From: Polyangiaceae bacterium
Lineage (GTDB): Bacteria > Myxococcota_A > Polyangia > Polyangiales > Polyangiaceae
Reading direction: 5' to 3'
DNA: 64,000 bases
Assembly (NCBI GenBank): GCA_020848455.1
Contig: JADLAB010000322.1
Location: forward strand, 1 to 64,000
Shown: piece by piece, positions 1-64,000 of the stretch
How the letters are laid out: every line of letters begins with the position of its first letter
Numbering within the stretch: the stretch's first letter is position 1
Translations under genes and position numbers: made by a program
Notes under the pieces: model-generated
The model's database searches: none
What the model was told of the DNA's origin: nothing
The model's input: the letters and a program-made list of their open reading frames with translations, nothing else

Positions 1-385
1 CGAGGCAGTGGTGGCCGGCGACCGGGTTCTGTCGCGCGCACGGCTGCGACACGACCGGGCAGTAGCGCCCGGCCACGAGCGCCATCTCGGCGGGGCACGG
101 GGAGGCGCCCGCGTCGGGCCCGCCGGCGTCGGCAGGCGCGCTCGCGTCGGGCTCTGCGCCGGGGGTCGCGCTCGGGGCGGCCGGCGCGGAGGACGGGGAG
201 GTGGTCGCGGTCGTCGCCGTCGCGCCGAGCGCGGTCGTCGTCGTCGCCGCGGCGGCGGCGCTCGCGCGGCCGTCGTCCTCGCGGCCACAGCCGGGCGCAC
301 CCGCGAACGCGGCGAGCGCGGCGAGCGCGGCGAGCGCGCAGGGCAGGGTAGGCCGGCTTCGCCGCCGCGGGGGCCGCGTTCGCAT
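1..385 (-). CDS. SUMF1 (FGE-sulfatase)-type lipoprotein, N-terminal part only
   Basis: The gene runs off the left edge; about 128 residues are visible. It starts with ATG one base after the stop of the upstream acyl-CoA ligase, so it is the last visible gene of a minus-strand operon. A short Arg-rich n-region and an Ala/Leu-rich h-region end in a lipobox-like GAPGC near residue 34, followed by a Thr/Ala/Pro-rich linker. The stretch CPAEMALVAGRYCPVV near residue 98 resembles the opening of formylglycine-generating-enzyme-like (SUMF1) domains common in myxobacterial lipoproteins. The catalytic region is outside the window, so true FGE activity cannot be judged; most such lipoproteins are thought to be non-enzymatic. 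It is a second SUMF1 protein besides the one at 9080-9835. Confidence 0.6.
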   Translation of the reverse strand, partial: MRTRPPRRRSRPTLPCALAALAALAAFAGAPGCGREDDGRASAAAAATTTTALGATATTATTSPSSAPAAPSATPGAEPDASAPADAGGPDAGASPCPAEMALVAGRYCPVVSQPCARQNPVAGHHCL

Positions 386-386
386 G

Positions 387-2183
387 TCAGTCTCGCGCGA
401 CCGCGGGAGCGTCGTCGTAGAGGGCGAGGAGCAGCCGGCCGTGCCGCTCCACGACGGCGCGGCGGCGGACGCGGTGCGTGGGCGTCAAGAGGCCGTTGTC
501 CACGGTGAAGCTCTCCTCGACGAGCGCGAGCCGGGCGACGCGCTCGAAGGCGCGGAAGCTCCCCGAGCACCTGGCGACCTCGCGCTCGAGCAGCGCCGTG
601 ACCTCGCGGCTCGACAGCAGCTCCGCCGTGCCCGCGAAGTGCAGCTTGCGGGCCCGCGCCCACGCCGCGACGGCGTCGAGATCCGGCACCACCAAGGCGA
701 CGTTGTAGGGGCGATTGTCGCCGTAGATCATGACGTTGGCGACGTAGGGGGAGGCTCGCAGCATCTCCTCGAGCGGTGCCGGCGCGACGAGCTTGCCGTT
801 GTCGAGCTTGTACTGCTCGGCGAGCCGACCGGTGACGTACAGAAAGCCGTCGCCGTCGAGGTAGCCGAGGTCGCCCGTGCGGAAGGCTCCGTCGGCGGCG
901 AGCACGCTCGCGGTCTCTTCCGGGCGCTCGTGGTAACCGCGCATCACGCCGGGACCGTACACGACGATCTCTCCCTGCCGCGGGTCGCCCGTGCGCGTGC
1001 GGTCGATGAGGACGCGCACGCCCGCGACCGGCTTGCCCACGCTGCCGATGCGGTGCGCGCGCGGGCCGTTGGCCGCCACCACCGGGCCCGTCTCGGTGAG
1101 ACCGTAGCCTTCGTAGACGGTGATGCCGACGGCCGCGATGAGGTCGGCCACGGCCGGCGCGAGCGCCGCCGCCCCGCTGAAGGCGTACCTGAGGCGGCCG
1201 CCGAGCCGGGCACGCACCCGGGCGAACACGATGCGGTCCGCCGCCGCGAGGGTCGCTCGCTCGCGCAGGTCGAGCTTGCGGCGGCGCGACGCCTGGGCGG
1301 CGGCGAGGCCCTCGGCACACAGCGTGCGGAGCAGCCTGGGCGCGCGATCGAGCTGGCGCTCCAGGGTCTCGCGCAGGCGCTGGAAGACGAGCGGTACGCT
1401 CACGAGGATCGTCGGCGAGACCTCCGCCAGGTTCGCCACGATGCGGTCGTTCGCCTCGGCGAGTGCGAGCGAGGCGCCGAGGGCCGAGAGGGCGTGGAGC
1501 TCGCAGGTGTGGCCGAACGCGTGCGCCCACGGCAGGTAGCACAGGCTGCGGTCGGAGCCGGACAGCGGCAGGAGCTCGTGCAGGGCCCACACGTTCGAGG
1601 CGATGTTGTCGTGCGTCAGGACCGCGCCCTTCGGACGGCCGGTCGTCCCCGCGGTGTAGAGGATGGTGGCGGTGTCGGAGCCGGCCGGCACGAGCGGCGC
1701 GCGCGGCGCCTCCGCGCCCTGCGCCAGCAGCGCCGCGTAGGAGCTCGGGTCGCCGCGCGGCGCCTCGAGGCCGATCACGTGCGCCACCGACGGAGCTCGC
1801 GCGGCGAAGGCGCGGCAGGCCTCGGCGACGTGGGGGCGGCCCGCCACCACGAGCTTCGCGCCCGCGTCGCGGCACACGAACTCCCAGTCCTCGGGGCGCT
1901 GCGCCTCGTACATCGGCACGAGCGCGGCACCGAGCCCGTAGGTGGCGTGCGCCACGACCGCCCACTCCACGCGGTTGTCGCACACGAGGGCGACCCGGTC
2001 TCCGCGTCCGACCCCGAGCGCCCCGAGGCTGGCGCGCAGCGCGCGCACGCGCCGGTCCACCTCGCCATAAGTGGTGTAGCGCCAGGTGCCGTCCACCTTC
2101 GCGCCGAAGAGCGGCGCGGTCGCGAAACGCGCCGCCGAGCGCTCCCACATCTCGACCAGGTTGGCGAAGCGCGTGGCTGGCAT
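387..2183 (-). CDS. AMP-dependent long-chain acyl-CoA synthetase/ligase
   Basis: A 598-residue member of the ANL adenylating superfamily, expected to activate a fatty acid with ATP and CoA. The adenylation P-loop is YTAGTTGRPKGAVLTHDN, the A5 region is GYGLTETGP, and the C-terminal hinge region reads TGDLGYLDGDGFLYVTGR followed by a Lys-containing segment, KLDNGK. The length is normal for long-chain acyl-CoA synthetases (FadD15/AAE type). The start is the ATG giving MPATRFANLVEMW, where family similarity begins; the open frame continues upstream as non-homologous Arg-rich sequence. It lies 94 bases after the DUF255 gene and one base before the SUMF1 gene. Substrate chain length cannot be read from sequence. 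Confidence 0.9.
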   Translation of the reverse strand: MPATRFANLVEMWERSAARFATAPLFGAKVDGTWRYTTYGEVDRRVRALRASLGALGVGRGDRVALVCDNRVEWAVVAHATYGLGAALVPMYEAQRPEDWEFVCRDAGAKLVVAGRPHVAEACRAFAARAPSVAHVIGLEAPRGDPSSYAALLAQGAEAPRAPLVPAGSDTATILYTAGTTGRPKGAVLTHDNIASNVWALHELLPLSGSDRSLCYLPWAHAFGHTCELHALSALGASLALAEANDRIVANLAEVSPTILVSVPLVFQRLRETLERQLDRAPRLLRTLCAEGLAAAQASRRRKLDLRERATLAAADRIVFARVRARLGGRLRYAFSGAAALAPAVADLIAAVGITVYEGYGLTETGPVVAANGPRAHRIGSVGKPVAGVRVLIDRTRTGDPRQGEIVVYGPGVMRGYHERPEETASVLAADGAFRTGDLGYLDGDGFLYVTGRLAEQYKLDNGKLVAPAPLEEMLRASPYVANVMIYGDNRPYNVALVVPDLDAVAAWARARKLHFAGTAELLSSREVTALLEREVARCSGSFRAFERVARLALVEESFTVDNGLLTPTHRVRRRAVVERHGRLLLALYDDAPAVARD

Positions 2184-2277
2184 CGGCAGGGAAATCTCGC
2201 ACGCCGCGCGGCGGGCGGCACGCCCAAGGGATCCCACGAAGCGGGGGGGTCGGGAAAGAAAGTGCGAGCGAGCGCCG

Positions 2278-4680
2278 TCACGGCGCCGGCGTCGGCAGCA
2301 CGAGCGCGGGCGGGGCGGGGCGCTTGTCGAGGGCGCGACCGAAGGCGGCGGCGTCGGTCGCCGGCAGCTCGCAGCGCCCGCGCTCGCACACGTAGGCGGT
2401 CGCCTTGCCGCCGAGCGCACGCTTCGCCGCGAGCCACGGCACGCGTGGCGCGAGCTCGCGCACGTGCGCCTCGGGCGCGACCACGAGCACGCGGTTCGGC
2501 ACGAAGTGCCGCGCCAGCTCGTCCTGCAGGGCGCGCGCGGCCGGATCCCGGCTGCTCTGTCCGTCGGGCAGGACGATCGCGATCTCGCGCGGCTCACCGC
2601 GGAAGAAGTCGAGGGCGAGCAGGCCGGCGCCCAGGGACTGCGGCGCGTCGCGAAGCCGGCTGCCGAGGGCGGCGAGCGCAGCCTCGCCGCGCGCGCGCCA
2701 GCGGTCGTCGCCCGTGAGCCCCGCCAGGCGCAGGGCGCACAGCGCCGCGACGCTGGTCGCGCTCGGCACGACGCCGTCGCGGTCGACGAGCTCGCGGCCG
2801 AACAGGTTCTCGTGGGCCGCCGACGTGCGGTAGTAGCCACCCGCGGGGGCGCGGAAGTCGCGTTCGAGCACGTCCAGGTTGCGGACGGCCGCGTCGAGCC
2901 AGCGCGGGTCGGCCGTGAGCTCGAACAGGTCGAGCTCGGCGGCAGAGAGCAGGGCGTAGTCGTCGGCGAAGGCCGGAGCGCCCGGCGTCCCGCCCGCGAG
3001 GCTGTGCCGCAGTGCTCCGCCGACGCGCAGCTCCCGCTCCACGAGCTCCGCGGCGTCCGCTGCGATCGTCGCGTAGGAGGCGTCGCCGAGCGCGAGCGCG
3101 CCGCGCGCGAAGGCGGAGATCGCGAGCGCATTCCAGTCGACCTGGACCTTGTCGTCGCGCAGCGGCGCGGGGCGCCGCGCACGCGCCTCGCGCAGGGCGA
3201 GCACGGTGGCGGCGCGCTCGCGCTCGAAGTCGTCGAGGCGGAGGCCGAGCTCGGCTGCGACCTCGACCGCGGGCCTCGGGACGTGCAGCACGCTCCGGCC
3301 GCCCGCGAGGTTGCCGCCTTCGCTCACCGCGAACCATGCGCGTGCGAGCGGGGCGCGGGGGCCGAGGGCGGCGTCCAGCTCCGCCGGTGTCCAGGTGAAG
3401 TAGTAGCCTTCCCTGCGCGCCCCGCCCGGCGCGAGGCTGTCGGCGTCCGTCGCGGAGGCGAAGCCCCCGCCCGGGACGCGGAGCTCGCGCGCGACGTAGT
3501 CGAGCGTGTCGCGCGCCACGGCCACGAGCTCGGGTCGCGGCTCGAAGCTCGCGGCCTCGAGGTAGCAGATGGCGAGCTCCGCGTTGTCGTACAGCATCTT
3601 CTCGAAGTGCGGCACGAGCCAGCGCGCGTCGACGGCGTAGCGGTGGAATCCACCCGCGACGTGGTCGTGGATGCCGCCGCGCGCCATGTGGTCGAGCGTG
3701 CGCGTCACGAGCGCCGCCGCCTCGCGGTCGCCGCTCCGCCACGCGTGACGCAAGAGGGCGCGGAGCGGCAGGTTCGCGGGGAACTTCGGGGCCCCGGCGT
3801 TGCCTCCGTAGCTCGGGTCCGCGTGGCTCGTCGCCCAGGCCGACGCGGCCGCGAGCGCCTCGATCCCGGGTATCGGGCTCGGCGTGGCCTCCGCAGCGAG
3901 CTCGCGCGCCAGGTCGGTCGCGATGGCGCCGCTCGCCTCCGTGATGCGCTCCGGATCCTGCTCGAAGCGCCCGGCGAGCTCGGTGAGGACGCCGAGCAGC
4001 CCGCGCATCCCGGGCCGCACGCCGTCGCGGGGCGGGAAGTACGTCCCGGCGTGGAACGGTCGCCGGTCGGGGGTGAGCCAGAGGTTCATCGGCCAGCCCC
4101 CCGAGCCCGTCACGAGCTGGAGCGCCACCATGTAGGTGGCGTCGACGTCGGGGCGCTCCTCGCGGTCGACCTTGATCGGCACGTAGTGGTCGTTGAGGTA
4201 GCGCGCGATCGGCTCGTCCTCGAAGCTCTCCTCCTCCATCACGTGGCACCAGTGGCAGGTGGAGTAGCCCACGCTGAGGAACACCGGGCGTCCGAGCTTG
4301 CGCGCGAGCTCGAAGGCCTCCTCGCCCCACGGGAACCAGGCCACCGGGTTGTGGGCGTGCTGCAGCAGGTAGGGGCTCGACTCGAGGATCAGCCGGTTGA
4401 CGTACGTCGGGCTGCCGTCCGGGGCGAGGTGGCGCGTGCGCGGGACGTAGTCCGGCCCGCGCGCCGCGAGGGCGGCGCGGAGCTTCGCGCGGAGCGCGGC
4501 GTCGCCGGTCACGAGCTCGGCCGGCGCCACCGCCTGCGCGGACGAGGCGGCCGGCGGGGCGTCCCCGGGAACGTGCGCGCACCCGCATCCGAGCACCACC
4601 GCGCTCGAGGTCGCCAGCGCGCCCGCGCCGGCGAGCGCTCGTGCGAGCCAGCACCTTCGTGCCGCAGCGTCGCGATTCAT
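2278..4680 (-). CDS. Thioredoxin-fold DUF255 (YyaL/SPATA20 family) protein with lipoprotein signal
   Basis: An 800-residue protein of the YyaL/SPATA20 family: an N-terminal thioredoxin-like domain followed by an alpha/alpha-toroid similar to N-acylglucosamine 2-epimerases. The family hallmark [18 protein letters not shown] and the redox motif [16 protein letters not shown] (CxxC) are present, followed by [11 protein letters not shown]. The start is the ATG giving [18 protein letters not shown]; it precedes an h-region ending in VVLGCGC, a lipobox-like signal. That predicts export and lipidation, unusual because most family members have no signal. Length is close to the roughly 690-790 residues of known members. 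It heads the minus-strand operon with the acyl-CoA ligase. Biochemical function of the family is not established. Confidence 0.88.
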
Positions 4681-4796
4681 CCCCGCCAGGATGACCGCGC
4701 GCCGCCGCGCTCGCAACGCGGAGGCCCGTGCGGTCGCCCACCCCCCTGCTCGCCGTTGGTCCCGCCCCGCGCCTGGGCTAGCGTCGGGAGCCATCC

Positions 4797-5144
4797 ATGC
4801 AGGAACGCCGAAGACACGTCCGCGTGCGCCCCGTCATCGAGCTACCCGCGACCGCCGCCCTCGTCCCCGCAGACGCCGCCGGGGAGCTCCACGTCGTGGA
4901 CGTGAGCCTCGGGGGGCTCGGCGTGTGGGTGCGAGGCCGGCCCCCGTTCGAGGTCGGCGCCCGGCTGCGCCTCACGCTCGCCCTCGGACCGGCCGTGCCT
5001 CTCGAGGTCACGGCCGAGGTCCGCTACGTGAGGGCGCCCGACGGCGCCTACGCCGGCCTCGAGCTCGACTCCCTGGACGAGCGCGCTCGCGACGCCCTCG
5101 GGGGCTACGTGGCCGAGCTCGTCGCGCGCGGCGTGCCGACCTGA
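4797..5144 (+). CDS. PilZ-domain protein (c-di-GMP receptor candidate)
   Basis: A 115-residue single-domain PilZ protein. The c-di-GMP-binding arginines appear as RRRHVR at residues 4-9 (RxxxR) and the second motif as DVSLGG near residues 35-40 (D/NxSxxG), so ligand binding looks intact. The remainder forms the expected small beta-barrel and ends in a short helix. There is no fused effector domain, so it probably acts by binding a partner. It is divergent from the DUF255 gene (116 bases apart) and precedes miaB by 63 bases. A -10-like TAGCGT lies about 12 bases before the ATG. Confidence 0.85.
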
Positions 5145-5207
5145 GCGGCGCACCGCCCGTGCTCGCGCGCTGGCGCGTGCCACGCATATCTGTTACGCGA
5201 GGCCCAC

Positions 5208-6674
5208 ATGGCGCGCTTCGCGGTCATCACCTTCGGCTGCCAGATGAACAAGCACGACTCGGACAGGCTCGAGTCCGTGCTGCGTGGCGCCGGCCACGAG
5301 CCCACCGAGCAGCCGGCCGCGGCCGACATCGTGGTCCTCAACACGTGCAGCGTGCGCGAGAAGGCCGAGCACAAGCTGCGCAGCGAGGTCGGGCGCATCG
5401 CGCGCCTGAAGCGTCACCGGCCCGAGCTCGTGATCGTGGTCGCGGGCTGCATGGCGCAGCACGAGGGCGCGGCGCTGGCGCGCGCCATGCCCGCGATCGA
5501 CGTCGTCATCGGACCCGACAACATCGGCGAGCTGCCGGGGCTGCTGGCGCAGGCCGAGCTCGGGGGGCCGCCGCTCGTGCGCACGGCCTTCGATCTCGAC
5601 GCGCCGCATTTCCTCGCGCCGTCCGCCTCCCACGGCGGCGCCCGCCGCGCCTGCGCCTACGTCACGATCATGAAGGGCTGCGACGAGCGCTGCTCGTTCT
5701 GCATCGTGCCCTACACCCGCGGTCCCGAGCGCTATCGCCCGAGCGACGACATCGTCGCCGAGGTCGCCGGTCTGGTCGCGGGCGGCGTGCGCGAGGTGAC
5801 GCTCCTCGGGCAGACCGTCAACAGCTACACCGATCCGCTGCGGGCGCTCCCGCCGGCGCCGCAGCACGACCCGCACGACCCGGGCGAGAGCGAGCTCGCG
5901 GCGCTCTGCGGCCGCATCGCCGCCGAGGTGCCGGCGCTCGCGCGCTTGCGTTACACGAGTCCGCACCCGCGCCACCTGTCGCGCTCGCTCGTCGCGGCGC
6001 ACCGCGAGCTGTCCGTCCTGTGCCGGCACCTGCACCTGCCGGTGCAGAGCGGCAGCGACCGCATGCTGAAGCGCATGATTCGCCGGCACGATCGGGCGGA
6101 GTACCTCTGCCGGGTGGACGCTCTGCGCCGCGCCGTCCCCGGCCTCACCCTGTCGACCGACGTCATCGTCGGCTTCTCGGGCGAGACCGAGGAGGACTTC
6201 GCCGCCACGCTCGCGCTCGTGCGCGAGGTCGGGTTCACGTCGCTCTTCGGCTTCAAGTACTCGCCCCGCCCGCTGACGCCCGCGCTGAAGCTCTGCGACG
6301 ACGTGCCCGAGAGTGTGAAGGAAGAGCGGCTCGCGGCCCTCTTCGCCGTGTCCGAGGAGCTCGCCGGCGCGCACCTCCGCGGGCTCGTCGGCAGCCGGCA
6401 GCAGGTGCTCGTGGAGGGGCCCAGCAAGAGCTCGCCGGCGCGCCACACGGGTCGTACCGAGCGGAACGAGATCGCGCACATCGAGGGCGCGAGCGAGCTC
6501 GAGCTCACCGGCGAGCTCGTGGTCGTGGAGATCGTCGAGGCCTTCAAGCACTCGCTCGGCGCGCGCCTCGCGCCGGGAGAGCACGAGCGGCTGCGGCCGC
6601 AGAGCGCGGCGGACGGCGGCGCCCGGCCGCGTCGGGCGCTGCCGCTCCTCGGCGCGAGCGCGGGTCACGGCTGA
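5208..6674 (+). CDS. miaB: tRNA-2-methylthio-N6-isopentenyladenosine methylthiotransferase MiaB
   Basis: A 488-residue radical-SAM methylthiotransferase that would add the 2-methylthio group to i6A37 of tRNAs. The UPF0004 domain has its three cluster cysteines in TFGCQMNKHDS, LNTCSVREKAEHK and VVAGCMAQHEG. The radical-SAM motif is GCDERCSFCIVPYTRG (CxxxCxxC), and a C-terminal TRAM domain is visible around VLVEGPSKSSPARHTGRTERN. The first cysteine context matches MiaB rather than MtaB or RimO. It is some 40 residues longer than E. coli MiaB because of a non-conserved tail. It starts with ATG 13 bases after a -10-like TTACGC box with no clear Shine-Dalgarno, and is followed after 7 bases by the gamma-carbonic anhydrase-like gene. 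Confidence 0.95.
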   Translation: MARFAVITFGCQMNKHDSDRLESVLRGAGHEPTEQPAAADIVVLNTCSVREKAEHKLRSEVGRIARLKRHRPELVIVVAGCMAQHEGAALARAMPAIDVVIGPDNIGELPGLLAQAELGGPPLVRTAFDLDAPHFLAPSASHGGARRACAYVTIMKGCDERCSFCIVPYTRGPERYRPSDDIVAEVAGLVAGGVREVTLLGQTVNSYTDPLRALPPAPQHDPHDPGESELAALCGRIAAEVPALARLRYTSPHPRHLSRSLVAAHRELSVLCRHLHLPVQSGSDRMLKRMIRRHDRAEYLCRVDALRRAVPGLTLSTDVIVGFSGETEEDFAATLALVREVGFTSLFGFKYSPRPLTPALKLCDDVPESVKEERLAALFAVSEELAGAHLRGLVGSRQQVLVEGPSKSSPARHTGRTERNEIAHIEGASELELTGELVVVEIVEAFKHSLGARLAPGEHERLRPQSAADGGARPRRALPLLGASAGHG

Positions 6675-6681
6675 GGAGCCC

Positions 6682-7278
6682 ATGCACGTCCTGTCCTTCG
6701 GTGAGCACGTTCCACGCCTCGCGGCGGGCGTCTTCGTGGCGCCGACGGCGGTCATCATCGGCGACGTCGAGCTCGCGGCAGGGAGCAGCATCTGGTTCGG
6801 CACGGTGCTGCGCGGTGACGTCGGCCCGATCCGCATCGGCCGCCGCTCGAACGTGCAGGATCTGTGCTGCCTCCACATGACCGGGGGCCTGTCCGACGTC
6901 GTCGTCGGCGACGACGTCACGGTCGGTCACGGGGCCATCCTGCACGGCTGCCGCGTCGGTGACGGCTGCCTCGTCGGCATGGGCTCCATCCTGCTCGACA
7001 ACGTGGTCATCGGCGAAGGCTCGCTCGTCGCCGCGGGCACCCTGTGCCCGCCGCGCATGGTCGTGCCGCCGCGCTCGCTCGTGCGCGGCAGCCCCGCGAA
7101 GGTCGTGCGCGAGGTCACCGACGCCGAGCGGCGACTCGGGCCGGACGGTGCGGTCGCGTACGTCGACGCCGTGGCGCGGTATCGGGCGCGCGACCCGCGC
7201 TTCGGCTGGCCCGGCGGCGCGCCGGGCGGTGAGGAAACGGCGCGCGATCGGGAGCAGGACGCATGGACATCACGGTGA
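6682..7278 (+). CDS. Gamma-carbonic anhydrase family (YrdA/PaaY-like) hexapeptide protein
   Basis: A 198-residue left-handed beta-helix protein. Hexapeptide repeats run from about residue 15 to 150, and the three metal-binding histidines typical of the family are visible in CLHM and in [10 protein letters not shown]. It is close to the YrdA/PaaY/CaiE type, which binds zinc or iron and has weak or no proven carbonic anhydrase activity; the physiological substrate is uncertain. The gene follows miaB by 7 bases and overlaps thiS by 16 bases, so it is probably co-transcribed and translationally coupled with both. Confidence 0.9.
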
Positions 7279-7463
7279 ACGGCGAGCCCCTCGAGGTGCC
7301 GGCCGGCGCCACGGTGCGGAGCCTGATCGAGCAGCTGGGCCTCCGCACGGGGCCGGTCGCGGTGGAGCGCAACGGCGAGGTCGTGCCGCGCGCGGCTCAC
7401 GCCTCGACCCCGCTCGCGGCGGACGATCGGCTCGAGATCGTGCACTTCGTGGGTGGCGGCTGA
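7263..7463 (+). CDS. thiS: Sulfur carrier protein ThiS
   Basis: A 66-residue beta-grasp protein starting [18 protein letters not shown] and ending in VHFVGGG, so it has the C-terminal Gly-Gly that is thiocarboxylated by ThiF-type enzymes in thiazole synthesis. Its start lies inside the end of the preceding gene. No thiG, thiF or thiE lies nearby, so it is an orphan copy in this window and a role as a sulfur donor for another pathway is possible. It is grouped with miaB, a tRNA thiolation gene, but MiaB draws sulfur from its own iron-sulfur cluster, so no direct link is claimed. Confidence 0.88.
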
Positions 7464-7614
7464 GCCGCCCCGAGGTCGGGCCCGAGCCGGGAACCGGGGC
7501 AAAGTTGGCGCGCCGCGGGCCGGCTCGGTACGATCGGTGTCGATCCGCCGCGGTGGCCCCGGCCGCGCGGCGGGACGGCTCGTGCGGCCACGAGCGTTGT
7601 GGCCTCGAGGGACG

Positions 7615-9048
7615 ATGAAGCGCTGGATTGCGGTCGGCGGTAGCGTGGTGCTCGGCGTAGGGCTCGGGCTCGTGGGGCTGCGCCTCGCCATCCCCGGGCT
7701 CCTCGCCTCGCCGACGCCGCACGGCCTGCGCGTGGGCGGGGAGCCGCTGCCCGACGGCGACCCCGGCCTCGAGCTCGTGGCGCGCCTCGCCGACGAGCTC
7801 GCCGCGGCCCCCGTGCTCGTGCGTGCGCCGGCCGCCGGGGCCGGCGACGACGACGAGCTCGGGTGCCTCTTCCAGACGACCGCCGGCGCGCTGGGGGTCG
7901 CCGTGGACGTGGACGCGACCCTGGCGGAGGTCGCGCTCGCGGCGGCGCGCGCGCGTCGCGCCGAGCTCGACGTGCCGCTCGTGCTCCGCGTGGACCGCGA
8001 GCTCGCGGCCGCCGAGCTCGCGAGCGCCTGCGGGGCGATGCTGGCGCGCGACCCGGTCAACGCCGAGCTCGACATCGCCGGGCACCGCAAGATCCCCGAT
8101 CGGGTGGGCGCCGAGCTCGATGTCGAGGCCGGCGTCGAGGCCGTCGCGGCGGGCGCATGGGAAGAGGGCGTCGTGACACTCGGCACGCGCGAGGTACAGG
8201 CGGAGGTGACCCTCGCGACGCTCGCCGACATCGACATCGGCACGGTGCTGTCGAGCTACGAGACCCGCTTCGGGTTCACCGGCGTCGGCCGCGGGCGCGG
8301 CGGCAACATCGCGCGCGCGGCGGGCCTGCTCGACGGGCTCGTCCTCCGTCCCGGAGCCGTCGTGTCCTTCAACGCGCGCGTGGGGCCGCGCACGCTCGAG
8401 CGCGGCTTCAGCTACGCGCCCGAAATCCAGGGGGACGAGCTCACCACCGGCGTCGGCGGCGGCACCTGCCAGGTGTCGAGCACGCTGCACGCCGCGGCGA
8501 TCTACGGCGGCCTACGCATCGTCGAGCGGCGCAGTCACTCGCGGCCGAGCGCCTACGCCCCGCTCGGTCTCGACGCCACGGTCGCGTACGGTGTGGTCGA
8601 TCTCAAGATCGAGAACCCGCTGCCCTTCACCGTGGTCGTGCACGCCTCCGTGCCGGAGCCGACCAAGCTGCGCGTCGAGCTGCTCGGCGGCAAGGTCGTC
8701 GACAAGGTCGAGTACGCCTACGGCGTCAGCAACGTGCAGAACTTCGTGCGTCGCATCGAGGTGCGCCCGGGCCTCAAGCCCGGCCGGATGTTCCGGCACC
8801 AGACGGGCACCCGCGGCATGGACGTGAACAGCGTCGTCACCGTGACCTATCTCGACGGCCACAAGGAGACGCTGCAGTACTACTCGGGCTACCGCGCCAC
8901 CCCGGAGATCTACTACCTCGCCGAGGACGTCGATCCGGCGCTCCTGCCGGCCCTGCCGGAGCACGCCAAGGGCGTCGTGGCGAAGGGGGAGGCGGCGCGC
9001 CTCGCGCTCGAGAACAGCGACCCGTACGCCGTCGTGGACGCGATGTAG
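7615..9048 (+). CDS. VanW-family protein, membrane anchored
   Basis: A 477-residue protein with an N-terminal membrane segment (about residues 5-30), a YoaR-like region with potential peptidoglycan contact, and a VanW domain in the C-terminal half. The VanW hallmark is visible as VVSFNARVGPRTLERGFSYAP followed by GVGGGTCQVSSTLHAAAIY. The last 80 residues form a G5-like beta tail ending in an acidic segment. VanW proteins occur in some glycopeptide-resistance clusters and widely in spore or envelope loci; their biochemical role is unknown. The ATG giving MKRWIAVGG is chosen because the membrane segment begins there; the open frame extends upstream with no homology. A 151-base gap separates it from thiS. 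Confidence 0.85.
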   Translation: MKRWIAVGGSVVLGVGLGLVGLRLAIPGLLASPTPHGLRVGGEPLPDGDPGLELVARLADELAAAPVLVRAPAAGAGDDDELGCLFQTTAGALGVAVDVDATLAEVALAAARARRAELDVPLVLRVDRELAAAELASACGAMLARDPVNAELDIAGHRKIPDRVGAELDVEAGVEAVAAGAWEEGVVTLGTREVQAEVTLATLADIDIGTVLSSYETRFGFTGVGRGRGGNIARAAGLLDGLVLRPGAVVSFNARVGPRTLERGFSYAPEIQGDELTTGVGGGTCQVSSTLHAAAIYGGLRIVERRSHSRPSAYAPLGLDATVAYGVVDLKIENPLPFTVVVHASVPEPTKLRVELLGGKVVDKVEYAYGVSNVQNFVRRIEVRPGLKPGRMFRHQTGTRGMDVNSVVTVTYLDGHKETLQYYSGYRATPEIYYLAEDVDPALLPALPEHAKGVVAKGEAARLALENSDPYAVVDAM

Positions 9049-9079
9049 GCGTGAGCCGCCCGAGCTCCCCCTGCGGGTC

Positions 9080-9835
9080 TCACCCCTGCGGCTCGGCGCA
9101 GCAGCGGAAGCCGATCTCGTAGAAGCGGAAGCGCACGTCGTGGCGCTCGTTCGTGCCGCGGCAGCCGGTGTGGCTCTTCGACCAGTAGCCGCCCTTGAGC
9201 GCGGAGCGATACGGCCACTCGGGCCGCGAGGTCGCCACCCACTCCTCGACGTTGCCGACGAGGTCGTGGACCCCGAAGGCGCTGACGCACGCCGGGAAGC
9301 TGCCGCTCGGCACGCCCTGCCACAAGCGCGCCGTCTCGCGCTGCCGGACGGCCGGGTCGGGGCTCTCGAAGCGCGACTCGACGTGCGCCTTGTAGGGCGC
9401 GTCCACGTGGCAGGCGCCGGGCTGCTTCGCCCAGCCGTAGGGCCACGGCAGGCTCGCCGGCCCCTCGCAGGCGAGCTCCCACTCCCGCTCGGTGCACAGG
9501 CGCTTGCCGGCGCCCGCGCAGGCGGCCTCGGCCTCGAGGTAGCTCAGCATCACCTGCGGCAGGGCGCCGCTCTGGTTGGGCCACTCGAACACGTCCATGC
9601 ACGTGCGCACGGGGGTCGCGGCCGGCTCCTGGAGCACGAGCCCGGGCAGGAACGCGAGGCACTTGCCCGCGCGGTAGTCGGTGCAGATCCGTTGCAGCTG
9701 CTCGTGGTGCGTCCCGGTCACGAGCACCGTGCCCGCGGGGCAGCTCGGCGGGCTCGCCGCGGACCCGGGCGGCGGCGTGCCGGGCTCGGCGGGTCCGAGC
9801 CCGAGCACGAACAGCACGAACGCCTCGAAGTTCAC
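9080..9835 (-). CDS. Exported SUMF1 (FGE-sulfatase)-domain protein
   Basis: A 251-residue protein with a GTG start, a weak N-terminal hydrophobic stretch (NFEAFVLFVLGLG), a Pro-rich linker and then a complete SUMF1 domain. Family signatures include YLEAEAACAGAGKRLCTEREWELACEG and HDLVGNVEEWV, with the closing GFRCC segment. Several cysteines are present but a true FGE active-site pair was not identified, so a structural or binding role is more likely than formylglycine formation. It is the last gene of the bactofilin-SRPBCC-SUMF1 operon, 37 bases after the SRPBCC stop, and converges with the VanW gene 31 bases away. Confidence 0.85.
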   Translation of the reverse strand: MNFEAFVLFVLGLGPAEPGTPPPGSAASPPSCPAGTVLVTGTHHEQLQRICTDYRAGKCLAFLPGLVLQEPAATPVRTCMDVFEWPNQSGALPQVMLSYLEAEAACAGAGKRLCTEREWELACEGPASLPWPYGWAKQPGACHVDAPYKAHVESRFESPDPAVRQRETARLWQGVPSGSFPACVSAFGVHDLVGNVEEWVATSRPEWPYRSALKGGYWSKSHTGCRGTNERHDVRFRFYEIGFRCCAEPQG

Positions 9836-9872
9836 CGCCCGCTGCCGCCCGCGTCGTGCCTCTGCGCCGCCC

Positions 9873-10628
9873 TCATGGCTTCGGCGGGCACTCGGCCCGC
9901 TCGCGCACGGCGTCCACGCTGTGCTCGGCGGCCCACGCGAGCATGTCGCCGACGAGCGAGTCGGGTACCGGCGCGTCGACCTCGACGTGCAGCTCCATCG
10001 TGAGCAGGGTGCGCTGCGGTCCGCAGGGCCAGAGCTTCCAGCGCGCGTGCCACGACCCGATGTTGCCCTCGACGAGCTCCGAGGCGATGACCTCGCCCGA
10101 GTCGTGGAAGGGCTTGGGCTTGTCGAAGCGCAGCTTCGCCCAGACGTGCATCATCCCGTGGAGGATGGGGGCCCGCACGTACACGTCCGTCGCGCCCTCC
10201 TTGGTGCGGCCGACCACGCGACTCTGCTCGAGCTTGGGCAGCACCTGGTCGTACTTGCCGTAGTCCTGGATGATGCGGCGCACCTTGGCGATGGGTGCGT
10301 GGATGCCGATGGTCGCGACGCCCATGTTGGTCTCGCTGCCGGGCACCGCCACCTGTCGGACGCGCGCCGCGCCGTAGTCGGGGATCGGAGGGGCCTCGCT
10401 CGCCTCGGGCGCGGCGCTCGGGTCGGGCGGCTCTGCGGCGTCGATGGCGGGCGGCTCGGTCGCGGGCGCGCTCGCGGCAGGCGCCGCGCTCGGCGCGGGC
10501 ACGGCGCTCGGCCCGGGGCTGGGGGGCTCCTGCGCCTGGGTGGCGCTCGCAGCGAGCAGGACGGAGAGCAGAGCCGCGCCGAGCGCGGCGACCGGAAGGA
10601 CGAAGATACGCACGGGACTAGCTTTCAT
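9873..10628 (-). CDS. Secreted SRPBCC/START-like domain protein
   Basis: A 251-residue protein beginning MKASPVRIFVLPVAAL with a cleavable signal peptide ending near ATQAQ, a Pro/Ala/Ser-rich linker of about 60 residues, then an SRPBCC (polyketide cyclase/START-like) domain. The domain shows the usual helix-grip features, e.g. PIAKVRRIIQDYGKYDQVLPKLEQSRVV and a C-terminal helix with DMLAWAAEHSVDAV. It probably binds a hydrophobic ligand outside the cytoplasm. The start lies 11 bases inside the end of the bactofilin gene, so translation is probably coupled. A longer open frame upstream is the shadow of that overlap. Confidence 0.8.
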   Translation of the reverse strand: MKASPVRIFVLPVAALGAALLSVLLAASATQAQEPPSPGPSAVPAPSAAPAASAPATEPPAIDAAEPPDPSAAPEASEAPPIPDYGAARVRQVAVPGSETNMGVATIGIHAPIAKVRRIIQDYGKYDQVLPKLEQSRVVGRTKEGATDVYVRAPILHGMMHVWAKLRFDKPKPFHDSGEVIASELVEGNIGSWHARWKLWPCGPQRTLLTMELHVEVDAPVPDSLVGDMLAWAAEHSVDAVRERAECPPKP

Positions 10629-11175
10629 CACCTCGCGGCGGCTCGCCAGCGAGCGTCTCGCCACCCGGCGGCGTGGCGGCCGGTTCGGTGCGCGCCGCCG
10701 GCGCGTCGACCGCGGGCGGCGGCGCGGTCGTCGCGACGCGCTCGGGGGGCGGGGTCTCGGCGGCGTCGAGCGGCGCCATGCGGCACCGGCCCTCGAAGCT
10801 CACGCCGCGATCGATGAAGATCGCCGGGGCGTGGAGGTCGCCGCGCACGACCGCGGGCACGTGCAGCTCGATCGCCTCGCGGGCGCGGATGTTGGCGGTC
10901 ACGTGGCCGCCGGTGACGATGCACGCACCCACCTCGATGTCGCCTTCGATGACCGCTCCGTCGCCGATGATGAGCACGTCGGCGCCGCGGATCTCGCCCT
11001 CGAAGTGTCCCTCGATGCGCACCCGGCCCTCGAAGTAGAGCTTGCCGGCGTAGCGTGTGCCGCGCCCGAGCAGCGCCGCGAGCTCGACGACCGCCGGGCT
11101 CGCCGCCGAGGTGCGCGGCGACGGGGTCGCGCCGGCGCCCGTGCCGGCACCGGTGATGGGGGGCGGGAACGACAC
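10618..11175 (-). CDS. Bactofilin
   Basis: A 185-residue bactofilin (DUF583). The central right-handed beta-helix spans about residues 30-125 (RYAGKLYFEGRVRIEGHFEG, IIGDGAVIEGDIEVGACIV), flanked by low-complexity Pro/Ala-rich tails at both ends, as in myxobacterial BacM/BacN/BacP. Bactofilins self-assemble without nucleotides into cytoskeletal filaments, often at the membrane. This one heads an operon with a secreted SRPBCC protein and an exported SUMF1 protein, a combination suggesting a role in envelope organisation; that link is inferred from context only. It is divergent from the lipoprotein gene at 11307. Confidence 0.92.
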   Translation of the reverse strand: MSFPPPITGAGTGAGATPSPRTSAASPAVVELAALLGRGTRYAGKLYFEGRVRIEGHFEGEIRGADVLIIGDGAVIEGDIEVGACIVTGGHVTANIRAREAIELHVPAVVRGDLHAPAIFIDRGVSFEGRCRMAPLDAAETPPPERVATTAPPPAVDAPAARTEPAATPPGGETLAGEPPRGDES

Positions 11176-11306
11176 CGTCCACCCTTAACGCATGCGGGTC
11201 CAGGCGCGCAAATGGTCGCCGCACGGCCCTGCACCCGGGCCGCCGCCGCCGGCGCCCGCCGAGGCCGGCTGGATCGGCGCGGAGCCGCGTGCTGTAATGA
11301 CCCACC

Positions 11307-12026
11307 GTGAGCCTCCACGAACCCGGTCGTTCCGCGTGGAGCGTCGGCGCCCTCTGCGTCGCCGCCGCGCTCGTCGGCGCAGGCTGTGCGAGCGACCCGC
11401 CTCCCAAGCCCCGGACCACGCACGACGCGCTCGAGCCGGCGCCGGACTCCGCGGCCGTGGCCGAGGTCGTGCCCGACGAGGGCGAGGAGCTCTCCATGGA
11501 CGGCTCGCCGCACGGCGGCGTGGCCATCGCGACCCTGCCCGGGTTTCGGACCTTCGCCGACGGCAGCTCCCGCGCCTTCGTGGAGGTGAGCGCGCACGTG
11601 CCCATCACCGAGGTCGACGGAACCGTGAAGGTGACCTTCCGGCTGAAGGGCGTGCGCGTGCCGGATCGGGTCAACCGCATGGGCATGCCGTCGAGCTACT
11701 TCGACCGCTCGCCCGTGTCGCGCGTCCACCTCGAGCAGCTCGGCGACGACGCCCAGTTCGTCATCGAGCTGCGCCAGCCCGTGGTGCCGAAGACCTCCGT
11801 CCATCGCACGCCCTTCGGCACGCGGCTCGTCGTGTGGTTCCCGCCGCTGCGACCCGACGAGCACGACTCGCACTACCGGGCCGAGGACGACGTCCGCTTC
11901 GGCTACGACGTGATGCACCGCCACGGCCCCTACGGCGAGGAGAACCGCCGCCTGGTGCACGACCACGAGGGGCGCCTGCGCCCCGGCACCGCGACGTCGC
12001 TCGGCAACACCGACGCCGCGCGCTGA
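11307..12026 (+). CDS. Lipoprotein of unknown function
   Basis: A 239-residue protein with a GTG start. The signal peptide ends in a lipobox VGAGC near residue 27. Beyond a Pro/Glu-rich linker the central part (FVEVSAHVPITEVDGTVKVTFRLKGVRVP and HRTPFGTRLVVWFPP) is beta-rich and faintly recalls AMIN-type domains, but I do not recognise the family. The C-terminus is polar and His/Arg-rich. It ends 20 bases before the degenerate NtrC-like gene and may be co-transcribed with it. A TAATGA box lies 8 bases upstream of the GTG. Confidence 0.7.
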   Translation: MSLHEPGRSAWSVGALCVAAALVGAGCASDPPPKPRTTHDALEPAPDSAAVAEVVPDEGEELSMDGSPHGGVAIATLPGFRTFADGSSRAFVEVSAHVPITEVDGTVKVTFRLKGVRVPDRVNRMGMPSSYFDRSPVSRVHLEQLGDDAQFVIELRQPVVPKTSVHRTPFGTRLVVWFPPLRPDEHDSHYRAEDDVRFGYDVMHRHGPYGEENRRLVHDHEGRLRPGTATSLGNTDAAR

Positions 12027-12046
12027 GGGCGGCGAGGATCGGCGGC

Positions 12047-13447
12047 GTGGTAGCCTCGCGCGGGCAGCTCCTCGTGGCGAGCGGCGACGCGAGCGAGCGC
12101 CGGGCGCTCGCGCGGGTGCTGCTCGCCGCGGGCTTCCAGGTCCTCACGGCGCCCGACCTCGAGGGCGTGCACGCGGCCCTGCGCACGTCGGCGCTCGACG
12201 TCGTGTGCGTGGCGCTCGGTCTCGTCGCGGAGCCGCAGGCGCTCGAGCGCCTGCGCGACGCCGACCCGCGCGTGCCCGTCGCCATCGCTGCGCCGTCGGA
12301 GGCACTCGCGCGCGCCGCCGCGCTCGCCAGGACCGCGGCCGGCTTCGTGGTGCAGATGCCGGTCGAGGCGCCGGAGGTGATGGTGGCCAGCTTCGAGCGC
12401 GCCGTGGCCGAGCGCGCGCTCCGCGCCGAGCGCGCCGCCCACCGCGACGTCGACGGCCTGTCCCGGGGCGAGCTCCTCCTGGCGAGCGGTCTCGTCGCGC
12501 GGCTCGCGCGCCAGCTGGTCGCCTTCGCCGAGCTCGACGCCGCGGTCGCCCTCTCTGGCGAGCCGGGCACGGGCAAGCGCACCTTCGCGCGCCTGCTGTG
12601 CGAGCACGGGCGGCGCGCGGCGGGCCCGGTGCGCGTGTGCGACGCCGGAGCCGTCGACCCGGCCGTGCTCGAGGGCGAGCTCTTCGACGCCGACACGGGC
12701 CTGCTGCGCCGGGCCATCGGGGGCACGCTCGTGGTCGTGGGCCTCGAGCGGCTGCCGCTGCCGCTGCAGCAGAGGCTGCACCTGCGCCTGTGGCCCGAGG
12801 GCCTCGGCGTCTCCCGGAGTGCGGGGGGCGGGGAGGCTGCGGCCGACGTCCGGCTCTGCGCCCTCACCGACGAGCCGGTGCGCAAGCTCAGCGCCGAGCA
12901 CCGGCTCCACGCGCCACTCGCCGTGCGCCTCGCCTTGCGCCTCGAGCTGCCGCCGCTGCGCCGGCGGCGTGACGAGATCGCGCTCTTCGCGTACCACTTC
13001 CTGCGGCGCCACGCGCCGCGGCTCGGGCGCACCATCCGGCGCATCGGGACCGAGACCCTGCGCCGGCTGCGCGCGCGCGACTGGCCCGGCAATCTCGCCG
13101 AGCTCGAGCAGGTCGTCGTCGCGGCCGTCGCGGCCTGTCAAGGTGAGGTGCTGCTGCCGCGCGACCTCGAGGGTCTCGCCGAGCGGGTGCCGGAATCCGG
13201 CGCCGGTGACTGGGCGGAGCTCGCGGACCTACCCTACCGCACCGCCAAGGTGCGCGCCGTCCAGGACTTCGACGCCGCCTACGTCCGGCACCTGCTCGCC
13301 GCGACCGGTGGGCGGCGCCGCGAGGCGGCGCGCCGCGCGGGGCTCGACCCGGCGAACTTCCGGCGGCTCTGTCACCGGGTCGGCGCGGCGGCGCCGGCAG
13401 CGCAGGAGCCTCCGAATTGTGTTCTTCCGCCTGCGCGGCGAAAGTAG
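12047..13447 (+). CDS. Degenerate NtrC-like protein: pseudo-receiver, truncated AAA+ and Fis-type HTH
   Basis: A 466-residue protein (GTG start) with the outline of a sigma54 activator. Residues 5-120 are receiver-like, but the phospho-acceptor strand reads DVVCVALGL without the expected Asp and the N-terminal acidic pair is absent. The AAA+ part keeps Walker A (GEPGTGKRT, about 171-179), LPPLRRRRDEIALFAYHFL near 301-319 and WPGNLAELEQ near 346. However, only about a dozen residues separate ELFD from GGTLVV, so the GAFTGA loop is missing, and the Walker B position reads VVGLERL instead of FLDEI. The C-terminal 50 residues form a Fis-like helix-turn-helix (GGRRREAARRAGLDPANFRRL). It probably binds DNA but should not activate sigma54 polymerase by the canonical mechanism. 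Confidence 0.82.
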   Translation: MVASRGQLLVASGDASERRALARVLLAAGFQVLTAPDLEGVHAALRTSALDVVCVALGLVAEPQALERLRDADPRVPVAIAAPSEALARAAALARTAAGFVVQMPVEAPEVMVASFERAVAERALRAERAAHRDVDGLSRGELLLASGLVARLARQLVAFAELDAAVALSGEPGTGKRTFARLLCEHGRRAAGPVRVCDAGAVDPAVLEGELFDADTGLLRRAIGGTLVVVGLERLPLPLQQRLHLRLWPEGLGVSRSAGGGEAAADVRLCALTDEPVRKLSAEHRLHAPLAVRLALRLELPPLRRRRDEIALFAYHFLRRHAPRLGRTIRRIGTETLRRLRARDWPGNLAELEQVVVAAVAACQGEVLLPRDLEGLAERVPESGAGDWAELADLPYRTAKVRAVQDFDAAYVRHLLAATGGRRREAARRAGLDPANFRRLCHRVGAAAPAAQEPPNCVLPPARRK

Positions 13448-13459
13448 CCTGCGACCCGC

Positions 13460-14944
13460 ATGAGGAGGCTGCGCCGAGGCTCGAAGCAGACGCCCGCACC
13501 CGCGGTGCCGCGCCGGCGCGTCGGCCGCTCGCGGGGCGGGTGGCTCGCCCTGTGCCTGGGCGGGGCCCTCGGGCTCGGCGCGCCGCGTGCGGTCGCGGGC
13601 GACCCGCCCGAGCAGGACGATGAGTCCGAGGGCGAGCCGGCCGACACCCACCTTCCGAGCGGGCAGAAGTCGACCGTCGGCTTCGATCTGCTGCGCTGTC
13701 TGCGGCTCGCGGACCTCAACCACCCGAACGTCCAGGCCGCCCGGGCGCGCGTCGACCAGGTCAAGGCGCAGCTGCTCGAGGCGCACTTCGCTCCGTACAT
13801 GATGTTCAGCCTCACTGGCGGCATCGGCCTCTCGGCGACCACCCGCGGCACGAACGTCTTCAGCCCCAACACCGACCAGTCCATCACATCGAGCATGGGC
13901 CTCGGCTGGCGCACCAGCTTCGACGGCATCATCCCGCTCTGGACGTTCGGCAAGATCACGAGCCTCTGGGACGCGGCCGAGGCCAACGTGCGAGTCAACG
14001 AGGCGAGCGTCGAGGTGGCGCGCGACGAGGTGCGCTACGAGGTGCGCCGCGCCTACTTCGGCCTGCAGCTCGCCCGGCAGGCGCTCGAGCTGCTCCACGA
14101 CGCCGAGGAGCGCATCCGCAAGGCCGAGGCAGACCTGCAGCAGAAGGTCGACAACGAGGACGGTGACCCCATCGACCTCTTGAAGATGCAGACCCACGGC
14201 AGCGAGCTCGAGATCAAGCACTCGGAGGCCGAGAAATGGATCTCGGTCGCGCTGGCGGGGCTGCGCTTCTACACCGGCATCGACCGGCTCGAGGTGCCCG
14301 ACGAGCCCATCCGGCTCGCGCGCCACCGCCTCGGGCACGTCTCGCGCTACCTGCAGGCCGCCCGCCTGCATCGCCCCGAGATGCAGATGGTGCGCGCCGG
14401 CATCGAGGCGCGGCAGGCCCAGGTACGCCAGAGCCAGGCCGGCATGTTTCCCGACATCGGCATCGCCCTCTCTGCCGGCGCGAGCGTCGCGCCCGAGGTG
14501 GCCGACCAGGTGAACCCCTTCACCGGCGACCCGAACTACTTCCACTACGGGGCCGGCCTCGTCTTCCAGTGGAAGCTCGACGTGGTGCCGCAGGTGGCGC
14601 GAGTCGAGTTCGCCGAGGCGCAGCTGCGCGAGATGATGGCCCTCGACCGCAAGGCGCTCGGCGGCGTCGCGGCCGAGGTCGAGCAGGCCTACGCCGAGGT
14701 CGTCGACTGGGGCAAGCGCCTCGGCGCGTACCGGAAGGCGGCCAAGTACGCCAAGCGCTGGCTCGTGACCGTGCAGCAGGCCATCGACGTCGGGACGATG
14801 GAGGAAAAAGAGCTGCTCGACCCCGCCAAGGCGTACCTCGAGCACCGCTACAACGCGCTCAACGCCACCATGGAGTACAACCTCGCGATGGCGCGGCTCG
14901 CGAAGGCGACCGGCTGGGACGCCATCGCGCCCGACGCACGCTGA
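13460..14944 (+). CDS. TolC-family outer membrane efflux/channel protein
   Basis: A 494-residue protein with a long Arg-rich N-terminus, a signal peptide (WLALCLGGALGLGAPRAVAG) and two TolC-type repeats. Long helices with heptad character (NHPNVQAARARVDQVKAQLLEA; RPEMQMVRAGIEARQAQVRQSQAG) alternate with short beta strands. It would form a trimeric outer-membrane channel joined to an inner-membrane pump, but no membrane fusion or pump gene is adjacent. The gene begins 12 bases after the NtrC-like gene and ends 80 bases before ccmC. Confidence 0.85.
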   Translation: MRRLRRGSKQTPAPAVPRRRVGRSRGGWLALCLGGALGLGAPRAVAGDPPEQDDESEGEPADTHLPSGQKSTVGFDLLRCLRLADLNHPNVQAARARVDQVKAQLLEAHFAPYMMFSLTGGIGLSATTRGTNVFSPNTDQSITSSMGLGWRTSFDGIIPLWTFGKITSLWDAAEANVRVNEASVEVARDEVRYEVRRAYFGLQLARQALELLHDAEERIRKAEADLQQKVDNEDGDPIDLLKMQTHGSELEIKHSEAEKWISVALAGLRFYTGIDRLEVPDEPIRLARHRLGHVSRYLQAARLHRPEMQMVRAGIEARQAQVRQSQAGMFPDIGIALSAGASVAPEVADQVNPFTGDPNYFHYGAGLVFQWKLDVVPQVARVEFAEAQLREMMALDRKALGGVAAEVEQAYAEVVDWGKRLGAYRKAAKYAKRWLVTVQQAIDVGTMEEKELLDPAKAYLEHRYNALNATMEYNLAMARLAKATGWDAIAPDAR

Positions 14945-15024
14945 TGGCGCCCGGCGACCCGGCGGCGCTTGAACACCGGGTCGCGGGCGACTAGCGTGCG
15001 CCGGTGGGGTAGCTGGAGGCGACG

Positions 15025-15774
15025 ATGGCTGAGGCGCGCACGGGCAAGGCGGGGGGCGAGCGAGTGGGCTCGGGCGGCGTCGGCGTGCTCGTCCACCGCG
15101 GCCTCGTCGTCGTCACGGCGGTGTTGCTCATCGGGACCCTTCAGTTCGTGTTCCTGAGGGTGCCGACCGAAGCGACGATGGGCATCGTCCAGAAGATCTT
15201 CTACTTCCACGTGCCCGCTGCCTACGGCATGTACCTCGGGGCCACGGTGTGCTTCGTCGGCTCGGCCGCCTACCTGTACCGCGGCACGCCGCGCTGGGAC
15301 GCCTTGGCGCGCGCCGGTGCCGAGGTGGCGGTCGCGATGGGTCTGATCGTCCTCATCACGGGCCCGCTCTGGGCGGCGAAGGCTTGGGGCAAGTTCTGGA
15401 CGTGGGATCCGCGCCTGACGACGTCGCTGCTGAGTGTCCTCATCTACGTGGCCTACGTGGTGCTGCGGCGCTTCGTCGGCAGCGGCGAGAGCGAGCGGCG
15501 CTTCTCGGCCGCGCTCGGCGTGCTGGGGGCGGCCAACCTGCCCATCATCCACTTCTCGGTGCAGAAGTGGGGCGGGCAGCATCCCAAGGTCATCACCGGC
15601 GGCGGCGGCGGTCTCAGCCACCCGGACATGAAGCTCGCGCTCGGTCTCGGGTTCCTGACGTTCACGCTCCTCGTCGTGACGCTGATCTGGGAGCGCGTGC
15701 GGCTGCACCGGGCTGCCTACCGCCTGGAGGCCCTCGAGGAGCAGGCCATCGAGCTCGGCCTGACACAGGATTGA
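15025..15774 (+). CDS. ccmC: Cytochrome c biogenesis protein CcmC (heme exporter subunit)
   Basis: A 249-residue integral membrane protein with six predicted transmembrane segments. It carries the tryptophan-rich heme-handling motif WGKFWTWDPRLTTSLL between segments, with histidines in flanking loops (FYFHVPAAYGMY; IIHFSVQKWGGQHP). This matches CcmC of the System I maturation pathway, which loads heme onto CcmE. A 15-residue polar N-terminal extension precedes the first segment. A GGAGG Shine-Dalgarno lies about 7 bases before the ATG. The next gene, 8 bases on, encodes a CcmD-like protein; ccmA, ccmB, ccmE and ccmF are not in the window. Confidence 0.9.
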   Translation: MAEARTGKAGGERVGSGGVGVLVHRGLVVVTAVLLIGTLQFVFLRVPTEATMGIVQKIFYFHVPAAYGMYLGATVCFVGSAAYLYRGTPRWDALARAGAEVAVAMGLIVLITGPLWAAKAWGKFWTWDPRLTTSLLSVLIYVAYVVLRRFVGSGESERRFSAALGVLGAANLPIIHFSVQKWGGQHPKVITGGGGGLSHPDMKLALGLGFLTFTLLVVTLIWERVRLHRAAYRLEALEEQAIELGLTQD

Positions 15775-15782
15775 AAGACGCC

Positions 15783-16346
15783 ATGGCTTCGAACGACAAG
15801 GCGATCCCGACCTCCCACCCGAGCGCGTCCGTGGCGGGCCGTGCCCCACGCGGTCGCATCGCGCTCCTCGCGCTCTGCGCCGGCGTGCTCGTCTGGGCCG
15901 CGCGCGTGCCGAGCGCGTCCGCGCAACCGGCCCCGAGCGCGACCGCGAGCGAAGTCACCGCGCCCGTCCCGAGCGGGAGCGCCAGCGCCGTCGACGACCC
16001 GGACGCGCGCAACGAGTCGTACCGGCCCGTGGCCGGCGGCGGCAACACGCGCAGCGGCGAGCTGTTGCTCATCGAGGCCTACGCCGTCATCTGGCTCGTG
16101 GTGTTCGGCGTGCTCTGGCTGTCGCTCCGGCGCCACAAGCAACTGGCGGCGCGCATCGACAAGCTCGAGGCCGACCTCGGCCGCGCGCGCGCCGCTGGTG
16201 CTGGCGCGGGCGAGGGCGGTGGGGGCAAGGTGGCCGCGGCGAAGCGCACGGCGGGCAGCGACAAGAGCGCACCCGCGGCCGACGCCGGCGGCAAGACGCG
16301 CGAGAAGCCGCCGACGAAGGACGATCCGGCCGACGAGGCAGACTGA
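15783..16346 (+). CDS. CcmD-family-like membrane protein with N-terminal signal and long tail
   Basis: A 187-residue protein that begins with a signal-like hydrophobic stretch (GRIALLALCAGVLVWAARV, about residues 23-41) and a Pro/Ala/Ser linker. It then shows a CcmD-family core: LLLIEAYAVIWLVVFGVLWL followed by SLRRHKQLAARIDKLEADLG, a membrane helix running into a coiled coil. The tail is Ala/Lys/Asp-rich. CcmD proteins are normally 45-70 residues and release holo-CcmE from CcmC, so this is a long version. Placement 8 bases after ccmC supports the role; the fusion with a signal-like region is unusual. Confidence 0.75.
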   Translation: MASNDKAIPTSHPSASVAGRAPRGRIALLALCAGVLVWAARVPSASAQPAPSATASEVTAPVPSGSASAVDDPDARNESYRPVAGGGNTRSGELLLIEAYAVIWLVVFGVLWLSLRRHKQLAARIDKLEADLGRARAAGAGAGEGGGGKVAAAKRTAGSDKSAPAADAGGKTREKPPTKDDPADEAD

Positions 16347-16431
16347 CCGCGGCTGCGGTGGCCGACGCTCCGGCGCGCCGTGCGGCGTGCGGCGGTCACC
16401 GGCGCCGACGGGCTCGAGGAGCAGCCGTCAC

Positions 16432-16557
16432 ATGAGCAGCGCACACCTCTTGTACATCCCGATGGTGACCTTGCTCGGGCTGGTGATCGGCTACATAGCC
16501 GGCGCCCGAGCTGCGCGGGCCGACGTCGAGCGCCGCAAGCGCCGCATGAAGGAGTGA
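16432..16557 (+). CDS. 41-residue single-pass membrane protein
   Basis: A short gene of 41 residues with a clear Shine-Dalgarno (GAGGAG at 16416-16421, 10 bases before the ATG). One hydrophobic segment spans about residues 6-23 (LLYIPMVTLLGLVIGYIAG) and is followed by a basic tail ending RRKRRMKE, giving an N-out/C-in topology by the positive-inside rule. I recognise no family. It sits between the ccmC/ccmD-like pair and an acyl-CoA dehydrogenase whose TTG start follows 3 bases after its stop. The small size, good ribosome site and tight spacing support it as a real gene. Confidence 0.65.
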   Translation: MSSAHLLYIPMVTLLGLVIGYIAGARAARADVERRKRRMKE

Positions 16558-16560
16558 GCC

Positions 16561-17700
16561 TTGGTCGACTTCGATCTGTCCGAGGAACACGAGGCCCTCG
16601 TCCAGACCGCGCGCCGGTTCACCGCCGAGCGCATCACGCCGCTCGCCGCGCAGTGCGACCGCGAGGCGCGCTTGCCGATGGACGTGTTCGAGCAGGCCTG
16701 GAAGATCGGCCTCGTGGGCTCGACCTGTCCGGCCGAGTACGGCGGCGCGGGCCTCGGCGCGCTCGCCAGCGCCCTCATCGCCGAGGAGCTCGCCTACGGC
16801 TGCACCGGCATCCAGGCGAGCCTCCTGGCGAACGGCCTCGCGCTGACGCCCATCAAGCTCGCGGGCAACGAGGAGCAGAAGAGAAAGTACCTGGGCATGC
16901 TGACGAGCGAGCCGGTGCTGGCGAGCTACGCCGCCACCGAGCCGGGCGCCGGCAGCGACGTCGCCGGCATCACGACCCGGTTCCGCCGGGTCGGCGACGC
17001 CTACGTGCTCGACGGCCAGAAGTCGTGGATCACGAACGCGAGCCACGCCCGCTGGTTCGTGATCTTCGCGACCCGCGACGCCAAGTTGCGCCGCGAGGGC
17101 ATCGCCGCGTTCATCGTCGACCGCGACAGCGCCGGGCTCCGGGTGGGCAAGAGGCACGACAAGCTCGGTCAGTGCGCGAGCGACACCGCGCCGGTCTGGC
17201 TCGAGCAAGTGGTGGTCCCCAAGGCCAACCTGCTCGCCCCCGAGGGGCGGGGCTTCGAGCTCGCGACGGAGACCTTCGACCAGACGCGCCCCGACATCGG
17301 GGCCGCCGCGGTCGGTCTCATGCGCCGCGCGCTCGACGAGTGCACGAGCTACGCAAGAGAGCGCAAGACCTTCGGCGTGCCGATCGGCCAGCACCAGCTC
17401 GTCGCCGCGATGATCGCCGAGATGGCGGTCCGCGTGGAGGCGACGCGCCTGCTCGTCCACAAGGCGGCCTGGAACGTCGATCGGGGCGTGCGCGACTCCA
17501 TCGTGTCGAGCCTGGCCAAGGTGTTCGGCACCGACAGCGCCATGGCGACCGCGGTCGACGCCGTCCAGGTGTTCGGCGGCAACGGCTACGTGAAGGACTA
17601 TCCGGTGGAGAAGCTGCTGCGCGACGCCAAGGTCCTCCAGACCCACGAGGGAACGAGCCAAGTGGGGCGCCTGGTCATCGCGCGCCAGCTGCTCGGCTGA
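16561..17700 (+). CDS. Acyl-CoA dehydrogenase
   Basis: A 379-residue flavoenzyme oxidising acyl-CoA thioesters to enoyl-CoA with electron transfer to ETF. Family signatures ASYAATEPGAGSDVAG and the C-terminal QVFGGNGYVKDYPVEKLLRDAKV are present, with the catalytic glutamate in THEGTSQVGRLVIARQLL, the position used by short/medium-chain enzymes. The start is TTG, supported by AAGGAG at 16549-16554, six bases upstream and overlapping the previous gene's end. Length equals the family norm. Chain-length preference is not readable. Confidence 0.93.
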   Translation: MVDFDLSEEHEALVQTARRFTAERITPLAAQCDREARLPMDVFEQAWKIGLVGSTCPAEYGGAGLGALASALIAEELAYGCTGIQASLLANGLALTPIKLAGNEEQKRKYLGMLTSEPVLASYAATEPGAGSDVAGITTRFRRVGDAYVLDGQKSWITNASHARWFVIFATRDAKLRREGIAAFIVDRDSAGLRVGKRHDKLGQCASDTAPVWLEQVVVPKANLLAPEGRGFELATETFDQTRPDIGAAAVGLMRRALDECTSYARERKTFGVPIGQHQLVAAMIAEMAVRVEATRLLVHKAAWNVDRGVRDSIVSSLAKVFGTDSAMATAVDAVQVFGGNGYVKDYPVEKLLRDAKVLQTHEGTSQVGRLVIARQLLG

Positions 17701-17772
17701 CCGCCCGGCGCTCCGCCGCCGGTGGGGCCGCCGAGTTGACACCGCCCGGCGGTCGCGCGTTATCGTGGGGCC

Positions 17773-18804
17773 ATGCTCAACCGAGGGCGCGCGCTCGCGC
17801 TGTGTTGCGTGCTGGCCGGCACGTGGGTCGGTGCCCCCGGGCTCGCGACGGCACAGCCCACCGCCGAGCCCACGCCCGCCGACCGCGAGAACGCCCGTGG
17901 TCTCTTGGACCTCGGCGACAAGAAGGCGGCCGCCAAGGACTACGAGGCCGCGCTCAAGGCCTACCGCGCCGCGGACGCCATCATGCACGTGCCCACGACC
18001 GGCATCGAGGTCGGTCGCACGGAGCTCAAGCTCGGCCTGCTCGTCGAGGGGCGCGACACGCTGCTGCGCGTGGCGCGCATCCCGCAAAAGCCCGGGGAGA
18101 GCGACGCCTTCGCCCGCGCGCGCGCCGATGCCCTCGCGCTCGCCGAGCAGGTGGGAGCGCGCATCCCGTCGCTCGTCGTGCAGGTGAGCGGCCCGCCCGC
18201 GGGTACCGCCGTGACCGTGACGGTGGACGGGGTGAAGCTGGCGCCCGAGCTCTTCGGCTTGCCGCGCAAGGTGAACCCGGGCGAGCACGTCATTGTGGCC
18301 GCGGCACCAGGCTACGTCGAGCGCAAGGAGACCGTCTCGGTGGCGGAGGGCGCGGAGCTGCCGGTGACGCTCGAGCTCGCGGTGGCGGCCGGCGGCGCGC
18401 CCCCGGTGCCCGACCCGAAGGTGCCGGGACCGGAGCCCGAGCCCGAGCCCGAGAACGGGCAGGGGGGCGGGGCCTACCACCCGCTGCTCTGGGTCGGCGT
18501 CGGGCTGGCGGCGGGCGGGGTCGTCGTGGGTGGCATCACGGGCGGCATCGCGCTCAAGCGCGCGCGCGATCTCCGGGTGGCGTGTCCAGACGAGATCTGC
18601 CCGCCCGAGCAGGAGGACGAGCTCGCCACCGCCAAGAAGATCGCCGCCGCCTCGACGGCGAACTTCGCCATCGCGGGCCTCGGCGCGGTGCTGGCCATCA
18701 TCGGGGGCGTGCTGCCGCGGAGCGCCCCGGAGCCGACCACGGGCGAGTGGCGCATCGCGCCCGCGTGGTCCGGGGACACGGCGGGCGTGCGCGTCGACTT
18801 CTGA
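17773..18804 (+). CDS. Exported TPR/PEGA-domain protein
   Basis: A 343-residue protein with a cleavable signal peptide (ALCCVLAGTWVGAPGLATAQ), a TPR-like helical part (residues about 36-140, e.g. AAKDYEAALKAYRAADAIM), a PEGA-type beta domain (PAGTAVTVTVDGVKL to GYVERKETVSV), a Pro/Glu linker and two C-terminal hydrophobic segments (HPLLWVGVGLAAGGVVVGGI; FAIAGLGAVLAIIGGVL). This arrangement is common in myxobacteria and its function is unknown. A TATCGT box lies 6 bases before the ATG with no Shine-Dalgarno. Confidence 0.8.
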   Translation: MLNRGRALALCCVLAGTWVGAPGLATAQPTAEPTPADRENARGLLDLGDKKAAAKDYEAALKAYRAADAIMHVPTTGIEVGRTELKLGLLVEGRDTLLRVARIPQKPGESDAFARARADALALAEQVGARIPSLVVQVSGPPAGTAVTVTVDGVKLAPELFGLPRKVNPGEHVIVAAAPGYVERKETVSVAEGAELPVTLELAVAAGGAPPVPDPKVPGPEPEPEPENGQGGGAYHPLLWVGVGLAAGGVVVGGITGGIALKRARDLRVACPDEICPPEQEDELATAKKIAAASTANFAIAGLGAVLAIIGGVLPRSAPEPTTGEWRIAPAWSGDTAGVRVDF

Positions 18805-18848
18805 TTAGAAACAAGGGCGCAACCACGCGGAGTTTCATAGGACGCGGG

Positions 18849-18864
18849 TCGCGCCCGGGCGCGA
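18849..18864. terminator. 16-bp perfect palindrome after the PEGA gene
   Basis: TCGCGCCCGGGCGCGA lies 45 bases after the PEGA-gene stop. It could form a GC hairpin at RNA level or be a protein site; there is no T-tract, so its function is open. Confidence 0.35.
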
Positions 18865-18882
18865 TGGGCGGCTAGAAGGAAG

Positions 18883-19034
18883 CTCGGCTCCCGCGTGACG
18901 TGGCTTCGGGCTGCGGGCTTCGGGCTTCAGGCCCAGAAGCCGGAGCGCGGATCCCACGCGCAGGGCACGCACGTACGCGCCTGCGAGGCGCGCCGTTTCG
19001 TCCGACGCGGGTCGAGCGCAGCCCGGTGCTGGAG
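18883..19034. repeat. Dispersed repeat module A, copy 1
   Basis: About 152 bases that match 63193-63322 in the same orientation over nearly the whole length. Shared landmarks are CTCGGCTCC, GCGTGACGTGGCTTC, CAGGCCCAGAAGCCGG, GCGGATCCCACGC, GCCGTTTCGT, CGACGCGGGTCG and GCGCAGCCCGGTGC. This copy carries about 21 extra bases made of decamer-like GGCTTCGGG units. It starts about 80 bases after the PEGA-protein stop. Confidence 0.85.
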
Positions 19035-19044
19035 CTGCTCCCTC

Positions 19045-19121
19045 GAGTCTCGTGTCTGAAGGCTGAAGCCTGATCCCTGTAGCCGCGAGACTCTCGCCCG
19101 AACGGGCGAAGGTCGAGTCTG
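19045..19121. repeat. Dispersed repeat module B, copy 1, with hairpin
   Basis: A segment of about 75 bases whose reverse complement recurs at 36618-36685. A 28-base core (19065-19092) is identical in inverted orientation at 36642-36669. It ends in a hairpin TCGCCCGAACGGGCGA (19094-19109). Confidence 0.85.
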
Positions 19122-19192
19122 ATGGCCCAGCTCCGCTGGCACTGGCGCGGACGGGCGGGAAGGTCTCGACGGGCGCGTCCGTATCCCGCGGC

Positions 19193-19999
19193 ATGCACTC
19201 GCTCACCCTCGCCGCGGCTGCCGCCGGCGCCCTCGCGCTCTCTGGCTGCCTCATCCCGGCCTACGTCGCGATGGCCGAGCAGAACAAGGCCATGGTGGAG
19301 GCCGCCGGCAAGCCCCCGCCGGTGCCGGCGAATCCGGCCTTCGAGCACAGTGCGGCCGAGCTCGACGCCTTCGTCGAGGAGCACACGAAGGGCTACGCGC
19401 CCGTGGGGCAGCCGGTCGAGGGACGGCTCGGCGTGTGGAAGCCCTGGGACGTGAGCCTCGAGCGCGGGCGCTGCTATCGCATGGTGATCCGGCTCGGATC
19501 GACCGGTCGGTTCTCCGAGCACGCGCGGCGCGGGCTCGCGTTCGTGTACCTCGCGCCCGGCGAGCCGGACGTGAACGGCGGTCCGGGGGTGCACGGTCCC
19601 GGCGCGGTGGCCTCGGCGGGCTGCCCGGCGCGGTCGCACACGGCGACCTTCGACATCCAGGCGATCTGGGGCAGCGCGGGCGACAAGAGCAAGATCCACG
19701 AGCTCGGGGAGGGGCCCTTCACGGCCCAGCTCTACGCGAAATCCATCACCGAGAAGGAGCTCGCCGCACAGGCCGCCGACGCCGAGCGGCAGCGAGCCGA
19801 GTCCGAGGCGTTCGCGCGCGCGGAGGAGCAGAAGAAGCAGGACCGCCGCCAGCAGCAGCTCGAGGGCTGCGCGGTGTGCGCCAACGAGCGCATCCAGTGC
19901 CAGGACCGCGGCACCAGCCCCCAGTCGTGCAAGTCGAGCTACGACATGTGCCTCTTCCGCTACCAGGCCGACAGCTTCGACTCGCCCTGCCGCCGCTGA
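19193..19999 (+). CDS. Cys-containing lipoprotein of unknown function
   Basis: A 268-residue protein beginning MHSLTLAAAAAGALALSGC, a clear lipoprotein signal with the lipidated cysteine at residue 19. The middle is beta-rich (ERGRCYRMVIRLGSTGRF; SHTATFDIQAIWGSAG). Next comes a charged alpha segment (AADAERQRAESEAFARAEEQKKQ) and a Cys-rich C-terminus with six cysteines (EGCAVCANERIQCQ through SPCRR) that could form disulfides or bind metal. I do not recognise the family. It is followed 70 bases later by the GH13 lipoprotein. Confidence 0.75.
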   Translation: MHSLTLAAAAAGALALSGCLIPAYVAMAEQNKAMVEAAGKPPPVPANPAFEHSAAELDAFVEEHTKGYAPVGQPVEGRLGVWKPWDVSLERGRCYRMVIRLGSTGRFSEHARRGLAFVYLAPGEPDVNGGPGVHGPGAVASAGCPARSHTATFDIQAIWGSAGDKSKIHELGEGPFTAQLYAKSITEKELAAQAADAERQRAESEAFARAEEQKKQDRRQQQLEGCAVCANERIQCQDRGTSPQSCKSSYDMCLFRYQADSFDSPCRR

Positions 20000-20069
20000 G
20001 GTGCGCCTATCTGGCGCGCGTCCTGCCGCCGCCATTGACAGCCGCGAGCCACCGCGTTTCCCATGGGGC

Positions 20070-22004
20070 ATGGCCCTCCCACGCAGTGCCCGCGTCGTCG
20101 CTTGGCTAGGTGCGGCCGCCGGGCTCGTGCTCGCGTGCTCGCCCGACGCGCTGCCGAGTCGTCCCGATCCGAACGCCACTGCCGCTCCGGCCTGCACACC
20201 CGCGGGCACGCCGTGCGCGCTCGTGTTCAGCTACCCGCTCACCGGCGCGCACACGGTGGAGCTGCGCGGTGACTTCGCGGCGAACGGCTGGCAGACCGGT
20301 GTGCCGATGCAGGTGGACGGCGGGCGCTGGCGCGTCGAGCTCCAGCTCCCGGACGGCCAGGCGGTGCGCTACAAGTTCCTGGTCGACGGCACGCAGTGGG
20401 TGAACGACCCGGCCAACCCGGAGACCGAGCCCGACGGCGTCGGCGGCGTGAACTCGGTCAAGACGGCGAGCTGCGCCTACGTGCCGTGCCCGGTGACCGG
20501 CACCGGCGGCAGCGGTGGGGCCGCTCCGGGCGTGTTCGACTGGCGCAGCGCCGTCATGTACTTCGTGTTCGTCGATCGCTTCTTCAACGGCGACGTCGGC
20601 AACGACGCGACCGTGGCCGGCGTCGAGCCGCCCGCCAACTACCAGGGCGGGGACTACGCGGGGGTCATCGCGAAGCTCGAGGACGGCTACTTCGAGTCGC
20701 TCGGCGTCAACGCCCTGTGGCTCACGGTGCCGATGAACAACCCGAACGTCGCCGGCGCCGGCTCGGACGGGCATGCCTACAGCGCCTACCACGGCTACTG
20801 GCCCACGGACCTCGACCAGTCCGAGGAGCACTTCGGCAGCAAGGCCCTGCTCGCGACCCTGGTCGACACCGCCCACGCGCGCGGCATCAAGGTGCTGCTC
20901 GACTACGCGATGAACCACGTTCACAGCGCGGCGCCGATCTACCAGCAGCACCCCGAGTGGTTCTGGCCGCTCCAGTACAACGGCAACAACTGCGTGTGCG
21001 GCGACGGCTGCGACTGGAACGACTCGTACCAGCAGAAGCGCTGCTGGTTCCGCGACTACCTGCCGGACTGGAACTTCACGGTGCCCGAGGCGCGCGCCTA
21101 CTCCGTCGGCAACGCCATCCAGTGGGTCGTGGACACCGGCGCCGACGGCTTCCGGCTCGACGCCGTCAAGCACATCGAGCTCGACTGGATCCTCGATCTG
21201 CGCGCGCGGGTGAGGGACGAGATCGAGCCCGTGAGCGGACAGCACTTCTACATGGTCGGCGAGACCTTCGAGAGCGGGAACCGCGACGTCCTCAAGTTCT
21301 ACGTCGGCAGCGACCGCCTCGACGGCCAGTTCGACTTCCCGCTGCGCGGCAACGTGGTCGAGCGCATCCTGCGGCGCAGCGGCACGATGTACGACCTCGA
21401 CGCCTTCCTCGCCACGAACGACGGCTACTACGGGGGCGTGATGTCGACCTTCATCGGCAACCACGACCTCGCGCGCGTCGTGAACACGGCGCTCGACCAG
21501 CCGTGGGGTGCCTGGGACAACGGCGGCTCGAGCGCGTGGGACAACCCGCCCGGTCTGCCGGCGAACGCCGCGCCCTTCGAGCGGCTCGCGGTGGCCTACA
21601 CGTTCCTCTTCACGACCAAGGGCATCCCGCTCGTGTACTACGGCGACGAGGTCGCGATGCCTGGCGCCGGCGACCCCGACAACCGGCGCTTCATGCAGTG
21701 GGACGGTCTCAGCCAGAGCCAGCTGCTCCTGCGCGACCACATGGCTCGCCTCGGCGCCATCCGCCGCGACCACCCGGCGCTGTGGCGCGGCTGGCGCTCG
21801 ACCCTGTCGGTGTCGAACGACACGTACGCGTACTCGATGAGCGACGGCATCGAGACGGTGTACGTGGGCCTCAACCGCGGCGACAACCCGGGGGCGGTGG
21901 GGGGGATGCCCGCCGTCGGCCGCGATCTGCTCACCGGAGCGAAGCTCGAGGGCCCGAACGTGAACCTCGGCCCGCGCAGCTCGGTCGTCGTCGTGGCCGA
22001 GTGA
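20070..22004 (+). CDS. GH13 alpha-amylase-family lipoprotein with N-terminal CBM48/E-set-like domain
   Basis: A 644-residue protein. The ATG giving MALPRSARVVAW is chosen because it precedes a lipoprotein signal with the lipobox LVLAC (Cys 23). Residues about 45-130 form an immunoglobulin-like glycan-binding module (VFSYPLTGAHTVELRGDFAANG), followed by a GH13 (beta/alpha)8 barrel. The catalytic residues are visible: nucleophile Asp in DGFRLDAVKH, acid/base Glu in VGETFES, and the transition-state Asp in FIGNHDLAR. It should hydrolyse or transfer alpha-glucans at the cell surface. The ATP-grasp gene follows after 37 bases. Confidence 0.92.
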   Translation: MALPRSARVVAWLGAAAGLVLACSPDALPSRPDPNATAAPACTPAGTPCALVFSYPLTGAHTVELRGDFAANGWQTGVPMQVDGGRWRVELQLPDGQAVRYKFLVDGTQWVNDPANPETEPDGVGGVNSVKTASCAYVPCPVTGTGGSGGAAPGVFDWRSAVMYFVFVDRFFNGDVGNDATVAGVEPPANYQGGDYAGVIAKLEDGYFESLGVNALWLTVPMNNPNVAGAGSDGHAYSAYHGYWPTDLDQSEEHFGSKALLATLVDTAHARGIKVLLDYAMNHVHSAAPIYQQHPEWFWPLQYNGNNCVCGDGCDWNDSYQQKRCWFRDYLPDWNFTVPEARAYSVGNAIQWVVDTGADGFRLDAVKHIELDWILDLRARVRDEIEPVSGQHFYMVGETFESGNRDVLKFYVGSDRLDGQFDFPLRGNVVERILRRSGTMYDLDAFLATNDGYYGGVMSTFIGNHDLARVVNTALDQPWGAWDNGGSSAWDNPPGLPANAAPFERLAVAYTFLFTTKGIPLVYYGDEVAMPGAGDPDNRRFMQWDGLSQSQLLLRDHMARLGAIRRDHPALWRGWRSTLSVSNDTYAYSMSDGIETVYVGLNRGDNPGAVGGMPAVGRDLLTGAKLEGPNVNLGPRSSVVVVAE

Positions 22005-22041
22005 GCGCCCGCGGCGGCGCCGCGGACGGCGGCTGTGGTAG

Positions 22042-22971
22042 ATGAGCGGCATGACCAAGCGCATCGGCCTGCTCGTCGGCTGGGAGGAGTCCTTCCCCGT
22101 GGCGTTCCTCGAGCGCGCCAACGCGCTGCCCGGCGTCGAGGCCGGGCTCGTGCGCATCGGCGGCATCGGCGAGCGGCACGTCGAGGGCTTCGACGTGCTC
22201 GTCGACCGCGTGAGCCACAAGGTCAAGCACTACCGCTGCTACCTCAAGGCCGCCGCGATCGCCGGCGCCTACGTCATCAACGACCCCTTCTGGTCGAGCG
22301 CCGACGACAAGTTCGTCGGCTACACGCTGGCGGCGCGGCTCGGCGTGGCGGTGCCGCGCACCGTGATGCTGCCGCAAAAGACGTATCCGCCCGCGGTCAT
22401 CCCCGAGCGCAGCCTGCGCAACCTCGAGTACCCGCTCGACTGGCGCGGCATCGTCGAGACCGTCGGGTTTCCCGCCGTGCTCAAGCCGGCCGACGGGAGC
22501 GGCGCCGAGGTGTCGATCGTGACGAGCGCCGAGGGGCTGCTCGCCGCCTACGACGCCTCCGGCAGCTCGGTCATGGTGCTCCAGGAGCTCATCGCGTTCG
22601 ACCGCTTCGTGCGCTGCCTGTGCGTCGGGCAGGACGAGATCCTGCCCCTCGAGTACGACCCTCACCGGCGCTGCTACCTGCCCCACGGCGACGAGCGCTG
22701 GCTCCCGCAGGACCTCTACGACCGCATCGTCGGCGACGCCCGGACGCTGAACCGGGCGCTCGGCTACGACCTCAACCTGGTCGAGCTCGCGGTGCGCGAC
22801 GGCGTCCCCTACGCCCTCGACTTCACGAACCCGGCCCCGGCTCTGCACAAGGAGCAGCTGCCTGCGCCCGCCTTCGACCGCGTGGTCGACGCGCTCGTCC
22901 GCCTGGCGGTGGAGCGCGCCGGGCGCGCCCGCACCCGCGACGCGTACCGCTTCGGCCAGCTGCTCGGCTAG
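22042..22971 (+). CDS. ATP-grasp carboxylate-amine ligase-like protein (RimK/GshB type)
   Basis: A 309-residue ATP-grasp protein. The pre-ATP-grasp part (IGLLVGWEESFPVAFLERAN) is followed by the ATP-binding lobes (VPRTVMLPQK; ETVGFPAVLKPADGSGAEVS) and a catalytic lobe ending in LNLVELAVRDGVPYALDFTNPAPA. The metal-binding Glu/Asn pattern near the end is partly recognisable. The substrates are unknown; the family ligates carboxylates to amines. A second in-frame ATG at 22051 (MTKRIGLLVG) is the likelier start if TAGATG at 22039-22044 is a -10 element. It probably shares a transcript with the GH13 gene. Confidence 0.8.
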   Translation: MSGMTKRIGLLVGWEESFPVAFLERANALPGVEAGLVRIGGIGERHVEGFDVLVDRVSHKVKHYRCYLKAAAIAGAYVINDPFWSSADDKFVGYTLAARLGVAVPRTVMLPQKTYPPAVIPERSLRNLEYPLDWRGIVETVGFPAVLKPADGSGAEVSIVTSAEGLLAAYDASGSSVMVLQELIAFDRFVRCLCVGQDEILPLEYDPHRRCYLPHGDERWLPQDLYDRIVGDARTLNRALGYDLNLVELAVRDGVPYALDFTNPAPALHKEQLPAPAFDRVVDALVRLAVERAGRARTRDAYRFGQLLG

Positions 22972-23058
22972 GGCCGGCCGTCGCGACCTCGGCGCCGACA
23001 TTCCTTTGTCCTTTCGGCAGGCCTCGTTTAACAATGAGTCACGGCTCGGAGCCGCGAT

Positions 23059-23880
23059 ATGACGAACCACGTCCTCTCCCCAAAGTCGGCGCCGCGCAGC
23101 TTCTTCGGCGCGGCGATCTTCGTGGCCCTCGGAGCGCTCGGCGTCGGCTGCGCAGCGTCGACGGAGTTCATCAACGAGGGGGCCGGGCAGCCACCCGACC
23201 GTGCGGCTGGCGTCGTGCCCGAGGGGGCCATGGGCGCGTGCCGCAAGCAGGGGAGCCGCCGCCCACCCATCGTCAACGAGGCGCTCTGGGAGAACCTGCG
23301 CGTCTGCACCGACAAGACGCCGCGGCGCTTTCTGCGCCTGGGCTACGGCCTCGTCACCGACCCGCCCGACTCGGTGGCCGAGAAGCGCATGAGCGCGGTG
23401 CTCGAGGCGCTGCGCGTCGCGCCGACCGAGAAGGACGGCAACGTGCGAATCGTGCAGGTGCTGCGCCAGGTGCGCAACGAGGCGCGCGACGTGGAGGAGC
23501 TGCGCAGCCGCGTGGAGCGGGCGAGCTCGCGCACCTTCTCGTGCGACTACACCACGCTCTTCGGCACGATGGACAAGCAGTACCAGACGCTCGCCGGTGC
23601 CAACGCCTGTCCGGCGCACGTCTACGACCCGCTCGTGAAGGGCGAGGTCTGCCTGTTCGACCTCGCGCTGCCCGAGGCGCAGCGCGGTGCCTTGTGGCTC
23701 ACGGGCAGCTGGGACTGCTTCGCGCATACCGGGACGCCGGGCGAGGGCGTGTCCTGCTACCGCATGTGCGCGTACGACGATCACTGCGCGGCCCAGGTGA
23801 GCTGCGGCGTGTCGGACTTCGACCTCTTGCTGTGCGCGCTCGGCGTGTGCATGCCCGAGAAGGCCGAAGGATTCTACTGA
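23059..23880 (+). CDS. Cys-rich lipoprotein of unknown function
   Basis: A 273-residue protein with a signal peptide ending in a lipobox GVGC (GAAIFVALGALGVGC, Cys near residue 31). The mature part has about fourteen cysteines, many in the C-terminal third (SCDYTTLFG, ACPAHVYD, SWDCFAHTG, SCYRMCAYDDHC, CGVSDFDLLLCALGVC), suggesting a disulfide-rich extracellular fold. The family is not recognised. Its last codons and stop (TGA 23878-23880) lie inside the first partial unit of the 14-bp tandem array. Confidence 0.75.
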   Translation: MTNHVLSPKSAPRSFFGAAIFVALGALGVGCAASTEFINEGAGQPPDRAAGVVPEGAMGACRKQGSRRPPIVNEALWENLRVCTDKTPRRFLRLGYGLVTDPPDSVAEKRMSAVLEALRVAPTEKDGNVRIVQVLRQVRNEARDVEELRSRVERASSRTFSCDYTTLFGTMDKQYQTLAGANACPAHVYDPLVKGEVCLFDLALPEAQRGALWLTGSWDCFAHTGTPGEGVSCYRMCAYDDHCAAQVSCGVSDFDLLLCALGVCMPEKAEGFY

Positions 23881-23930
23881 GTAGATTCTACCGAGTAGAT
23901 TCTACCGAGTAGATTCTACCGAGTAGATTC
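23870..23930. repeat. 14-bp tandem array with stop codons in all six frames
   Basis: Three complete units GAGTAGATTCTACC (23879-23920) flanked by partial units. Each unit contains the inverted repeat GTAGATTCTAC (5-bp arms, one central base). TAG occurs on the plus strand at 23882, 23896, 23910 and 23924 and on the minus strand at 23874-23876, 23888-23890, 23902-23904 and 23916-23918. Because 14 is not a multiple of 3, consecutive units stop each reading frame in turn. It lies between convergent genes. Confidence 0.9.
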
Positions 23931-25292
23931 GCGCGGCTCGTCGGCCGGCGCGAGGTGCGCGAGCGCTGCGACGAGCGCCGGGCCGTCGGCGGGGCGCTCG
24001 CTCCCGAGGCACAGCGCGACCAGGCGGTGCAGCCGCGCGGCCCGGTCGGGAACGACGCGCGCGTCGGCCGCCGCGAGCACGTCCTCGAGGATGCGGCCGA
24101 AGGCGTAGACGTCGTCGCGCGCGTCGGCCGGCGCGCCGGCGATGCGCTCGGGCGACAGGAACCCCGCGGTGCCGCCGCGCTCCTCGGCGCCGGGCGTGCG
24201 CGCGCTGCCGAAGTCGCCGAGCAGCGGCTCGTCGAGCTGCCGGAACAGCACGTTCGACGGCTTGAGGTCGGCGTGCACCAGGCCGGCGCCGTGCACCCGC
24301 GCAAGGGCCCGGGCGAGCGCGGGCAGCCAGCCTTCGAGCGGGAGCACTTCCGCGACGCGCCCGGCCTGGAGCAGATCGCGCAGGCTGCCGAGCGCGACCC
24401 ACTCGCTGGCGATCCAGCCCGCCTCGGCGTCGGCGTCGAACAGGCGCACGACACCCGGGCCCGCGAGCCGGGCGGTGAGCCGGGCCTCGCGCAGGATGGC
24501 CTCGCGTGCCGCCGCTCCACCGTGGAACATCTTCAGCGCCAGCCTGCGCCCGAGCAGCTCGTCCTCGGCCTCGTACACCGTGCCGGCGCCGCCGCGGGCC
24601 ACCTCGCGCAGCAGCCGGAACCCCACTGCCGGCGCGCTCGGGCGCACGGCGGTCGGTGCGTCCCGGCCCGTCGAGCGGTCGCCGCGCGCGCGGCCGAGCT
24701 GTGCGCTCCACCGGGCGTGGCGCTCGCGCGCGCCCGGCAGATCGTAGGCGCGCGCGAGGACGCGCTCGATCGTCCCGAGCGCCCGCGCGAGCTCACCTCG
24801 CGCCGCCGCGAGATCGCTCGCGAGCAGCATGCCCTCGGCACCGTGGCAGCCGCCGGCCACGCCGAGCGCCCGGTCGCCGTGCCCCCGCAGCGAGAGCAGG
24901 GCCGCGGCCGCGACCCGCACCGGCTCGAGCGCCGGCGTCGGCGCGGCGGCCTCGAGGCCGGCGACCACGGCGTCGAGCACCGCGGCCTCCCGCACGGTGT
25001 CGGTCGCACCGCGGAGCGCGGTCAGGGCCTCGAGGGCACTGGCCCCGTCGGGGCGCTCCACCGCCGCGAGCCGCCGCAGGAGCTCGCGCTCGGCCACGTC
25101 CTCGGGGCTCGCGGCGTCGCGCGGCCGCGGGTCCGGCACCAGGGCGCGCGCGCCCGCGTCGCGGGCGGGCGTGTCGACGTCCGCGTCGCGGGCCGGCGTG
25201 TCGACGTCCGCGTCGGCGCCGGGCTCCACCGTCTCGAGGACGTCGGGCGCCCGGGCGGGCTCCCGCCCGAAGAGACGCCGCCACCAGCTCAT
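23916..25292 (-). CDS. Serine/threonine protein kinase-like protein
   Basis: A 458-residue protein. Residues 1-60 include a 9-residue direct repeat (DADVDTPAR twice); about 65-205 is an Ala/Leu-rich helical region; 225-450 is a protein kinase domain. The visible motifs are a glycine loop VARGGAGTVYEAE, Lys254 in LALKMF, catalytic loop HADLKPSN (340-347; Ala replaces the Arg of HRD, so a non-RD kinase), DFG at 360-362 and SPER at 380-383. No transmembrane segment is seen, unlike most PknB types. The ATG overlaps the FHA gene's stop by four bases. Translation terminates inside the 14-bp array, so the last residues (ESTR) are encoded by the repeat. Confidence 0.85.
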   Translation of the reverse strand: MSWWRRLFGREPARAPDVLETVEPGADADVDTPARDADVDTPARDAGARALVPDPRPRDAASPEDVAERELLRRLAAVERPDGASALEALTALRGATDTVREAAVLDAVVAGLEAAAPTPALEPVRVAAAALLSLRGHGDRALGVAGGCHGAEGMLLASDLAAARGELARALGTIERVLARAYDLPGARERHARWSAQLGRARGDRSTGRDAPTAVRPSAPAVGFRLLREVARGGAGTVYEAEDELLGRRLALKMFHGGAAAREAILREARLTARLAGPGVVRLFDADAEAGWIASEWVALGSLRDLLQAGRVAEVLPLEGWLPALARALARVHGAGLVHADLKPSNVLFRQLDEPLLGDFGSARTPGAEERGGTAGFLSPERIAGAPADARDDVYAFGRILEDVLAAADARVVPDRAARLHRLVALCLGSERPADGPALVAALAHLAPADEPRESTR

Positions 25293-26533
25293 GGTGGTGC
25301 GTCCTGCGGCGGCACCGAGAGCACGACCGGGCCGTCGCGCTCGGCCGTGAGCGCGTCGCCGAGGCCGAGCTCGATCTGTGGGCCGAGGCGCAGGCCCTTG
25401 AGGTAGGGGGGCTCGCGCCCGGCCAGGGTGCGGAGCACGACGAAGCGCTCGGCGCCGTCGTGCGCGTCCGCGATCTCCCAGCCCCCGCGCCACGGCGCGC
25501 CCCCGGCCGAGGGGCGCGGGGGACGTGCGGGGGCTAGGGGGTGCCAGGGAAACGCCAGCGGGCCGAGCGGCACGAGCCAGCGCTCGCCCGCCACCTCGGC
25601 CTCGAGGGGGCAGCCGGGATCGTCGGCGACGAGCGGCCGGAGGCGCACCGGCACCTGCTCGGCGAGTCGCAGCTCGACGCCCGGTCCGACGGGCAGCGGC
25701 GCCGACACGCGCGCGCCACCGAGCGTCGTGCCGTTGCGCGTCCCGAGGTCCTCGAGCCACGGCGCCCCGGCGCGCCGGAACAGGCGCAGGTGCTGGCGGC
25801 TCACGCCGTCGGCCTCGACGACGATCTCGCTGCGCGCCCGGCCGATGGTGACCTCGGCGCCGAGTGCGCAGCGCACGCGCACGCCCTCGGTCTCGAGCGC
25901 CACCGCGGGCCCGACGAGCAGGCGCGCCCGCACGGCGCGCAGCCTCTCGGCGACGCCCTCGTCGGCGTGCTGCTCGAGCCATGCGGCCCCCTCGCGGAGC
26001 GCCTGGCGGCGCTCGGCCACCCGGTCGAGGTCGTCCAGCCGCGCGAGCAGGGCGGAGCGCGCGCGCTCGAGCTTGCCGCTCTCGGCCTCGGCGTCGAGCC
26101 GCTGCTCGAGCTCCGCGATCGCACCGGCGTCGCGGAGCACGCGGATCTCACCCGCGGCGTCGCCGGCGAGGGCATAGGCGCGCGCGGCCTTCTGCCACTC
26201 GCCGCAGGCCTCGAGCTCCGCGGCAGCCGCGGCGAGCTCACCCTTCAGCGTGGCGCCGCCTCCCGCGAGGAGATCGAAGGCGAGCACCGCGCGCCGTCGC
26301 CGTGCAGCGCGCGCGTGCTCACCGTCGCCGCCTGCCCGCACGGCGCGCGCGCAGAGTGCCATGCGCTCGGCGGGGTCGCGGGCGGCGTCCGCGCGCGAGA
26401 GCAGCACGCGCGCCGCCTCGTCGCCGAGCTCGGCCTCGAGATACAGGCGCGCCGCAGCCTCGAGGTCGCCCTCGAGCTCGAGCCGCCGCGCCTTGTCGCC
26501 CCGCCGCTTTTTCCCGCCGAGAAAGCCGAACAT
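25289..26533 (-). CDS. FHA-domain protein with helical N-terminal region
   Basis: A 414-residue protein. Residues 15-200 are helical and TPR-like (LELEGDLEAAARLYLEAELGD). Residues about 218-290 form an FHA domain with the phosphothreonine-binding landmarks GR at 231-232, SRQH at 245-248 and NGT at 267-269. A beta-rich C-terminal part of about 120 residues resembles no family I know. The start MFGFLGGKKRRG is where compositional bias becomes protein-like. It is upstream of and overlaps the kinase gene by four bases, so the pair is likely a substrate/adaptor and kinase unit; it is divergent from pilB, 226 bases away. Confidence 0.85.
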   Translation of the reverse strand: MFGFLGGKKRRGDKARRLELEGDLEAAARLYLEAELGDEAARVLLSRADAARDPAERMALCARAVRAGGDGEHARAARRRRAVLAFDLLAGGGATLKGELAAAAAELEACGEWQKAARAYALAGDAAGEIRVLRDAGAIAELEQRLDAEAESGKLERARSALLARLDDLDRVAERRQALREGAAWLEQHADEGVAERLRAVRARLLVGPAVALETEGVRVRCALGAEVTIGRARSEIVVEADGVSRQHLRLFRRAGAPWLEDLGTRNGTTLGGARVSAPLPVGPGVELRLAEQVPVRLRPLVADDPGCPLEAEVAGERWLVPLGPLAFPWHPLAPARPPRPSAGGAPWRGGWEIADAHDGAERFVVLRTLAGREPPYLKGLRLGPQIELGLGDALTAERDGPVVLSVPPQDAPP

Positions 26534-26759
26534 CGCCCTCGCGCCCGGGGCATGCGTACGCTCGTGCGTCGGTGGCGACAAGTGCGGCCCCGGGCGACAC
26601 CGGTGCGGTCGGCGCGCCGAGCACGGCGCGGCGCGGCACCCGCTTCGCCCCAAGGGATGGGTTGACTTCGACGGCGCGCCCGTAAAGCATCAAGCGTCGC
26701 GGCCTGTCGCGCGGAACGTGCCCGCGGGGCGCCGCGCCCCGGTCATCGCCCAGGATCCC
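26534..26759. promoter_or_regulatory. Divergent FHA/pilB intergenic region
   Basis: A 226-base gap separates the divergently transcribed FHA gene and pilB, so it should contain both promoters. I could not identify a confident -24/-12 (sigma54) or sigma70 pair on either strand by eye. Confidence 0.4.
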
Positions 26760-28460
26760 ATGAGCCAAAGTCGTCTCGGCGAGCTGCTCGTACGCGAGAA
26801 GCTCATCAGCCTCCAGCAGCTGCGCCAGGCCCAGGAAGAACAGCGCCGCACGGGCACCCAGCTCGGCTTCGCGCTCGCCAAGCTCGGCTACATCTCCGAC
26901 ACGGAGATCACGACCTTCCTGTCCGCCCAGTACCGCGTGCCGGCGTTGAACCTGGCCGAGGTCGAGATCGACAAGGAGCTCGTCAAGATCGTGAGCCGCG
27001 AGGTGTGCGAGCGGCACATCATCATCCCGGTGAGTCGCGCCGGCTCCTCGGTCACGGTGGCGATGGCGGACCCGACGAACCTGCACGCCATCGACGACAT
27101 CAAGTTCCTCACCGGCTTCAACGTCGACGTGGTGGTGGCCTCCGAGGCCGCCATCCACGAGGCCATCGAGAAGAACTACGCCACCACCGCCGACTACACG
27201 GAGATGCTGGCCGATTTCGACGGCCAGGACATCGACTTCAGCGTCGAGGACGACGACGTCAACGTCAACGAGCTGCAGAAGGAGGCGGCGGGCGCGCCGG
27301 TCGTGCGCCTGGTCAACGCCATCCTGGTCAACGCCATCAACAAGGGCGCGAGCGACATCCACATCGAGCCCTACGAGAAGAAGCTGCGCATCCGCTACCG
27401 GGTCGACGGCGTGCTCATCCCCGAGATGGAGCCGCCGATCAAGCTCAAGAATCCGCTCGCGAGCCGCATCAAGATCATGGCGCAGCTCGACATCGCCGAG
27501 CGGCGCCTGCCGCAGGACGGGCGCATCAAGCTGAAGCTCGGCAAGGGACGCGAGATGGATTTCCGCGTCTCGGTGCTGCCGACGTCGTACGGCGAGAAGA
27601 TCGTCCTGCGGCTGCTCGACAAGACCAACCTGCAGCTCGACCTCACGAAGCTCGGCTTCGACGTCGAGCCGCTGAAGGACTTCCACTGGTCGATCAACCA
27701 GCCCTGGGGGATGGTGCTCGTGACGGGGCCGACGGGCTCCGGCAAGACGACCACGCTCTACTCCGCGCTGTCCGACCTCAACCAGCCCGGCGTGAACATC
27801 TCGACGGCCGAGGATCCGGTGGAGTACAGCCTGCCCGGCATCAACCAGGTGCAGATGCACGACGAGATCGGGCTCAACTTCGCCATGGCCCTGCGCAGCT
27901 TCCTGCGCCAGGACCCGGACATCATCATGGTCGGCGAGGTTCGCGACTTCGAGACCGCCGAGATCGCGGTCAAGGCGGCGCTCACGGGCCACCTCGTGCT
28001 CTCGACGCTCCACACGAACGACGCGCCGTCGACCATCTCGCGCCTCCTCAACATGGGTGTCGAGCCGTTCCTCATCACCGCGAGCGTGAACCTCGTCCTG
28101 GCACAGCGCCTGGCGCGCAAGGTGTGCGCCGAGTGCGCCGCACCCCACAAGATCGAGCAGGAGGTGATGCTCGATCTCGGCGCCACGCCCGAGCAGCTCG
28201 CCGCCCCGAACCAGACCAAGCGCGGCCGCGGCTGCAAGACCTGCAACGGCTCGGGCTACAAGGGTCGCATCGCCCTCTACGAGGTCATGCGCTTCAACGA
28301 GAACCTGAAGGAGATGGTGCTGCAGGGCGCCTCCACGAGCGAGCTCAAGGTCGCGGCCATCAAGCAGGGCATGAACACGCTGCGCATGAGCGGCATCGCC
28401 AAGATCCTCCAGGGCATGACCACGCCCGAGGAAGTCGGTCGCTGCACCATGGGCGACTGA
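26760..28460 (+). CDS. pilB: Type IV pilus extension ATPase PilB
   Basis: A 566-residue secretion ATPase powering pilus extension. The N-terminal MshEN domain begins RLGELLVREKLISLQQL with a second repeat QLGFALAKLGYI, the pattern linked to c-di-GMP binding. The ATPase core has Walker A GPTGSGKTTTLYS, an Asp box, Walker B IIMVGEVRDFETAEIA and the His box TGHLVLSTLHTND. A zinc site is formed by CAECAAP and CKTCNGSGYKGR (CxxC...CxxC), typical of PilB/GspE. The ATG giving MSQSRLGEL matches the family start; the longer frame upstream is antisense to the FHA gene. pilT follows after 16 bases. Confidence 0.97.
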   Translation: MSQSRLGELLVREKLISLQQLRQAQEEQRRTGTQLGFALAKLGYISDTEITTFLSAQYRVPALNLAEVEIDKELVKIVSREVCERHIIIPVSRAGSSVTVAMADPTNLHAIDDIKFLTGFNVDVVVASEAAIHEAIEKNYATTADYTEMLADFDGQDIDFSVEDDDVNVNELQKEAAGAPVVRLVNAILVNAINKGASDIHIEPYEKKLRIRYRVDGVLIPEMEPPIKLKNPLASRIKIMAQLDIAERRLPQDGRIKLKLGKGREMDFRVSVLPTSYGEKIVLRLLDKTNLQLDLTKLGFDVEPLKDFHWSINQPWGMVLVTGPTGSGKTTTLYSALSDLNQPGVNISTAEDPVEYSLPGINQVQMHDEIGLNFAMALRSFLRQDPDIIMVGEVRDFETAEIAVKAALTGHLVLSTLHTNDAPSTISRLLNMGVEPFLITASVNLVLAQRLARKVCAECAAPHKIEQEVMLDLGATPEQLAAPNQTKRGRGCKTCNGSGYKGRIALYEVMRFNENLKEMVLQGASTSELKVAAIKQGMNTLRMSGIAKILQGMTTPEEVGRCTMGD

Positions 28461-28476
28461 GCGAGAGGACGATCCA

Positions 28477-29598
<1,122 letters not shown>

Positions 29599-29672
29599 GC
29601 GCCCGGTGCCCGCCGCGCCCGTCACGGCACTCGGTCGTGTCACCGGGCCGGAAACAGGCTAGGAGAACGCCC

Positions 29673-31139
29673 ATGTGCGGGATCTTCGGGGTCGTCGGTC
29701 ACCCGGAGGCGGCGAACATCGCCTACCTCGGATTGCACGCGCTGCAGCACCGCGGCCAGGAGTCGTGCGGCATCGTCAGCTCGAACGCCGAGGAGCTCTT
29801 CGCGCACCGCGCGATGGGTCGCGTCGCCTCGGCCTTCGCGCCGACGGATCTCGAGCGCCTGCCGGGGGACGTGGCCATCGGGCACGTGCGCTACTCGACG
29901 GCCGGCGGCAGCCACCTGAAGAACGCGCAGCCGCTGGCGATCGACTTCGAGCTCGGCTCGCTCGCCATCGCGCACAACGGCAACCTCACGAACTACGAGG
30001 CGGTGCGCCAGCGGCTCGAGGCCCGCGGGTCCATCTTCCAGACCCGCAGCGACACCGAGGCGGTGCTCCACCTCATCGCGACGAGCCGCGCCGCGAGCCT
30101 GCGCGAGCGCATCGTCGACGCCCTGCGGCAGGTGGAGGGAGCGTACTCGCTCCTGTTCCAGGATCTGCGCACGGTGATCGCCGTGCGCGACCCGATGGGC
30201 TTCCGGCCGCTGTGCCTCGGCATCCTGCCGCTCTCGGGCGGGGGCGCCGCGGGGCGCGCCACGAGTGCCCAGCCGCCGCGCGCCTACGTGGTGGCGAGCG
30301 AGCCCGTGGCCTTCGACCTCATCGGTGCCGAGTTCCTGCGCGACGTGGAGCCGGGCGAGATGCTGGTCATCGATCGCTCCGGCGTGCAGTCGAGCCGCCC
30401 CTTCGACCCGCGCCCGCGGCGCAGCTGCCTGTTCGAGTACGTCTACTTCGCGCGGCCCGACTCGCGGCTCGACGGCGTCGGTGTCTACGACGTGCGCAAG
30501 CGTGCCGGCGCGCGCCTGTTCGAGGAGCACCCGGTGGATGGTGCGCGCGCCCTCGACACGGTGGTCGTGCCGGTGCCCGACTCGGGCGTGCCCGCGGCCA
30601 TCGGCCTGGCGGCACGCGCGGCGCTGCCCTTCGAGATGGGCCTCATCCGCAGCCACTACGTGGGCCGCACCTTCATCGAGCCGCAGCAATCGATCCGCCA
30701 CTTCGGCGTGCGCCTGAAGCTGAACCCCAACGCCTCGGTGCTGCGCGACAAGCGCGTCATCGTCGTCGACGACTCCATCGTGCGCGGGACGACCAGCCGC
30801 AAGCTCGTGCGCATGCTGCGTTCGGCCGGAGCGCGCGAGGTGCACGTGCGCATCTCGAGCCCGCCGACGGCGTGGCCTTGCTACTACGGCATCGACACCC
30901 CGACGCGCGCCGAGCTCATCGCGGCGAGTCACTCGACCGAGGAGATCCGGCGCTACCTCACCGCCGACACGCTCGGCTACCTGTCGCTGGAGGGCCTGCT
31001 CGGCGCGGTGCGCGACGTGGCGCCCGAGGCCGGCAGCGCGTCGGAGGCCGACCCCGGTCACTGCCACGCGTGTTTCTCGGGCGACTACCCGGTGCCCTTT
31101 GCCCGTGCGGAGCGCCAGCTGCGGCTGATCCACGGCTGA
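29673..31139 (+). CDS. purF: Amidophosphoribosyltransferase PurF
   Basis: A 488-residue enzyme catalysing the first committed step of purine synthesis (PRPP plus glutamine to phosphoribosylamine). The start MCGIFGVVG puts the nucleophile Cys at position 2, exposed after Met removal, with no propeptide. The glutaminase domain shows [10 protein letters not shown] and AHNGNLTNY, and the PRPP-binding motif is [15 protein letters not shown]-terminal cysteines in CHACFSG may correspond to the iron-sulfur ligands of the Bacillus-type enzyme. AGGAG lies about 7 bases before the ATG. It is likely under separate control from pilBT. Confidence 0.96.
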
Positions 31140-31199
31140 CGCCCCCTGACGCCCCCCGGGCGGCTTGCGAAGCGCACACGCCGGCCGCATGATCGCAAG

Positions 31200-32204
31200 G
31201 TGAGCTTCCCCGCCGCGCCTGGCGCTCCTCTGGCGGCCGAGCCCGCGGCGGGCGGCGCGCCGACGGCCGGGCGCGAGCGAGTGTCGATCTACGACGTGAG
31301 CCTGCGCGACGGCCTGCAGAACGAGCGCGGCTTCGTCCCGACCGAGCAGAAGCTCGCGCTGCTCGACGCCCTGACGGGGGCGGGCCTCCGCCGGCTCGAG
31401 CTGACGAGCTTCGTGTCGCCGCGCTGGGTGCCGCAGCTCGCGGACGCCGAGGCGCTCGCCCGCATCGTGGGCGAGCGCCTGCGCGCACCCGCCGCGCCCG
31501 GCGCGACCGCCCCGCCCAGCCTGAGCGCGCTTTGCCCGAACGAGAAGGGGCTCGAGCGCGCGATCGGGGCAGGGCTGCGCGAGATCGCGGTCTTCCTCAG
31601 CGCGAGCGAGTCCCACAACCGGCGCAACGTGAACCGCAGCGTGGCCGCGTCGCTCGCCATCCTCGCCGCGGTGGTGCCGGCGGCGCGCGCCGCGGGGTTG
31701 GCCGTGCGCGGCTACGTCTCGACCGCCTGGGGCTGCCCCTACGAGGGACCCGTGGCGATCTCCGCCGTGACGCGCGTCGCCGAGGAGCTCGTGCGGCTCG
31801 GCTGCTACGAGCTGTCGCTCGGTGACACCATCGGGGTCGCGACACCGCGCAGCACGCGCGAGGTGCTCGGCGCCGTGCTCGCGCTCGTGCCCGCCGAGCG
31901 CATCGCGCTGCACATGCACGACACGCGCGGCACCGCGCTCGCCAACGTGCTCGCGGGGCTCGATCTCGGCGTGCGCGAGTTCGACGGCTCGGTCGGCGGT
32001 CTCGGCGGCTGCCCGTACGCGCCGGGGGCCGCAGGCAACGCCGCGACCGAGGACCTCGTGTACATGCTCGAGGGCATGGGCCTCGACACGGGCGTCGACC
32101 TCGACAAGCTCGTGGCAGCCGGGGATCTGGCCGAGCGCCTGGTGGGGCGCCCGCTGCCCGGCAAGGTGCACCGCGCCGGCCCCTTCCGGCCGCGCGGCAC
32201 GTGA
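31200..32204 (+). CDS. Hydroxymethylglutaryl-CoA lyase-family protein
   Basis: A 334-residue DRE-TIM metallolyase (GTG start). Motifs SLRDGLQNE (metal- and substrate-binding), the paired histidines of HMHDTRGTA and the family signature GGCPYAPGAAGN with its catalytic Cys are intact, so it should cleave HMG-CoA to acetyl-CoA and acetoacetate in leucine degradation. The first 25 residues are low-complexity Ala/Pro and may not be part of the fold. No other leucine-degradation gene is adjacent; the acyl-CoA dehydrogenase at 16561 is far away. Confidence 0.93.
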   Translation: MSFPAAPGAPLAAEPAAGGAPTAGRERVSIYDVSLRDGLQNERGFVPTEQKLALLDALTGAGLRRLELTSFVSPRWVPQLADAEALARIVGERLRAPAAPGATAPPSLSALCPNEKGLERAIGAGLREIAVFLSASESHNRRNVNRSVAASLAILAAVVPAARAAGLAVRGYVSTAWGCPYEGPVAISAVTRVAEELVRLGCYELSLGDTIGVATPRSTREVLGAVLALVPAERIALHMHDTRGTALANVLAGLDLGVREFDGSVGGLGGCPYAPGAAGNAATEDLVYMLEGMGLDTGVDLDKLVAAGDLAERLVGRPLPGKVHRAGPFRPRGT

Positions 32205-32281
32205 CACCGAGGATGAGACCCTCACGGAGACGCGACCCGCAGAGCTGCGCGGAGCCGGCGGCGTCCGGAGACTCCTTTCGT

Positions 32282-32304
32282 GTCACGCTCCGTGAGGGCG
32301 TGAC
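32282..32304. terminator. Hairpin between convergent genes
   Basis: GTCACGC (32282-32288) and GCGTGAC (32298-32304) form a 7-bp stem with a 9-base loop, 78 bases after the HMG-CoA-lyase-like stop and before the convergent lipoprotein stop at 32370. A further CTCACGGAG/CTCCGTGAG pair (32221-32229, 32288-32296) overlaps it. No T-tract follows, as is usual in very GC-rich genomes. Confidence 0.5.
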
Positions 32305-32369
32305 TACGCGGCTCGGCGCGGTCCGCTCGCGGCGTGAGCCCGTGGCTCGGCGCGAGCGCGCGCGCTCGG

Positions 32370-34007
32370 TCAGGGGATGAGGCCGCAGCCGAGGTGCGCG
32401 AACCACACGTCGTGCTCGCCGCCCTGGCGGTCGTCCCGGAACAGGATGCCGAGGTTGCCCTCGGGGCCGAAGGTGGTGACCGGGAAGATGCTGTCCCGGG
32501 GCCCGTTCGTGATGCGCCGCTCGGCGCCGAGCGACACGAGGGTGCGGTCGACCATGTGCGTGTAGAGCTCGTAGCCGTCGTTCTGGTCGCGGTCGTCCGA
32601 GTACACGAACAAGAGGCGGTCACCGAGAGGCTTGATGCTCGGGTAGCGCGAGCGGAACGCGCCCGGGTGCGACACGGCGGTCGGGGGCACGAGGAGCTCG
32701 CCGTCCTCGGCGAGGACGGCGGCGAAGATCGCCCGCTCGCTGCCGGTGCGGTCGAACCACGCGACGACGTAGCTGTCTTCGTTCCACACCACGGTCGGGT
32801 ACACCGACTCGGTGGAGCCGTCCGTGAGGTCGATGATGCCGCTCTGGGGCATGAGCGTGTCGTAGACGTACGTCTGGAAGCGCACGACCTGGTAGCCGGC
32901 GCTGCCGTTCGCGAAGGTGAGCCCGACGGTGCTCGAGCCCGACGCGATGACGGGCGACTCGTCGTCGGCGCCGCCGATCGGCGTGAGGGCCACGTTCCCT
33001 CCGAGCGGGACGCCGTCGACGCTGAGGCGCTGCGCATAGACGTCGAAGGTGCCGTTGCGGTCGTCCTCCCACGCGACCACGAACTCCTTGCTGTTCCAGC
33101 CGAGCGACGGGTAGATCGAGAAGCCGAGCGCGGTGGACAGGCGCGTGTCCGGGATGGCCTTCTCGCCGTGGCGCCCGAGCAGCGTGAAGTAGATCTCGTA
33201 GTCGCCGTCGCGCCGATCGTCCCACGCGATGCCGTAGCGGTCGCCGATCCACACGATCGGGCCGCCGTAGGAGTCCGAGTTCTGGAGCACCACCGGCTCC
33301 TCGAGGGGCGCGATCTTCTGGCCGTTCACGTCGAGCCCGGTCTGGTACATGACCATGCCGTTGCTCGTGCCCGAGTAGATGGCGAGGTAGCTCTCGCCGT
33401 CGAACCCGAGCCCGCCCGGGCTCGCCGGGGCGATGTCACCCGAGATGCGCACCTCGTTGCCGACGACCGTCCAGTCTTGCCCGTCGTCCACGATGCCGTT
33501 GCAGTCGTTGTCGACGCCGTCGCACACCTCGGGGTGGCCGGGGTAGGCGTTCTCGTTGGCGTCGTTGCAGTCGTCGCCGCAGGCGCCGGGGGTGCCGGCC
33601 TGCTCGCCCGGCAGCGGCGCGCGATGGCCGTCGCCGTCGATGTCGAGCGTCGAGGGGGCGTAGCTGCACACGCCGAACGCCGCGTCGCAGCTGTCCGTGG
33701 TGCAGGGATCGTTGTCATCGCACGCGACGACGAGCTCGGGCGGGGCGTAGCAGACGCGCGGCGGCAAGAGCTTGCCCGCGGGCAGCTCGACGAAGGGTGC
33801 CACGACCGAGCCCGGCAGGCAGCGGACCGGCGCGCAGAGGTCGGCGTGACCCGGGCAGTCGTCGTCGCGCTCGCACTCCGGGGCCGGCGGCAGCTGTGGG
33901 CCGAGCAGGAGCTCGGTGCGACCGCCGCAGCTCGGCCCCGCGCCCGCCGCGGCGAGCGCCGCGAGCATCACGAGCCGTCGCCCCGCCCCGCCGTGCGTCA
34001 CAGGCAT
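32370..34007 (-). CDS. Large lipoprotein with MopE-type motif and beta-propeller-like repeats
   Basis: A 545-residue protein. A signal with lipobox GAGPSC precedes a Cys-rich segment, then a MopE-type metal-binding motif (DCNDANENAYPGHPEVCDGV and DNDCNGIVDDG, about residues 135-170). The C-terminal 350 residues contain repeated blocks (IAWDDRRDGDYEIYF, VVAWEDDRNGTFDVYAQRL, VVAWFDRTGSERAIFA, FVYSDDRDQNDGYELY), each about 45-60 residues, consistent with a beta-propeller. Likely surface exposed; function unknown. The start overlaps the stop of the upstream Cys-rich gene by 10 bases, so the two are coupled. Confidence 0.8.
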   Translation of the reverse strand: MPVTHGGAGRRLVMLAALAAAGAGPSCGGRTELLLGPQLPPAPECERDDDCPGHADLCAPVRCLPGSVVAPFVELPAGKLLPPRVCYAPPELVVACDDNDPCTTDSCDAAFGVCSYAPSTLDIDGDGHRAPLPGEQAGTPGACGDDCNDANENAYPGHPEVCDGVDNDCNGIVDDGQDWTVVGNEVRISGDIAPASPGGLGFDGESYLAIYSGTSNGMVMYQTGLDVNGQKIAPLEEPVVLQNSDSYGGPIVWIGDRYGIAWDDRRDGDYEIYFTLLGRHGEKAIPDTRLSTALGFSIYPSLGWNSKEFVVAWEDDRNGTFDVYAQRLSVDGVPLGGNVALTPIGGADDESPVIASGSSTVGLTFANGSAGYQVVRFQTYVYDTLMPQSGIIDLTDGSTESVYPTVVWNEDSYVVAWFDRTGSERAIFAAVLAEDGELLVPPTAVSHPGAFRSRYPSIKPLGDRLLFVYSDDRDQNDGYELYTHMVDRTLVSLGAERRITNGPRDSIFPVTTFGPEGNLGILFRDDRQGGEHDVWFAHLGCGLIP

Positions 34008-34564
34008 CCGCCGAAGCCCTCGACGTCGATGACCTCGCACACGTAACCCGGCGGGCAGTTGTCGTTGCCCACGAGCGGACAGAGCTGCACGCACTGGGTG
34101 CCGCTGCCGGTGATCACGCACACGTACCCGGCGGCGCAGTCCTGGCCCCCGCCGCAGGGCGAGCCCTGGGTGCCGGAGCCGGCTGGATAGCAGAAGGAGC
34201 CGTAGATCTCCTGCCCACAGGGCTCGCTCGGATCGGGGTACTGCACGTAGATGTAGCAAGCCTCACCGGGTGCACAGTCGCCGTTGCCCTGGTGGTACGC
34301 GTCACACTGGAAGTCCTGGATCGGCGGACCGGCGTCGGGGCAGCCGGGATCGACGTAGTCGGACGGGGCGTCCGCGGGCGCGGGTCCGTCGGGCGGCGCG
34401 TCTGCCGGGGCGTCGATGAACAGGAAGCCCCCCTCGCCGTTGCCGCCGTCCCGCGTGTCGGTGATCTCGACCACGCTGGAGCAGCCTGGCTGCGCCACGG
34501 CGAGCGCGGGCACCCAGACGGCCACCGCCAGGATCAAGAAAGTCCGCACCCGCATGCGGCCCAT
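33998..34564 (-). CDS. Secreted Cys-rich protein of unknown function
   Basis: A 188-residue protein with a signal peptide (RTFLILAVAVWVPALAVAQPGC; cleaved, or lipidated at the Cys near residue 28). An Asp/Ala/Pro-rich linker follows, then a disulfide-rich C-terminal region of repeated short Cys blocks (CAPGEACYIYVQYPD, CGGGQDCAAGYVCVITG, NCPPGYVCEVIDVEGFGGC). This resembles the Dickkopf/EGF-like Cys modules seen in myxobacterial lipoproteins. Two in-frame ATGs exist (34564 and 34555); a TAGAAT box overlaps the first, favouring the second (MRVRTFLI). It is co-transcribed with the MopE-type lipoprotein. Confidence 0.75.
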   Translation of the reverse strand: MGRMRVRTFLILAVAVWVPALAVAQPGCSSVVEITDTRDGGNGEGGFLFIDAPADAPPDGPAPADAPSDYVDPGCPDAGPPIQDFQCDAYHQGNGDCAPGEACYIYVQYPDPSEPCGQEIYGSFCYPAGSGTQGSPCGGGQDCAAGYVCVITGSGTQCVQLCPLVGNDNCPPGYVCEVIDVEGFGGCL

Positions 34565-34664
34565 TCTATCCGCTGGTCCCGGGCGGTCGAGCCAATTGAG
34601 CGCCGCGGGGGCAGCGGCGGCGCGCTCCCGCCGCGCGAAGGTGCGTGCTACGAAGCGCTATCGC

Positions 34665-35519
34665 ATGGTCATTTCGTCGACGTCTCTTCTTCGTTGGACC
34701 GGGCGCATCGCGCTCTGCCTCGCGCTTGGCGGCGCGCTCGCGCCGGCGCTCGGCTGCGAGGCGCGGGTCGACGAGCCCCGCGCCGACCGCCGCTCCGCCA
34801 GCGCGCACGCGACGCGCTCCGGCCCGGTCGCCTCGGGCACCGGGACGCGGCCCCGCGCGAGTGCGGGGGCGAGTGCGAGTGCGAGCGCGGGCGCGAGTGC
34901 GGGGGCGAGTGCGAGTGCGAGTGCGGGTGCGGGGGCGAGTGCGAGTGCGAGTGCGGGGGCGAGTGCGGGGGCGAGCGCGGGGGCTAGCGCGGGGGCGAGT
35001 GCGAGTGCGAGCGCGAGTGGCGGGGGGAGCGCGAGCACGTCCGTCGCGAGCGGGCGCTGCGTGCGTCCGATGCCCGCGAGGGCCGAGCGCACGGTGCCGC
35101 CCGGCGCCGACCCCGCGTGCCCGCCCGATCCGCTCGAGGGGCGCGAGCCGAAGCTCCGCATGGGAACCGTGCGTTTCGTCGACGCCAACCTCGAGGTGGG
35201 CGTCGAGCTCGCCGAGGACCCGCCCGTCATCATGCGCGGTCTCATGTTCAGAAAGAGCATGCCCGAGGAGCGCGGGATGCTGTTCCTGCTCGAGGACGTG
35301 AAGGATCAGGGCTTCTGGATGAAGAACACCTGCATCCCGCTCGACATGCTCTACATCGCGGACGACGGTCTCATCGTCGGCATCGAGGAGAACGTGCCGA
35401 CCTTGACGCTCGAGACGCGGAGCTGCGGCTGCCAGTCGCACTACGTGCTCGAGATGAACGCCGGCTGGGCGCGCCGCCACGGCGTGAAGCCGGGCCAGCG
35501 GGTCGTGCTCGGGCTCTGA
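34665..35519 (+). CDS. DUF192-domain lipoprotein with long Ser/Ala/Gly repeat linker
   Basis: A 284-residue protein. The signal ends in lipobox APALGC (Cys 27). A low-complexity linker of Ser/Ala/Gly (about residues 65-122) follows, then a DUF192 domain (about 160-284) with the family features DPPVIMRGLMFRKSMPEERGML, FLLEDVKDQGFWMKNTCIPLDMLY and the C-terminal ETRSCGCQSHYVLEMNAGW. DUF192 proteins are small secreted proteins whose function is unknown. The ATG at 34665 is chosen because the signal begins there; the frame extends upstream without homology. TATCGC sits 3 bases before the ATG. Confidence 0.85.
   Translation: MVISSTSLLRWTGRIALCLALGGALAPALGCEARVDEPRADRRSASAHATRSGPVASGTGTRPRASAGASASASAGASAGASASASAGAGASASASAGASAGASAGASAGASASASASGGGSASTSVASGRCVRPMPARAERTVPPGADPACPPDPLEGREPKLRMGTVRFVDANLEVGVELAEDPPVIMRGLMFRKSMPEERGMLFLLEDVKDQGFWMKNTCIPLDMLYIADDGLIVGIEENVPTLTLETRSCGCQSHYVLEMNAGWARRHGVKPGQRVVLGL
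34857..35030. repeat. In-gene tandem repeat GCGAGTGCG/GCGGGG
   Basis: About 170 bases of imperfect hexamer-type repeats alternating GCGAGT, GCGGGG and GCGAGC, encoding the Ser-Ala-Gly-Ala linker of the DUF192 lipoprotein. Such tracts are prone to length change by slippage. Confidence 0.85.
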
Positions 35520-35710
35520 GCATGTCAGTTCTCGGGATCAGTCGTCAGTTGTCAGTCGTCAGGCCCCAGAGTTGGAGAGCAGGACCAGAGTTGGAGCTGG
35601 AGCGGGAGGCATCCGCTCGGCCCGCAGGGCCGGCATCCGCTCGGCGCGCAGGGCCGTCCGGGGCTGAGAACTGACAACTGATGACTGACAACTGAGGACT
35701 GACAACTCGC
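35520..35710. repeat. Inverted-repeat cluster (TCAGTTGTCAGT type) with embedded direct repeats
   Basis: The 191 bases between the convergent DUF192 and rhomboid-like genes hold a left arm rich in GTCAGTT and GTCAGTCGTCAG and a right arm GAACTGACAACTGATGACTG, ACAACTGAGGACTGACAAC, which can pair. The middle contains two copies of CCAGAGTTGGAG and two 24-base copies of a GGCATCCGCTCGG...GCAGGGCC unit in tandem. No gene is visible. Confidence 0.85.
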
Positions 35711-36517
35711 TTAGTGCAGGTGCCGCTTGTCCCGGCCCGGCCCGTCGTCGTCGTCGTCCTCCGGCGCGGCGCCGCCGCGGATGACGCGCAGGTGGGGCGC
35801 GGCCTTCGTGCGCGCGGCGCGGGCGCGCGAGAGCGAGGCGACCTCCGACTGGATGCGCCGCAGGCGGAGCTTCAGCCACAGCCGGCGCAGGGCGGAGCGG
35901 TCGCTGAAGAGGTAGCCCGCGAGCATGCCCGCGAAGGGCGCGACGAAACCCTCGGCCATCGCGCGCCGCGCCAGCAGGTTCGCGACCGCCATGACGATGC
36001 CGAAGATGATGAGACCGCGCGCGCTCACCGGCCACACGAAGAAGAGCCGAATCCTCTCGCCCGAGCGCGCGGAGAGCGCCCACGCCACGATGAGGCCCTC
36101 GGCCGCCGCGAGGCTGCCGTACCAGATCGGCTGCGCGAGCGGCGCGATGATCCAGCCCACCAGGAGCTGCACGACGTACGCGAAGACGCCCGAGCCGACG
36201 AGGACGAGGTAGACGCGCCGCGGACCCCAGCGGGTCTCGAGCGGCGTCGCGAAGAAGTAGAGGACCATCAGCACCGACAGGAGGTGCCACGGGCTCGAAG
36301 GCTGGTGGAGCAAGAGCGCCGTGAAGAAGCGCCACACCTGGCCGCTCGCGAGCGCGTCGTCGCTGCCCGCCAGCCACCCGAAGGCCGCGGCGGCGCCCTC
36401 GGCGTTCGCCCAGTTGAGCGCGGCGGCGAAGGCGATCCACAGGCAGGCGAGGCCCACCATGACGCCGATGAGGACCTTGCTAGGTCGCGGGAACCCGGAG
36501 GATGTGGGCGTGGGCAT
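35711..36517 (-). CDS. Rhomboid-like membrane protein lacking the catalytic residues
   Basis: A 268-residue protein with about six hydrophobic segments. The layout matches the rhomboid family: SPWHLLSVLMVLYFFATPLETRWGPRRVYLV corresponds to the H...GP.LE.RWG block. At the serine position the sequence is WYGSLAAAEGL rather than GASG, and at the histidine position VAPFAGMLAGYLFSD has Pro in place of His. It therefore looks like a non-proteolytic rhomboid-fold protein (iRhom/derlin-like in principle). The C-terminus is basic and then acidic (EDDDDDGPGRDKRHLH). The ATG giving MPTPTSSGFPRP is preferred over an upstream frame without homology. A TTACTT box lies about 30 bases upstream. Confidence 0.75.
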   Translation of the reverse strand: MPTPTSSGFPRPSKVLIGVMVGLACLWIAFAAALNWANAEGAAAAFGWLAGSDDALASGQVWRFFTALLLHQPSSPWHLLSVLMVLYFFATPLETRWGPRRVYLVLVGSGVFAYVVQLLVGWIIAPLAQPIWYGSLAAAEGLIVAWALSARSGERIRLFFVWPVSARGLIIFGIVMAVANLLARRAMAEGFVAPFAGMLAGYLFSDRSALRRLWLKLRLRRIQSEVASLSRARAARTKAAPHLRVIRGGAAPEDDDDDGPGRDKRHLH

Positions 36518-36617
36518 GCGGCGCTGCGGGCGTGGCTCTCTGGCAGGAAAGTAACACGCGTCGCGACCCCGCGCCGCTCCCGTCATCCGAGGCGCGGGCG
36601 GACCGTCGGCTCAGAGC

Positions 36618-36750
36618 GGGACGTTCGCCCTTTCGGGCGAAAGTCTCGCGGCTACAGGGATCAGGCTTCGGACTTCAGGCACGAGGCCCGAGGGACCGAA
36701 TCAGTCCCTCGAGCGCCTGAAGCCCGAAACCCGTGGCCCGAAGCCACCGG
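36618..36750. repeat. Dispersed repeat, inverted short copy (module B plus decamer tract)
   Basis: Read on the minus strand this is the decamer tract (36716-36746, reverse complement matching 18900-18931 with about three differences) followed by module B (36618-36685, inverted match to 19045-19121). The central 110-base part of module A is absent. The terminal hairpin TTCGCCC/GGGCGAA is at 36624-36641. Confidence 0.85.
36689..36711. terminator. 8-bp hairpin downstream of the Cys-containing lipoprotein
   Basis: CGAGGGAC (36689-36696) and GTCCCTCG (36704-36711) form a perfect 8-bp stem with a 7-base loop, 61 bases after the stop of the minus-strand lipoprotein gene and inside the repeat copy. 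Confidence 0.5.
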
Positions 36751-36771
36751 CATACTGGAGCCGAGTGTCTT

Positions 36772-37917
36772 CTAGAGCACGACCGGCGCGCAGACGGCGT
36801 CGGTCGTGCGGCCGGGGAGCACCGTGGCCGTGCAGCTCGCCTGCGCCGTGACGACGCCCCCGCCGTCGCGGACCGCGATGTCGAAGGCGTAGTCGCCCGG
36901 GTCGAGCGGCTGCACCACCGCGCTCCCCTCGCAGGGCACCGGCGCCGCCGAGACGGGGGCGCCGCCGAGCGTCACGTCGAAGAGCTGCCCGGGCGGGCAG
37001 AGCGCCGCCCCGCCGAGCTCGAGGTCGTCGAGGGAGATGCGCGCCGCCCCGGTCGTGCCGAGCGGTGCGCAGCTCACCCCTACGCTCTGGCCCGCGAGGG
37101 CGACGGCGAAGCACTCGGTGCCCAGATCCGGGCTCGCGAGGGCGGCGCTGGTCCTGGCAGCAACGTAGAAATAGTACGTGTGGCCGGCGACGACGCCCGT
37201 CTCGTACACGAGGGGCGCCGCGTCGCACGCGACCGCGGTCGCGGCCGGAAGGCCGGGGCTCGTCACGTCGAAGACCTCGGCCACGCCGCACGGGTCCGGG
37301 CCGAGCGCCGCGTCCGGAGCGAGCACGATGGCGGTCGGGCTCGGCTCGGTGTCGACGAGCGGCCCGCAGCTCGGAATGAAGTTCGTGTGGTCGACGCTCG
37401 CGAGCGCGCCGTCGCTCGGGCCCGAGCCGCACGCGCCGGTCCAGCGTGGCGGGACGAGCGCGCCGCTCTCGACGTCGTACATCTGGCGCGAGCCGCTCGA
37501 GGGGGCGCCGAACGCCGTGAGCGAGCTCGCCGGCCGGTCGTAGCCGTCGATCTCCGCCGTGTAGGTGTTGCCCACCACGACGAGGTTTCGGAAGTAGACG
37601 GCGAGCGAGCACGGCGTCGGGAAGGACGAGCCGAGCACGAACGGCGCGCCCTCGGGCGGCCACGACGTGAGGGTCACGACGTACGCCTGCATCGCCCCCG
37701 GGCTCGGCCCGCAGGCGACCTCGCCGAGGAACGACTCGGGCTCGACGACCACGCTCGTCGTGCCCGACGCGCCCGACGACGTCGCGTCGAGACCGAGATC
37801 GGTGCTGCACGCCGCTGCGGCGAGGCACGCGACCAGGGCCGCGGCGAAGCACGCGCCCCGACGCCCGGGCGCGCGCCCGGCGAGATTCGAGCCGACATGG
37901 CGGCGCCGAGTGCCCAT
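36772..37917 (-). CDS. Lipoprotein of unknown function with repeated beta domains
   Basis: A 381-residue protein. The signal (GACFAAALVACLAAAAC) ends in a lipobox with Cys near residue 36. The mature part is beta-rich with recurring blocks of about 90 residues that open with a G-P-C or C-G element and run through Y.Y or FDV strands (AYVVTLTSWPPEG; EVFDVTSPGLPA; QLFDVTLGGAPVSAAPVPCEG), consistent with tandem Ig-like domains. The family is not recognised. The ATG giving MGTRRRHVGSN is preferred. A TATAGG box lies about 12 bases upstream with no Shine-Dalgarno, and the divergent neighbour at 38140 is 222 bases away. Confidence 0.75.
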   Translation of the reverse strand: MGTRRRHVGSNLAGRAPGRRGACFAAALVACLAAAACSTDLGLDATSSGASGTTSVVVEPESFLGEVACGPSPGAMQAYVVTLTSWPPEGAPFVLGSSFPTPCSLAVYFRNLVVVGNTYTAEIDGYDRPASSLTAFGAPSSGSRQMYDVESGALVPPRWTGACGSGPSDGALASVDHTNFIPSCGPLVDTEPSPTAIVLAPDAALGPDPCGVAEVFDVTSPGLPAATAVACDAAPLVYETGVVAGHTYYFYVAARTSAALASPDLGTECFAVALAGQSVGVSCAPLGTTGAARISLDDLELGGAALCPPGQLFDVTLGGAPVSAAPVPCEGSAVVQPLDPGDYAFDIAVRDGGGVVTAQASCTATVLPGRTTDAVCAPVVL

Positions 37918-38139
37918 GGTGCACGCGCCTATACGTTGGCCGTGCGCCGACCACAACGCTCGCGTGCCGGCCGGCTCGAAACCGGGCCCCGCACGGCGTA
38001 CGGTCGGCCTTGACCGACGGGTCCGGGCGTGAGACACCGCGACCGATTCCGATCCCGGCGCGCAGATCGCCCAGGATGCGTCCGGTGGCGCCGCCGCGCT
38101 TGTCGCGCCCGTCGCGGCACCCTACAAGACCGAGCACCC

Positions 38140-40293
38140 ATGTCTACCCAGAAGTCCCGCGCCGCCCGCCGGCGCCTGCCTCGCGTTCTCGGCATCGGTG
38201 TCGCCGGTCTCTGCGCGCTCGCGTACGCGGACGCGTGGGCTCAGCCGGTACCCCCGCCGCCGGTGCCCGCGGAGCCGCCGCCGGGCCAGGGCGGGGCCGG
38301 TGGTGCGGGTCCGACGGGCGCGCCGCAGGGCGGCTCCGAGCCCGGTACCGCAGGGCAGGGTGGGGCGCCCACCGAGCCTCCGCTCATGGGCGAGCCCAAG
38401 CCCACCGGCGCCACCAAGGCCGGCGAGGGCGGCGCCGCGGCGGCCGGCGCCGGCACCCAGGTCGCGACCGACGGCGAGAAGACCGAGGGCGCGCCGGGCG
38501 AAGGCGAGGAGCGCACGCAGAAGGGCGAGGTCGCCGAGCGGCCGAGCGAGGTCTACGCCGAGGACTGGTGGACCAAGGCGACGCCCGTGTTCGACCTCCA
38601 CGGCTACTACCGTGTGCGCGCCGAGCTGTTCCACAACTTCGCCCTCGGCCGCAAGGACGTGAAGGCCATCTGGCCCCAGCCCCCGGACAACGACTTCATC
38701 GACGCGGCCGGCAACCGCCACCAGGTCGCGCTCTGCGGCGACGATCCCCTCGTCCCCGAGGCGTGCGAGTCGAACACGCAGGCAGGCGCGAACATGCGCT
38801 TCCGCTTCGCGCCGGAGCTCCACATCTCCGACAACCTGCGCATCATGACGCAGGTCGATCTGCTCGACAACGTCGTCCTCGGCTCGACGCCGGACGGCTA
38901 CGTCAACGAGCCGAGCAGCCTCGGCGGCTACCACGTCGTCGCGCGCGGCGGCTACTCGCCGACCGGCGCCTTCGTGTCGACGCAGTGGGCGCCCGTCTCG
39001 GGTGTGAACAGCCTGAAGGACTCGATCACCGTCAAGCGCGTGTGGGGCGAGTACGCGACGCCCATCGGGCAGCTGCGCTTCGGGCGCATGCCGAGCCACT
39101 GGGGCATCGGCATGCTCGTCAACGGCGGCGAGGGCTACGACGCCGACTACCAGTCGACCTCCGACCGCCTCATGTTCGTCACCGGCGTCAAGGCGTGGGA
39201 CCTGTACTTCGGGGCCGCCTGGGACTTCGCCAACGAGGGCGCCATCAGCGCGGCCGTGAACGAGCAGCAGGGCCAGCCCTACGACCTCGCCCAGAAGGAC
39301 GACGTCGATCAGTACGTGTTCATCGTGGTGCGCAAGATGAACCCGGAGCTGCAGCGCAAGGCGCTGCGCGAGGGCCAGCCCGTGTTCAACGGCGGCACGT
39401 ACTTCGTCTACCGCCGCCAGGGCCTGGTCAACGAGCTCGCCTGCAACACGGGTGAGGTCTGCAACGACGCCTCGCTCGGCCAGTCGTCGAGCAACGTCTC
39501 GGCGGGCTATCTGCGCCGCGGCGCCGAGGCCTTCATCCCCGACAGCTGGTTCCAGTTCATGTACAAGGGCTTCCGCTTCGACGTCGAGGCGGCGCTCATC
39601 TGGGGCTCGATGGAGAACACCTCGCGCCTGGCGGGCACGGGCACCGACTACCGCAACCCGGACGACACCGAGGACCCGGGCTGGAAGATCCGCCAGTTCG
39701 GCATCGCCGGCGAGGCCGAGTTCCGCGCCATCGAGGACCGGCTGCGCATCGGCTTCGCGAGCGGCTACGCGACGGGCGACGACGACCTCGAGAGCCTGGT
39801 GCCGACGGGCGAGGGCCTGCAGCCGCAGCTGACCGCGAACCGCACCTACTCGGAGTTCCGGTTCCACCCGAACTACCGCGTGGACCTCATCCTGTTCCGC
39901 AACATCCTGCAGCGCGTGCAGGGCGCGTACTACTTCAAGCCTTCGGTCGAGTACGACTTCTTGCGCGACCCGGACGGCCAGCGGGTCGGCGCCGGCGCAG
40001 GTCTCATCTGGAGCCGCGCCAGCGAGTTCATGCAGACCCCGGGGCACGCGCGCGACCTCGGCGTCGAGATCGATCTCAAGGCCTTCTACCAGGCCAAGGA
40101 CGGCGTGATGAACGACGACCCGGACAAGATGGGCGGCTTCTTCACGCAGGTCGACTTCGGCGTGCTCTTCCCGCTCGACGGCCTCGGCTTCCTGCAGGCA
40201 CAGAAGGACGACTACGCGCAGTACGACCCGACGAACCCGCTCGACACCAAGATCGCGCTCATGGCGCGCTGGTTCCTCGGCATCCTGTACTGA
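38140..40293 (+). CDS. TIGR04551-like predicted outer-membrane beta-barrel protein
   Basis: A 717-residue protein. After a signal peptide (RVLGIGVAGLCALAYADAWAQ) comes a 100-residue Pro/Gly/Ala/Glu-rich linker, then a long beta-rich region with many aromatic-terminated strands (VFDLHGYYRVRAELFHNFALG; MRFRFAPELHISDNLRIMTQVDL; IALMARWFLGILY at the extreme C-terminus). The ...FLGILY ending resembles an outer-membrane barrel signal. The family is, to my knowledge, the myxobacterial TIGR04551 group, whose function is unknown. The ATG giving MSTQKSRAARR fits the signal. Confidence 0.72.
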   Translation: MSTQKSRAARRRLPRVLGIGVAGLCALAYADAWAQPVPPPPVPAEPPPGQGGAGGAGPTGAPQGGSEPGTAGQGGAPTEPPLMGEPKPTGATKAGEGGAAAAGAGTQVATDGEKTEGAPGEGEERTQKGEVAERPSEVYAEDWWTKATPVFDLHGYYRVRAELFHNFALGRKDVKAIWPQPPDNDFIDAAGNRHQVALCGDDPLVPEACESNTQAGANMRFRFAPELHISDNLRIMTQVDLLDNVVLGSTPDGYVNEPSSLGGYHVVARGGYSPTGAFVSTQWAPVSGVNSLKDSITVKRVWGEYATPIGQLRFGRMPSHWGIGMLVNGGEGYDADYQSTSDRLMFVTGVKAWDLYFGAAWDFANEGAISAAVNEQQGQPYDLAQKDDVDQYVFIVVRKMNPELQRKALREGQPVFNGGTYFVYRRQGLVNELACNTGEVCNDASLGQSSSNVSAGYLRRGAEAFIPDSWFQFMYKGFRFDVEAALIWGSMENTSRLAGTGTDYRNPDDTEDPGWKIRQFGIAGEAEFRAIEDRLRIGFASGYATGDDDLESLVPTGEGLQPQLTANRTYSEFRFHPNYRVDLILFRNILQRVQGAYYFKPSVEYDFLRDPDGQRVGAGAGLIWSRASEFMQTPGHARDLGVEIDLKAFYQAKDGVMNDDPDKMGGFFTQVDFGVLFPLDGLGFLQAQKDDYAQYDPTNPLDTKIALMARWFLGILY

Positions 40294-40469
40294 GAGGTCG
40301 GGTTCCCGCCGCCCGCCGCGCGCCACGCCGGGCGCGGCTCGTCGCTCGAACGGGCGCGACGCACGGCGGTCCGCCGCTCGTCTGCGGCTCGAGCCCGAAG
40401 GGCCGCGCGGGGTCATGACCGACGGCCGAGAGCCGACGACTTCCCTGATCCCGCGCAAGCGCGGCGGCT

Positions 40470-40499
40470 TCAGGCTGCAGGCTTCGGGCTTCAGGAGGG
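40470..40499. repeat. Decamer tract of the dispersed repeat family
   Basis: The sequence GGCTTCAGGCTGCAGGCTTC continuing CGGGCTTCAGG matches 18902-18931 at all but two positions. It is a stand-alone copy without modules A or B. Confidence 0.8.
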
Positions 40500-40610
40500 A
40501 AGTCCGTCCCGAGCCGACCGCCGGTTGCTCACCCAGCGGGTGTGGGTCCCGTTGGGTGTGGGTCTCTCCGGCCCCGGAGTCTGAAGCCGGGAGCCTGGAG
40601 CCCCAGAGCA

Positions 40611-40627
40611 CGGCAAGAACCTTGCCG
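40611..40627. promoter_or_regulatory. 7-bp hairpin in the alaS leader
   Basis: CGGCAAG (40611-40617), loop AAC, CTTGCCG (40621-40627) forms a perfect short hairpin 63 bases upstream of the alaS ATG. It could be a leader control element or an upstream terminator; no function is assigned. Confidence 0.35.
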
Positions 40628-40690
40628 CCGGATTGGGGGACGTCCGGAGGGCTTTCCGCCCGCGGCGAGCCCTGTTAGCGCACCAGAGCC

Positions 40691-43435
40691 ATGTCCTCTT
40701 CACGCACCACTGCCACCGAGATCCGCAAGACCTTCCTCGACTACTTCCGCGAGCGCGGGCACGAGGTCGTCCCGAGCGCGCCGCTCGTTCCGCAGAACGA
40801 CCCGACGCTCATGTTCGTCAACGCGGGCATGGTCCAGTTCAAGGACGTGTTCACCGGCAAGGACGCGCGCGGCTACAAGCGCGCCTGCTCGAGCCAGAAG
40901 TGCATCCGCATCAGCGGCAAGCACAACGACCTCGAGAACGTGGGCGTCACGGCGCGTCACCACACCTTCTTCGAGATGCTCGGGAACTTCAGCTTCGGCG
41001 ACTACTTCAAGGAAGAGGCGATCGCCTTCGCCTGGGAGCTCTTGACGAAGGTGTACGGCATCCCGAAGGAGCGGCTCGTCGTCACGGTGTTCGCCGGCGA
41101 GAAGGAGTTCGCCGCCGACGACGAGGCGGCGGCGCTGTGGCGCAAGGTCACGGGCTTCGGGGACGACCGCGTGCTGCGCCTCGGCATGGCGGACAACTTC
41201 TGGTCGATGGGCGACACCGGACCCTGCGGCCCCTGCTCGGAGATCCACTACTTCCACGGCGACACGCCCGACCTCGGTCGCTTCGGCGCCGAGCCCGGGC
41301 TCGACGGCGCCGGCTGGACGGAGATCTGGAACCTCGTGTTCATGCAGTACGACCGCGCGACGCCGGGAGCTGCCGTGACCCCGCTGCCTGCGCCCAGCAT
41401 CGACACGGGCGCCGGGCTCGAGCGACTCGCCGGCGTGCTGCAGGGCGTGCGCTCGAACTACGACTGCGACCTGTTGCGCCGGCTGGTCGATTGCGCGGCG
41501 CGGCTCTCGGGCAAGCGCTACGGAGCGAGCGCCGCGCCCGACGACATGTCGATGCGCGTCATCGCGGACCACGCCCGCACGACCGCCTTCCTCATTGCCG
41601 AGGGCGTCATGCCGGACCGCCAGAAGCGCGAGTACGTCCTGCGGCGCGTGATGCGGCGTGCCATCCGGCACGGTCATCGGCTCGGCATCGAGAAGCCCTT
41701 CCTGCACGAGGTGGCCCTCGAGGTCGTCGCGGCGATGAGCGACGAGTACCCCGAGCTCGCGCGGCGCAAGGAGCTCATCCTGCGCGTCACGGAGGGCGAG
41801 GAGGTGCGCTTCCGCGCGACCCTGAAGCGCGGGATGAAGATCCTGGACGAGCGCTTCGACGATCTGCGCCGCGCCGGGCAGAAGCGCCTGCCGGCCGAGG
41901 TGACGGCCGACATGTACACGACCTTCGGCTTCCCGGTCGATCTCACCGAGATCATCGCCGCCGAGCAGGGCTACACCGCCGACGCGGCCGGCGCCGAGGC
42001 GATCATCAAGAAGACGGAGGATGTGGACGGCCCCATCGACCCGACCGCGGCCGTCGACCCCGTGCACCGCGCCTTCGCGGCCACGGCCGGCAAGACGCGC
42101 TTCTCGGGCTACGACCGCGAAGAGGACGCCGGCACGGTGGTGGCGCTCGCCCTGTGCGAGACGGGTGCGAACGGGCGCGAGACACGGCGCCGCGTCGAGT
42201 GCGCCGAGGCGGGGAGCGTCGTGGAGCTCGTCACCGACGTGACCCCGTTCTACGCCGAGAGCGGCGGTCAGGTCGGCGACGTGGGCGTCGTCGCGGCGCT
42301 CGAGGGCGGCGAGCTCGAGGTCGCCGTGCTCGACACGCACCGGCCGTTCGGCGACACCACGGTGCACCGGGCGCGCGTCGTCGCCGGCAAGCTCGCGGTC
42401 GGGCAGAAGGTCGCCCTGCGCGTGTCGCACGAGGCCCGTGCCGCGACGCGCCGCAACCACTCGGCGACCCACCTCTTGCACTGGGCGCTCCGGACGGTGC
42501 TCGGCGAGCACGCCCAGCAGAAGGGCTCGCGCGTCGGCCCCGACGTGCTGCGCTTCGACTTCGCGCACAACCACCCGCTGACGCGCGAGGAGCTGCTGCG
42601 CGTCGAAGATCTCGTCAACGGCAAGATCCTCGACAACGCGCCGGTCGAGACCACCGTTCTGCCCATCGACGAGGCCCGACGGCGTGGCGCCGTCGCGATC
42701 TTCGAGGAGAAGTACGGCGACGTCGTGCGCATGCTCACGATGACCAGTGACTCGATCGAGCTCTGCGGCGGCACCCACTGCCGCGCGCTCGGGGACATCG
42801 GGCTCTTCAAGATCGCGAGCGAGGGCGGCACGGCGGCAGGCGTGCGGCGCATCCTCGCCGTGACGGGCAAGAACGCGCTCGCGCACCTGCGCGCCGTCGA
42901 GGACGACCTCGCTCGGGCGCGCGTCGCGGCCAAGGCGCAGGGTGGCGACCTCACCGACAAGATCCTGAAGATCCTCGCGCGCGAGAAGCAGCTCGAGAGG
43001 CGCATCTCGGAGCTCGAGAAGCAGTTGCTCGCGGGCGCGGGCGGCGCCGCGGGCGCAAGCGACCCCACGGCGCGCGCCGAAGAGGTCGGCGGCGTCCGCC
43101 TGCTCGCGCTTCGTGCGCCCGATGCCACGACGATGGCGAGCCTGCGCGAGCTCTGCGAGCAGCTGCGCGACAAGCTCGCGGCGGGTGCCTCGGGGGGCTC
43201 CGCGGTCCTTGCGGCGAGCGTCACCGACGGCAAGGCGCAGCTCGTGCTCGCGGTGAGCAAGGCCGCGACCGGCAAGCTCAAGGCCGGCGACCTCATCCGG
43301 CCGATCGCGAAGCTCGTGGGCGGCTCGGGGGGCGGCCGCCCGGACATGGCCCAGGCGGGCGGCACGCAGACCGGCGGCATCGACGAAGCCGTGGCGGCCT
43401 TCTACGGCGAGGCGAAGGCGATGCTGGCGCGCTGA
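40691..43435 (+). CDS. alaS: Alanyl-tRNA synthetase
   Basis: A 914-residue class II synthetase. The catalytic domain shows PLVPQNDPTLMFVNAGM, the motif 2 region (RACSSQKCIRISGKHNDL) and HTFFEMLGNFSFGDYFK. The editing domain carries the zinc ligands NHSATHLLH and CGGTHCRALGDIG. A coiled segment and the DHHA1 C-terminal domain (GGSGGGRPDMAQAGG) complete it. Length is slightly above the usual 875-880. It has its own intergenic leader of nearly 400 bases and a strong hairpin just after the stop, so it is probably monocistronic. Confidence 0.97.
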   Translation: MSSSRTTATEIRKTFLDYFRERGHEVVPSAPLVPQNDPTLMFVNAGMVQFKDVFTGKDARGYKRACSSQKCIRISGKHNDLENVGVTARHHTFFEMLGNFSFGDYFKEEAIAFAWELLTKVYGIPKERLVVTVFAGEKEFAADDEAAALWRKVTGFGDDRVLRLGMADNFWSMGDTGPCGPCSEIHYFHGDTPDLGRFGAEPGLDGAGWTEIWNLVFMQYDRATPGAAVTPLPAPSIDTGAGLERLAGVLQGVRSNYDCDLLRRLVDCAARLSGKRYGASAAPDDMSMRVIADHARTTAFLIAEGVMPDRQKREYVLRRVMRRAIRHGHRLGIEKPFLHEVALEVVAAMSDEYPELARRKELILRVTEGEEVRFRATLKRGMKILDERFDDLRRAGQKRLPAEVTADMYTTFGFPVDLTEIIAAEQGYTADAAGAEAIIKKTEDVDGPIDPTAAVDPVHRAFAATAGKTRFSGYDREEDAGTVVALALCETGANGRETRRRVECAEAGSVVELVTDVTPFYAESGGQVGDVGVVAALEGGELEVAVLDTHRPFGDTTVHRARVVAGKLAVGQKVALRVSHEARAATRRNHSATHLLHWALRTVLGEHAQQKGSRVGPDVLRFDFAHNHPLTREELLRVEDLVNGKILDNAPVETTVLPIDEARRRGAVAIFEEKYGDVVRMLTMTSDSIELCGGTHCRALGDIGLFKIASEGGTAAGVRRILAVTGKNALAHLRAVEDDLARARVAAKAQGGDLTDKILKILAREKQLERRISELEKQLLAGAGGAAGASDPTARAEEVGGVRLLALRAPDATTMASLRELCEQLRDKLAAGASGGSAVLAASVTDGKAQLVLAVSKAATGKLKAGDLIRPIAKLVGGSGGGRPDMAQAGGTQTGGIDEAVAAFYGEAKAMLAR

Positions 43436-43441
43436 GCGGTC

Positions 43442-43462
43442 CGCGCCCGAGCCTCGGGCGCG
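43442..43462. terminator. Strong GC hairpin after alaS
   Basis: CGCGCCCGAG (43442-43451), C, CTCGGGCGCG (43453-43462) is a perfect 10-bp inverted repeat beginning seven bases after the alaS stop. The central bases would open to form the loop. It lacks a T-tract. Confidence 0.6.
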
Positions 43463-43523
43463 CGCGCCGGCGTTCTGGTAGAGTCCCCGAAGGTCTTGCT
43501 TGGCACGGGCGAGGAGCACGTCT

Positions 43524-45020
43524 TTGAACAAGCTGCGTTGGGGCGTGGTGCTCGGGGCGATGGCGCTGCCGGGGGTGTGGCTGGCGGGCGCGTGCGGAGC
43601 GCGCACCGACATCGACCTCGACTTCGGTGAGCAGACCACGTCGTCGGCGCAGGGCGGGGGCGGTGCGGGCGGTCTCGGGGGCACGGGCGGTCTCGGTGGC
43701 CTCGGCGGCACGGGCGGCCTCGGCGGCACGGGTGGCCTCGGCGGCACCGGCGGTTTTGGGGGCACGGGCGGCTTCGGCGGCACGGGCGGTTTTGGCGGCA
43801 CGGGCGGTTTCGGCGGCACGGGCGGTTTCGGTGGCACGGGCGGTTTCGGTGGCACGGGCGGCATTCTCGAGGACGCCGGCGACGCGGCGGACGTCATCGA
43901 GGACGTGCCGATCGACGTGCCGATCGACGTGCCGATCGACGTGCCGAGCGACGTCGCGTGCCCGGACAACGACGGCGACGGCTACTCGACCTGCGACAAC
44001 GACTGCAACGACGGCAATCCGCTCGTGAACCCCGGGGCGTTCGACTTCCCGAACGGTGCGGACGACGACTGCGACGGTGCGCCCGACAATCCGGCCGTGA
44101 CCTGCGGCAACGGCCTCCAGTACGGCTCGCAGGATCCGATCGAGTACGCCAAGGCGATCGACATCTGCCAGACGACGACCGAGAACGCGACCGGCGCGAA
44201 CAAGAAGTGGGGCCTCGTCTCGGCCGAGTTCCGCCTCGCGAACGGCACCGGCACGCCCTCGGCGCAGTCGCACAGCATCATCACGGCGTTCGGCAGCGCC
44301 GTCGGGCCGCGCCACGCGCAGAACTTCGTGTTCCTGTCGACTGGCTACGCGGCCACCCCGTCGCAACCGTACTTCGTCGACGGCACGCCGCAGGGTGGCA
44401 ACGACCTCGGCACGAGCTCGGGGACGCCCCCGGGCTTCCCGACCAACAAGGTCGGCTGCCCGCTGCCGGTCTCGGGCACCGCCTTCAATCCCGTGAACCT
44501 GAAGCTCCGGCTGCGCACACCGACGAACGCCGCGAGCTTCGCCTTCGACTCGGCGTTCTGGTCCGCGGAGTACCCGGAGTGGGCCTGCTCGGTCTACAAC
44601 GACCTCTACGTCGTGCTCGTCACGACCGGCGCGAGCGGACTGCCCAACAACCGCAACGTGGTGTTCGACGCGCAGGGCACTCCCGGGTCGGTCAACCTCA
44701 ACTTCTTCGATCGCTGCATGGCCGGCGCCACGGGGTGCTTCGGCACGCCCGGCTTCAACTTCTGCTCGGGCGGCACGACCGACCTCGGCGCGACGGGTTA
44801 CGGCGATCAGGATTTCGGCATGCCGTGCGGCATGGCCACCACGGTCGGCGGGGGCACGGGCTGGATGACCACCCAGTCGCCGATCCTGCCCGGCGAGATC
44901 CTCACCGTGGAGTTCATCGTGTGGGACTCCTCCGACGGCATCTACGACTCCGCGGCCATCGTGGACTGGTTCCGGTGGCAACAGAACGGGGTTGCGAACC
45001 CCAGCACCGCAAGGCCGTGA
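43524..45020 (+). CDS. Gly-rich MopE/choice-of-anchor L lipoprotein
   Basis: A 498-residue protein. The TTG at 43524 is chosen because GAGGAG (43511-43516) lies 7 bases upstream; an earlier TTG at 43500 lacks a ribosome site. The signal ends in lipobox LAGAC. It is followed by about 65 residues of GGTGGLGG/GGTGGFGG repeats, four VPID units, a MopE-type motif (DNDGDGYSTCDNDCNDGNP, then DDDCDGAPD) and a choice-of-anchor L domain. Hallmarks of the last are SFAFDSAFWSAEYPEWACSV, NFFDRCMAG, DFGMPCGMATT and VDWFRW. It is likely a surface protein; its function is unknown. Confidence 0.85.
   Translation: MNKLRWGVVLGAMALPGVWLAGACGARTDIDLDFGEQTTSSAQGGGGAGGLGGTGGLGGLGGTGGLGGTGGLGGTGGFGGTGGFGGTGGFGGTGGFGGTGGFGGTGGFGGTGGILEDAGDAADVIEDVPIDVPIDVPIDVPSDVACPDNDGDGYSTCDNDCNDGNPLVNPGAFDFPNGADDDCDGAPDNPAVTCGNGLQYGSQDPIEYAKAIDICQTTTENATGANKKWGLVSAEFRLANGTGTPSAQSHSIITAFGSAVGPRHAQNFVFLSTGYAATPSQPYFVDGTPQGGNDLGTSSGTPPGFPTNKVGCPLPVSGTAFNPVNLKLRLRTPTNAASFAFDSAFWSAEYPEWACSVYNDLYVVLVTTGASGLPNNRNVVFDAQGTPGSVNLNFFDRCMAGATGCFGTPGFNFCSGGTTDLGATGYGDQDFGMPCGMATTVGGGTGWMTTQSPILPGEILTVEFIVWDSSDGIYDSAAIVDWFRWQQNGVANPSTARP
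43671..43862. repeat. In-gene 18-bp tandem repeat (GGTGGFGG type)
   Basis: About ten imperfect units of GGCACGGGCGGTTTCGGT type encode the Gly-rich linker of the preceding lipoprotein. Several successive units are identical or nearly so, indicating recent expansion. Confidence 0.85.
43902..43949. repeat. In-gene 12-bp tandem repeat (DVPI)
   Basis: Four consecutive 12-bp units of GACGTGCCGATC, the last with GAGC, encode DVPIDVPIDVPIDVPS. Confidence 0.9.
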
Positions 45021-45426
45021 GGTTCTCGCCACACCACGCTGCGCCGCGTTTCTGGCGACCCACCCGAACGCGGTTGACGCCCGTGGCACTGCGTGTTACA
45101 CGCCTCTCGCCAATCCGCGTGTCCCGCTGAGTGGGAGTGTGTGCGCTTCCCGGCGGCACGCGCGTCTTGAGCCTCGGGGCCGCTCCTAGCGACCTCGAGT
45201 GACTGCAGAACCCCCGACGAGGGTGGTGGCCCCGCATGCTGCGTGGGCCGCCGCGCTCGTGTTCACGGTGCCGGTGCGGCTCTACGAGCCGACCACGCGG
45301 CCGTGCTCGGGGGCGCCACGAGAACGGCGGCCCCACGAAGGCGACCCCGAGTCGGGGTTGGAGGGGCGCCTCCCAAAGGGCGTGTGCCGGCGCGGTTCGC
45401 CCGCATGCGCGAAGGACGGAACGAAC
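45021..45426. promoter_or_regulatory. Long 5' region of the HARE-HTH/Mrr-like gene with promoter candidate and palindrome
   Basis: A 406-base gap with no credible gene. A promoter-like pair TTGACG (45074-45079), 16-base spacer, TTACAC (45096-45101) is present, which would leave a leader of about 320 bases. A perfect 7+1+7 inverted repeat ACCCCGAGTCGGGGT lies at 45344-45358. Confidence 0.45.
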
Positions 45427-47175
45427 ATGACTTTCACCGATGCTGCTCGCGAGGTGCTGCGCCTCGTGGGCCGGCCGCTCCACTACAAAGAAATCACGGA
45501 GCTGGCGATCGAGAAGAACCTCCTCAGCCACGTGGGCAAGAGCCCCGAGGTCACGATGGGCGCGCGCCTCGCCGCGACGCTGAAGAAGGAGGGTAACGAC
45601 AACCCGCTCGTGCGCATCAAGCCGGGCGTGTTCGCCCTGCGCGAGTGGGACGACGAGACGCTCCACCGCGGTCTCGAGGGCAGGCGAGCGGACGAGGAGG
45701 AGCCCGAGGTCGAGGAGCGCGACGTCGTCGTCGACGAGGCCGTGGAGCTCGAGGGCGCCGCCGAGGCGCCGGTCGGCGCGGAGCTCGGCGAGGCCCCGAT
45801 CGCGGAGGCAGCCGTCGAGGCGGTCACGCCGCCCGAGGTCCCCGCGGTGCCCGCTGCCGGCCCGCGCGCGGCCGGGGACCGACCCGCCGAGCGCGGTCGC
45901 CAGGGGCACCGCGAGCGCGGTGGTCGCCAGGGTGGCCGCGAGCCGCGCGCCCGGAGCGGCGCCGGCAACGGCGAGGCCGTGATCGTGCGGTCGCTCGACG
46001 GCGACGAAGACTTCGCACGCCACCCCGACGAGGCGATGCGAGCCGACCTCGCGGCCGGTGCCTCCGACCTCTTCGCCGAGGAGGAGGACGACGACCAGCC
46101 GATCCTCGCGCGCCTCACCGAGGCCGACGAGGCGGCCGGAGAAGGCGACGGGCGCAAGCGCCGCCGTCGCCGTCGCCGTCGCGGTGTGCGCGGACCCGAG
46201 GGCGGGCCCGTCGCGACGCCGCCGGCCGAGGGGCTGCCTTCGTACACGACGACGCCCGCCTTCGCGGAGGGCGCGCAAGAGCCGGAGGAGGGGCCCGCAC
46301 GCGGACCGCAGGTCATCGAGCTCACGGGTGCGAACGAGGGCGTGTCGCTCGACCTGCTCGCGGGCCGCGAGCTCTCGGACGCCGTCGCCGGCATCCTCGG
46401 CAGCTTCGAGCGCACCGTCGGACCCGTGTCGCTGCGCCAGATCGCCGAGACCGCGTTGCGCCGCGGCCGGCTGACGGGCGACCCCCAGATCGTGCAGTCC
46501 CAGGTCGCCGCTGCCGTCCGCGCCGACAACGCGCGTCGCCTCGCGGCCGGGCAGCGGCCGCGCTTCCGCCTCGCCGGCGGGCGCGTCGGGCTCACCGACT
46601 GGCTGCTCGACGGCGAGCTGTCACGGCTCGAGCGCGAGGCCGTCGCGGCCGTGGGTCGCTACCGGGACGCCGCCCGCCGCACTCTGCAGCGCAAGCTCGC
46701 CGAGCTGCCGGGGCACGCCTTCGTCGAGCTCTGCCTGCTCGCGCTCGAGCGCGTGGGCGTGAGTCGCATGCGCGCCGTGAGGGTTCCGGGCACGGCGCCG
46801 GCCGAGGCGCACTTCTCCGGCGTGCTCCACGCGCCGGCCGGTGCTGCACCGGGCCCGGTGGCCGTGGGTGACGGCCTCAAGCTCGCGATCGCCATCCGCA
46901 AGGACGGACGCGACGTCGGGCGCGAGCGCGTCACCGAGCTGCGCGGTAGCATGCATCACTTCGGCGGCGCCAACATGGGCTGGCTCGTCACCGCGGGGCA
47001 GGCGATGAACGGCGCCCGCGAGGAGGCCAGCTCCGGCGGCACGCCGCCGGTCGTGCTGATCGACGGGCCCAGCCTCGCGCGGCTGTGCGAGGAGCACGGC
47101 GTGGCGGTGGTGCGGGCGCAGCACCCGGTCGCCATTCCCGACGTCGACCTGTTCGAGGCGCTGCGGGCATCGTGA
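45427..47175 (+). CDS. Double HARE-HTH protein with Mrr-like C-terminal domain
   Basis: A 582-residue protein. Residues 1-74 form a HARE-HTH domain (TFTDAAREVLRLVGRPLHYK, RIKPGVFALREW). Residues 75-300 are acidic and low complexity, with an Arg run [10 protein letters not shown] at 244-253. Residues about 315-392 look like a second HARE-HTH (LSDAVAGILGSFERTVGPVS, GGRVGLTDWLL). Residues 425-582 resemble the Mrr endonuclease fold: HAFVELCLLALERVGV, GSMHHFGGANMGWLVTAG and VVLIDGPSLARLCEEHGVAV. The PD-(D/E)xK core is unclear: the Q.K strand reads LAIAIRKDG and the acidic position is not evident. It probably binds DNA; nuclease activity is uncertain. No methylase is adjacent. The start is supported by AAGGACGGAACG just upstream. 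Confidence 0.72.
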   Translation: MTFTDAAREVLRLVGRPLHYKEITELAIEKNLLSHVGKSPEVTMGARLAATLKKEGNDNPLVRIKPGVFALREWDDETLHRGLEGRRADEEEPEVEERDVVVDEAVELEGAAEAPVGAELGEAPIAEAAVEAVTPPEVPAVPAAGPRAAGDRPAERGRQGHRERGGRQGGREPRARSGAGNGEAVIVRSLDGDEDFARHPDEAMRADLAAGASDLFAEEEDDDQPILARLTEADEAAGEGDGRKRRRRRRRRGVRGPEGGPVATPPAEGLPSYTTTPAFAEGAQEPEEGPARGPQVIELTGANEGVSLDLLAGRELSDAVAGILGSFERTVGPVSLRQIAETALRRGRLTGDPQIVQSQVAAAVRADNARRLAAGQRPRFRLAGGRVGLTDWLLDGELSRLEREAVAAVGRYRDAARRTLQRKLAELPGHAFVELCLLALERVGVSRMRAVRVPGTAPAEAHFSGVLHAPAGAAPGPVAVGDGLKLAIAIRKDGRDVGRERVTELRGSMHHFGGANMGWLVTAGQAMNGAREEASSGGTPPVVLIDGPSLARLCEEHGVAVVRAQHPVAIPDVDLFEALRAS

Positions 47176-48122
47176 GCCCGCGCGTCGGAGCTCGGCGCGT
47201 GCCGGCCGGCGTGAGCCGGCCCGGGCGCGCCGGGGCGAGTGGGCTCGTGGCCGCCCTGGCGCTCTGCCTCGGCGGCTGCGTGCACCCGCCGCCGAAGTTC
47301 CAGTTCCCGACGGCCGAGGACGCGCTCGTGCGGATGAAGCAGGGCTTCGCGTGCGCCAACGGGGTGCACGGCATCGGCAAGATCGATCACCGCTCGCCCG
47401 ATCAAGGGCGCGTCCGCGGCGAGATCTCGATCTTCGCCCTCAATCCGGCGCGTGTCCGCATCGACGTCATCAACCCCTTCGGGGCGATGCTCTTCACGCT
47501 CACCTCCACGAGCCGCGAGTTCCAGATGCTGGACTTCCAGCAGAAGCAGCTGCTCGAGGGGGCCGCGAGCGCCTGCAACCTGGCGCGCCTCACCAAGGTG
47601 CCGGTGCCCGGACACGTGCTCGTGACCTTGCTGCGTGGCGAGGCCCCGCTGCTCGCGCACCAGCCGGAGGCGGCCACGCTCGCGTGGGACGGCTCCGACG
47701 GCTTCTACCGCGTGCGGATCAAGGGCAACCACGACGCCGAGCAGGAGGTACGGCTCGGCGTCCACGAGGACGACTTCGACAAGCCGTGGCAGGACCAGCG
47801 GCTGCGCGTGGTCGGCGTCACGACCCAGCAGGAGGGCTACGTCCTCTACGACGCCGAGCTGCGCAACCACGAGGTCGCCCACACCGCCAAGCCCCTCGAG
47901 GACGAGATGGGGGTCGACGAGGACGTGCCGCCGAGCGGCGGTCCGTGCGACATCGAGGTCCCGCGCTCGATCCGCGTCGAGGTGCCGAGCACGGCGGACG
48001 ACGTGATCTTCCAGTACAAGAGCCTCGATCTCAACCCGCCGGTGGAGCAGGGCTACTTCTACCAGACCTTGCCCCCCGGCACGGAGCGCGTGCGGGTCGA
48101 GTGCGACGACGCGTCGCGCTGA
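47172..48122 (+). CDS. LolB/DUF4292-like outer-membrane lipoprotein
   Basis: A 316-residue protein. The GTG start overlaps the previous stop (GTGA), so translation is coupled. A signal peptide (LVAALALCLGGC) gives the lipidated Cys near residue 37. The following 130 residues resemble a LolA/LolB-type half-barrel (GEISIFALNPARVRIDVINPFG, TLTSTSREFQMLDFQQKQLLEG, then VPVPGHVLVTLLRGEA). The C-terminal 100 residues are beta-rich and unrecognised. Roles in lipoprotein handling or lipid transfer are possible but unproven. Confidence 0.65.
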   Translation: MSPRVGARRVPAGVSRPGRAGASGLVAALALCLGGCVHPPPKFQFPTAEDALVRMKQGFACANGVHGIGKIDHRSPDQGRVRGEISIFALNPARVRIDVINPFGAMLFTLTSTSREFQMLDFQQKQLLEGAASACNLARLTKVPVPGHVLVTLLRGEAPLLAHQPEAATLAWDGSDGFYRVRIKGNHDAEQEVRLGVHEDDFDKPWQDQRLRVVGVTTQQEGYVLYDAELRNHEVAHTAKPLEDEMGVDEDVPPSGGPCDIEVPRSIRVEVPSTADDVIFQYKSLDLNPPVEQGYFYQTLPPGTERVRVECDDASR

Positions 48123-48156
48123 GCCGCCCGACACCGCCCGCACCGAGCGCGCCGCG

Positions 48157-48999
48157 TCACGGTGTGGCGCGGCGTTCGTGCGCGGTGCTGCCGAGCGCGT
48201 CGAGGGTCGCCCGCACCTGCTCCGGGGCGTCGCAGATGAAGCCGTCGACCCCGAGGTGATGCAGGTCGCGCACCTCGGCTGCCGCGTCGACGGTCCAGAC
48301 GTGGACGCGCAGGCCGCGGGCCTGCCAGGCGCGGACCGACGCGGCCGTCACGAGGGTGCGCTCCGGGTGTACCGCCGCGGCTGCGACGGCGGCGAGCGCC
48401 GCGCGGGAGACGAGCCGCCGTGCACTTGGCGGGAGTCGGGCGGCGAGGCTCGGACGCGCGTGCTGCGCCGGCTCGCCGGCGGGCCAGTCGCGGTGCATGA
48501 GCAAGGCGACGGGCTGCCGCGGCAGGAGCAGGCGCAGGCCGAGCAGCATCACGGGGTCGAAGCTCGAGACGAGCAGGGGGTGCGCCGGGTCGTGCCCGCC
48601 GAGGGCTCGGGCCGCGGCGACGACGAGCGCCCGCCGGTCCGGCACGTCGTGCTTGAGCTCCACGTTGAGCGCCAGGCCGCGGGCGCGACAGTGGTCGAGC
48701 ACCGCCAAGAGGGTGGGCACGTGCTCGCCGCCGCCGAGATCGACCGCCCCGAGCTCGCGTCGCGACAGGGCAGCGACGGCGCGCCCGTCGCGGCCGCTCG
48801 TGACGCGCTCGAGACCGGGATCGTGCGCCACCACGAGCTCGCCGTCGGCGCACGGCCGCGCGTCGACCTCGACGCCGTCCGCGCCCTGTCGCTCCGCCTC
48901 CGCGATCGCGGCGAGCGTGTTCTCGGGCGGGCCGTCAGGGCGGCGCACGCCGCGGTGCCCGAGCACGAGCGGGCGCCCGAGGGCGTGCCACGCGGTCAA
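48157..48999 (-). CDS. Glycerophosphodiester phosphodiesterase-family protein
   Basis: A 280-residue TIM-barrel GDPD. Motifs include VLGHRG, ENTLAAIAEAERQGADGVEVDA and VVAHD, which carry the catalytic His/His pair and the metal-binding Glu/Asp. LNVELKHD and VHVWTVDAAAEVRDLHHLGVDGFICDAP are also visible. The start is TTG at 48999, overlapping the DHH gene's stop as TTGA, and the homology begins 12 residues later. It would hydrolyse glycerophosphodiesters from phospholipid turnover; no signal peptide is seen, so it is cytoplasmic. Confidence 0.9.
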   Translation of the reverse strand: MTAWHALGRPLVLGHRGVRRPDGPPENTLAAIAEAERQGADGVEVDARPCADGELVVAHDPGLERVTSGRDGRAVAALSRRELGAVDLGGGEHVPTLLAVLDHCRARGLALNVELKHDVPDRRALVVAAARALGGHDPAHPLLVSSFDPVMLLGLRLLLPRQPVALLMHRDWPAGEPAQHARPSLAARLPPSARRLVSRAALAAVAAAAVHPERTLVTAASVRAWQARGLRVHVWTVDAAAEVRDLHHLGVDGFICDAPEQVRATLDALGSTAHERRATP

Positions 49000-49964
49000 C
49001 GATTGAGCTCCGACACGAGCTCGCTCGCGATGCGCTGCGCGCCCGCCAGGTCGTCGATCGCCACGGACACCGCGCCGACCACGGCATGGCCGCCGCCGCC
49101 GTAGCGCCGGCATAGCGCGGCGATGTCGTGGGCCCGCGCGCGACCGCACCACGGGTTGTAGCCGACCGACACCTTGAAGTGCTGCTTCATGCGCACGAGC
49201 GACACGGAGTAGCGCGCGTCGGGGACCAGCGAGTAGGCGAGGAACTTGCCGCTGGTCTCGAGCACCGCCTCGTTGAGGTCCACGAACACGACCTCGCCGC
49301 GCCGCTCGGCGCGCGCCTGCATGCGCGCGAGACAGGCGCGGTGCGCCTGGGCGAGCGGAGCCCACAGCGCCTGGACCGCGCCGTCACGCCCGACCTCGGC
49401 CGGGGGTCGCTCGAGCAGCAGCGGCACCAGCATCGAGTAGAGCTCGACGTTGCCGTGCTGCTCGATGACGGCGCCGAGCTGCATCACCGGATCGGTGCGG
49501 TCGATCGCCTCGGCGGCGGACGCGAAGCGCGCGGTGTCGATCTTGTCGGCCCAGTCGACGAGCTCGGCGAAGGCGTCGAAGCCGACGCCGAAGCGGGCTC
49601 GCCCCACGTCGGCGATGAGCTTGGTGCAGGACCCATAGGCGGGGTCGAAGAAGCAGCGGCGCCCCTCGGCGTGGGCCGTCTCGCGCTCCGCGTCGGAGGC
49701 GAAGGCCGTCACGTGGTGGTCGAAGTACCAGGTGACTCGGTCGCTCGGCGTGTAGCGGAAGTCGACGATGGCGTTCTCGTCGCACGACAGCCACGTCTCG
49801 GGCACGGTCTGCATGGTGGGACCGTAGCCGCAGGAGCGGTAGCGGAACTGCACCGGGCGCGGGTCGAGGTGCGAGCGCAGGTGCGTGAACGCGACGGCGC
49901 TCGCGAGGCCGTCGAAGCAGTGGCCGTGTGCGGCCACGAGCACCTTGCGCATGCGCATGGGCAC
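48996..49964 (-). CDS. DHH-family phosphoesterase
   Basis: A 322-residue protein of the DHH superfamily. Motif I reads AAHGHCFDGLASA (His13, His15, Asp18), motif III is FDHH (81-84), and a Gly-rich C-terminal GGGGHAVVG matches the DHHA1 substrate-binding element. It may act on nanoRNA, cyclic dinucleotides or 3'-phosphoadenosine phosphate; which cannot be decided. MPMRMRKVLV has two further in-frame Met codons. It is co-transcribed with the GDPD by a 4-base overlap. Confidence 0.85.
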   Translation of the reverse strand: MPMRMRKVLVAAHGHCFDGLASAVAFTHLRSHLDPRPVQFRYRSCGYGPTMQTVPETWLSCDENAIVDFRYTPSDRVTWYFDHHVTAFASDAERETAHAEGRRCFFDPAYGSCTKLIADVGRARFGVGFDAFAELVDWADKIDTARFASAAEAIDRTDPVMQLGAVIEQHGNVELYSMLVPLLLERPPAEVGRDGAVQALWAPLAQAHRACLARMQARAERRGEVVFVDLNEAVLETSGKFLAYSLVPDARYSVSLVRMKQHFKVSVGYNPWCGRARAHDIAALCRRYGGGGHAVVGAVSVAIDDLAGAQRIASELVSELNR

Positions 49965-50050
49965 CCGTTATCACGCCGCGCCACGAGCCGGGGGGGCAAA
50001 ACGTCGCGCGCCCGGTGGCGCCTGCGTGGTACAGGCCATGAGACGAACTC

Positions 50051-51844
50051 GTGACCTTGCCCCGGCTCACCCTCGCGCTCGCGGCCGCGTGCTCCACGCT
50101 CGGCTTCGCACCGGCGGTCGCCGGCGGTGACGACGGCGTGTCCGGCTACGAGCGGGAGACGCTCGACGCGGTGCTCGGCGAGCGCGGTGCGAGCGTCGAT
50201 CCGGAGCCCGAGGGCAAGACCATCGAGGCGGTCGAGATCGCGGTGCTCGACGTCATCGAGGAGCGCGATCCCTTGCCCGACTTCCTCAACTGGCTGCACA
50301 CGAACACGCGCGACCACATCGTCGCGCGCGAGCTCTTGTTCGCGAAGGGCGAGCGCTACACCCAGGTGTCGGTCGACGAGACGAAGCGCAACCTGCGCGA
50401 GCGCCGCCAGTTCTCGGTGGTGCTGCTCGTGCCGGTGCGCGGCACCCGCCCCGACGCGGTGCGCATGCTCGTCGTCGTCAAGGACACGTGGAGCCTGCGA
50501 CTCAACTCCGATATCCGCCTCCAGGGCGGCCGCCTCGAGCACCTGTACGTGCAGCCCACCGAGGAGAACCTCGCCGGCACCCACCGGGGCGTGTTCGTGG
50601 ACTACGAGTGGCTGCCTCTCACGTCGCGGGTGGGCGGGCAGCTGCTCGACCCGCACCTGGCCGGTACGCGGCACCTGCTGCGCGCCAACGCCAACGTGGC
50701 GCTGAGCCACGAGACGGGCGCGATCGAGGGGACCGAGGGCTCGTTCACCTTCGGTCTGCCCTCGTACTCGCTGCAGCAGCCATGGGCGTGGGGGCTCAGC
50801 CTCGCCTGGGACAAGGAGATCACGCGCCGCTACATCGGCGTCGAGGTGGCGCGCTTCGACGCCCGGTCGACGCCGGGCAAGGACGGCATCCCGTGGGTGT
50901 ACGCCACCGATCGGCTGAGCGGTCGCGTCGCCGCGACGCGCTCCTTCGGCGACGACTACCGGCACGACATCACCTTCGGCTGGCAGGTGGACCGCGGGCT
51001 TCACGACCCGGGCGACCTCTCGAGCTACGACCCGCGCGCGGTCGAGGAGTTCCTCGCCGACTCGGTACCGGTGAGCGACGTGCGCGTCGGACCGACGCTG
51101 GGCTACCGCCTCCACGGCACCGATTACGCGACGCTGCTCGACGCGGAGACCCTCGCTCTGCAGGAGGACTACGCCCTCGGGCTCGACCTGTTCGCGGGCG
51201 TCCACCCCGTGGTGCGGGCCCTCGGCTCGAGCCGGAACCTCGTGCAGGTCTCGGCCGCTGCGTCGTACACCGCGGCGCCGGCACGGGCGCTCGTGCGCGT
51301 GTACGGCGCCGCGTCCGCCGACTTCGAGATCGGAGGCTCCGAGGCGGTGGCCTCCGCGGGCCTGCAGGTCGGCCTGCGTCTCACGAGCCCGCCCTTCGGC
51401 TTCGGGCGGCTCGTGTACGACGGGACCGTGGGCTACCGGCCACGCAACTACCTCAACGACTCCCTCACGGTCGGCGGCGAGAGTCGCCTCCGTGGCTACC
51501 GGAGCGGCCAGTTCTCGGGCGAGAACCTCGTCGCGAGCAACCTCGAGCTGCGCACGCTGCCGGTCCAGCTGTGGACCCTGCAGGTGGCGGGTACGGCCTT
51601 TTACGACGTGGGCGACGCGTTCGACGGGACCGCGCTCCGCCCGAAGCAGGGGGCCGGCCTCGGGCTGCGCGTCCTCATTCCGCAGGCCGGTCGCGCCGTG
51701 CTGCGCCTCGACTGGGGCTTCCCGCTGACGGCCTCGGTCCCGCGGCCGAGTCCCTTCGACGGCCTGGTCGTGACCTTCGGCCAGGCTTTCGGGCTGCCCA
51801 AGGCGACGAGCAGCGGGATCGACCTCGGCCTGCGCGGGCGCTGA
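50051..51844 (+). CDS. BamA/Omp85-superfamily-like outer-membrane protein
   Basis: A 597-residue protein (GTG start). A signal peptide (LTLALAAACSTLGFAPAVAG) is followed by one POTRA-like region (about residues 55-160; ELLFAKGERYTQVSVDETKRNL) and a C-terminal 16-stranded-barrel candidate. The Omp85 landmark near the last third, GGESRLRGYRSGQFSGENLV, holds the (V/I/L)RG(F/Y) tetrad. There is one POTRA rather than the five of BamA, so it is a TamA/FhaC-like or myxobacteria-specific Omp85. The C-terminus SSGIDLGLRGR lacks the usual terminal Phe. A TACAGG box lies 15 bases upstream. Confidence 0.8.
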   Translation: MTLPRLTLALAAACSTLGFAPAVAGGDDGVSGYERETLDAVLGERGASVDPEPEGKTIEAVEIAVLDVIEERDPLPDFLNWLHTNTRDHIVARELLFAKGERYTQVSVDETKRNLRERRQFSVVLLVPVRGTRPDAVRMLVVVKDTWSLRLNSDIRLQGGRLEHLYVQPTEENLAGTHRGVFVDYEWLPLTSRVGGQLLDPHLAGTRHLLRANANVALSHETGAIEGTEGSFTFGLPSYSLQQPWAWGLSLAWDKEITRRYIGVEVARFDARSTPGKDGIPWVYATDRLSGRVAATRSFGDDYRHDITFGWQVDRGLHDPGDLSSYDPRAVEEFLADSVPVSDVRVGPTLGYRLHGTDYATLLDAETLALQEDYALGLDLFAGVHPVVRALGSSRNLVQVSAAASYTAAPARALVRVYGAASADFEIGGSEAVASAGLQVGLRLTSPPFGFGRLVYDGTVGYRPRNYLNDSLTVGGESRLRGYRSGQFSGENLVASNLELRTLPVQLWTLQVAGTAFYDVGDAFDGTALRPKQGAGLGLRVLIPQAGRAVLRLDWGFPLTASVPRPSPFDGLVVTFGQAFGLPKATSSGIDLGLRGR

Positions 51845-51951
51845 GCCGACTTGACGCGCGGCATGGGCGGACCAGGCCGCGGGCGGCCGACAGGCAACCG
51901 CGCGTAACGGCCACTTCACGTCCGGTCGCCGCCTTGTTATGCTCGACCTCG

Positions 51952-52500
51952 GTGAAATCCAACGGCGAATCCGACCAGGGCTCCGAGGACGACCGGCGCG
52001 AGCGCACGGACGGCCTGCTGACGACGGGGGACATGGCGAGGCTGTCCAACAACACCTTGCGTACCGTCCGGTTCTACGAGGAGGCCGGCATCCTGCGCCC
52101 GGAGCGGCGCAGTGCCGGTGGTCATCGCCTGTTCAGCCAGCGCGAGCTGGCGCGGCTCCAGTTCATCAGCGACATGCGGGCCGCAGGGCTCTCTCTCGAG
52201 GAGATCCGCGATCTCCTCGCGCTGAAGCAGCGTGCCGAGAGTGGGCAGCAGGCCGCGTCGCGGGCCGTCGGGGAGCTCGAGAAGCAGCTCACGTCGCTCG
52301 ACGAGCGCATCGCGCTGCTCACGCGCCTGCGCGACGAGCTCGCCCGCACGCACGAGATCCTGAGCGGCTGCAAGCGCTGCGAGAACCACCGGAACTTCCC
52401 CGGGCAGTGCGACGCCTGCGGCCACATCGCCTCGCAACCGGAGCTGCCGCAGAGCATGCAGGTGCTCTGGTCGGTGCCCCGCGACGGGGGCTCCGAGTAG
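51952..52500 (+). CDS. MerR-family regulator with C-terminal CxxC-9-CxxC
   Basis: A 182-residue protein with a GTG start and a polar N-terminus. The MerR winged-helix DNA-binding domain spans residues 22-92 (LLTTGDMARLSNNTLRTVRF, YEEAGILRPERRSAGGHRLF). A coiled dimerisation helix (about 96-136) follows, ending in CKRCENHRNFPGQCDACG with cysteines at 140, 143, 153 and 156, a zinc-ribbon-like arrangement of its own rather than the metal site of MerR or CueR. The ligand is unknown. The gene converges on smc, 55 bases away. A TTATGC box lies about 10 bases upstream. Confidence 0.88.
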   Translation: MKSNGESDQGSEDDRRERTDGLLTTGDMARLSNNTLRTVRFYEEAGILRPERRSAGGHRLFSQRELARLQFISDMRAAGLSLEEIRDLLALKQRAESGQQAASRAVGELEKQLTSLDERIALLTRLRDELARTHEILSGCKRCENHRNFPGQCDACGHIASQPELPQSMQVLWSVPRDGGSE

Positions 52501-52555
52501 CTTCGCGGCGCGACGCTCGCGCGCCACGCCACCCTGCTCGGCCGCAGCTTCGCTC

Positions 52556-55500
52556 TCAGGCCACGGCGGCGACGCCGTCGTCGGCGGGCCGCTCGAGGCG
52601 CTTCTCGCTCCGGGCGGTCGCCTCGGCGATGCGCACGCCGACGAGCTTGGAGACGCCGGGCTCCTGCATCGTCACGCCGTACAGCACGTCCACGCCCTGC
52701 ATGGTGCGCTTGCTGTGCGTGATGATGATGAACTGGCTGTTGTCGGTCATCTCGCGAATCGACTCGATGTAGCGGCCCACGTTGGCCTCGTCGAGCGGTG
52801 CGTCGACCTCGTCGAGGATGCAGAACGGCGAGGGCTTGAACTGGAAGATGGCGAACAGCAGCGACACGGCCGTGAACGCCTTCTCGCCGCCGCTCATGAG
52901 CTCGATGTTGCCGAGCTTCTTGCCGGGCGGCTGGGCCAGGATCTCGATGCCGGTCTCGAGCAGGTCCTCGGGCTTCGTGAGGCGCAGCTCGGCCTTGCCG
53001 CCGCGGAACATGCGCGGGAACACGACCTGGAAGCGCTCGTTGATCCCGTCGAAGGCGTGCCGGAACAGGCGCTTGCACTCGCGGTTCATCTGCGCGATCG
53101 CCCGCTCCAGGTTGTCGAGGGCCGCCGTCAGGTCGGCGTGCTGCTCGCTGTAGAAGCGATGCCGCTCGGCGGCCTCGTCGGCCTCCTTGACCGCGTCGAG
53201 GTTGACGGGCCCCATGCGCTCGATGAGCTCGGCGAGCTCGCGAATGCGGCGCCGCTGGGTGTCGTCGAGCTCGGGCCGCGCGTGGAAGTCTCCGACGTTC
53301 GCCGCGAGCTCGAGGCCGCGGAAGCGCTCGCGCACGCCCTCCTCGAGGTGGTTGCGGCCGAGGCGCAGGCGCTCGAGCTCGAGCTCGTGCGCGCGCAGCT
53401 CCTCGTTGGCGGCGTCGAGCTCGGCGCGGTGCTCGCGCAGCTCGGCCTCGGCGAGGCCGAGCTCGCTCCGGGCTCCGTCGAGCTCGACGCGCGCTTCCTC
53501 GAAGGCGCCGTGGGCTCGGCGCGCCACGAGGCGCGCTTCGACCAGCTCCTCGCGTGCCCCCATGATCGCCGCGGCCACCTCGCCGAGCTCGCGCGCGGCC
53601 AGGTCCCGCTCGGCGTCGAGCGCAGCGATGCGCCCCTCGAGCTCGCGCAGGCTCGCGCCCAGGCGCGTGATGGCGGCGTCGGTGGAGGTGAGTCGCTCGC
53701 GCGCTTCGGCGAGTCGCACGCGTCGCTCGGTGAGCAGGCCCTGCGCGAGGCCGAGCTCGGTGGCGGCGTCGGTCGCGGCCGGCTCGGCCTCCGCGAGCGC
53801 CTGTTCGCGCGCCGCGCTCTCGGTGCGTGCAGCGGCGAGGCTGCCCTCGGCGGCCTCGTGCTCGGCGACGGCCTCGTCGACCTGGCGCGTGAGCTCGGCG
53901 AGCTCCCGCACCACGGCAGCCTGTCGGCGCTCGGTGGCCGCCTGCTCGGCCTCGAGGCGCCGTCGCCCTTGCTCGGCCGTGACGAGCTCGATGTCGGCGG
54001 CGTGCAGGCGGCGGCCCGCCTCCTCGAGCGTCGCGCCGAGGCGCGCCAGGGCCGCCCGCTCGCCCTCGAGCTCGTCCGCGCGCGCGGTGATGGCGGCGGC
54101 CTTCTCGTCGATGGCCACGCCGAGCTCGCGGATCTCGCGGCGCCGCTCCAGCATGCCCTCGGCGCGCGCGTCACCGGCGCCGCCGGTGATGCGCCCGTCG
54201 GAGTGGAACACCATGCCGTCGGGCGTCACGAGGTCGCACGGGGCGCCCTGCTCCCAGTAGGCGCGGGCCTCGGCCACGTCGCCCACGAGGACCGCGTCGC
54301 CGAGCAGCGCGCGCGCCACGTAGCCGTCACCGGGTGCGGTCGTGACGAGGGCGCGCAGGCCGTCGGCCGGCACCGGGGCCACGGGTCGCTCGCGCGCCGT
54401 CGCCGCGAGCACGGTGGCGCGGCCGCGGTTGCCGGCACGCAGCTCCTCGAGCAGTGCGAGCCCGTGCTCGACGTCGCTCACGAGCACGCACTCCACCCGT
54501 TCGCCGAGCGCGCCCGCGAGCGCCGTGCCGAGCTCGGGCGCCGCCTCGAGGCCGTTGGCCGCGAGGCCGAGCACGCTCGCGTCGCCGCGGCGCAGCAGCT
54601 CCTTCGGCCCCTTGCCGAGGCTCTCGGCGCGCCGCTCGAGCTCCTCGAGCGCCCCGCGCCGGTTCTGTAGCTTGTTGAGCTCGTTCTGCGCGGCGGCGAG
54701 GGCACGCTCGCCGAGCTCGAGGTCGCCCTTGCGCGCCGCGAGCTCGGTGCGCGCGGCGTCGCGCTCCGCGACCAGCGCGTCCTTGCGGTCGGACAGGTCG
54801 CTCGCCATGAAGCTCGCTTCCTCGTAGCGGCCCGCGATGCCCGCGAGGTCGGCCGCGAGCTGGGTCTCCTCGCCGGCGAGCCGCTCGCGCCGCGCACCGA
54901 GCTCGCTGCGCCGGCGCTCGCTCGCCGCGAGCTTCGCCTCGTTGCCCGCGATGCGCGCCGCGGTCTGGGCCTGGGCCTTGCGCAGCTCGGCGAGCGTCGC
55001 GGCCGCATGGTCCGCCACGTGGCGGGTCTCGGCCAGGCGGGCCTCGCACTGCTGCATGGCGTCGGCCTGCTGGCCGTGCTCCGCGGCGACGGCGTCGCGC
55101 CCGGCCTCGAGCTCGCGCTCCTCGGCCACGAGCACGGCGAGGCGCTCGCCGAGGTCGTGCTGCTCGGCGCGTGCCGCCTCGAGCCGCGCGGCGAGGTGGC
55201 GGGCGCGGTCGCCGGCGCGATCGAGGCGCACCTCGACGTCGCGCACCTCGTTGTCGGCGTGGAAGGAGTCGCTCTGGCGCGCCTCGGCGACGCGCTCGAC
55301 CTCGTGGGCCCGCGCGCGCAGCACCTCGATCTGGGCCTCGCGCGTGTCGACCGCGATGCGGGTCGCGCGCGCGACCTCCGCGGCGTTGGCGCACGCAGAC
55401 TCGCCAAAGGCCGTGCGCACCACGAAATCGAGCAGCTTGTGCGAGGCGTCCCAGAGCGTGAGATCGTCGAGCTCCTCGCGGTAGCGCAGGTAGCGCTGCG

Positions 55501-56155
55501 CCTTCTGCGCCTGGCGCCGCAGGCTGCCGAGCTGCCGATCGATCTCGACGACGATGTCGTTGACGCGCAGGAGGTTCTGGCGCGTGAGCTCCATCTTCTG
55601 CTCGGCCTGCTTGCGGCGCGAGCGGTACTTCGTGATGCCGGCGGCCTCTTCGATGAGCTGGCGCCGGTCCTCGGGACGCGCCGACACGATGAGGCCGATC
55701 TTGCCCTGCTCGACGATGGAGTACGCCTTGCGCCCCACGCCCGTGCCGAGGAAGAGGTCGGTCATGTCCCGCAGCCGGACGGGCGTCTTGTTGATGAGGT
55801 ACTCGCTCTCGCCGTCGCGGAAGATGCGACGCGTGACGGCGATCTCGGAGTAGTCGCGGTACTCGAGCGGGAGGCTCTGCGCGCCCGCGGGGTCGCTGTT
55901 GTCGAAGGTGAGCGTGACCTCGGCGAAACCGTGGGGCGCGCGACTCTCCGAGCCGTTGAAGATGACGTCCGCCATGGCCCGGCCGCGCAGCGCCTTGGCG
56001 CTCTGCTCGCCCATGACCCAGCGGATGGCGTCGACGACGTTGCTCTTGCCGCAGCCGTTCGGCCCCACGACGCCGATGACGTCGTGATCGAAGTGGATGA
56101 CGGTCCGGTCCACGAAGGACTTGAAACCGCTGATCTCGAGCTTCTTGATATGCAT
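52556..56155 (-). CDS. smc: Chromosome segregation/condensation ATPase SMC
   Basis: A 1199-residue SMC. Walker A is GPNGCGKSN near residue 32, in the N-terminal head. Two long coiled coils flank a hinge (about 515-660; [16 protein letters not shown]). The signature motif [19 protein letters not shown] and Walker [17 protein letters not shown] lie in the C-terminal head, with the His-switch region [10 protein letters not shown]. All ATPase motifs are intact and the length is typical. No scpA or scpB is in the window. Confidence 0.96.
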
Positions 56156-56489
56156 CGGTCTGGCTCACCGACAGGACCAGTCGGGACTGGTGCCTGGTGT
56201 ATTGTCACAGAGTGGCATGTACCGTCACGCCATGCACCTTGTCGAGTTATCGGTTTTCGCGGGGTGGTGCAAGCGGTTCGTGGAAAACTCCGGTGACTGC
56301 GCGACTTGGGCTCATACACTGAGTGTAACGTTACCGTGGCGAGATCGGGGGTGCACGTGGCGCACCGTCGGGGCGCAAGCGTGGCTCTCACGATCGAGAG
56401 CTGCGTCCGAGCGAGACGATGCCGCGCATGATGACGCGGCTTGACAAGCGGCGCCCGGACGTTAGGAGTACCCTCACGAGAGGAACGAA
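56156..56489. promoter_or_regulatory. Divergent smc/FmdB-type control region
   Basis: A 334-base gap between divergent genes, noticeably richer in A/T than its surroundings. It should contain both promoters; a weak candidate for smc on the minus strand is TCGACA followed after 17 bases by GTACAT. It also holds the overlapping palindromes at 56315-56334. No gene is visible. Confidence 0.6.
56315..56334. promoter_or_regulatory. Two overlapping palindromes, operator candidate
   Basis: TACACTGAGTGTA (56315-56327, 6-bp arms with one central base) overlaps GTAACGTTAC (56325-56334, perfect). The pair lies about 155 bases upstream of the FmdB ATG and 160 upstream of the smc ATG. Confidence 0.5.
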
Positions 56490-56858
56490 ATGCCGACGTA
56501 CGAGTACATCTGCACGGCGTGCCAGCACGCGTGGGAAGCGTTCCAGCCGATGAGCGCCGACCCGCTGCGCGACTGCCCCAAGTGCAACAAGCCCCGGGCG
56601 AAGCGACAGATCTCGCTCGGCGCCGGGTTCATCCTGAAGGGCGGCGGCTGGTACTCGGACCTCTACTCGAGCCCGAGCCCCGGCAAGGGCGGAGGGGAGG
56701 GGGCGGGCTCCGGGGGCGGCTCCACCTCGAGCGCGTCGACGAGCGGGTCGAGCGCGACCACCGGCAGCACCGGCAGCGCGGGCGCGGGCAGCAGCACGAC
56801 CGACTCGAAGCCGAAGGGCGGCAAGAAGCGCTCGTCGAGCGCCGCGGCCTCCGGCTGA
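56490..56858 (+). CDS. FmdB-family zinc-ribbon protein
   Basis: A 122-residue protein beginning MPTYEYICTACQHAWEAFQP, the canonical FmdB/CxxC_CxxC_SSSS start, with the second zinc knuckle DCPKCNKP near residue 30. A hydrophobic stretch and a long Gly/Ser/Thr-rich tail follow. FmdB was named from methylotrophs as a putative regulator; the function is unclear. A purine-rich GAGAGGAACGA precedes the ATG. Confidence 0.85.
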   Translation: MPTYEYICTACQHAWEAFQPMSADPLRDCPKCNKPRAKRQISLGAGFILKGGGWYSDLYSSPSPGKGGGEGAGSGGGSTSSASTSGSSATTGSTGSAGAGSSTTDSKPKGGKKRSSSAAASG

Positions 56859-56911
56859 GCGGCCGCGTCGCTCGGAATTTCATGCCCCGAGCGCGGGACC
56901 GACGCTAGGCT

Positions 56912-57898
56912 GTGCGCGTGGTGCGCGACCTTCGGGGCTTGCGGTTCGCCGTCGCCGTCGTGGCGCTCTCGGTCGCGGCGCTCGTCGGCTGCAACAAGAA
57001 CCAGAGCCTCGCGCTCGTGGGTGGCCGGCGCGTCGAGGCTAGCGCCCTCGACGGCAATCCGCTCGCGCTCCTGCCGAAGGGCCCGCTCATCCTCTACCGG
57101 CTCGACGCGGCACGCCTGTTCGCCTCGAGCTTCGGGCGCAACGTGGCCGCGCTCACGGCGACCCTGCTGCCCATCGGCCCCGAGTCGAACTTCGTCCCCG
57201 CACGCGACGTGCAGCGCATCACCGGCGCCGTCTACGCGATGCAGGGCGCGGACTTCTGCGCGGTCCTTCAGGGCAACTTCGACGTGGCGCGCATCCGCGC
57301 TGCGGCCGCGGCGCGCGCACAGACCCCCGGCGGGGCACCGCTCGTGCGCACCGAGTACGCGGGCAACGAGATCTTCACGGTCGCGAACCTCGGCTTCGTG
57401 CTGCTGACGCCCCGCGCAATCCTGTCGGGCAACGAGACCGGCATGCGGCGCGCCCTCGATCGGCTGCGCTTCGGGCGCGTCGACCACGAGCTACCCGCGT
57501 GGATGCACATCATCCTCAACGACGAGCGCGCGGCCTTCGGCGTCGTGAGCGACATGTCGGGCCAGCCCGCCGTCGCAGCTGCGCAGGGGGAGCTGCCGTT
57601 CGTGGCGGGCCTGCGCTACGTGCGCGTGCTCGGCAACTTCGAGCCGCCGGGGAGCAACATCGTGGGCACGCTCACCTACGGCGACGGCGACGCCGCCGTC
57701 CAGGGCGCCGAGCAGCTGCGCAACGTGGCGCGGCTCAACTACGTGCTCGGGGTGTTCTCGGCGTTCGGCTTCGGAGGTCGACCGCCCGAGCTCACGGTCG
57801 CGCTCGCCGGGCGCGACGTGGGCTTCGCGACCTCGCTCGACGGCAGCATGGTCGGATTCCTCATCGACATGGCGAGCCAGCTCACGCGCAGCCTGTGA
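56912..57898 (+). CDS. Lipoprotein of unknown function
   Basis: A 328-residue protein with a GTG start (TAGGCT box immediately upstream; alternative GTGs at 56918 and 56921). The signal ends in lipobox ALVGC. The mature part (LPKGPLILYRLDAARLFASSFG, then GLRYVRVLGNFEPPGSNIVGTL) is a mixed alpha/beta fold I do not recognise. It is separated from the FmdB gene by 53 bases and converges with the M14 gene across a short hairpin. Confidence 0.7.
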   Translation: MRVVRDLRGLRFAVAVVALSVAALVGCNKNQSLALVGGRRVEASALDGNPLALLPKGPLILYRLDAARLFASSFGRNVAALTATLLPIGPESNFVPARDVQRITGAVYAMQGADFCAVLQGNFDVARIRAAAAARAQTPGGAPLVRTEYAGNEIFTVANLGFVLLTPRAILSGNETGMRRALDRLRFGRVDHELPAWMHIILNDERAAFGVVSDMSGQPAVAAAQGELPFVAGLRYVRVLGNFEPPGSNIVGTLTYGDGDAAVQGAEQLRNVARLNYVLGVFSAFGFGGRPPELTVALAGRDVGFATSLDGSMVGFLIDMASQLTRSL

Positions 57899-57906
57899 CT
57901 CGCGCC

Positions 57907-57922
57907 TCGCCCTCTCGGGCGA
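57907..57922. terminator. Hairpin between convergent genes
   Basis: TCGCCC (57907-57912), loop TCTC, GGGCGA (57917-57922) lies 8 bases after the lipoprotein stop and 15 before the M14 stop on the other strand. The same TCGCCC-N4-GGGCGA hairpin ends the repeat modules at 19094 and 36624. Confidence 0.6.
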
Positions 57923-57937
57923 AACACGCGCGGCCTC

Positions 57938-58924
57938 CTACAGCCGGTCGCCCCGCGCGAAGGGCAGGGTCGCGGTCGCGATGCGCCCGGCCACCTCGGT
58001 CGTGTTCGGCGGGTTGAACCACGCGAAGGGGTCGAAGAGGCGGCCCGGGCGCAGCCCGACCCCGCCCCGAGAGCACTCGACGAGCAGGGACAGCGCGCCG
58101 TGCCGCTCGTGGAACCAATCGAGCTCGAGGCCCCCCTGGCGCAGGCCCACGCCGAACCACGACGACGGCAGCGCGCGGTAGGGACGCGGGTCCGCGGCGG
58201 CGGCGATGCGCCTGGCCCAGGCGCGGTGCTCCGCCGCGTCCGGGGCCGGCAGCAGCGAGTAGGCGTGAGGGTAGAGGACGGCCCCGCCGAAGCTGTGGAA
58301 CGACACCGCGCGATCGACCCGGCGCGTGCCGAGCGCCTGTGCGATGGCCTGCACCTCGGGCTCGCTCGACGGCGCGGCCCCGGGCTTGAAGACCCAGGGC
58401 ACGGTGCGCCGCCCGAGGCCCCAGTGGGCGTCGAAGTTGCGGTTCAGGTCGACCCCGTGCGCGTTGTGGCGCACGAAGCGAAAGCGGCGCGCGCGCAGGT
58501 TGCGCTCCACGCGCAAGAGGCCGTCGGGGTTGGCGATCGGCACCACCACGACACTGCGGTCGCCGAGTCGGCTCTCGAGCAGCTGCCCCACGAGCGCGAG
58601 GGCGGTCTCGACCCCGATCCACTCGATGGGGTGCAGGCCCGCGAGCACGACCGACGTGCGCCGGTGGGGCGCGGGCTCGGCACCCACCGTGAGAGCGAAC
58701 AGCGGCTCGCCGCGCACGCTGCGGCCGATGGTGGCGAGCCGCGCGCCCGTCTGCACCAGCCGGTCGACGGCGCCGAGCAGCTCCGCGTAGCCGCGGTAGG
58801 CGCCGAGGCCGCGGCGCCCGAGGACAGGGGCGAGAGGCTCGGCCCGGTGCTGCTCGACGAGCTGGCGCAGCGTGGCGCGCCCGGAGCGTTCGCTCGCGAC
58901 GGAGAGCGGCGATGCGGGAGTCAC
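57938..58924 (-). CDS. M14-family zinc carboxypeptidase-like protein
   Basis: A 328-residue protein (GTG start). Zinc ligands are His98 and Glu101 in GLHPIEWIGVE and His210 in SFHSFGG; catalytic Glu283 is in LLVECSRGG. DLNRNFDAHWG (159-169) is the family substrate-binding motif. This matches the M14 carboxypeptidase family (gamma-D-glutamyl or exopeptidase types). No signal peptide is evident from this start, so export is not supported. It is divergent from the gene at 59029. Confidence 0.88.
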   Translation of the reverse strand: MTPASPLSVASERSGRATLRQLVEQHRAEPLAPVLGRRGLGAYRGYAELLGAVDRLVQTGARLATIGRSVRGEPLFALTVGAEPAPHRRTSVVLAGLHPIEWIGVETALALVGQLLESRLGDRSVVVVPIANPDGLLRVERNLRARRFRFVRHNAHGVDLNRNFDAHWGLGRRTVPWVFKPGAAPSSEPEVQAIAQALGTRRVDRAVSFHSFGGAVLYPHAYSLLPAPDAAEHRAWARRIAAAADPRPYRALPSSWFGVGLRQGGLELDWFHERHGALSLLVECSRGGVGLRPGRLFDPFAWFNPPNTTEVAGRIATATLPFARGDRL

Positions 58925-59028
58925 GCGCGGTATTGGAGCCGCAAACCCGGCGGTGTGGAAGAAAAAATGGCGCGCTCGCTTGCGCCGTCTGCGGCGGCGG
59001 CGAACGCTCGACGGGCGACGAACGCGAC

Positions 59029-59598
59029 ATGACCAGCGTCGACGAGCATGGCTGGGTGGTGGGCGCCGTCGCGCCCTTGCCCCCGGAGCGCGCCTACTCG
59101 GTGCTCGTGCCCGAGCCCTCGAGCGTGATCGATGCGGTGCGCTGGGTGGCGCAGGCGGCACGCTTCTTCGCGGCCTCCCTCGCCGTCGAGCCGGCGAAGC
59201 GCTACCCGGCCGGCGGCTGGCCGCGCGTCGACCGCGCGACGGTGCGGGTGGGTCCACTCGCCGGCCCGCCGGGGGGCGGAGTGCCTCGCGGAGTCGTCGC
59301 GCTCTGCACGCTGCCGCTCTCGGACGCGCCGCTCGTGCGGGCACGGGCGGCGCAGGGGGTGGCCGCGATGGGGGGAGCCGGCTTCGACGTCCTGCTGGCG
59401 CGCGCCACGCGGCTCTGGCAGCTCGACGCGGCGCCGCTCGAGGGCGAGCCCGGAGCGGCGCTGCTCGTCGCGGCGCTGCTCGCGTCGCTCGCGCTCGGCC
59501 CCGTGCTCGCGCCGGACGGCGCCGTGCTCGGCGTGAAGAGCTGTCGCGACCGCCTCGCGGCGCTCGGCAGCGGGCGCGGGGCTGCGGGGAGGCGCTGA
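59029..59598 (+). CDS. Hypothetical protein, 189 residues
   Basis: A 189-residue, Ala/Leu-rich protein beginning MTSVDEHGWVVGAVAPLPPE. It has no signal peptide, membrane segment or recognised motif; its strand/helix pattern (VSLVP-type segments alternating with AVRWVAQAARFFAASLAV) looks globular. It is divergent from the M14 gene and precedes the ECF sigma factor by 123 bases. I do not recognise it. Confidence 0.6.
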   Translation: MTSVDEHGWVVGAVAPLPPERAYSVLVPEPSSVIDAVRWVAQAARFFAASLAVEPAKRYPAGGWPRVDRATVRVGPLAGPPGGGVPRGVVALCTLPLSDAPLVRARAAQGVAAMGGAGFDVLLARATRLWQLDAAPLEGEPGAALLVAALLASLALGPVLAPDGAVLGVKSCRDRLAALGSGRGAAGRR

Positions 59599-59721
59599 GC
59601 GCCGTGGCACAACCGCTGGATATCCGCTCAGTTTCGTCCGGTACGGCGGTGCGCCGGTCGGGCCGCACGGCGCGAACGCGGCACACCGTAAGTTATTCAA
59701 TGGAAACGCGTTGAGATCGTC

Positions 59722-60528
59722 ATGAACGCGACGGCGGTGCTCTTCGCGCAGCAGCCATCGGCGCCACCGGCGGTCGCGCCGGCGCGCGGTGTGGCGCTCG
59801 GCGCGGTGCGCCGTCGGCCCGCGCTGCGGCTGGTGAGCGCCCCGGAGGTCGAGCCGCTGGCACCGCTCCTGGCCTTCGTTTCCGGCGTGTCTGGGCCGGC
59901 GACGCGGAGTATCGTGCCGGCCGTGAGCGCGCCCCCGAAGGACCGCGAGGTCGAGCGCGAGGAGGAGCGCCTGCTCTGCGCGCGCGCCCAGGGGGGCGAC
60001 AAGGCCGCGCTCGGCCAGCTGCTGCGGCGCCACGGGCCGACCCTGTACCGCACGGTCCTCTTGCCGCGCCTCGGTGGCGAGGCGGCGGCGCAGGATGCGC
60101 TCGCCGACACCTACGTGCGGGTCATGGAGCGCTTCGCGCAGTTCGAGTGGCGCGGCTGCGGCGTGTACCCGTGGCTGCGCGTCATCGCGATGCGCATCGC
60201 CCTCGACATGCTGCGCGCCCGGCGGCGCGAGAGCCTGTTCGAGCCGGCCGACCTCAGCCGTGCCGTCGACGACGCCGAGCGCGACCTCGATCAGGGGCTC
60301 GACGCCGAGCTGTGCGAGCGCCGCGACCTCGAGGCATCGCGCCAGCGGCTCGACAAGGCGCTCGCCACCATCAACCAGCGCTACGCGCTCGCCATCCGGC
60401 TGCGCATCCTCGAGGAGCGGTCGCGCGAGGCCGCCGCCGAGGCGCTCGGCGTGAGCGTGCCGACCTTCGACGTCGTGCTGCACCGCGCCCTCGCTGCGCT
60501 CAAGCGCGCCATCTCGGAGGCGGCATGA
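59722..60528 (+). CDS. ECF-type RNA polymerase sigma factor
   Basis: A 268-residue protein as drawn. Sigma region 2 is visible (LCARAQGGDKAALGQLLRRH, then DALADTYVRVMERFAQFEWRG and YPWLRVIAMRIALDMLRARR) and region 4 as LATINQRYALAIRLRILEER, AAAEALGVSVPTFDVVLHRAL. The first 67 residues are low-complexity and untypical; an in-frame GTG at 59923 (VSAPPKDREVE) would give a more usual 200-residue ECF factor. The next gene overlaps it by ATGA and is a likely anti-sigma factor. Confidence 0.85.
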   Translation: MNATAVLFAQQPSAPPAVAPARGVALGAVRRRPALRLVSAPEVEPLAPLLAFVSGVSGPATRSIVPAVSAPPKDREVEREEERLLCARAQGGDKAALGQLLRRHGPTLYRTVLLPRLGGEAAAQDALADTYVRVMERFAQFEWRGCGVYPWLRVIAMRIALDMLRARRRESLFEPADLSRAVDDAERDLDQGLDAELCERRDLEASRQRLDKALATINQRYALAIRLRILEERSREAAAEALGVSVPTFDVVLHRALAALKRAISEAA

Positions 60529-61274
60529 AGCGCGAGCTGCGACTCGTCAAGGGTGGCGAGGACCTCGGGTCCGAGCGCGACCCGCTCGCCGCCGAGGCCG
60601 AGGAGCTCGTGCGCGGCGCGGCCGGGCAGGGTGCGCTCGAGGCCGTCGACCACGAGGCGCTGCTCGCGCTCGCGCTCGGCGACGAGGCAGCGAGCTTCGC
60701 CCCCGCCGAGTGCGAGGCGGCGGCGGCGCTCCGGGACGCGCTCGCCGGCGCGGGCGAACATCCGCTCGCCGAGCTCGCCGGCGCGCTGCGGGCGCTCCAC
60801 GCGCCAGCGGCGCTCGCGCCGCGCACCCACGCCGCCCTGCTCGAGCGCGCGTTGTCGCGGCACGCGGCGGCGGCAGTCGAGGCCGAGGGCGAGCCCCAGC
60901 CCCGGAGCGATGGGCACGGCGCGAGCGCGGCGAGCGCGCTCGCCCGCGCGGCCGAGGGCGAGCCGGTGCCACCGGCCGGGCGTGCCCGCACGTCCCCGAA
61001 GCGCCGCGCCTGGCCGTTCGTGGCGCTCGGCACGGCGCTCGCCGCTGCCGCAGCGCTCGTGCTCGTGCTGACGAGCGGCGCGTTCGACCGCGAGCGCCGG
61101 ACGGGCACGCCCACGGCGGCGGCGTTCATCCAGGCGCGCTCGACCCAGGCCCTGTTCGACCCCGCCCAGCCATTCCCGGCGCGTGGGGGCGAGAGCGAGC
61201 GCATGGACCGGATCGCCCGCGCCCGCGCGGCCGATCTGCGCGCCAACCGCTATGCGTCGTGGGGGGTGCGGTGA
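60525..61274 (+). CDS. Putative anti-sigma factor, single-pass membrane protein
   Basis: A 249-residue protein, ATG overlapping the sigma stop (ATGA). The N-terminal 150 residues are helical and acidic with no CxxC or HC2 zinc motif; one hydrophobic segment (AWPFVALGTALAAAAALVLVL, near residues 164-184) is followed by a short outer tail. Position and topology suggest an anti-sigma factor lacking the zinc finger; this is an inference. Confidence 0.6.
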   Translation: MKRELRLVKGGEDLGSERDPLAAEAEELVRGAAGQGALEAVDHEALLALALGDEAASFAPAECEAAAALRDALAGAGEHPLAELAGALRALHAPAALAPRTHAALLERALSRHAAAAVEAEGEPQPRSDGHGASAASALARAAEGEPVPPAGRARTSPKRRAWPFVALGTALAAAAALVLVLTSGAFDRERRTGTPTAAAFIQARSTQALFDPAQPFPARGGESERMDRIARARAADLRANRYASWGVR

Positions 61275-61855
61275 TGCGCCGCCGGAGCGTGCTCCTCGCC
61301 TGGGCCGTGCTCGCGGTCGGGCTCGCGCTCGGCCCGGGCGGGTGCGCCGAGCGGCCGTCGCAGGACGTGCAGGCCGAGCGCTGCCCGGAGGGCGTGGTCG
61401 ACGAGGTGCTGCTCGCGTTCCTCTCGAAGGCGCGCGCCGCGCACCACCGCGCCGATCTGTTCGAGCTGGACAAGGACCTCGACGGGGCCATCGAGGAGGT
61501 CGAGCGGTTGGTGACGGGCGTTCGACCGGGCGGCGGCACGCCGCCACCCGAGGTGCGCGAGGTGCTGGCCGACAGCTTCGCCCGGCTCGCGGAGCTGCGC
61601 GGCCGGCTCGGGCGCTTCGACGACGCCGAGCGCGACCTCGACGAGGGGCTCGGCTTCGCACCGGAGGTGACGCATTTCCGCGGCCGGCTCTTCGAGGTGC
61701 GCGGCGTCGTGGAGAAGGAGCGCGCCGCGGCGCTCGAGAAGGACGGCAAGCTCTCCGAGTCCAAGCTGGCACGCGAGCGCGCGATCCGGGCCCTGCAGCA
61801 GGCCATCGACGTGCAGGAGCAGGTCATCCGCGACGCGCTCGGCGCCCAGCCCTGA
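61274..61855 (+). CDS. TPR-like lipoprotein of unknown function
   Basis: A 193-residue protein beginning with ATG that overlaps the previous stop (TGATG). The signal ends in lipobox GPGGC. The rest is helical with TPR-like spacing (SFARLAELRGRLGRFDDAER, DLDEGLGFAPEVTHFRGRLF). It is the third gene of the sigma/anti-sigma operon; a role in the envelope stress or sensing pathway of that sigma factor is plausible but unproven. Confidence 0.7.
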   Translation: MRRRSVLLAWAVLAVGLALGPGGCAERPSQDVQAERCPEGVVDEVLLAFLSKARAAHHRADLFELDKDLDGAIEEVERLVTGVRPGGGTPPPEVREVLADSFARLAELRGRLGRFDDAERDLDEGLGFAPEVTHFRGRLFEVRGVVEKERAAALEKDGKLSESKLARERAIRALQQAIDVQEQVIRDALGAQP

Positions 61856-61955
61856 GGGCCCGGGGGCGGCCCCATCGGTCTCGTCGATGGCGCGCTGCGT
61901 TGCGGATTCGCGCGGCGAAGGCGAGCCGCCGTCTGGTTGGCCGAGCGCATTGTGC

Positions 61956-61964
61956 GATACAGTG
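61956..61964 (+). promoter_or_regulatory. GATACAGTG box before the J-domain gene
   Basis: GATACAGTG lies 20 bases before the J-domain ATG. An identical box lies 37 bases before the dnaK ATG (63411-63419). It resembles an extended -10 element; no shared -35 could be seen. Confidence 0.4.
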
Positions 61965-61984
61965 GTGCGCGAGGTTACGCTCCG

Positions 61985-63187
61985 ATGGCGCGAGTCCCGA
62001 GACGGCCCACGGGCAGCGGCAGCGCCGCTGCAGGGGGAGGCGCACGCCCCGCGCCCGCCGGCGAGGACGCCTTCCTGCTGTCGCTCGTCGACGGCGTGCT
62101 CGACGAGTCCGAGCTCTCGTTCGTCACCGGCCGCCCGGAGCCCGAGCTCGGGGCGGCGCTCGACCGGCTCGCGGCCGCCGGGCACGTCGTCTTCGGGCCA
62201 CCCTCGGCCCCGGCCGCCTCGCCGGCGGCCCCGACGACCGGTGCCCTGGACGACGACGACGAGGCGGGCGTCGACCTCGAGCCGGAGCGGCGGCGCGCGA
62301 TCCGCGAGCTCTACGACAAGCTCGAGCACCTCGACCACCACGGCGTGCTCGGCGTGGCGGTCAGCGCGACCAAGGGGCAGATCCGCGCCGCGTACCACCG
62401 CCTCGCGCCCTCGTATCACCCGGATCGGCACTTCCGGAAGAACCTCGGCACCTACAAGAAGCGCATCGAGGCCATCTTCGCGCGCGTGACCCAGGCCTAC
62501 GAGGCGCTGCGCAAGGAGGCGCGCAGCGACCCGCCGCCGGCAGCGCCCGCGCGTACGCCGGACGGTTCGAGCGTGCCACCGGCGCGCGACAGCATCCCAT
62601 CCGCTCCGCGCCTCACGCCCACCGGCAGCGTGCCGCCGCCGAGGCCCTCGAGGCCGACCGGCGAGGCGAGCTCCGCGCCGCCGCCCCCTGCGCCGCGCGC
62701 GACCTACGTCCCCGCGCCCCGGAGCGCCGAGGACGCCGCAGCCGCCGAGCGCGCGCGTCGCGACGCGCTCGCGCGCAAGCTCGGGGTGGCGCCACGTGCC
62801 TCGCAGCCGGCGCGCGGATCGGGGCCGCCGCGCAGCACCGCGCCTCCGCCCGAGGCGGGCGGCCAGCGCATCACCCAGACACGGTTCAAGCCGCTCGGCT
62901 CGGAACCGCCCGACGCCGCGGACGTTCCCTATGCGCCGCCGCCCGGCGTGGCGATGAGCGCCGCGGAGGTGCTGCGCCAGCGCTACGACGACGTGGCCGA
63001 CCGGGCGCGCTCGTTGCGCCGCGACCGGCTCGTGGCGCACGCCCGCGAGGCCGCGCTGCGCGGCGACCACGCGGCAGCGGCGGCGGCCCTCGCCGCGGCC
63101 TCGAGCCTCGCACCGCACGACGCCGAGCTGCTCCGGATGGCCCGCGAGGCCGAGCAGCGCGCGGGCGGCACGCGGGCGAAGTCCTAG
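61985..63187 (+). CDS. J-domain co-chaperone with long N- and C-terminal extensions
   Basis: A 400-residue protein. Residues about 20-75 resemble a DUF4388/winged-helix-like region (FLLSLVDGVLDESELSFVTG). The J domain lies at about 105-170 (DHHGVLGVAVSATKGQIRAAYHRLAPSYHPDRHFRKNLG) with the catalytic HPD intact. A Pro/Ser/Ala-rich linker and a helical C-terminal segment (SLRRDRLVAHAREAALRGDH) follow. The G/F region and zinc finger of DnaJ are missing, so it is a specialised (class C) J protein. dnaK follows downstream, supporting a dedicated pair. Confidence 0.85.
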   Translation: MARVPRRPTGSGSAAAGGGARPAPAGEDAFLLSLVDGVLDESELSFVTGRPEPELGAALDRLAAAGHVVFGPPSAPAASPAAPTTGALDDDDEAGVDLEPERRRAIRELYDKLEHLDHHGVLGVAVSATKGQIRAAYHRLAPSYHPDRHFRKNLGTYKKRIEAIFARVTQAYEALRKEARSDPPPAAPARTPDGSSVPPARDSIPSAPRLTPTGSVPPPRPSRPTGEASSAPPPPAPRATYVPAPRSAEDAAAAERARRDALARKLGVAPRASQPARGSGPPRSTAPPPEAGGQRITQTRFKPLGSEPPDAADVPYAPPPGVAMSAAEVLRQRYDDVADRARSLRRDRLVAHAREAALRGDHAAAAAALAAASSLAPHDAELLRMAREAEQRAGGTRAKS

Positions 63188-63192
63188 CTGGA

Positions 63193-63322
63193 CTCGGCTC
63201 CAGCGTGACGTGGCTTCAGGCCCAGAAGCCGGGCGCGCGGATCCCACGCAAGGTGTAGGCACATACGCGCCAACGGGGCGCCGTTTCGTGCGACGCGGGT
63301 CGGGCGCAGCCCGGTGCCGGAG
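63193..63322. repeat. Dispersed repeat module A, copy 2
   Basis: About 130 bases matching 18883-19034 in the same orientation but with the decamer tract reduced to one unit. It begins six bases after the J-domain gene's stop and ends about 135 bases before the dnaK ATG. Confidence 0.85.
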
Positions 63323-63410
63323 CGGACCCGGAGCGGCCTCGCGCCGGCGCAGGCGGGCCCCCGGAGGGCGGCGGCGTCGCAAGGGACTCGCGGCGAGGCC
63401 CACATTTGGT

Positions 63411-63419
63411 GATACAGTG
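63411..63419 (+). promoter_or_regulatory. GATACAGTG box before dnaK
   Basis: GATACAGTG, 37 bases before the dnaK ATG, is shared with the J-domain gene. Preceding bases ATTTGGT and following GCGAGCGC are also similar. It is a promoter candidate for dnaK. Confidence 0.4.
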
Positions 63420-63456
63420 CGGCGAGCGCAATCCGGCCGCCTTCCACCGTTCGCAG

Positions 63457-64000
63457 CATGAAGCCCACCTCGACAGATCCAGTCATCGGCATCGACCTCG
63501 GTACCACCAACTCCTGCGTCGCCATCGTCGAGGACGGCGTGCCGGTCGTCATTCCCAACCGCGGCGGCTACAAGACCACCCCGTCGATGGTGGCCATCAC
63601 CGAGGCCGGCAAGCGCCTCGTCGGGCACATCGCGAAGCGGCAGGCCATCACCAACGCCGAGAACACCGTCCACACGGTCAAGCGCCTCATCGGCCGCAAG
63701 TTCGACAGTCCCGCGGTCAAGAGTGCGCGCATGACGTGCGCCTACGAGATCGTCGAAGGCCCGCACGGCGACGTGCGCATCAAGCTCCGCGACCAGCTGT
63801 ACTCCGTCCAGGAGGTCAGCGCGATGGTGCTCCAGGAGATGAAGCTCGTCGCCGAGGAGCACAAGGGCCGCGAGATCACGAAGGCCGTCATCACGGTGCC
63901 CGCCTACTTCTCGGACAGCCAGCGCCAGGCCACGAAGGACGCCGGGCAGATCGCGGGGCTCGACGTCATCCGCATCATCAACGAGCCGACGGCTGCGGCG
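63457..64000 (+). CDS. dnaK: Hsp70 chaperone DnaK, N-terminal part
   Basis: About 181 residues are visible before the right edge. The ATG giving [20 protein letters not shown] is used; the phosphate-1 motif [17 protein letters not shown], the [19 protein letters not shown] region and the connect-1 helix [20 protein letters not shown] to IINEPTAAA match the nucleotide-binding domain of DnaK. The rest is outside the window. It is downstream of a J-domain gene with a repeat copy in between. Confidence 0.95.

Follow-up and report, generated by a model that had tools for sequence, protein, structure and literature searches.

HARE-HTH domains are considered to read DNA, and modified bases have been suggested as their targets (PMC11037411, PMC10853773). 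Several described or predicted proteins come close to the one reported here. In Myxococcota, restriction-type proteins join two HARE-HTH domains to an Mrr nuclease domain (L098:8360-9832 and L101:869-1954). The window, a stretch of 64,000 nucleotides from a Polyangiaceae bacterium, encodes a protein with the same parts: two HARE-HTH domains, a homologous Mrr domain and the VRG/LRGxL helix. In contrast to it, the restriction-type proteins keep the catalytic D...QVK, have no long acidic and arginine-rich linker and occur sporadically; one of them lies near a DNA methylase and AriAB, unlike the window gene.

The nearest solved folds of the C-terminal domain belong to the modification-dependent endonucleases AspBHI and MspJI, but the window protein has no SRA-like domain and lacks both the catalytic Lys and the Gln. 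RNA polymerase delta (RpoE) of Firmicutes resembles it in the HARE-HTH fold (Z 6.5-6.9) and in a charged disordered tract; delta, however, has a single HARE-HTH and no Mrr domain. NA-iREase1 (PF22722), the inactive REase of NACHT proteins, is likewise a PD-(D/E)xK fold presumed dead and reused, and its profile match overlaps ours, although the window protein scores under the cut-off and carries no NACHT or other effector domain. In eukaryotes, the ASXL and HB1 chromatin proteins have the HARE-HTH family in common with it and linker histones the winged-helix fold, homology being shown at domain or fold level at most. We consider it an even call that the window protein is a non-cutting, winged-helix nucleoid or transcription factor, exapted from a restriction enzyme.

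Domains and charged linker

Translation confirmed the open reading frame, from an ATG at 45427 to a stop at 47173-47175, and nearly all relatives keep the starting methionine and the 'MTF' that it opens. The coordinates of all features are collected in Table 1.

Table 1. Features of the HARE-HTH gene, its product and the gene downstream (window coordinates).
Feature	Position	Strand	Basis
Gene for the 582-aa double HARE-HTH, catalytically dead Mrr protein	45427..47175	+	Translation; Pfam; orthologues in 19/20 nearest genomes
HARE-HTH 1, most conserved part (residues 1-74)	45427..45648	+	PF05066; winged-helix model
Acidic disordered-type linker, first half (residues 76-140)	45652..45846	+	Charge count, net -17
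Conserved acidic peptide EEEDDDQPIL (residues 218-227)	46078..46107	+	[DE]n-x-P-I-L in homologues
Basic run of ten residues (243-252)	46153..46182	+	Shuffling; homologues
HARE-HTH 2, diverged (residues 314-394)	46366..46608	+	hhalign; AlphaFold winged helix
Long connecting helix (residues 396-426)	46612..46704	+	AlphaFold, helix 92-122 of the 305-582 fragment
Mrr-like PD-(D/E)xK domain without catalytic Lys (residues 425-555)	46699..47091	+	PF04471; fold; hhalign
E460 at the catalytic Asp position	46804..46806	+	Profile alignment
A489-I490-R491 at the Q-x-K positions	46891..46899	+	Profile alignment
Downstream lipoprotein gene	47172..48122	+	Sequence, ORF, neighbour clusters

The first HARE-HTH domain matches Pfam PF05066 at E 7.7e-19 (68.3 bits against a curated cut-off of 25.9), and relatives across the phylum sample are 49-88% identical to the window copy. 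The second was missed by the Pfam search. Its family profile nevertheless aligns end to end with that of the first (hhalign E 8.1e-6, probability 84%), and it is a winged helix in an AlphaFold model of residues 305-582 (38 sequences, mean pLDDT 90), where it is followed by a long helix and the PD-(D/E)xK domain. Both HARE-HTH modules proposed in the sequence-only reading are thereby confirmed.

The C-terminal domain matches Mrr_cat (PF04471, residues 425-554) at E 1.6e-12, with 48 bits against a cut-off of 21; Mrr_N (PF14338), a winged helix found in the paralogue at L098, is absent from the Pfam matches of the window protein. By VIA-align its nearest solved folds are AspBHI (Z 11.2, 3.0 A over 136 residues), MspJI (Z 10.1) and AF1548 (Z 10.0). 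The structural comparison with Mrr that had been proposed as a check leads to the AspBHI/MspJI fold; by profile alignment the catalytic centre is incomplete, its Lys being missing. RPB5 and EndoMS/NucS also came up (Foldseek and VIA-align, Z about 7) and were set aside, having the PD-(D/E)xK fold in common and nothing more. Neither NCBIfam nor the plasmid and PHROG searches gave a match to the window protein.

Between the two HARE-HTH domains lies an acidic linker with a run of eight arginines, as had been read from the sequence, and the counts bear this out: a second acidic stretch (residues 181-242) carries a net charge of -16, next to the -17 of the first half, and R8 appeared in none of 20,000 linker shuffles. 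Runs of at least five K/R are present in 34 of the 41 homologues listed, and the [DE]n-x-P-I-L peptide in 17 of them under a strict pattern. DDDQPIL is found nowhere else in the genome, and its coding pattern occurs once genome-wide. The net charge is +6 for HARE-HTH 2 and +10 for the arginine run. Among relatives, the net charge has a median of +1 for HARE-HTH 1, close to neutral, and of -2 for the Mrr domain, where it runs from slightly negative to -14; these values do not favour a grip on DNA by the two domains.

The HARE-HTH 1 model is a winged helix whose nearest PDB folds are linker-histone globular domains (Z 8.8, 8.7, 8.3, 8.2 and 8.2). In the model this likeness, modest at Z near 8, reflects the common winged-helix fold and does not prove function; matches to that fold are common and do not indicate a function.

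The same domains give rise to the main rival explanation, an RNA-polymerase-bound role like that of delta, which we regard as possible but doubtful. HARE-HTH 1 would dock on RNA polymerase and the linker would act as a nucleic-acid mimic tuning promoter or transcript contacts, DNA binding being secondary. Delta pairs its HARE-HTH with charged disordered tracts, and the matches to PF05066 include Bacillus subtilis and Lactococcus lactis. The extreme conservation and near-neutral charge of HARE-HTH 1 would suit a conserved protein partner; its model matches 2m4k at Z 6.9, and that of HARE-HTH 2 resembles delta chains, among many others, at Z 6.9 and 6.5 (VIA-align). However, searches with the HARE-HTH 1 profile recover HARE domains from Mrr-type enzymes but, in the PDB at E up to 1, no delta chain, leaving the broad Pfam family as the link. 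By fold, linker histones outscore delta, which also has no counterpart of the Mrr domain.

Relatives and gene neighbourhood

Nineteen of the 20 nearest genomes hold an orthologue, which in those 19 is the sole HARE-HTH above cut-off. We searched 235 genomes, sampled evenly across the phylum, with the HARE-HTH 1 profile: it matches in all 36 genomes of the same family and order and in 11 of 12 of the same class. Five further families also match (f18, f26, f35, f40 and f49), while many other Myxococcota families in this sample have no match, so that the gene does not extend to the whole phylum. Within the order a single genome was found to lack it (G015, 92% complete). A single-sequence protein search of the genome contigs returned one near-identical relative and one HARE-only match.

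In the gene tree, which was built by a quick method and has some long branches, a branch with support 99 separates the 41 rows of the dead clade from the intact enzymes. The clade includes deep members of other classes (L102, L103, L106), and branching in the tree mostly follows taxonomic families and orders. The dead clade is thus monophyletic, and the gene is passed on vertically, usually as a single copy.

Among the intact groups nearest to this clade are separate HARE-HARE-Mrr proteins with GGIDV...VQVK from other Myxococcota genomes (L095, L097, L098, L101), whose Mrr domains match the A2 profile at E 1e-34 to 1e-36. The sequence-only reading had set the double HARE-HTH protein apart from classical Mrr; since these versions with an intact site occur in the same phylum, two HARE-HTH domains joined to an Mrr domain are not unusual in themselves. 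At L098:8360-18023 (G031:C2), a protein with Mrr_N, two HARE-HTH domains and an intact Mrr_cat sits in a likely defence island, together with an AriAB-like gene (E 3.9e-135), a STAND NTPase, a CHAT protein and an N6/N4 DNA methylase. A further type of HARE-nuclease fusion, again within the bacterial family, joins a HARE-HTH to what resembles, as judged by eye, a GIY-YIG-type C-terminal domain (L108:8848-9798, G066:C15).

The HARE gene lies near alaS in the window and in several family members. In other families its neighbours encode D-Ala-D-Ala ligase (Ddl), methylmalonyl-CoA mutase, LipB, MurA, a HAD hydrolase, an HtrA-like protease, an inositol phosphatase and others; the neighbours alaS, MurB, agmatinase and Sua5 were named by inspection. 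Immediately downstream in the window, the GTG start of a lipoprotein gene overlaps the HARE stop by four bases (GTGA), and the two are probably co-transcribed. This lipoprotein has no Pfam match above cut-off; a homologue is adjacent on the same side in L048 and L054, and in some family members the two genes stay together. On the other side, window positions 43500-45020 encode a secreted-type protein that contains a MopE copper-binding motif (E 7.5e-8) and a long glycine-rich repeat of the GGTGG type.

The sequence-only reading had noted the lack of a partner methylase and asked for a survey of neighbours in other Myxococcota. The survey bears out the first point: no methylase adjoins the window gene, and the 11 loci surveyed (neighbours within two genes, examined in part by Pfam) show housekeeping genes and no conserved adjacent methyltransferase. 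The only methylase near any family member examined is encoded two genes away in one relative (L056:11714-13753, G019); this protein has 680 aa, and its N6_N4_Mtase match is internal. No mobile or defence genes stand beside the HARE gene at the loci examined. The context is thus one of housekeeping, neither a restriction-modification system nor a defence island.

It is this context that makes a silent defence sensor unlikely. Under such an explanation the HARE-HTH domains would bind modified or foreign DNA and signal to an effector, or shield the chromosome from related restriction enzymes. A role as readers of modified DNA has indeed been proposed for the HARE-HTH domains of REase fusions (PMC10853773, PMC11037411). 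The window protein matches PADLOC PDC-S02 (E 1.3e-10) and, below threshold, NA-iREase1, with 22.2 bits for the whole protein and 24.8 bits for the domain alone against a cut-off of 27. Against this stand the housekeeping neighbours and the single-copy, vertical inheritance of the gene, a stability that is rare for defence genes.

The nuclease site and selection

We mapped the catalytic residues against intact Mrr domains of the same order (L070, L071, L072), to whose profile the family Mrr profile aligns at hhalign E 1.8e-15. The catalytic D, Q and K fall on E460, A489 and R491, so the D...(Q/E)xK of Mrr-type endonucleases is not found in the window protein. The reading of the Q.K strand as AIRK was therefore correct, Q being replaced by A489 and K by R491. 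The accompanying claim that no acidic site is evident stands in part only: E460 occupies the catalytic position, which is acidic in 34 of 38 relatives (E in 22, D in 12), but the centre is incomplete, its Lys being lost in 37 of the 38. Position 491 is R in 21 relatives, V in 8 and Lys in one; position 489 is V, Q, L or others. Two replacement patterns are seen, E...(V/A/I/L)-x-R-(K/R) in the order of the window (E..V-I-R) and D..Q-V-V in family f18. Judged from these alignments, the acid on the metal side is usually kept, and the Lys needed for PD-(D/E)xK chemistry is gone nearly everywhere. With E460 or D460 mostly retained, a metal or ligand site of some kind could survive.

R506 is invariant in all 38 relatives, and we considered the LRGxLHHY stretch around it as a new functional site. 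This candidate was dropped: intact paralogues carry VRGSL or LRGSLxRF as well, so the stretch is ancestral. The same observation bears on whether the protein still cuts, with a shifted site in which E460 together with R491/K492, or with E504 and R506 of the next helix, would replace D-QxK, the substrate being perhaps RNA or unusual DNA. Migration of residues is known among PD-(D/E)xK enzymes, and both the acidic position 460 and the invariant R506 would fit such a site. But Gln and Lys have been lost differently by clade (E..VIR, D..QVV), as expected of relaxed chemistry, and R506 lies in the stretch that intact paralogues also possess; we hold a shifted nuclease to be very unlikely. The deep members L105 and L109, which come from other families in the class, retain the HARE-HTH and a basic run of nine residues, but their Mrr domain is almost unrecognisable.

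Across six congeneric or close pairs, dN/dS is 0.02-0.14 in the dead Mrr domain and 0-0.13 in HARE-HTH 1. These ratios indicate purifying selection on every domain, the dead Mrr included, and rule out a decayed pseudogene. An ordinary Mrr-type restriction enzyme that decayed in the window genome only, an idea to which the Mrr_cat match well above cut-off would lend itself, is refuted by a Lys missing family-wide in a domain that selection still holds. We also considered an overlapping signal in HARE-HTH 1, where dS between the window and its nearest relative is 0.04 against about 0.18 elsewhere; the low value did not recur consistently in five other pairs, and we claim no such signal. Core-gene status and purifying selection fit the suggestion that the nuclease fold has been reused in a DNA-binding or chromatin-like factor.

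Proposed role and significance

The gene has probably been repurposed from defence to a core DNA or transcription job, because its cutting residues are lost yet close relatives keep it. We lean slightly towards a broader account, in which early domestication of a restriction-enzyme lineage in Myxococcota gave rise to a core DNA or transcription factor that acts globally and does not cut, a bacterial counterpart of the HARE-HTH chromatin proteins of eukaryotes. The ancestor would have been a HARE-HTH/HARE-HTH/Mrr restriction enzyme whose nuclease chemistry went with the catalytic Lys, and at an early stage the dead version would have become an established core gene in part of the phylum. In the present protein, the two winged helices may contact DNA, possibly modified or structured DNA, and the polyanionic and poly-Arg linker may tune or multiply contacts with nucleic acids or partners. 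The dead Mrr domain would no longer cut but would provide a fold through which the protein dimerises or binds a partner, and the whole protein would act in nucleoid organisation or transcription, not in restriction. The DNA contact, the partner binding by the dead domain, the cellular role, the choice between nucleoid and transcription, and DNA or RNA polymerase as the target are what we infer from the comparisons above.

The component domains are already known. A family-wide dead, single-copy, housekeeping HARE-HARE-Mrr protein with a charged linker was not described in the literature searched, which did not include the 2012 HARE-HTH survey, so an earlier mention is possible. Exaptation of defence nucleases to housekeeping has often been proposed, but it has seldom been seen with intact and tamed paralogues in one phylum. 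Here the proposal is testable by deletion of one gene, because the dead clade is monophyletic, under purifying selection, and present in all genomes sampled from the family and in almost every one from the order. HARE-HTH domains matter in human chromatin, as with ASXL1 in leukaemia, and what they bind is unsettled in the literature searched; a small protein from bacteria that carries two such domains would offer a tractable model.
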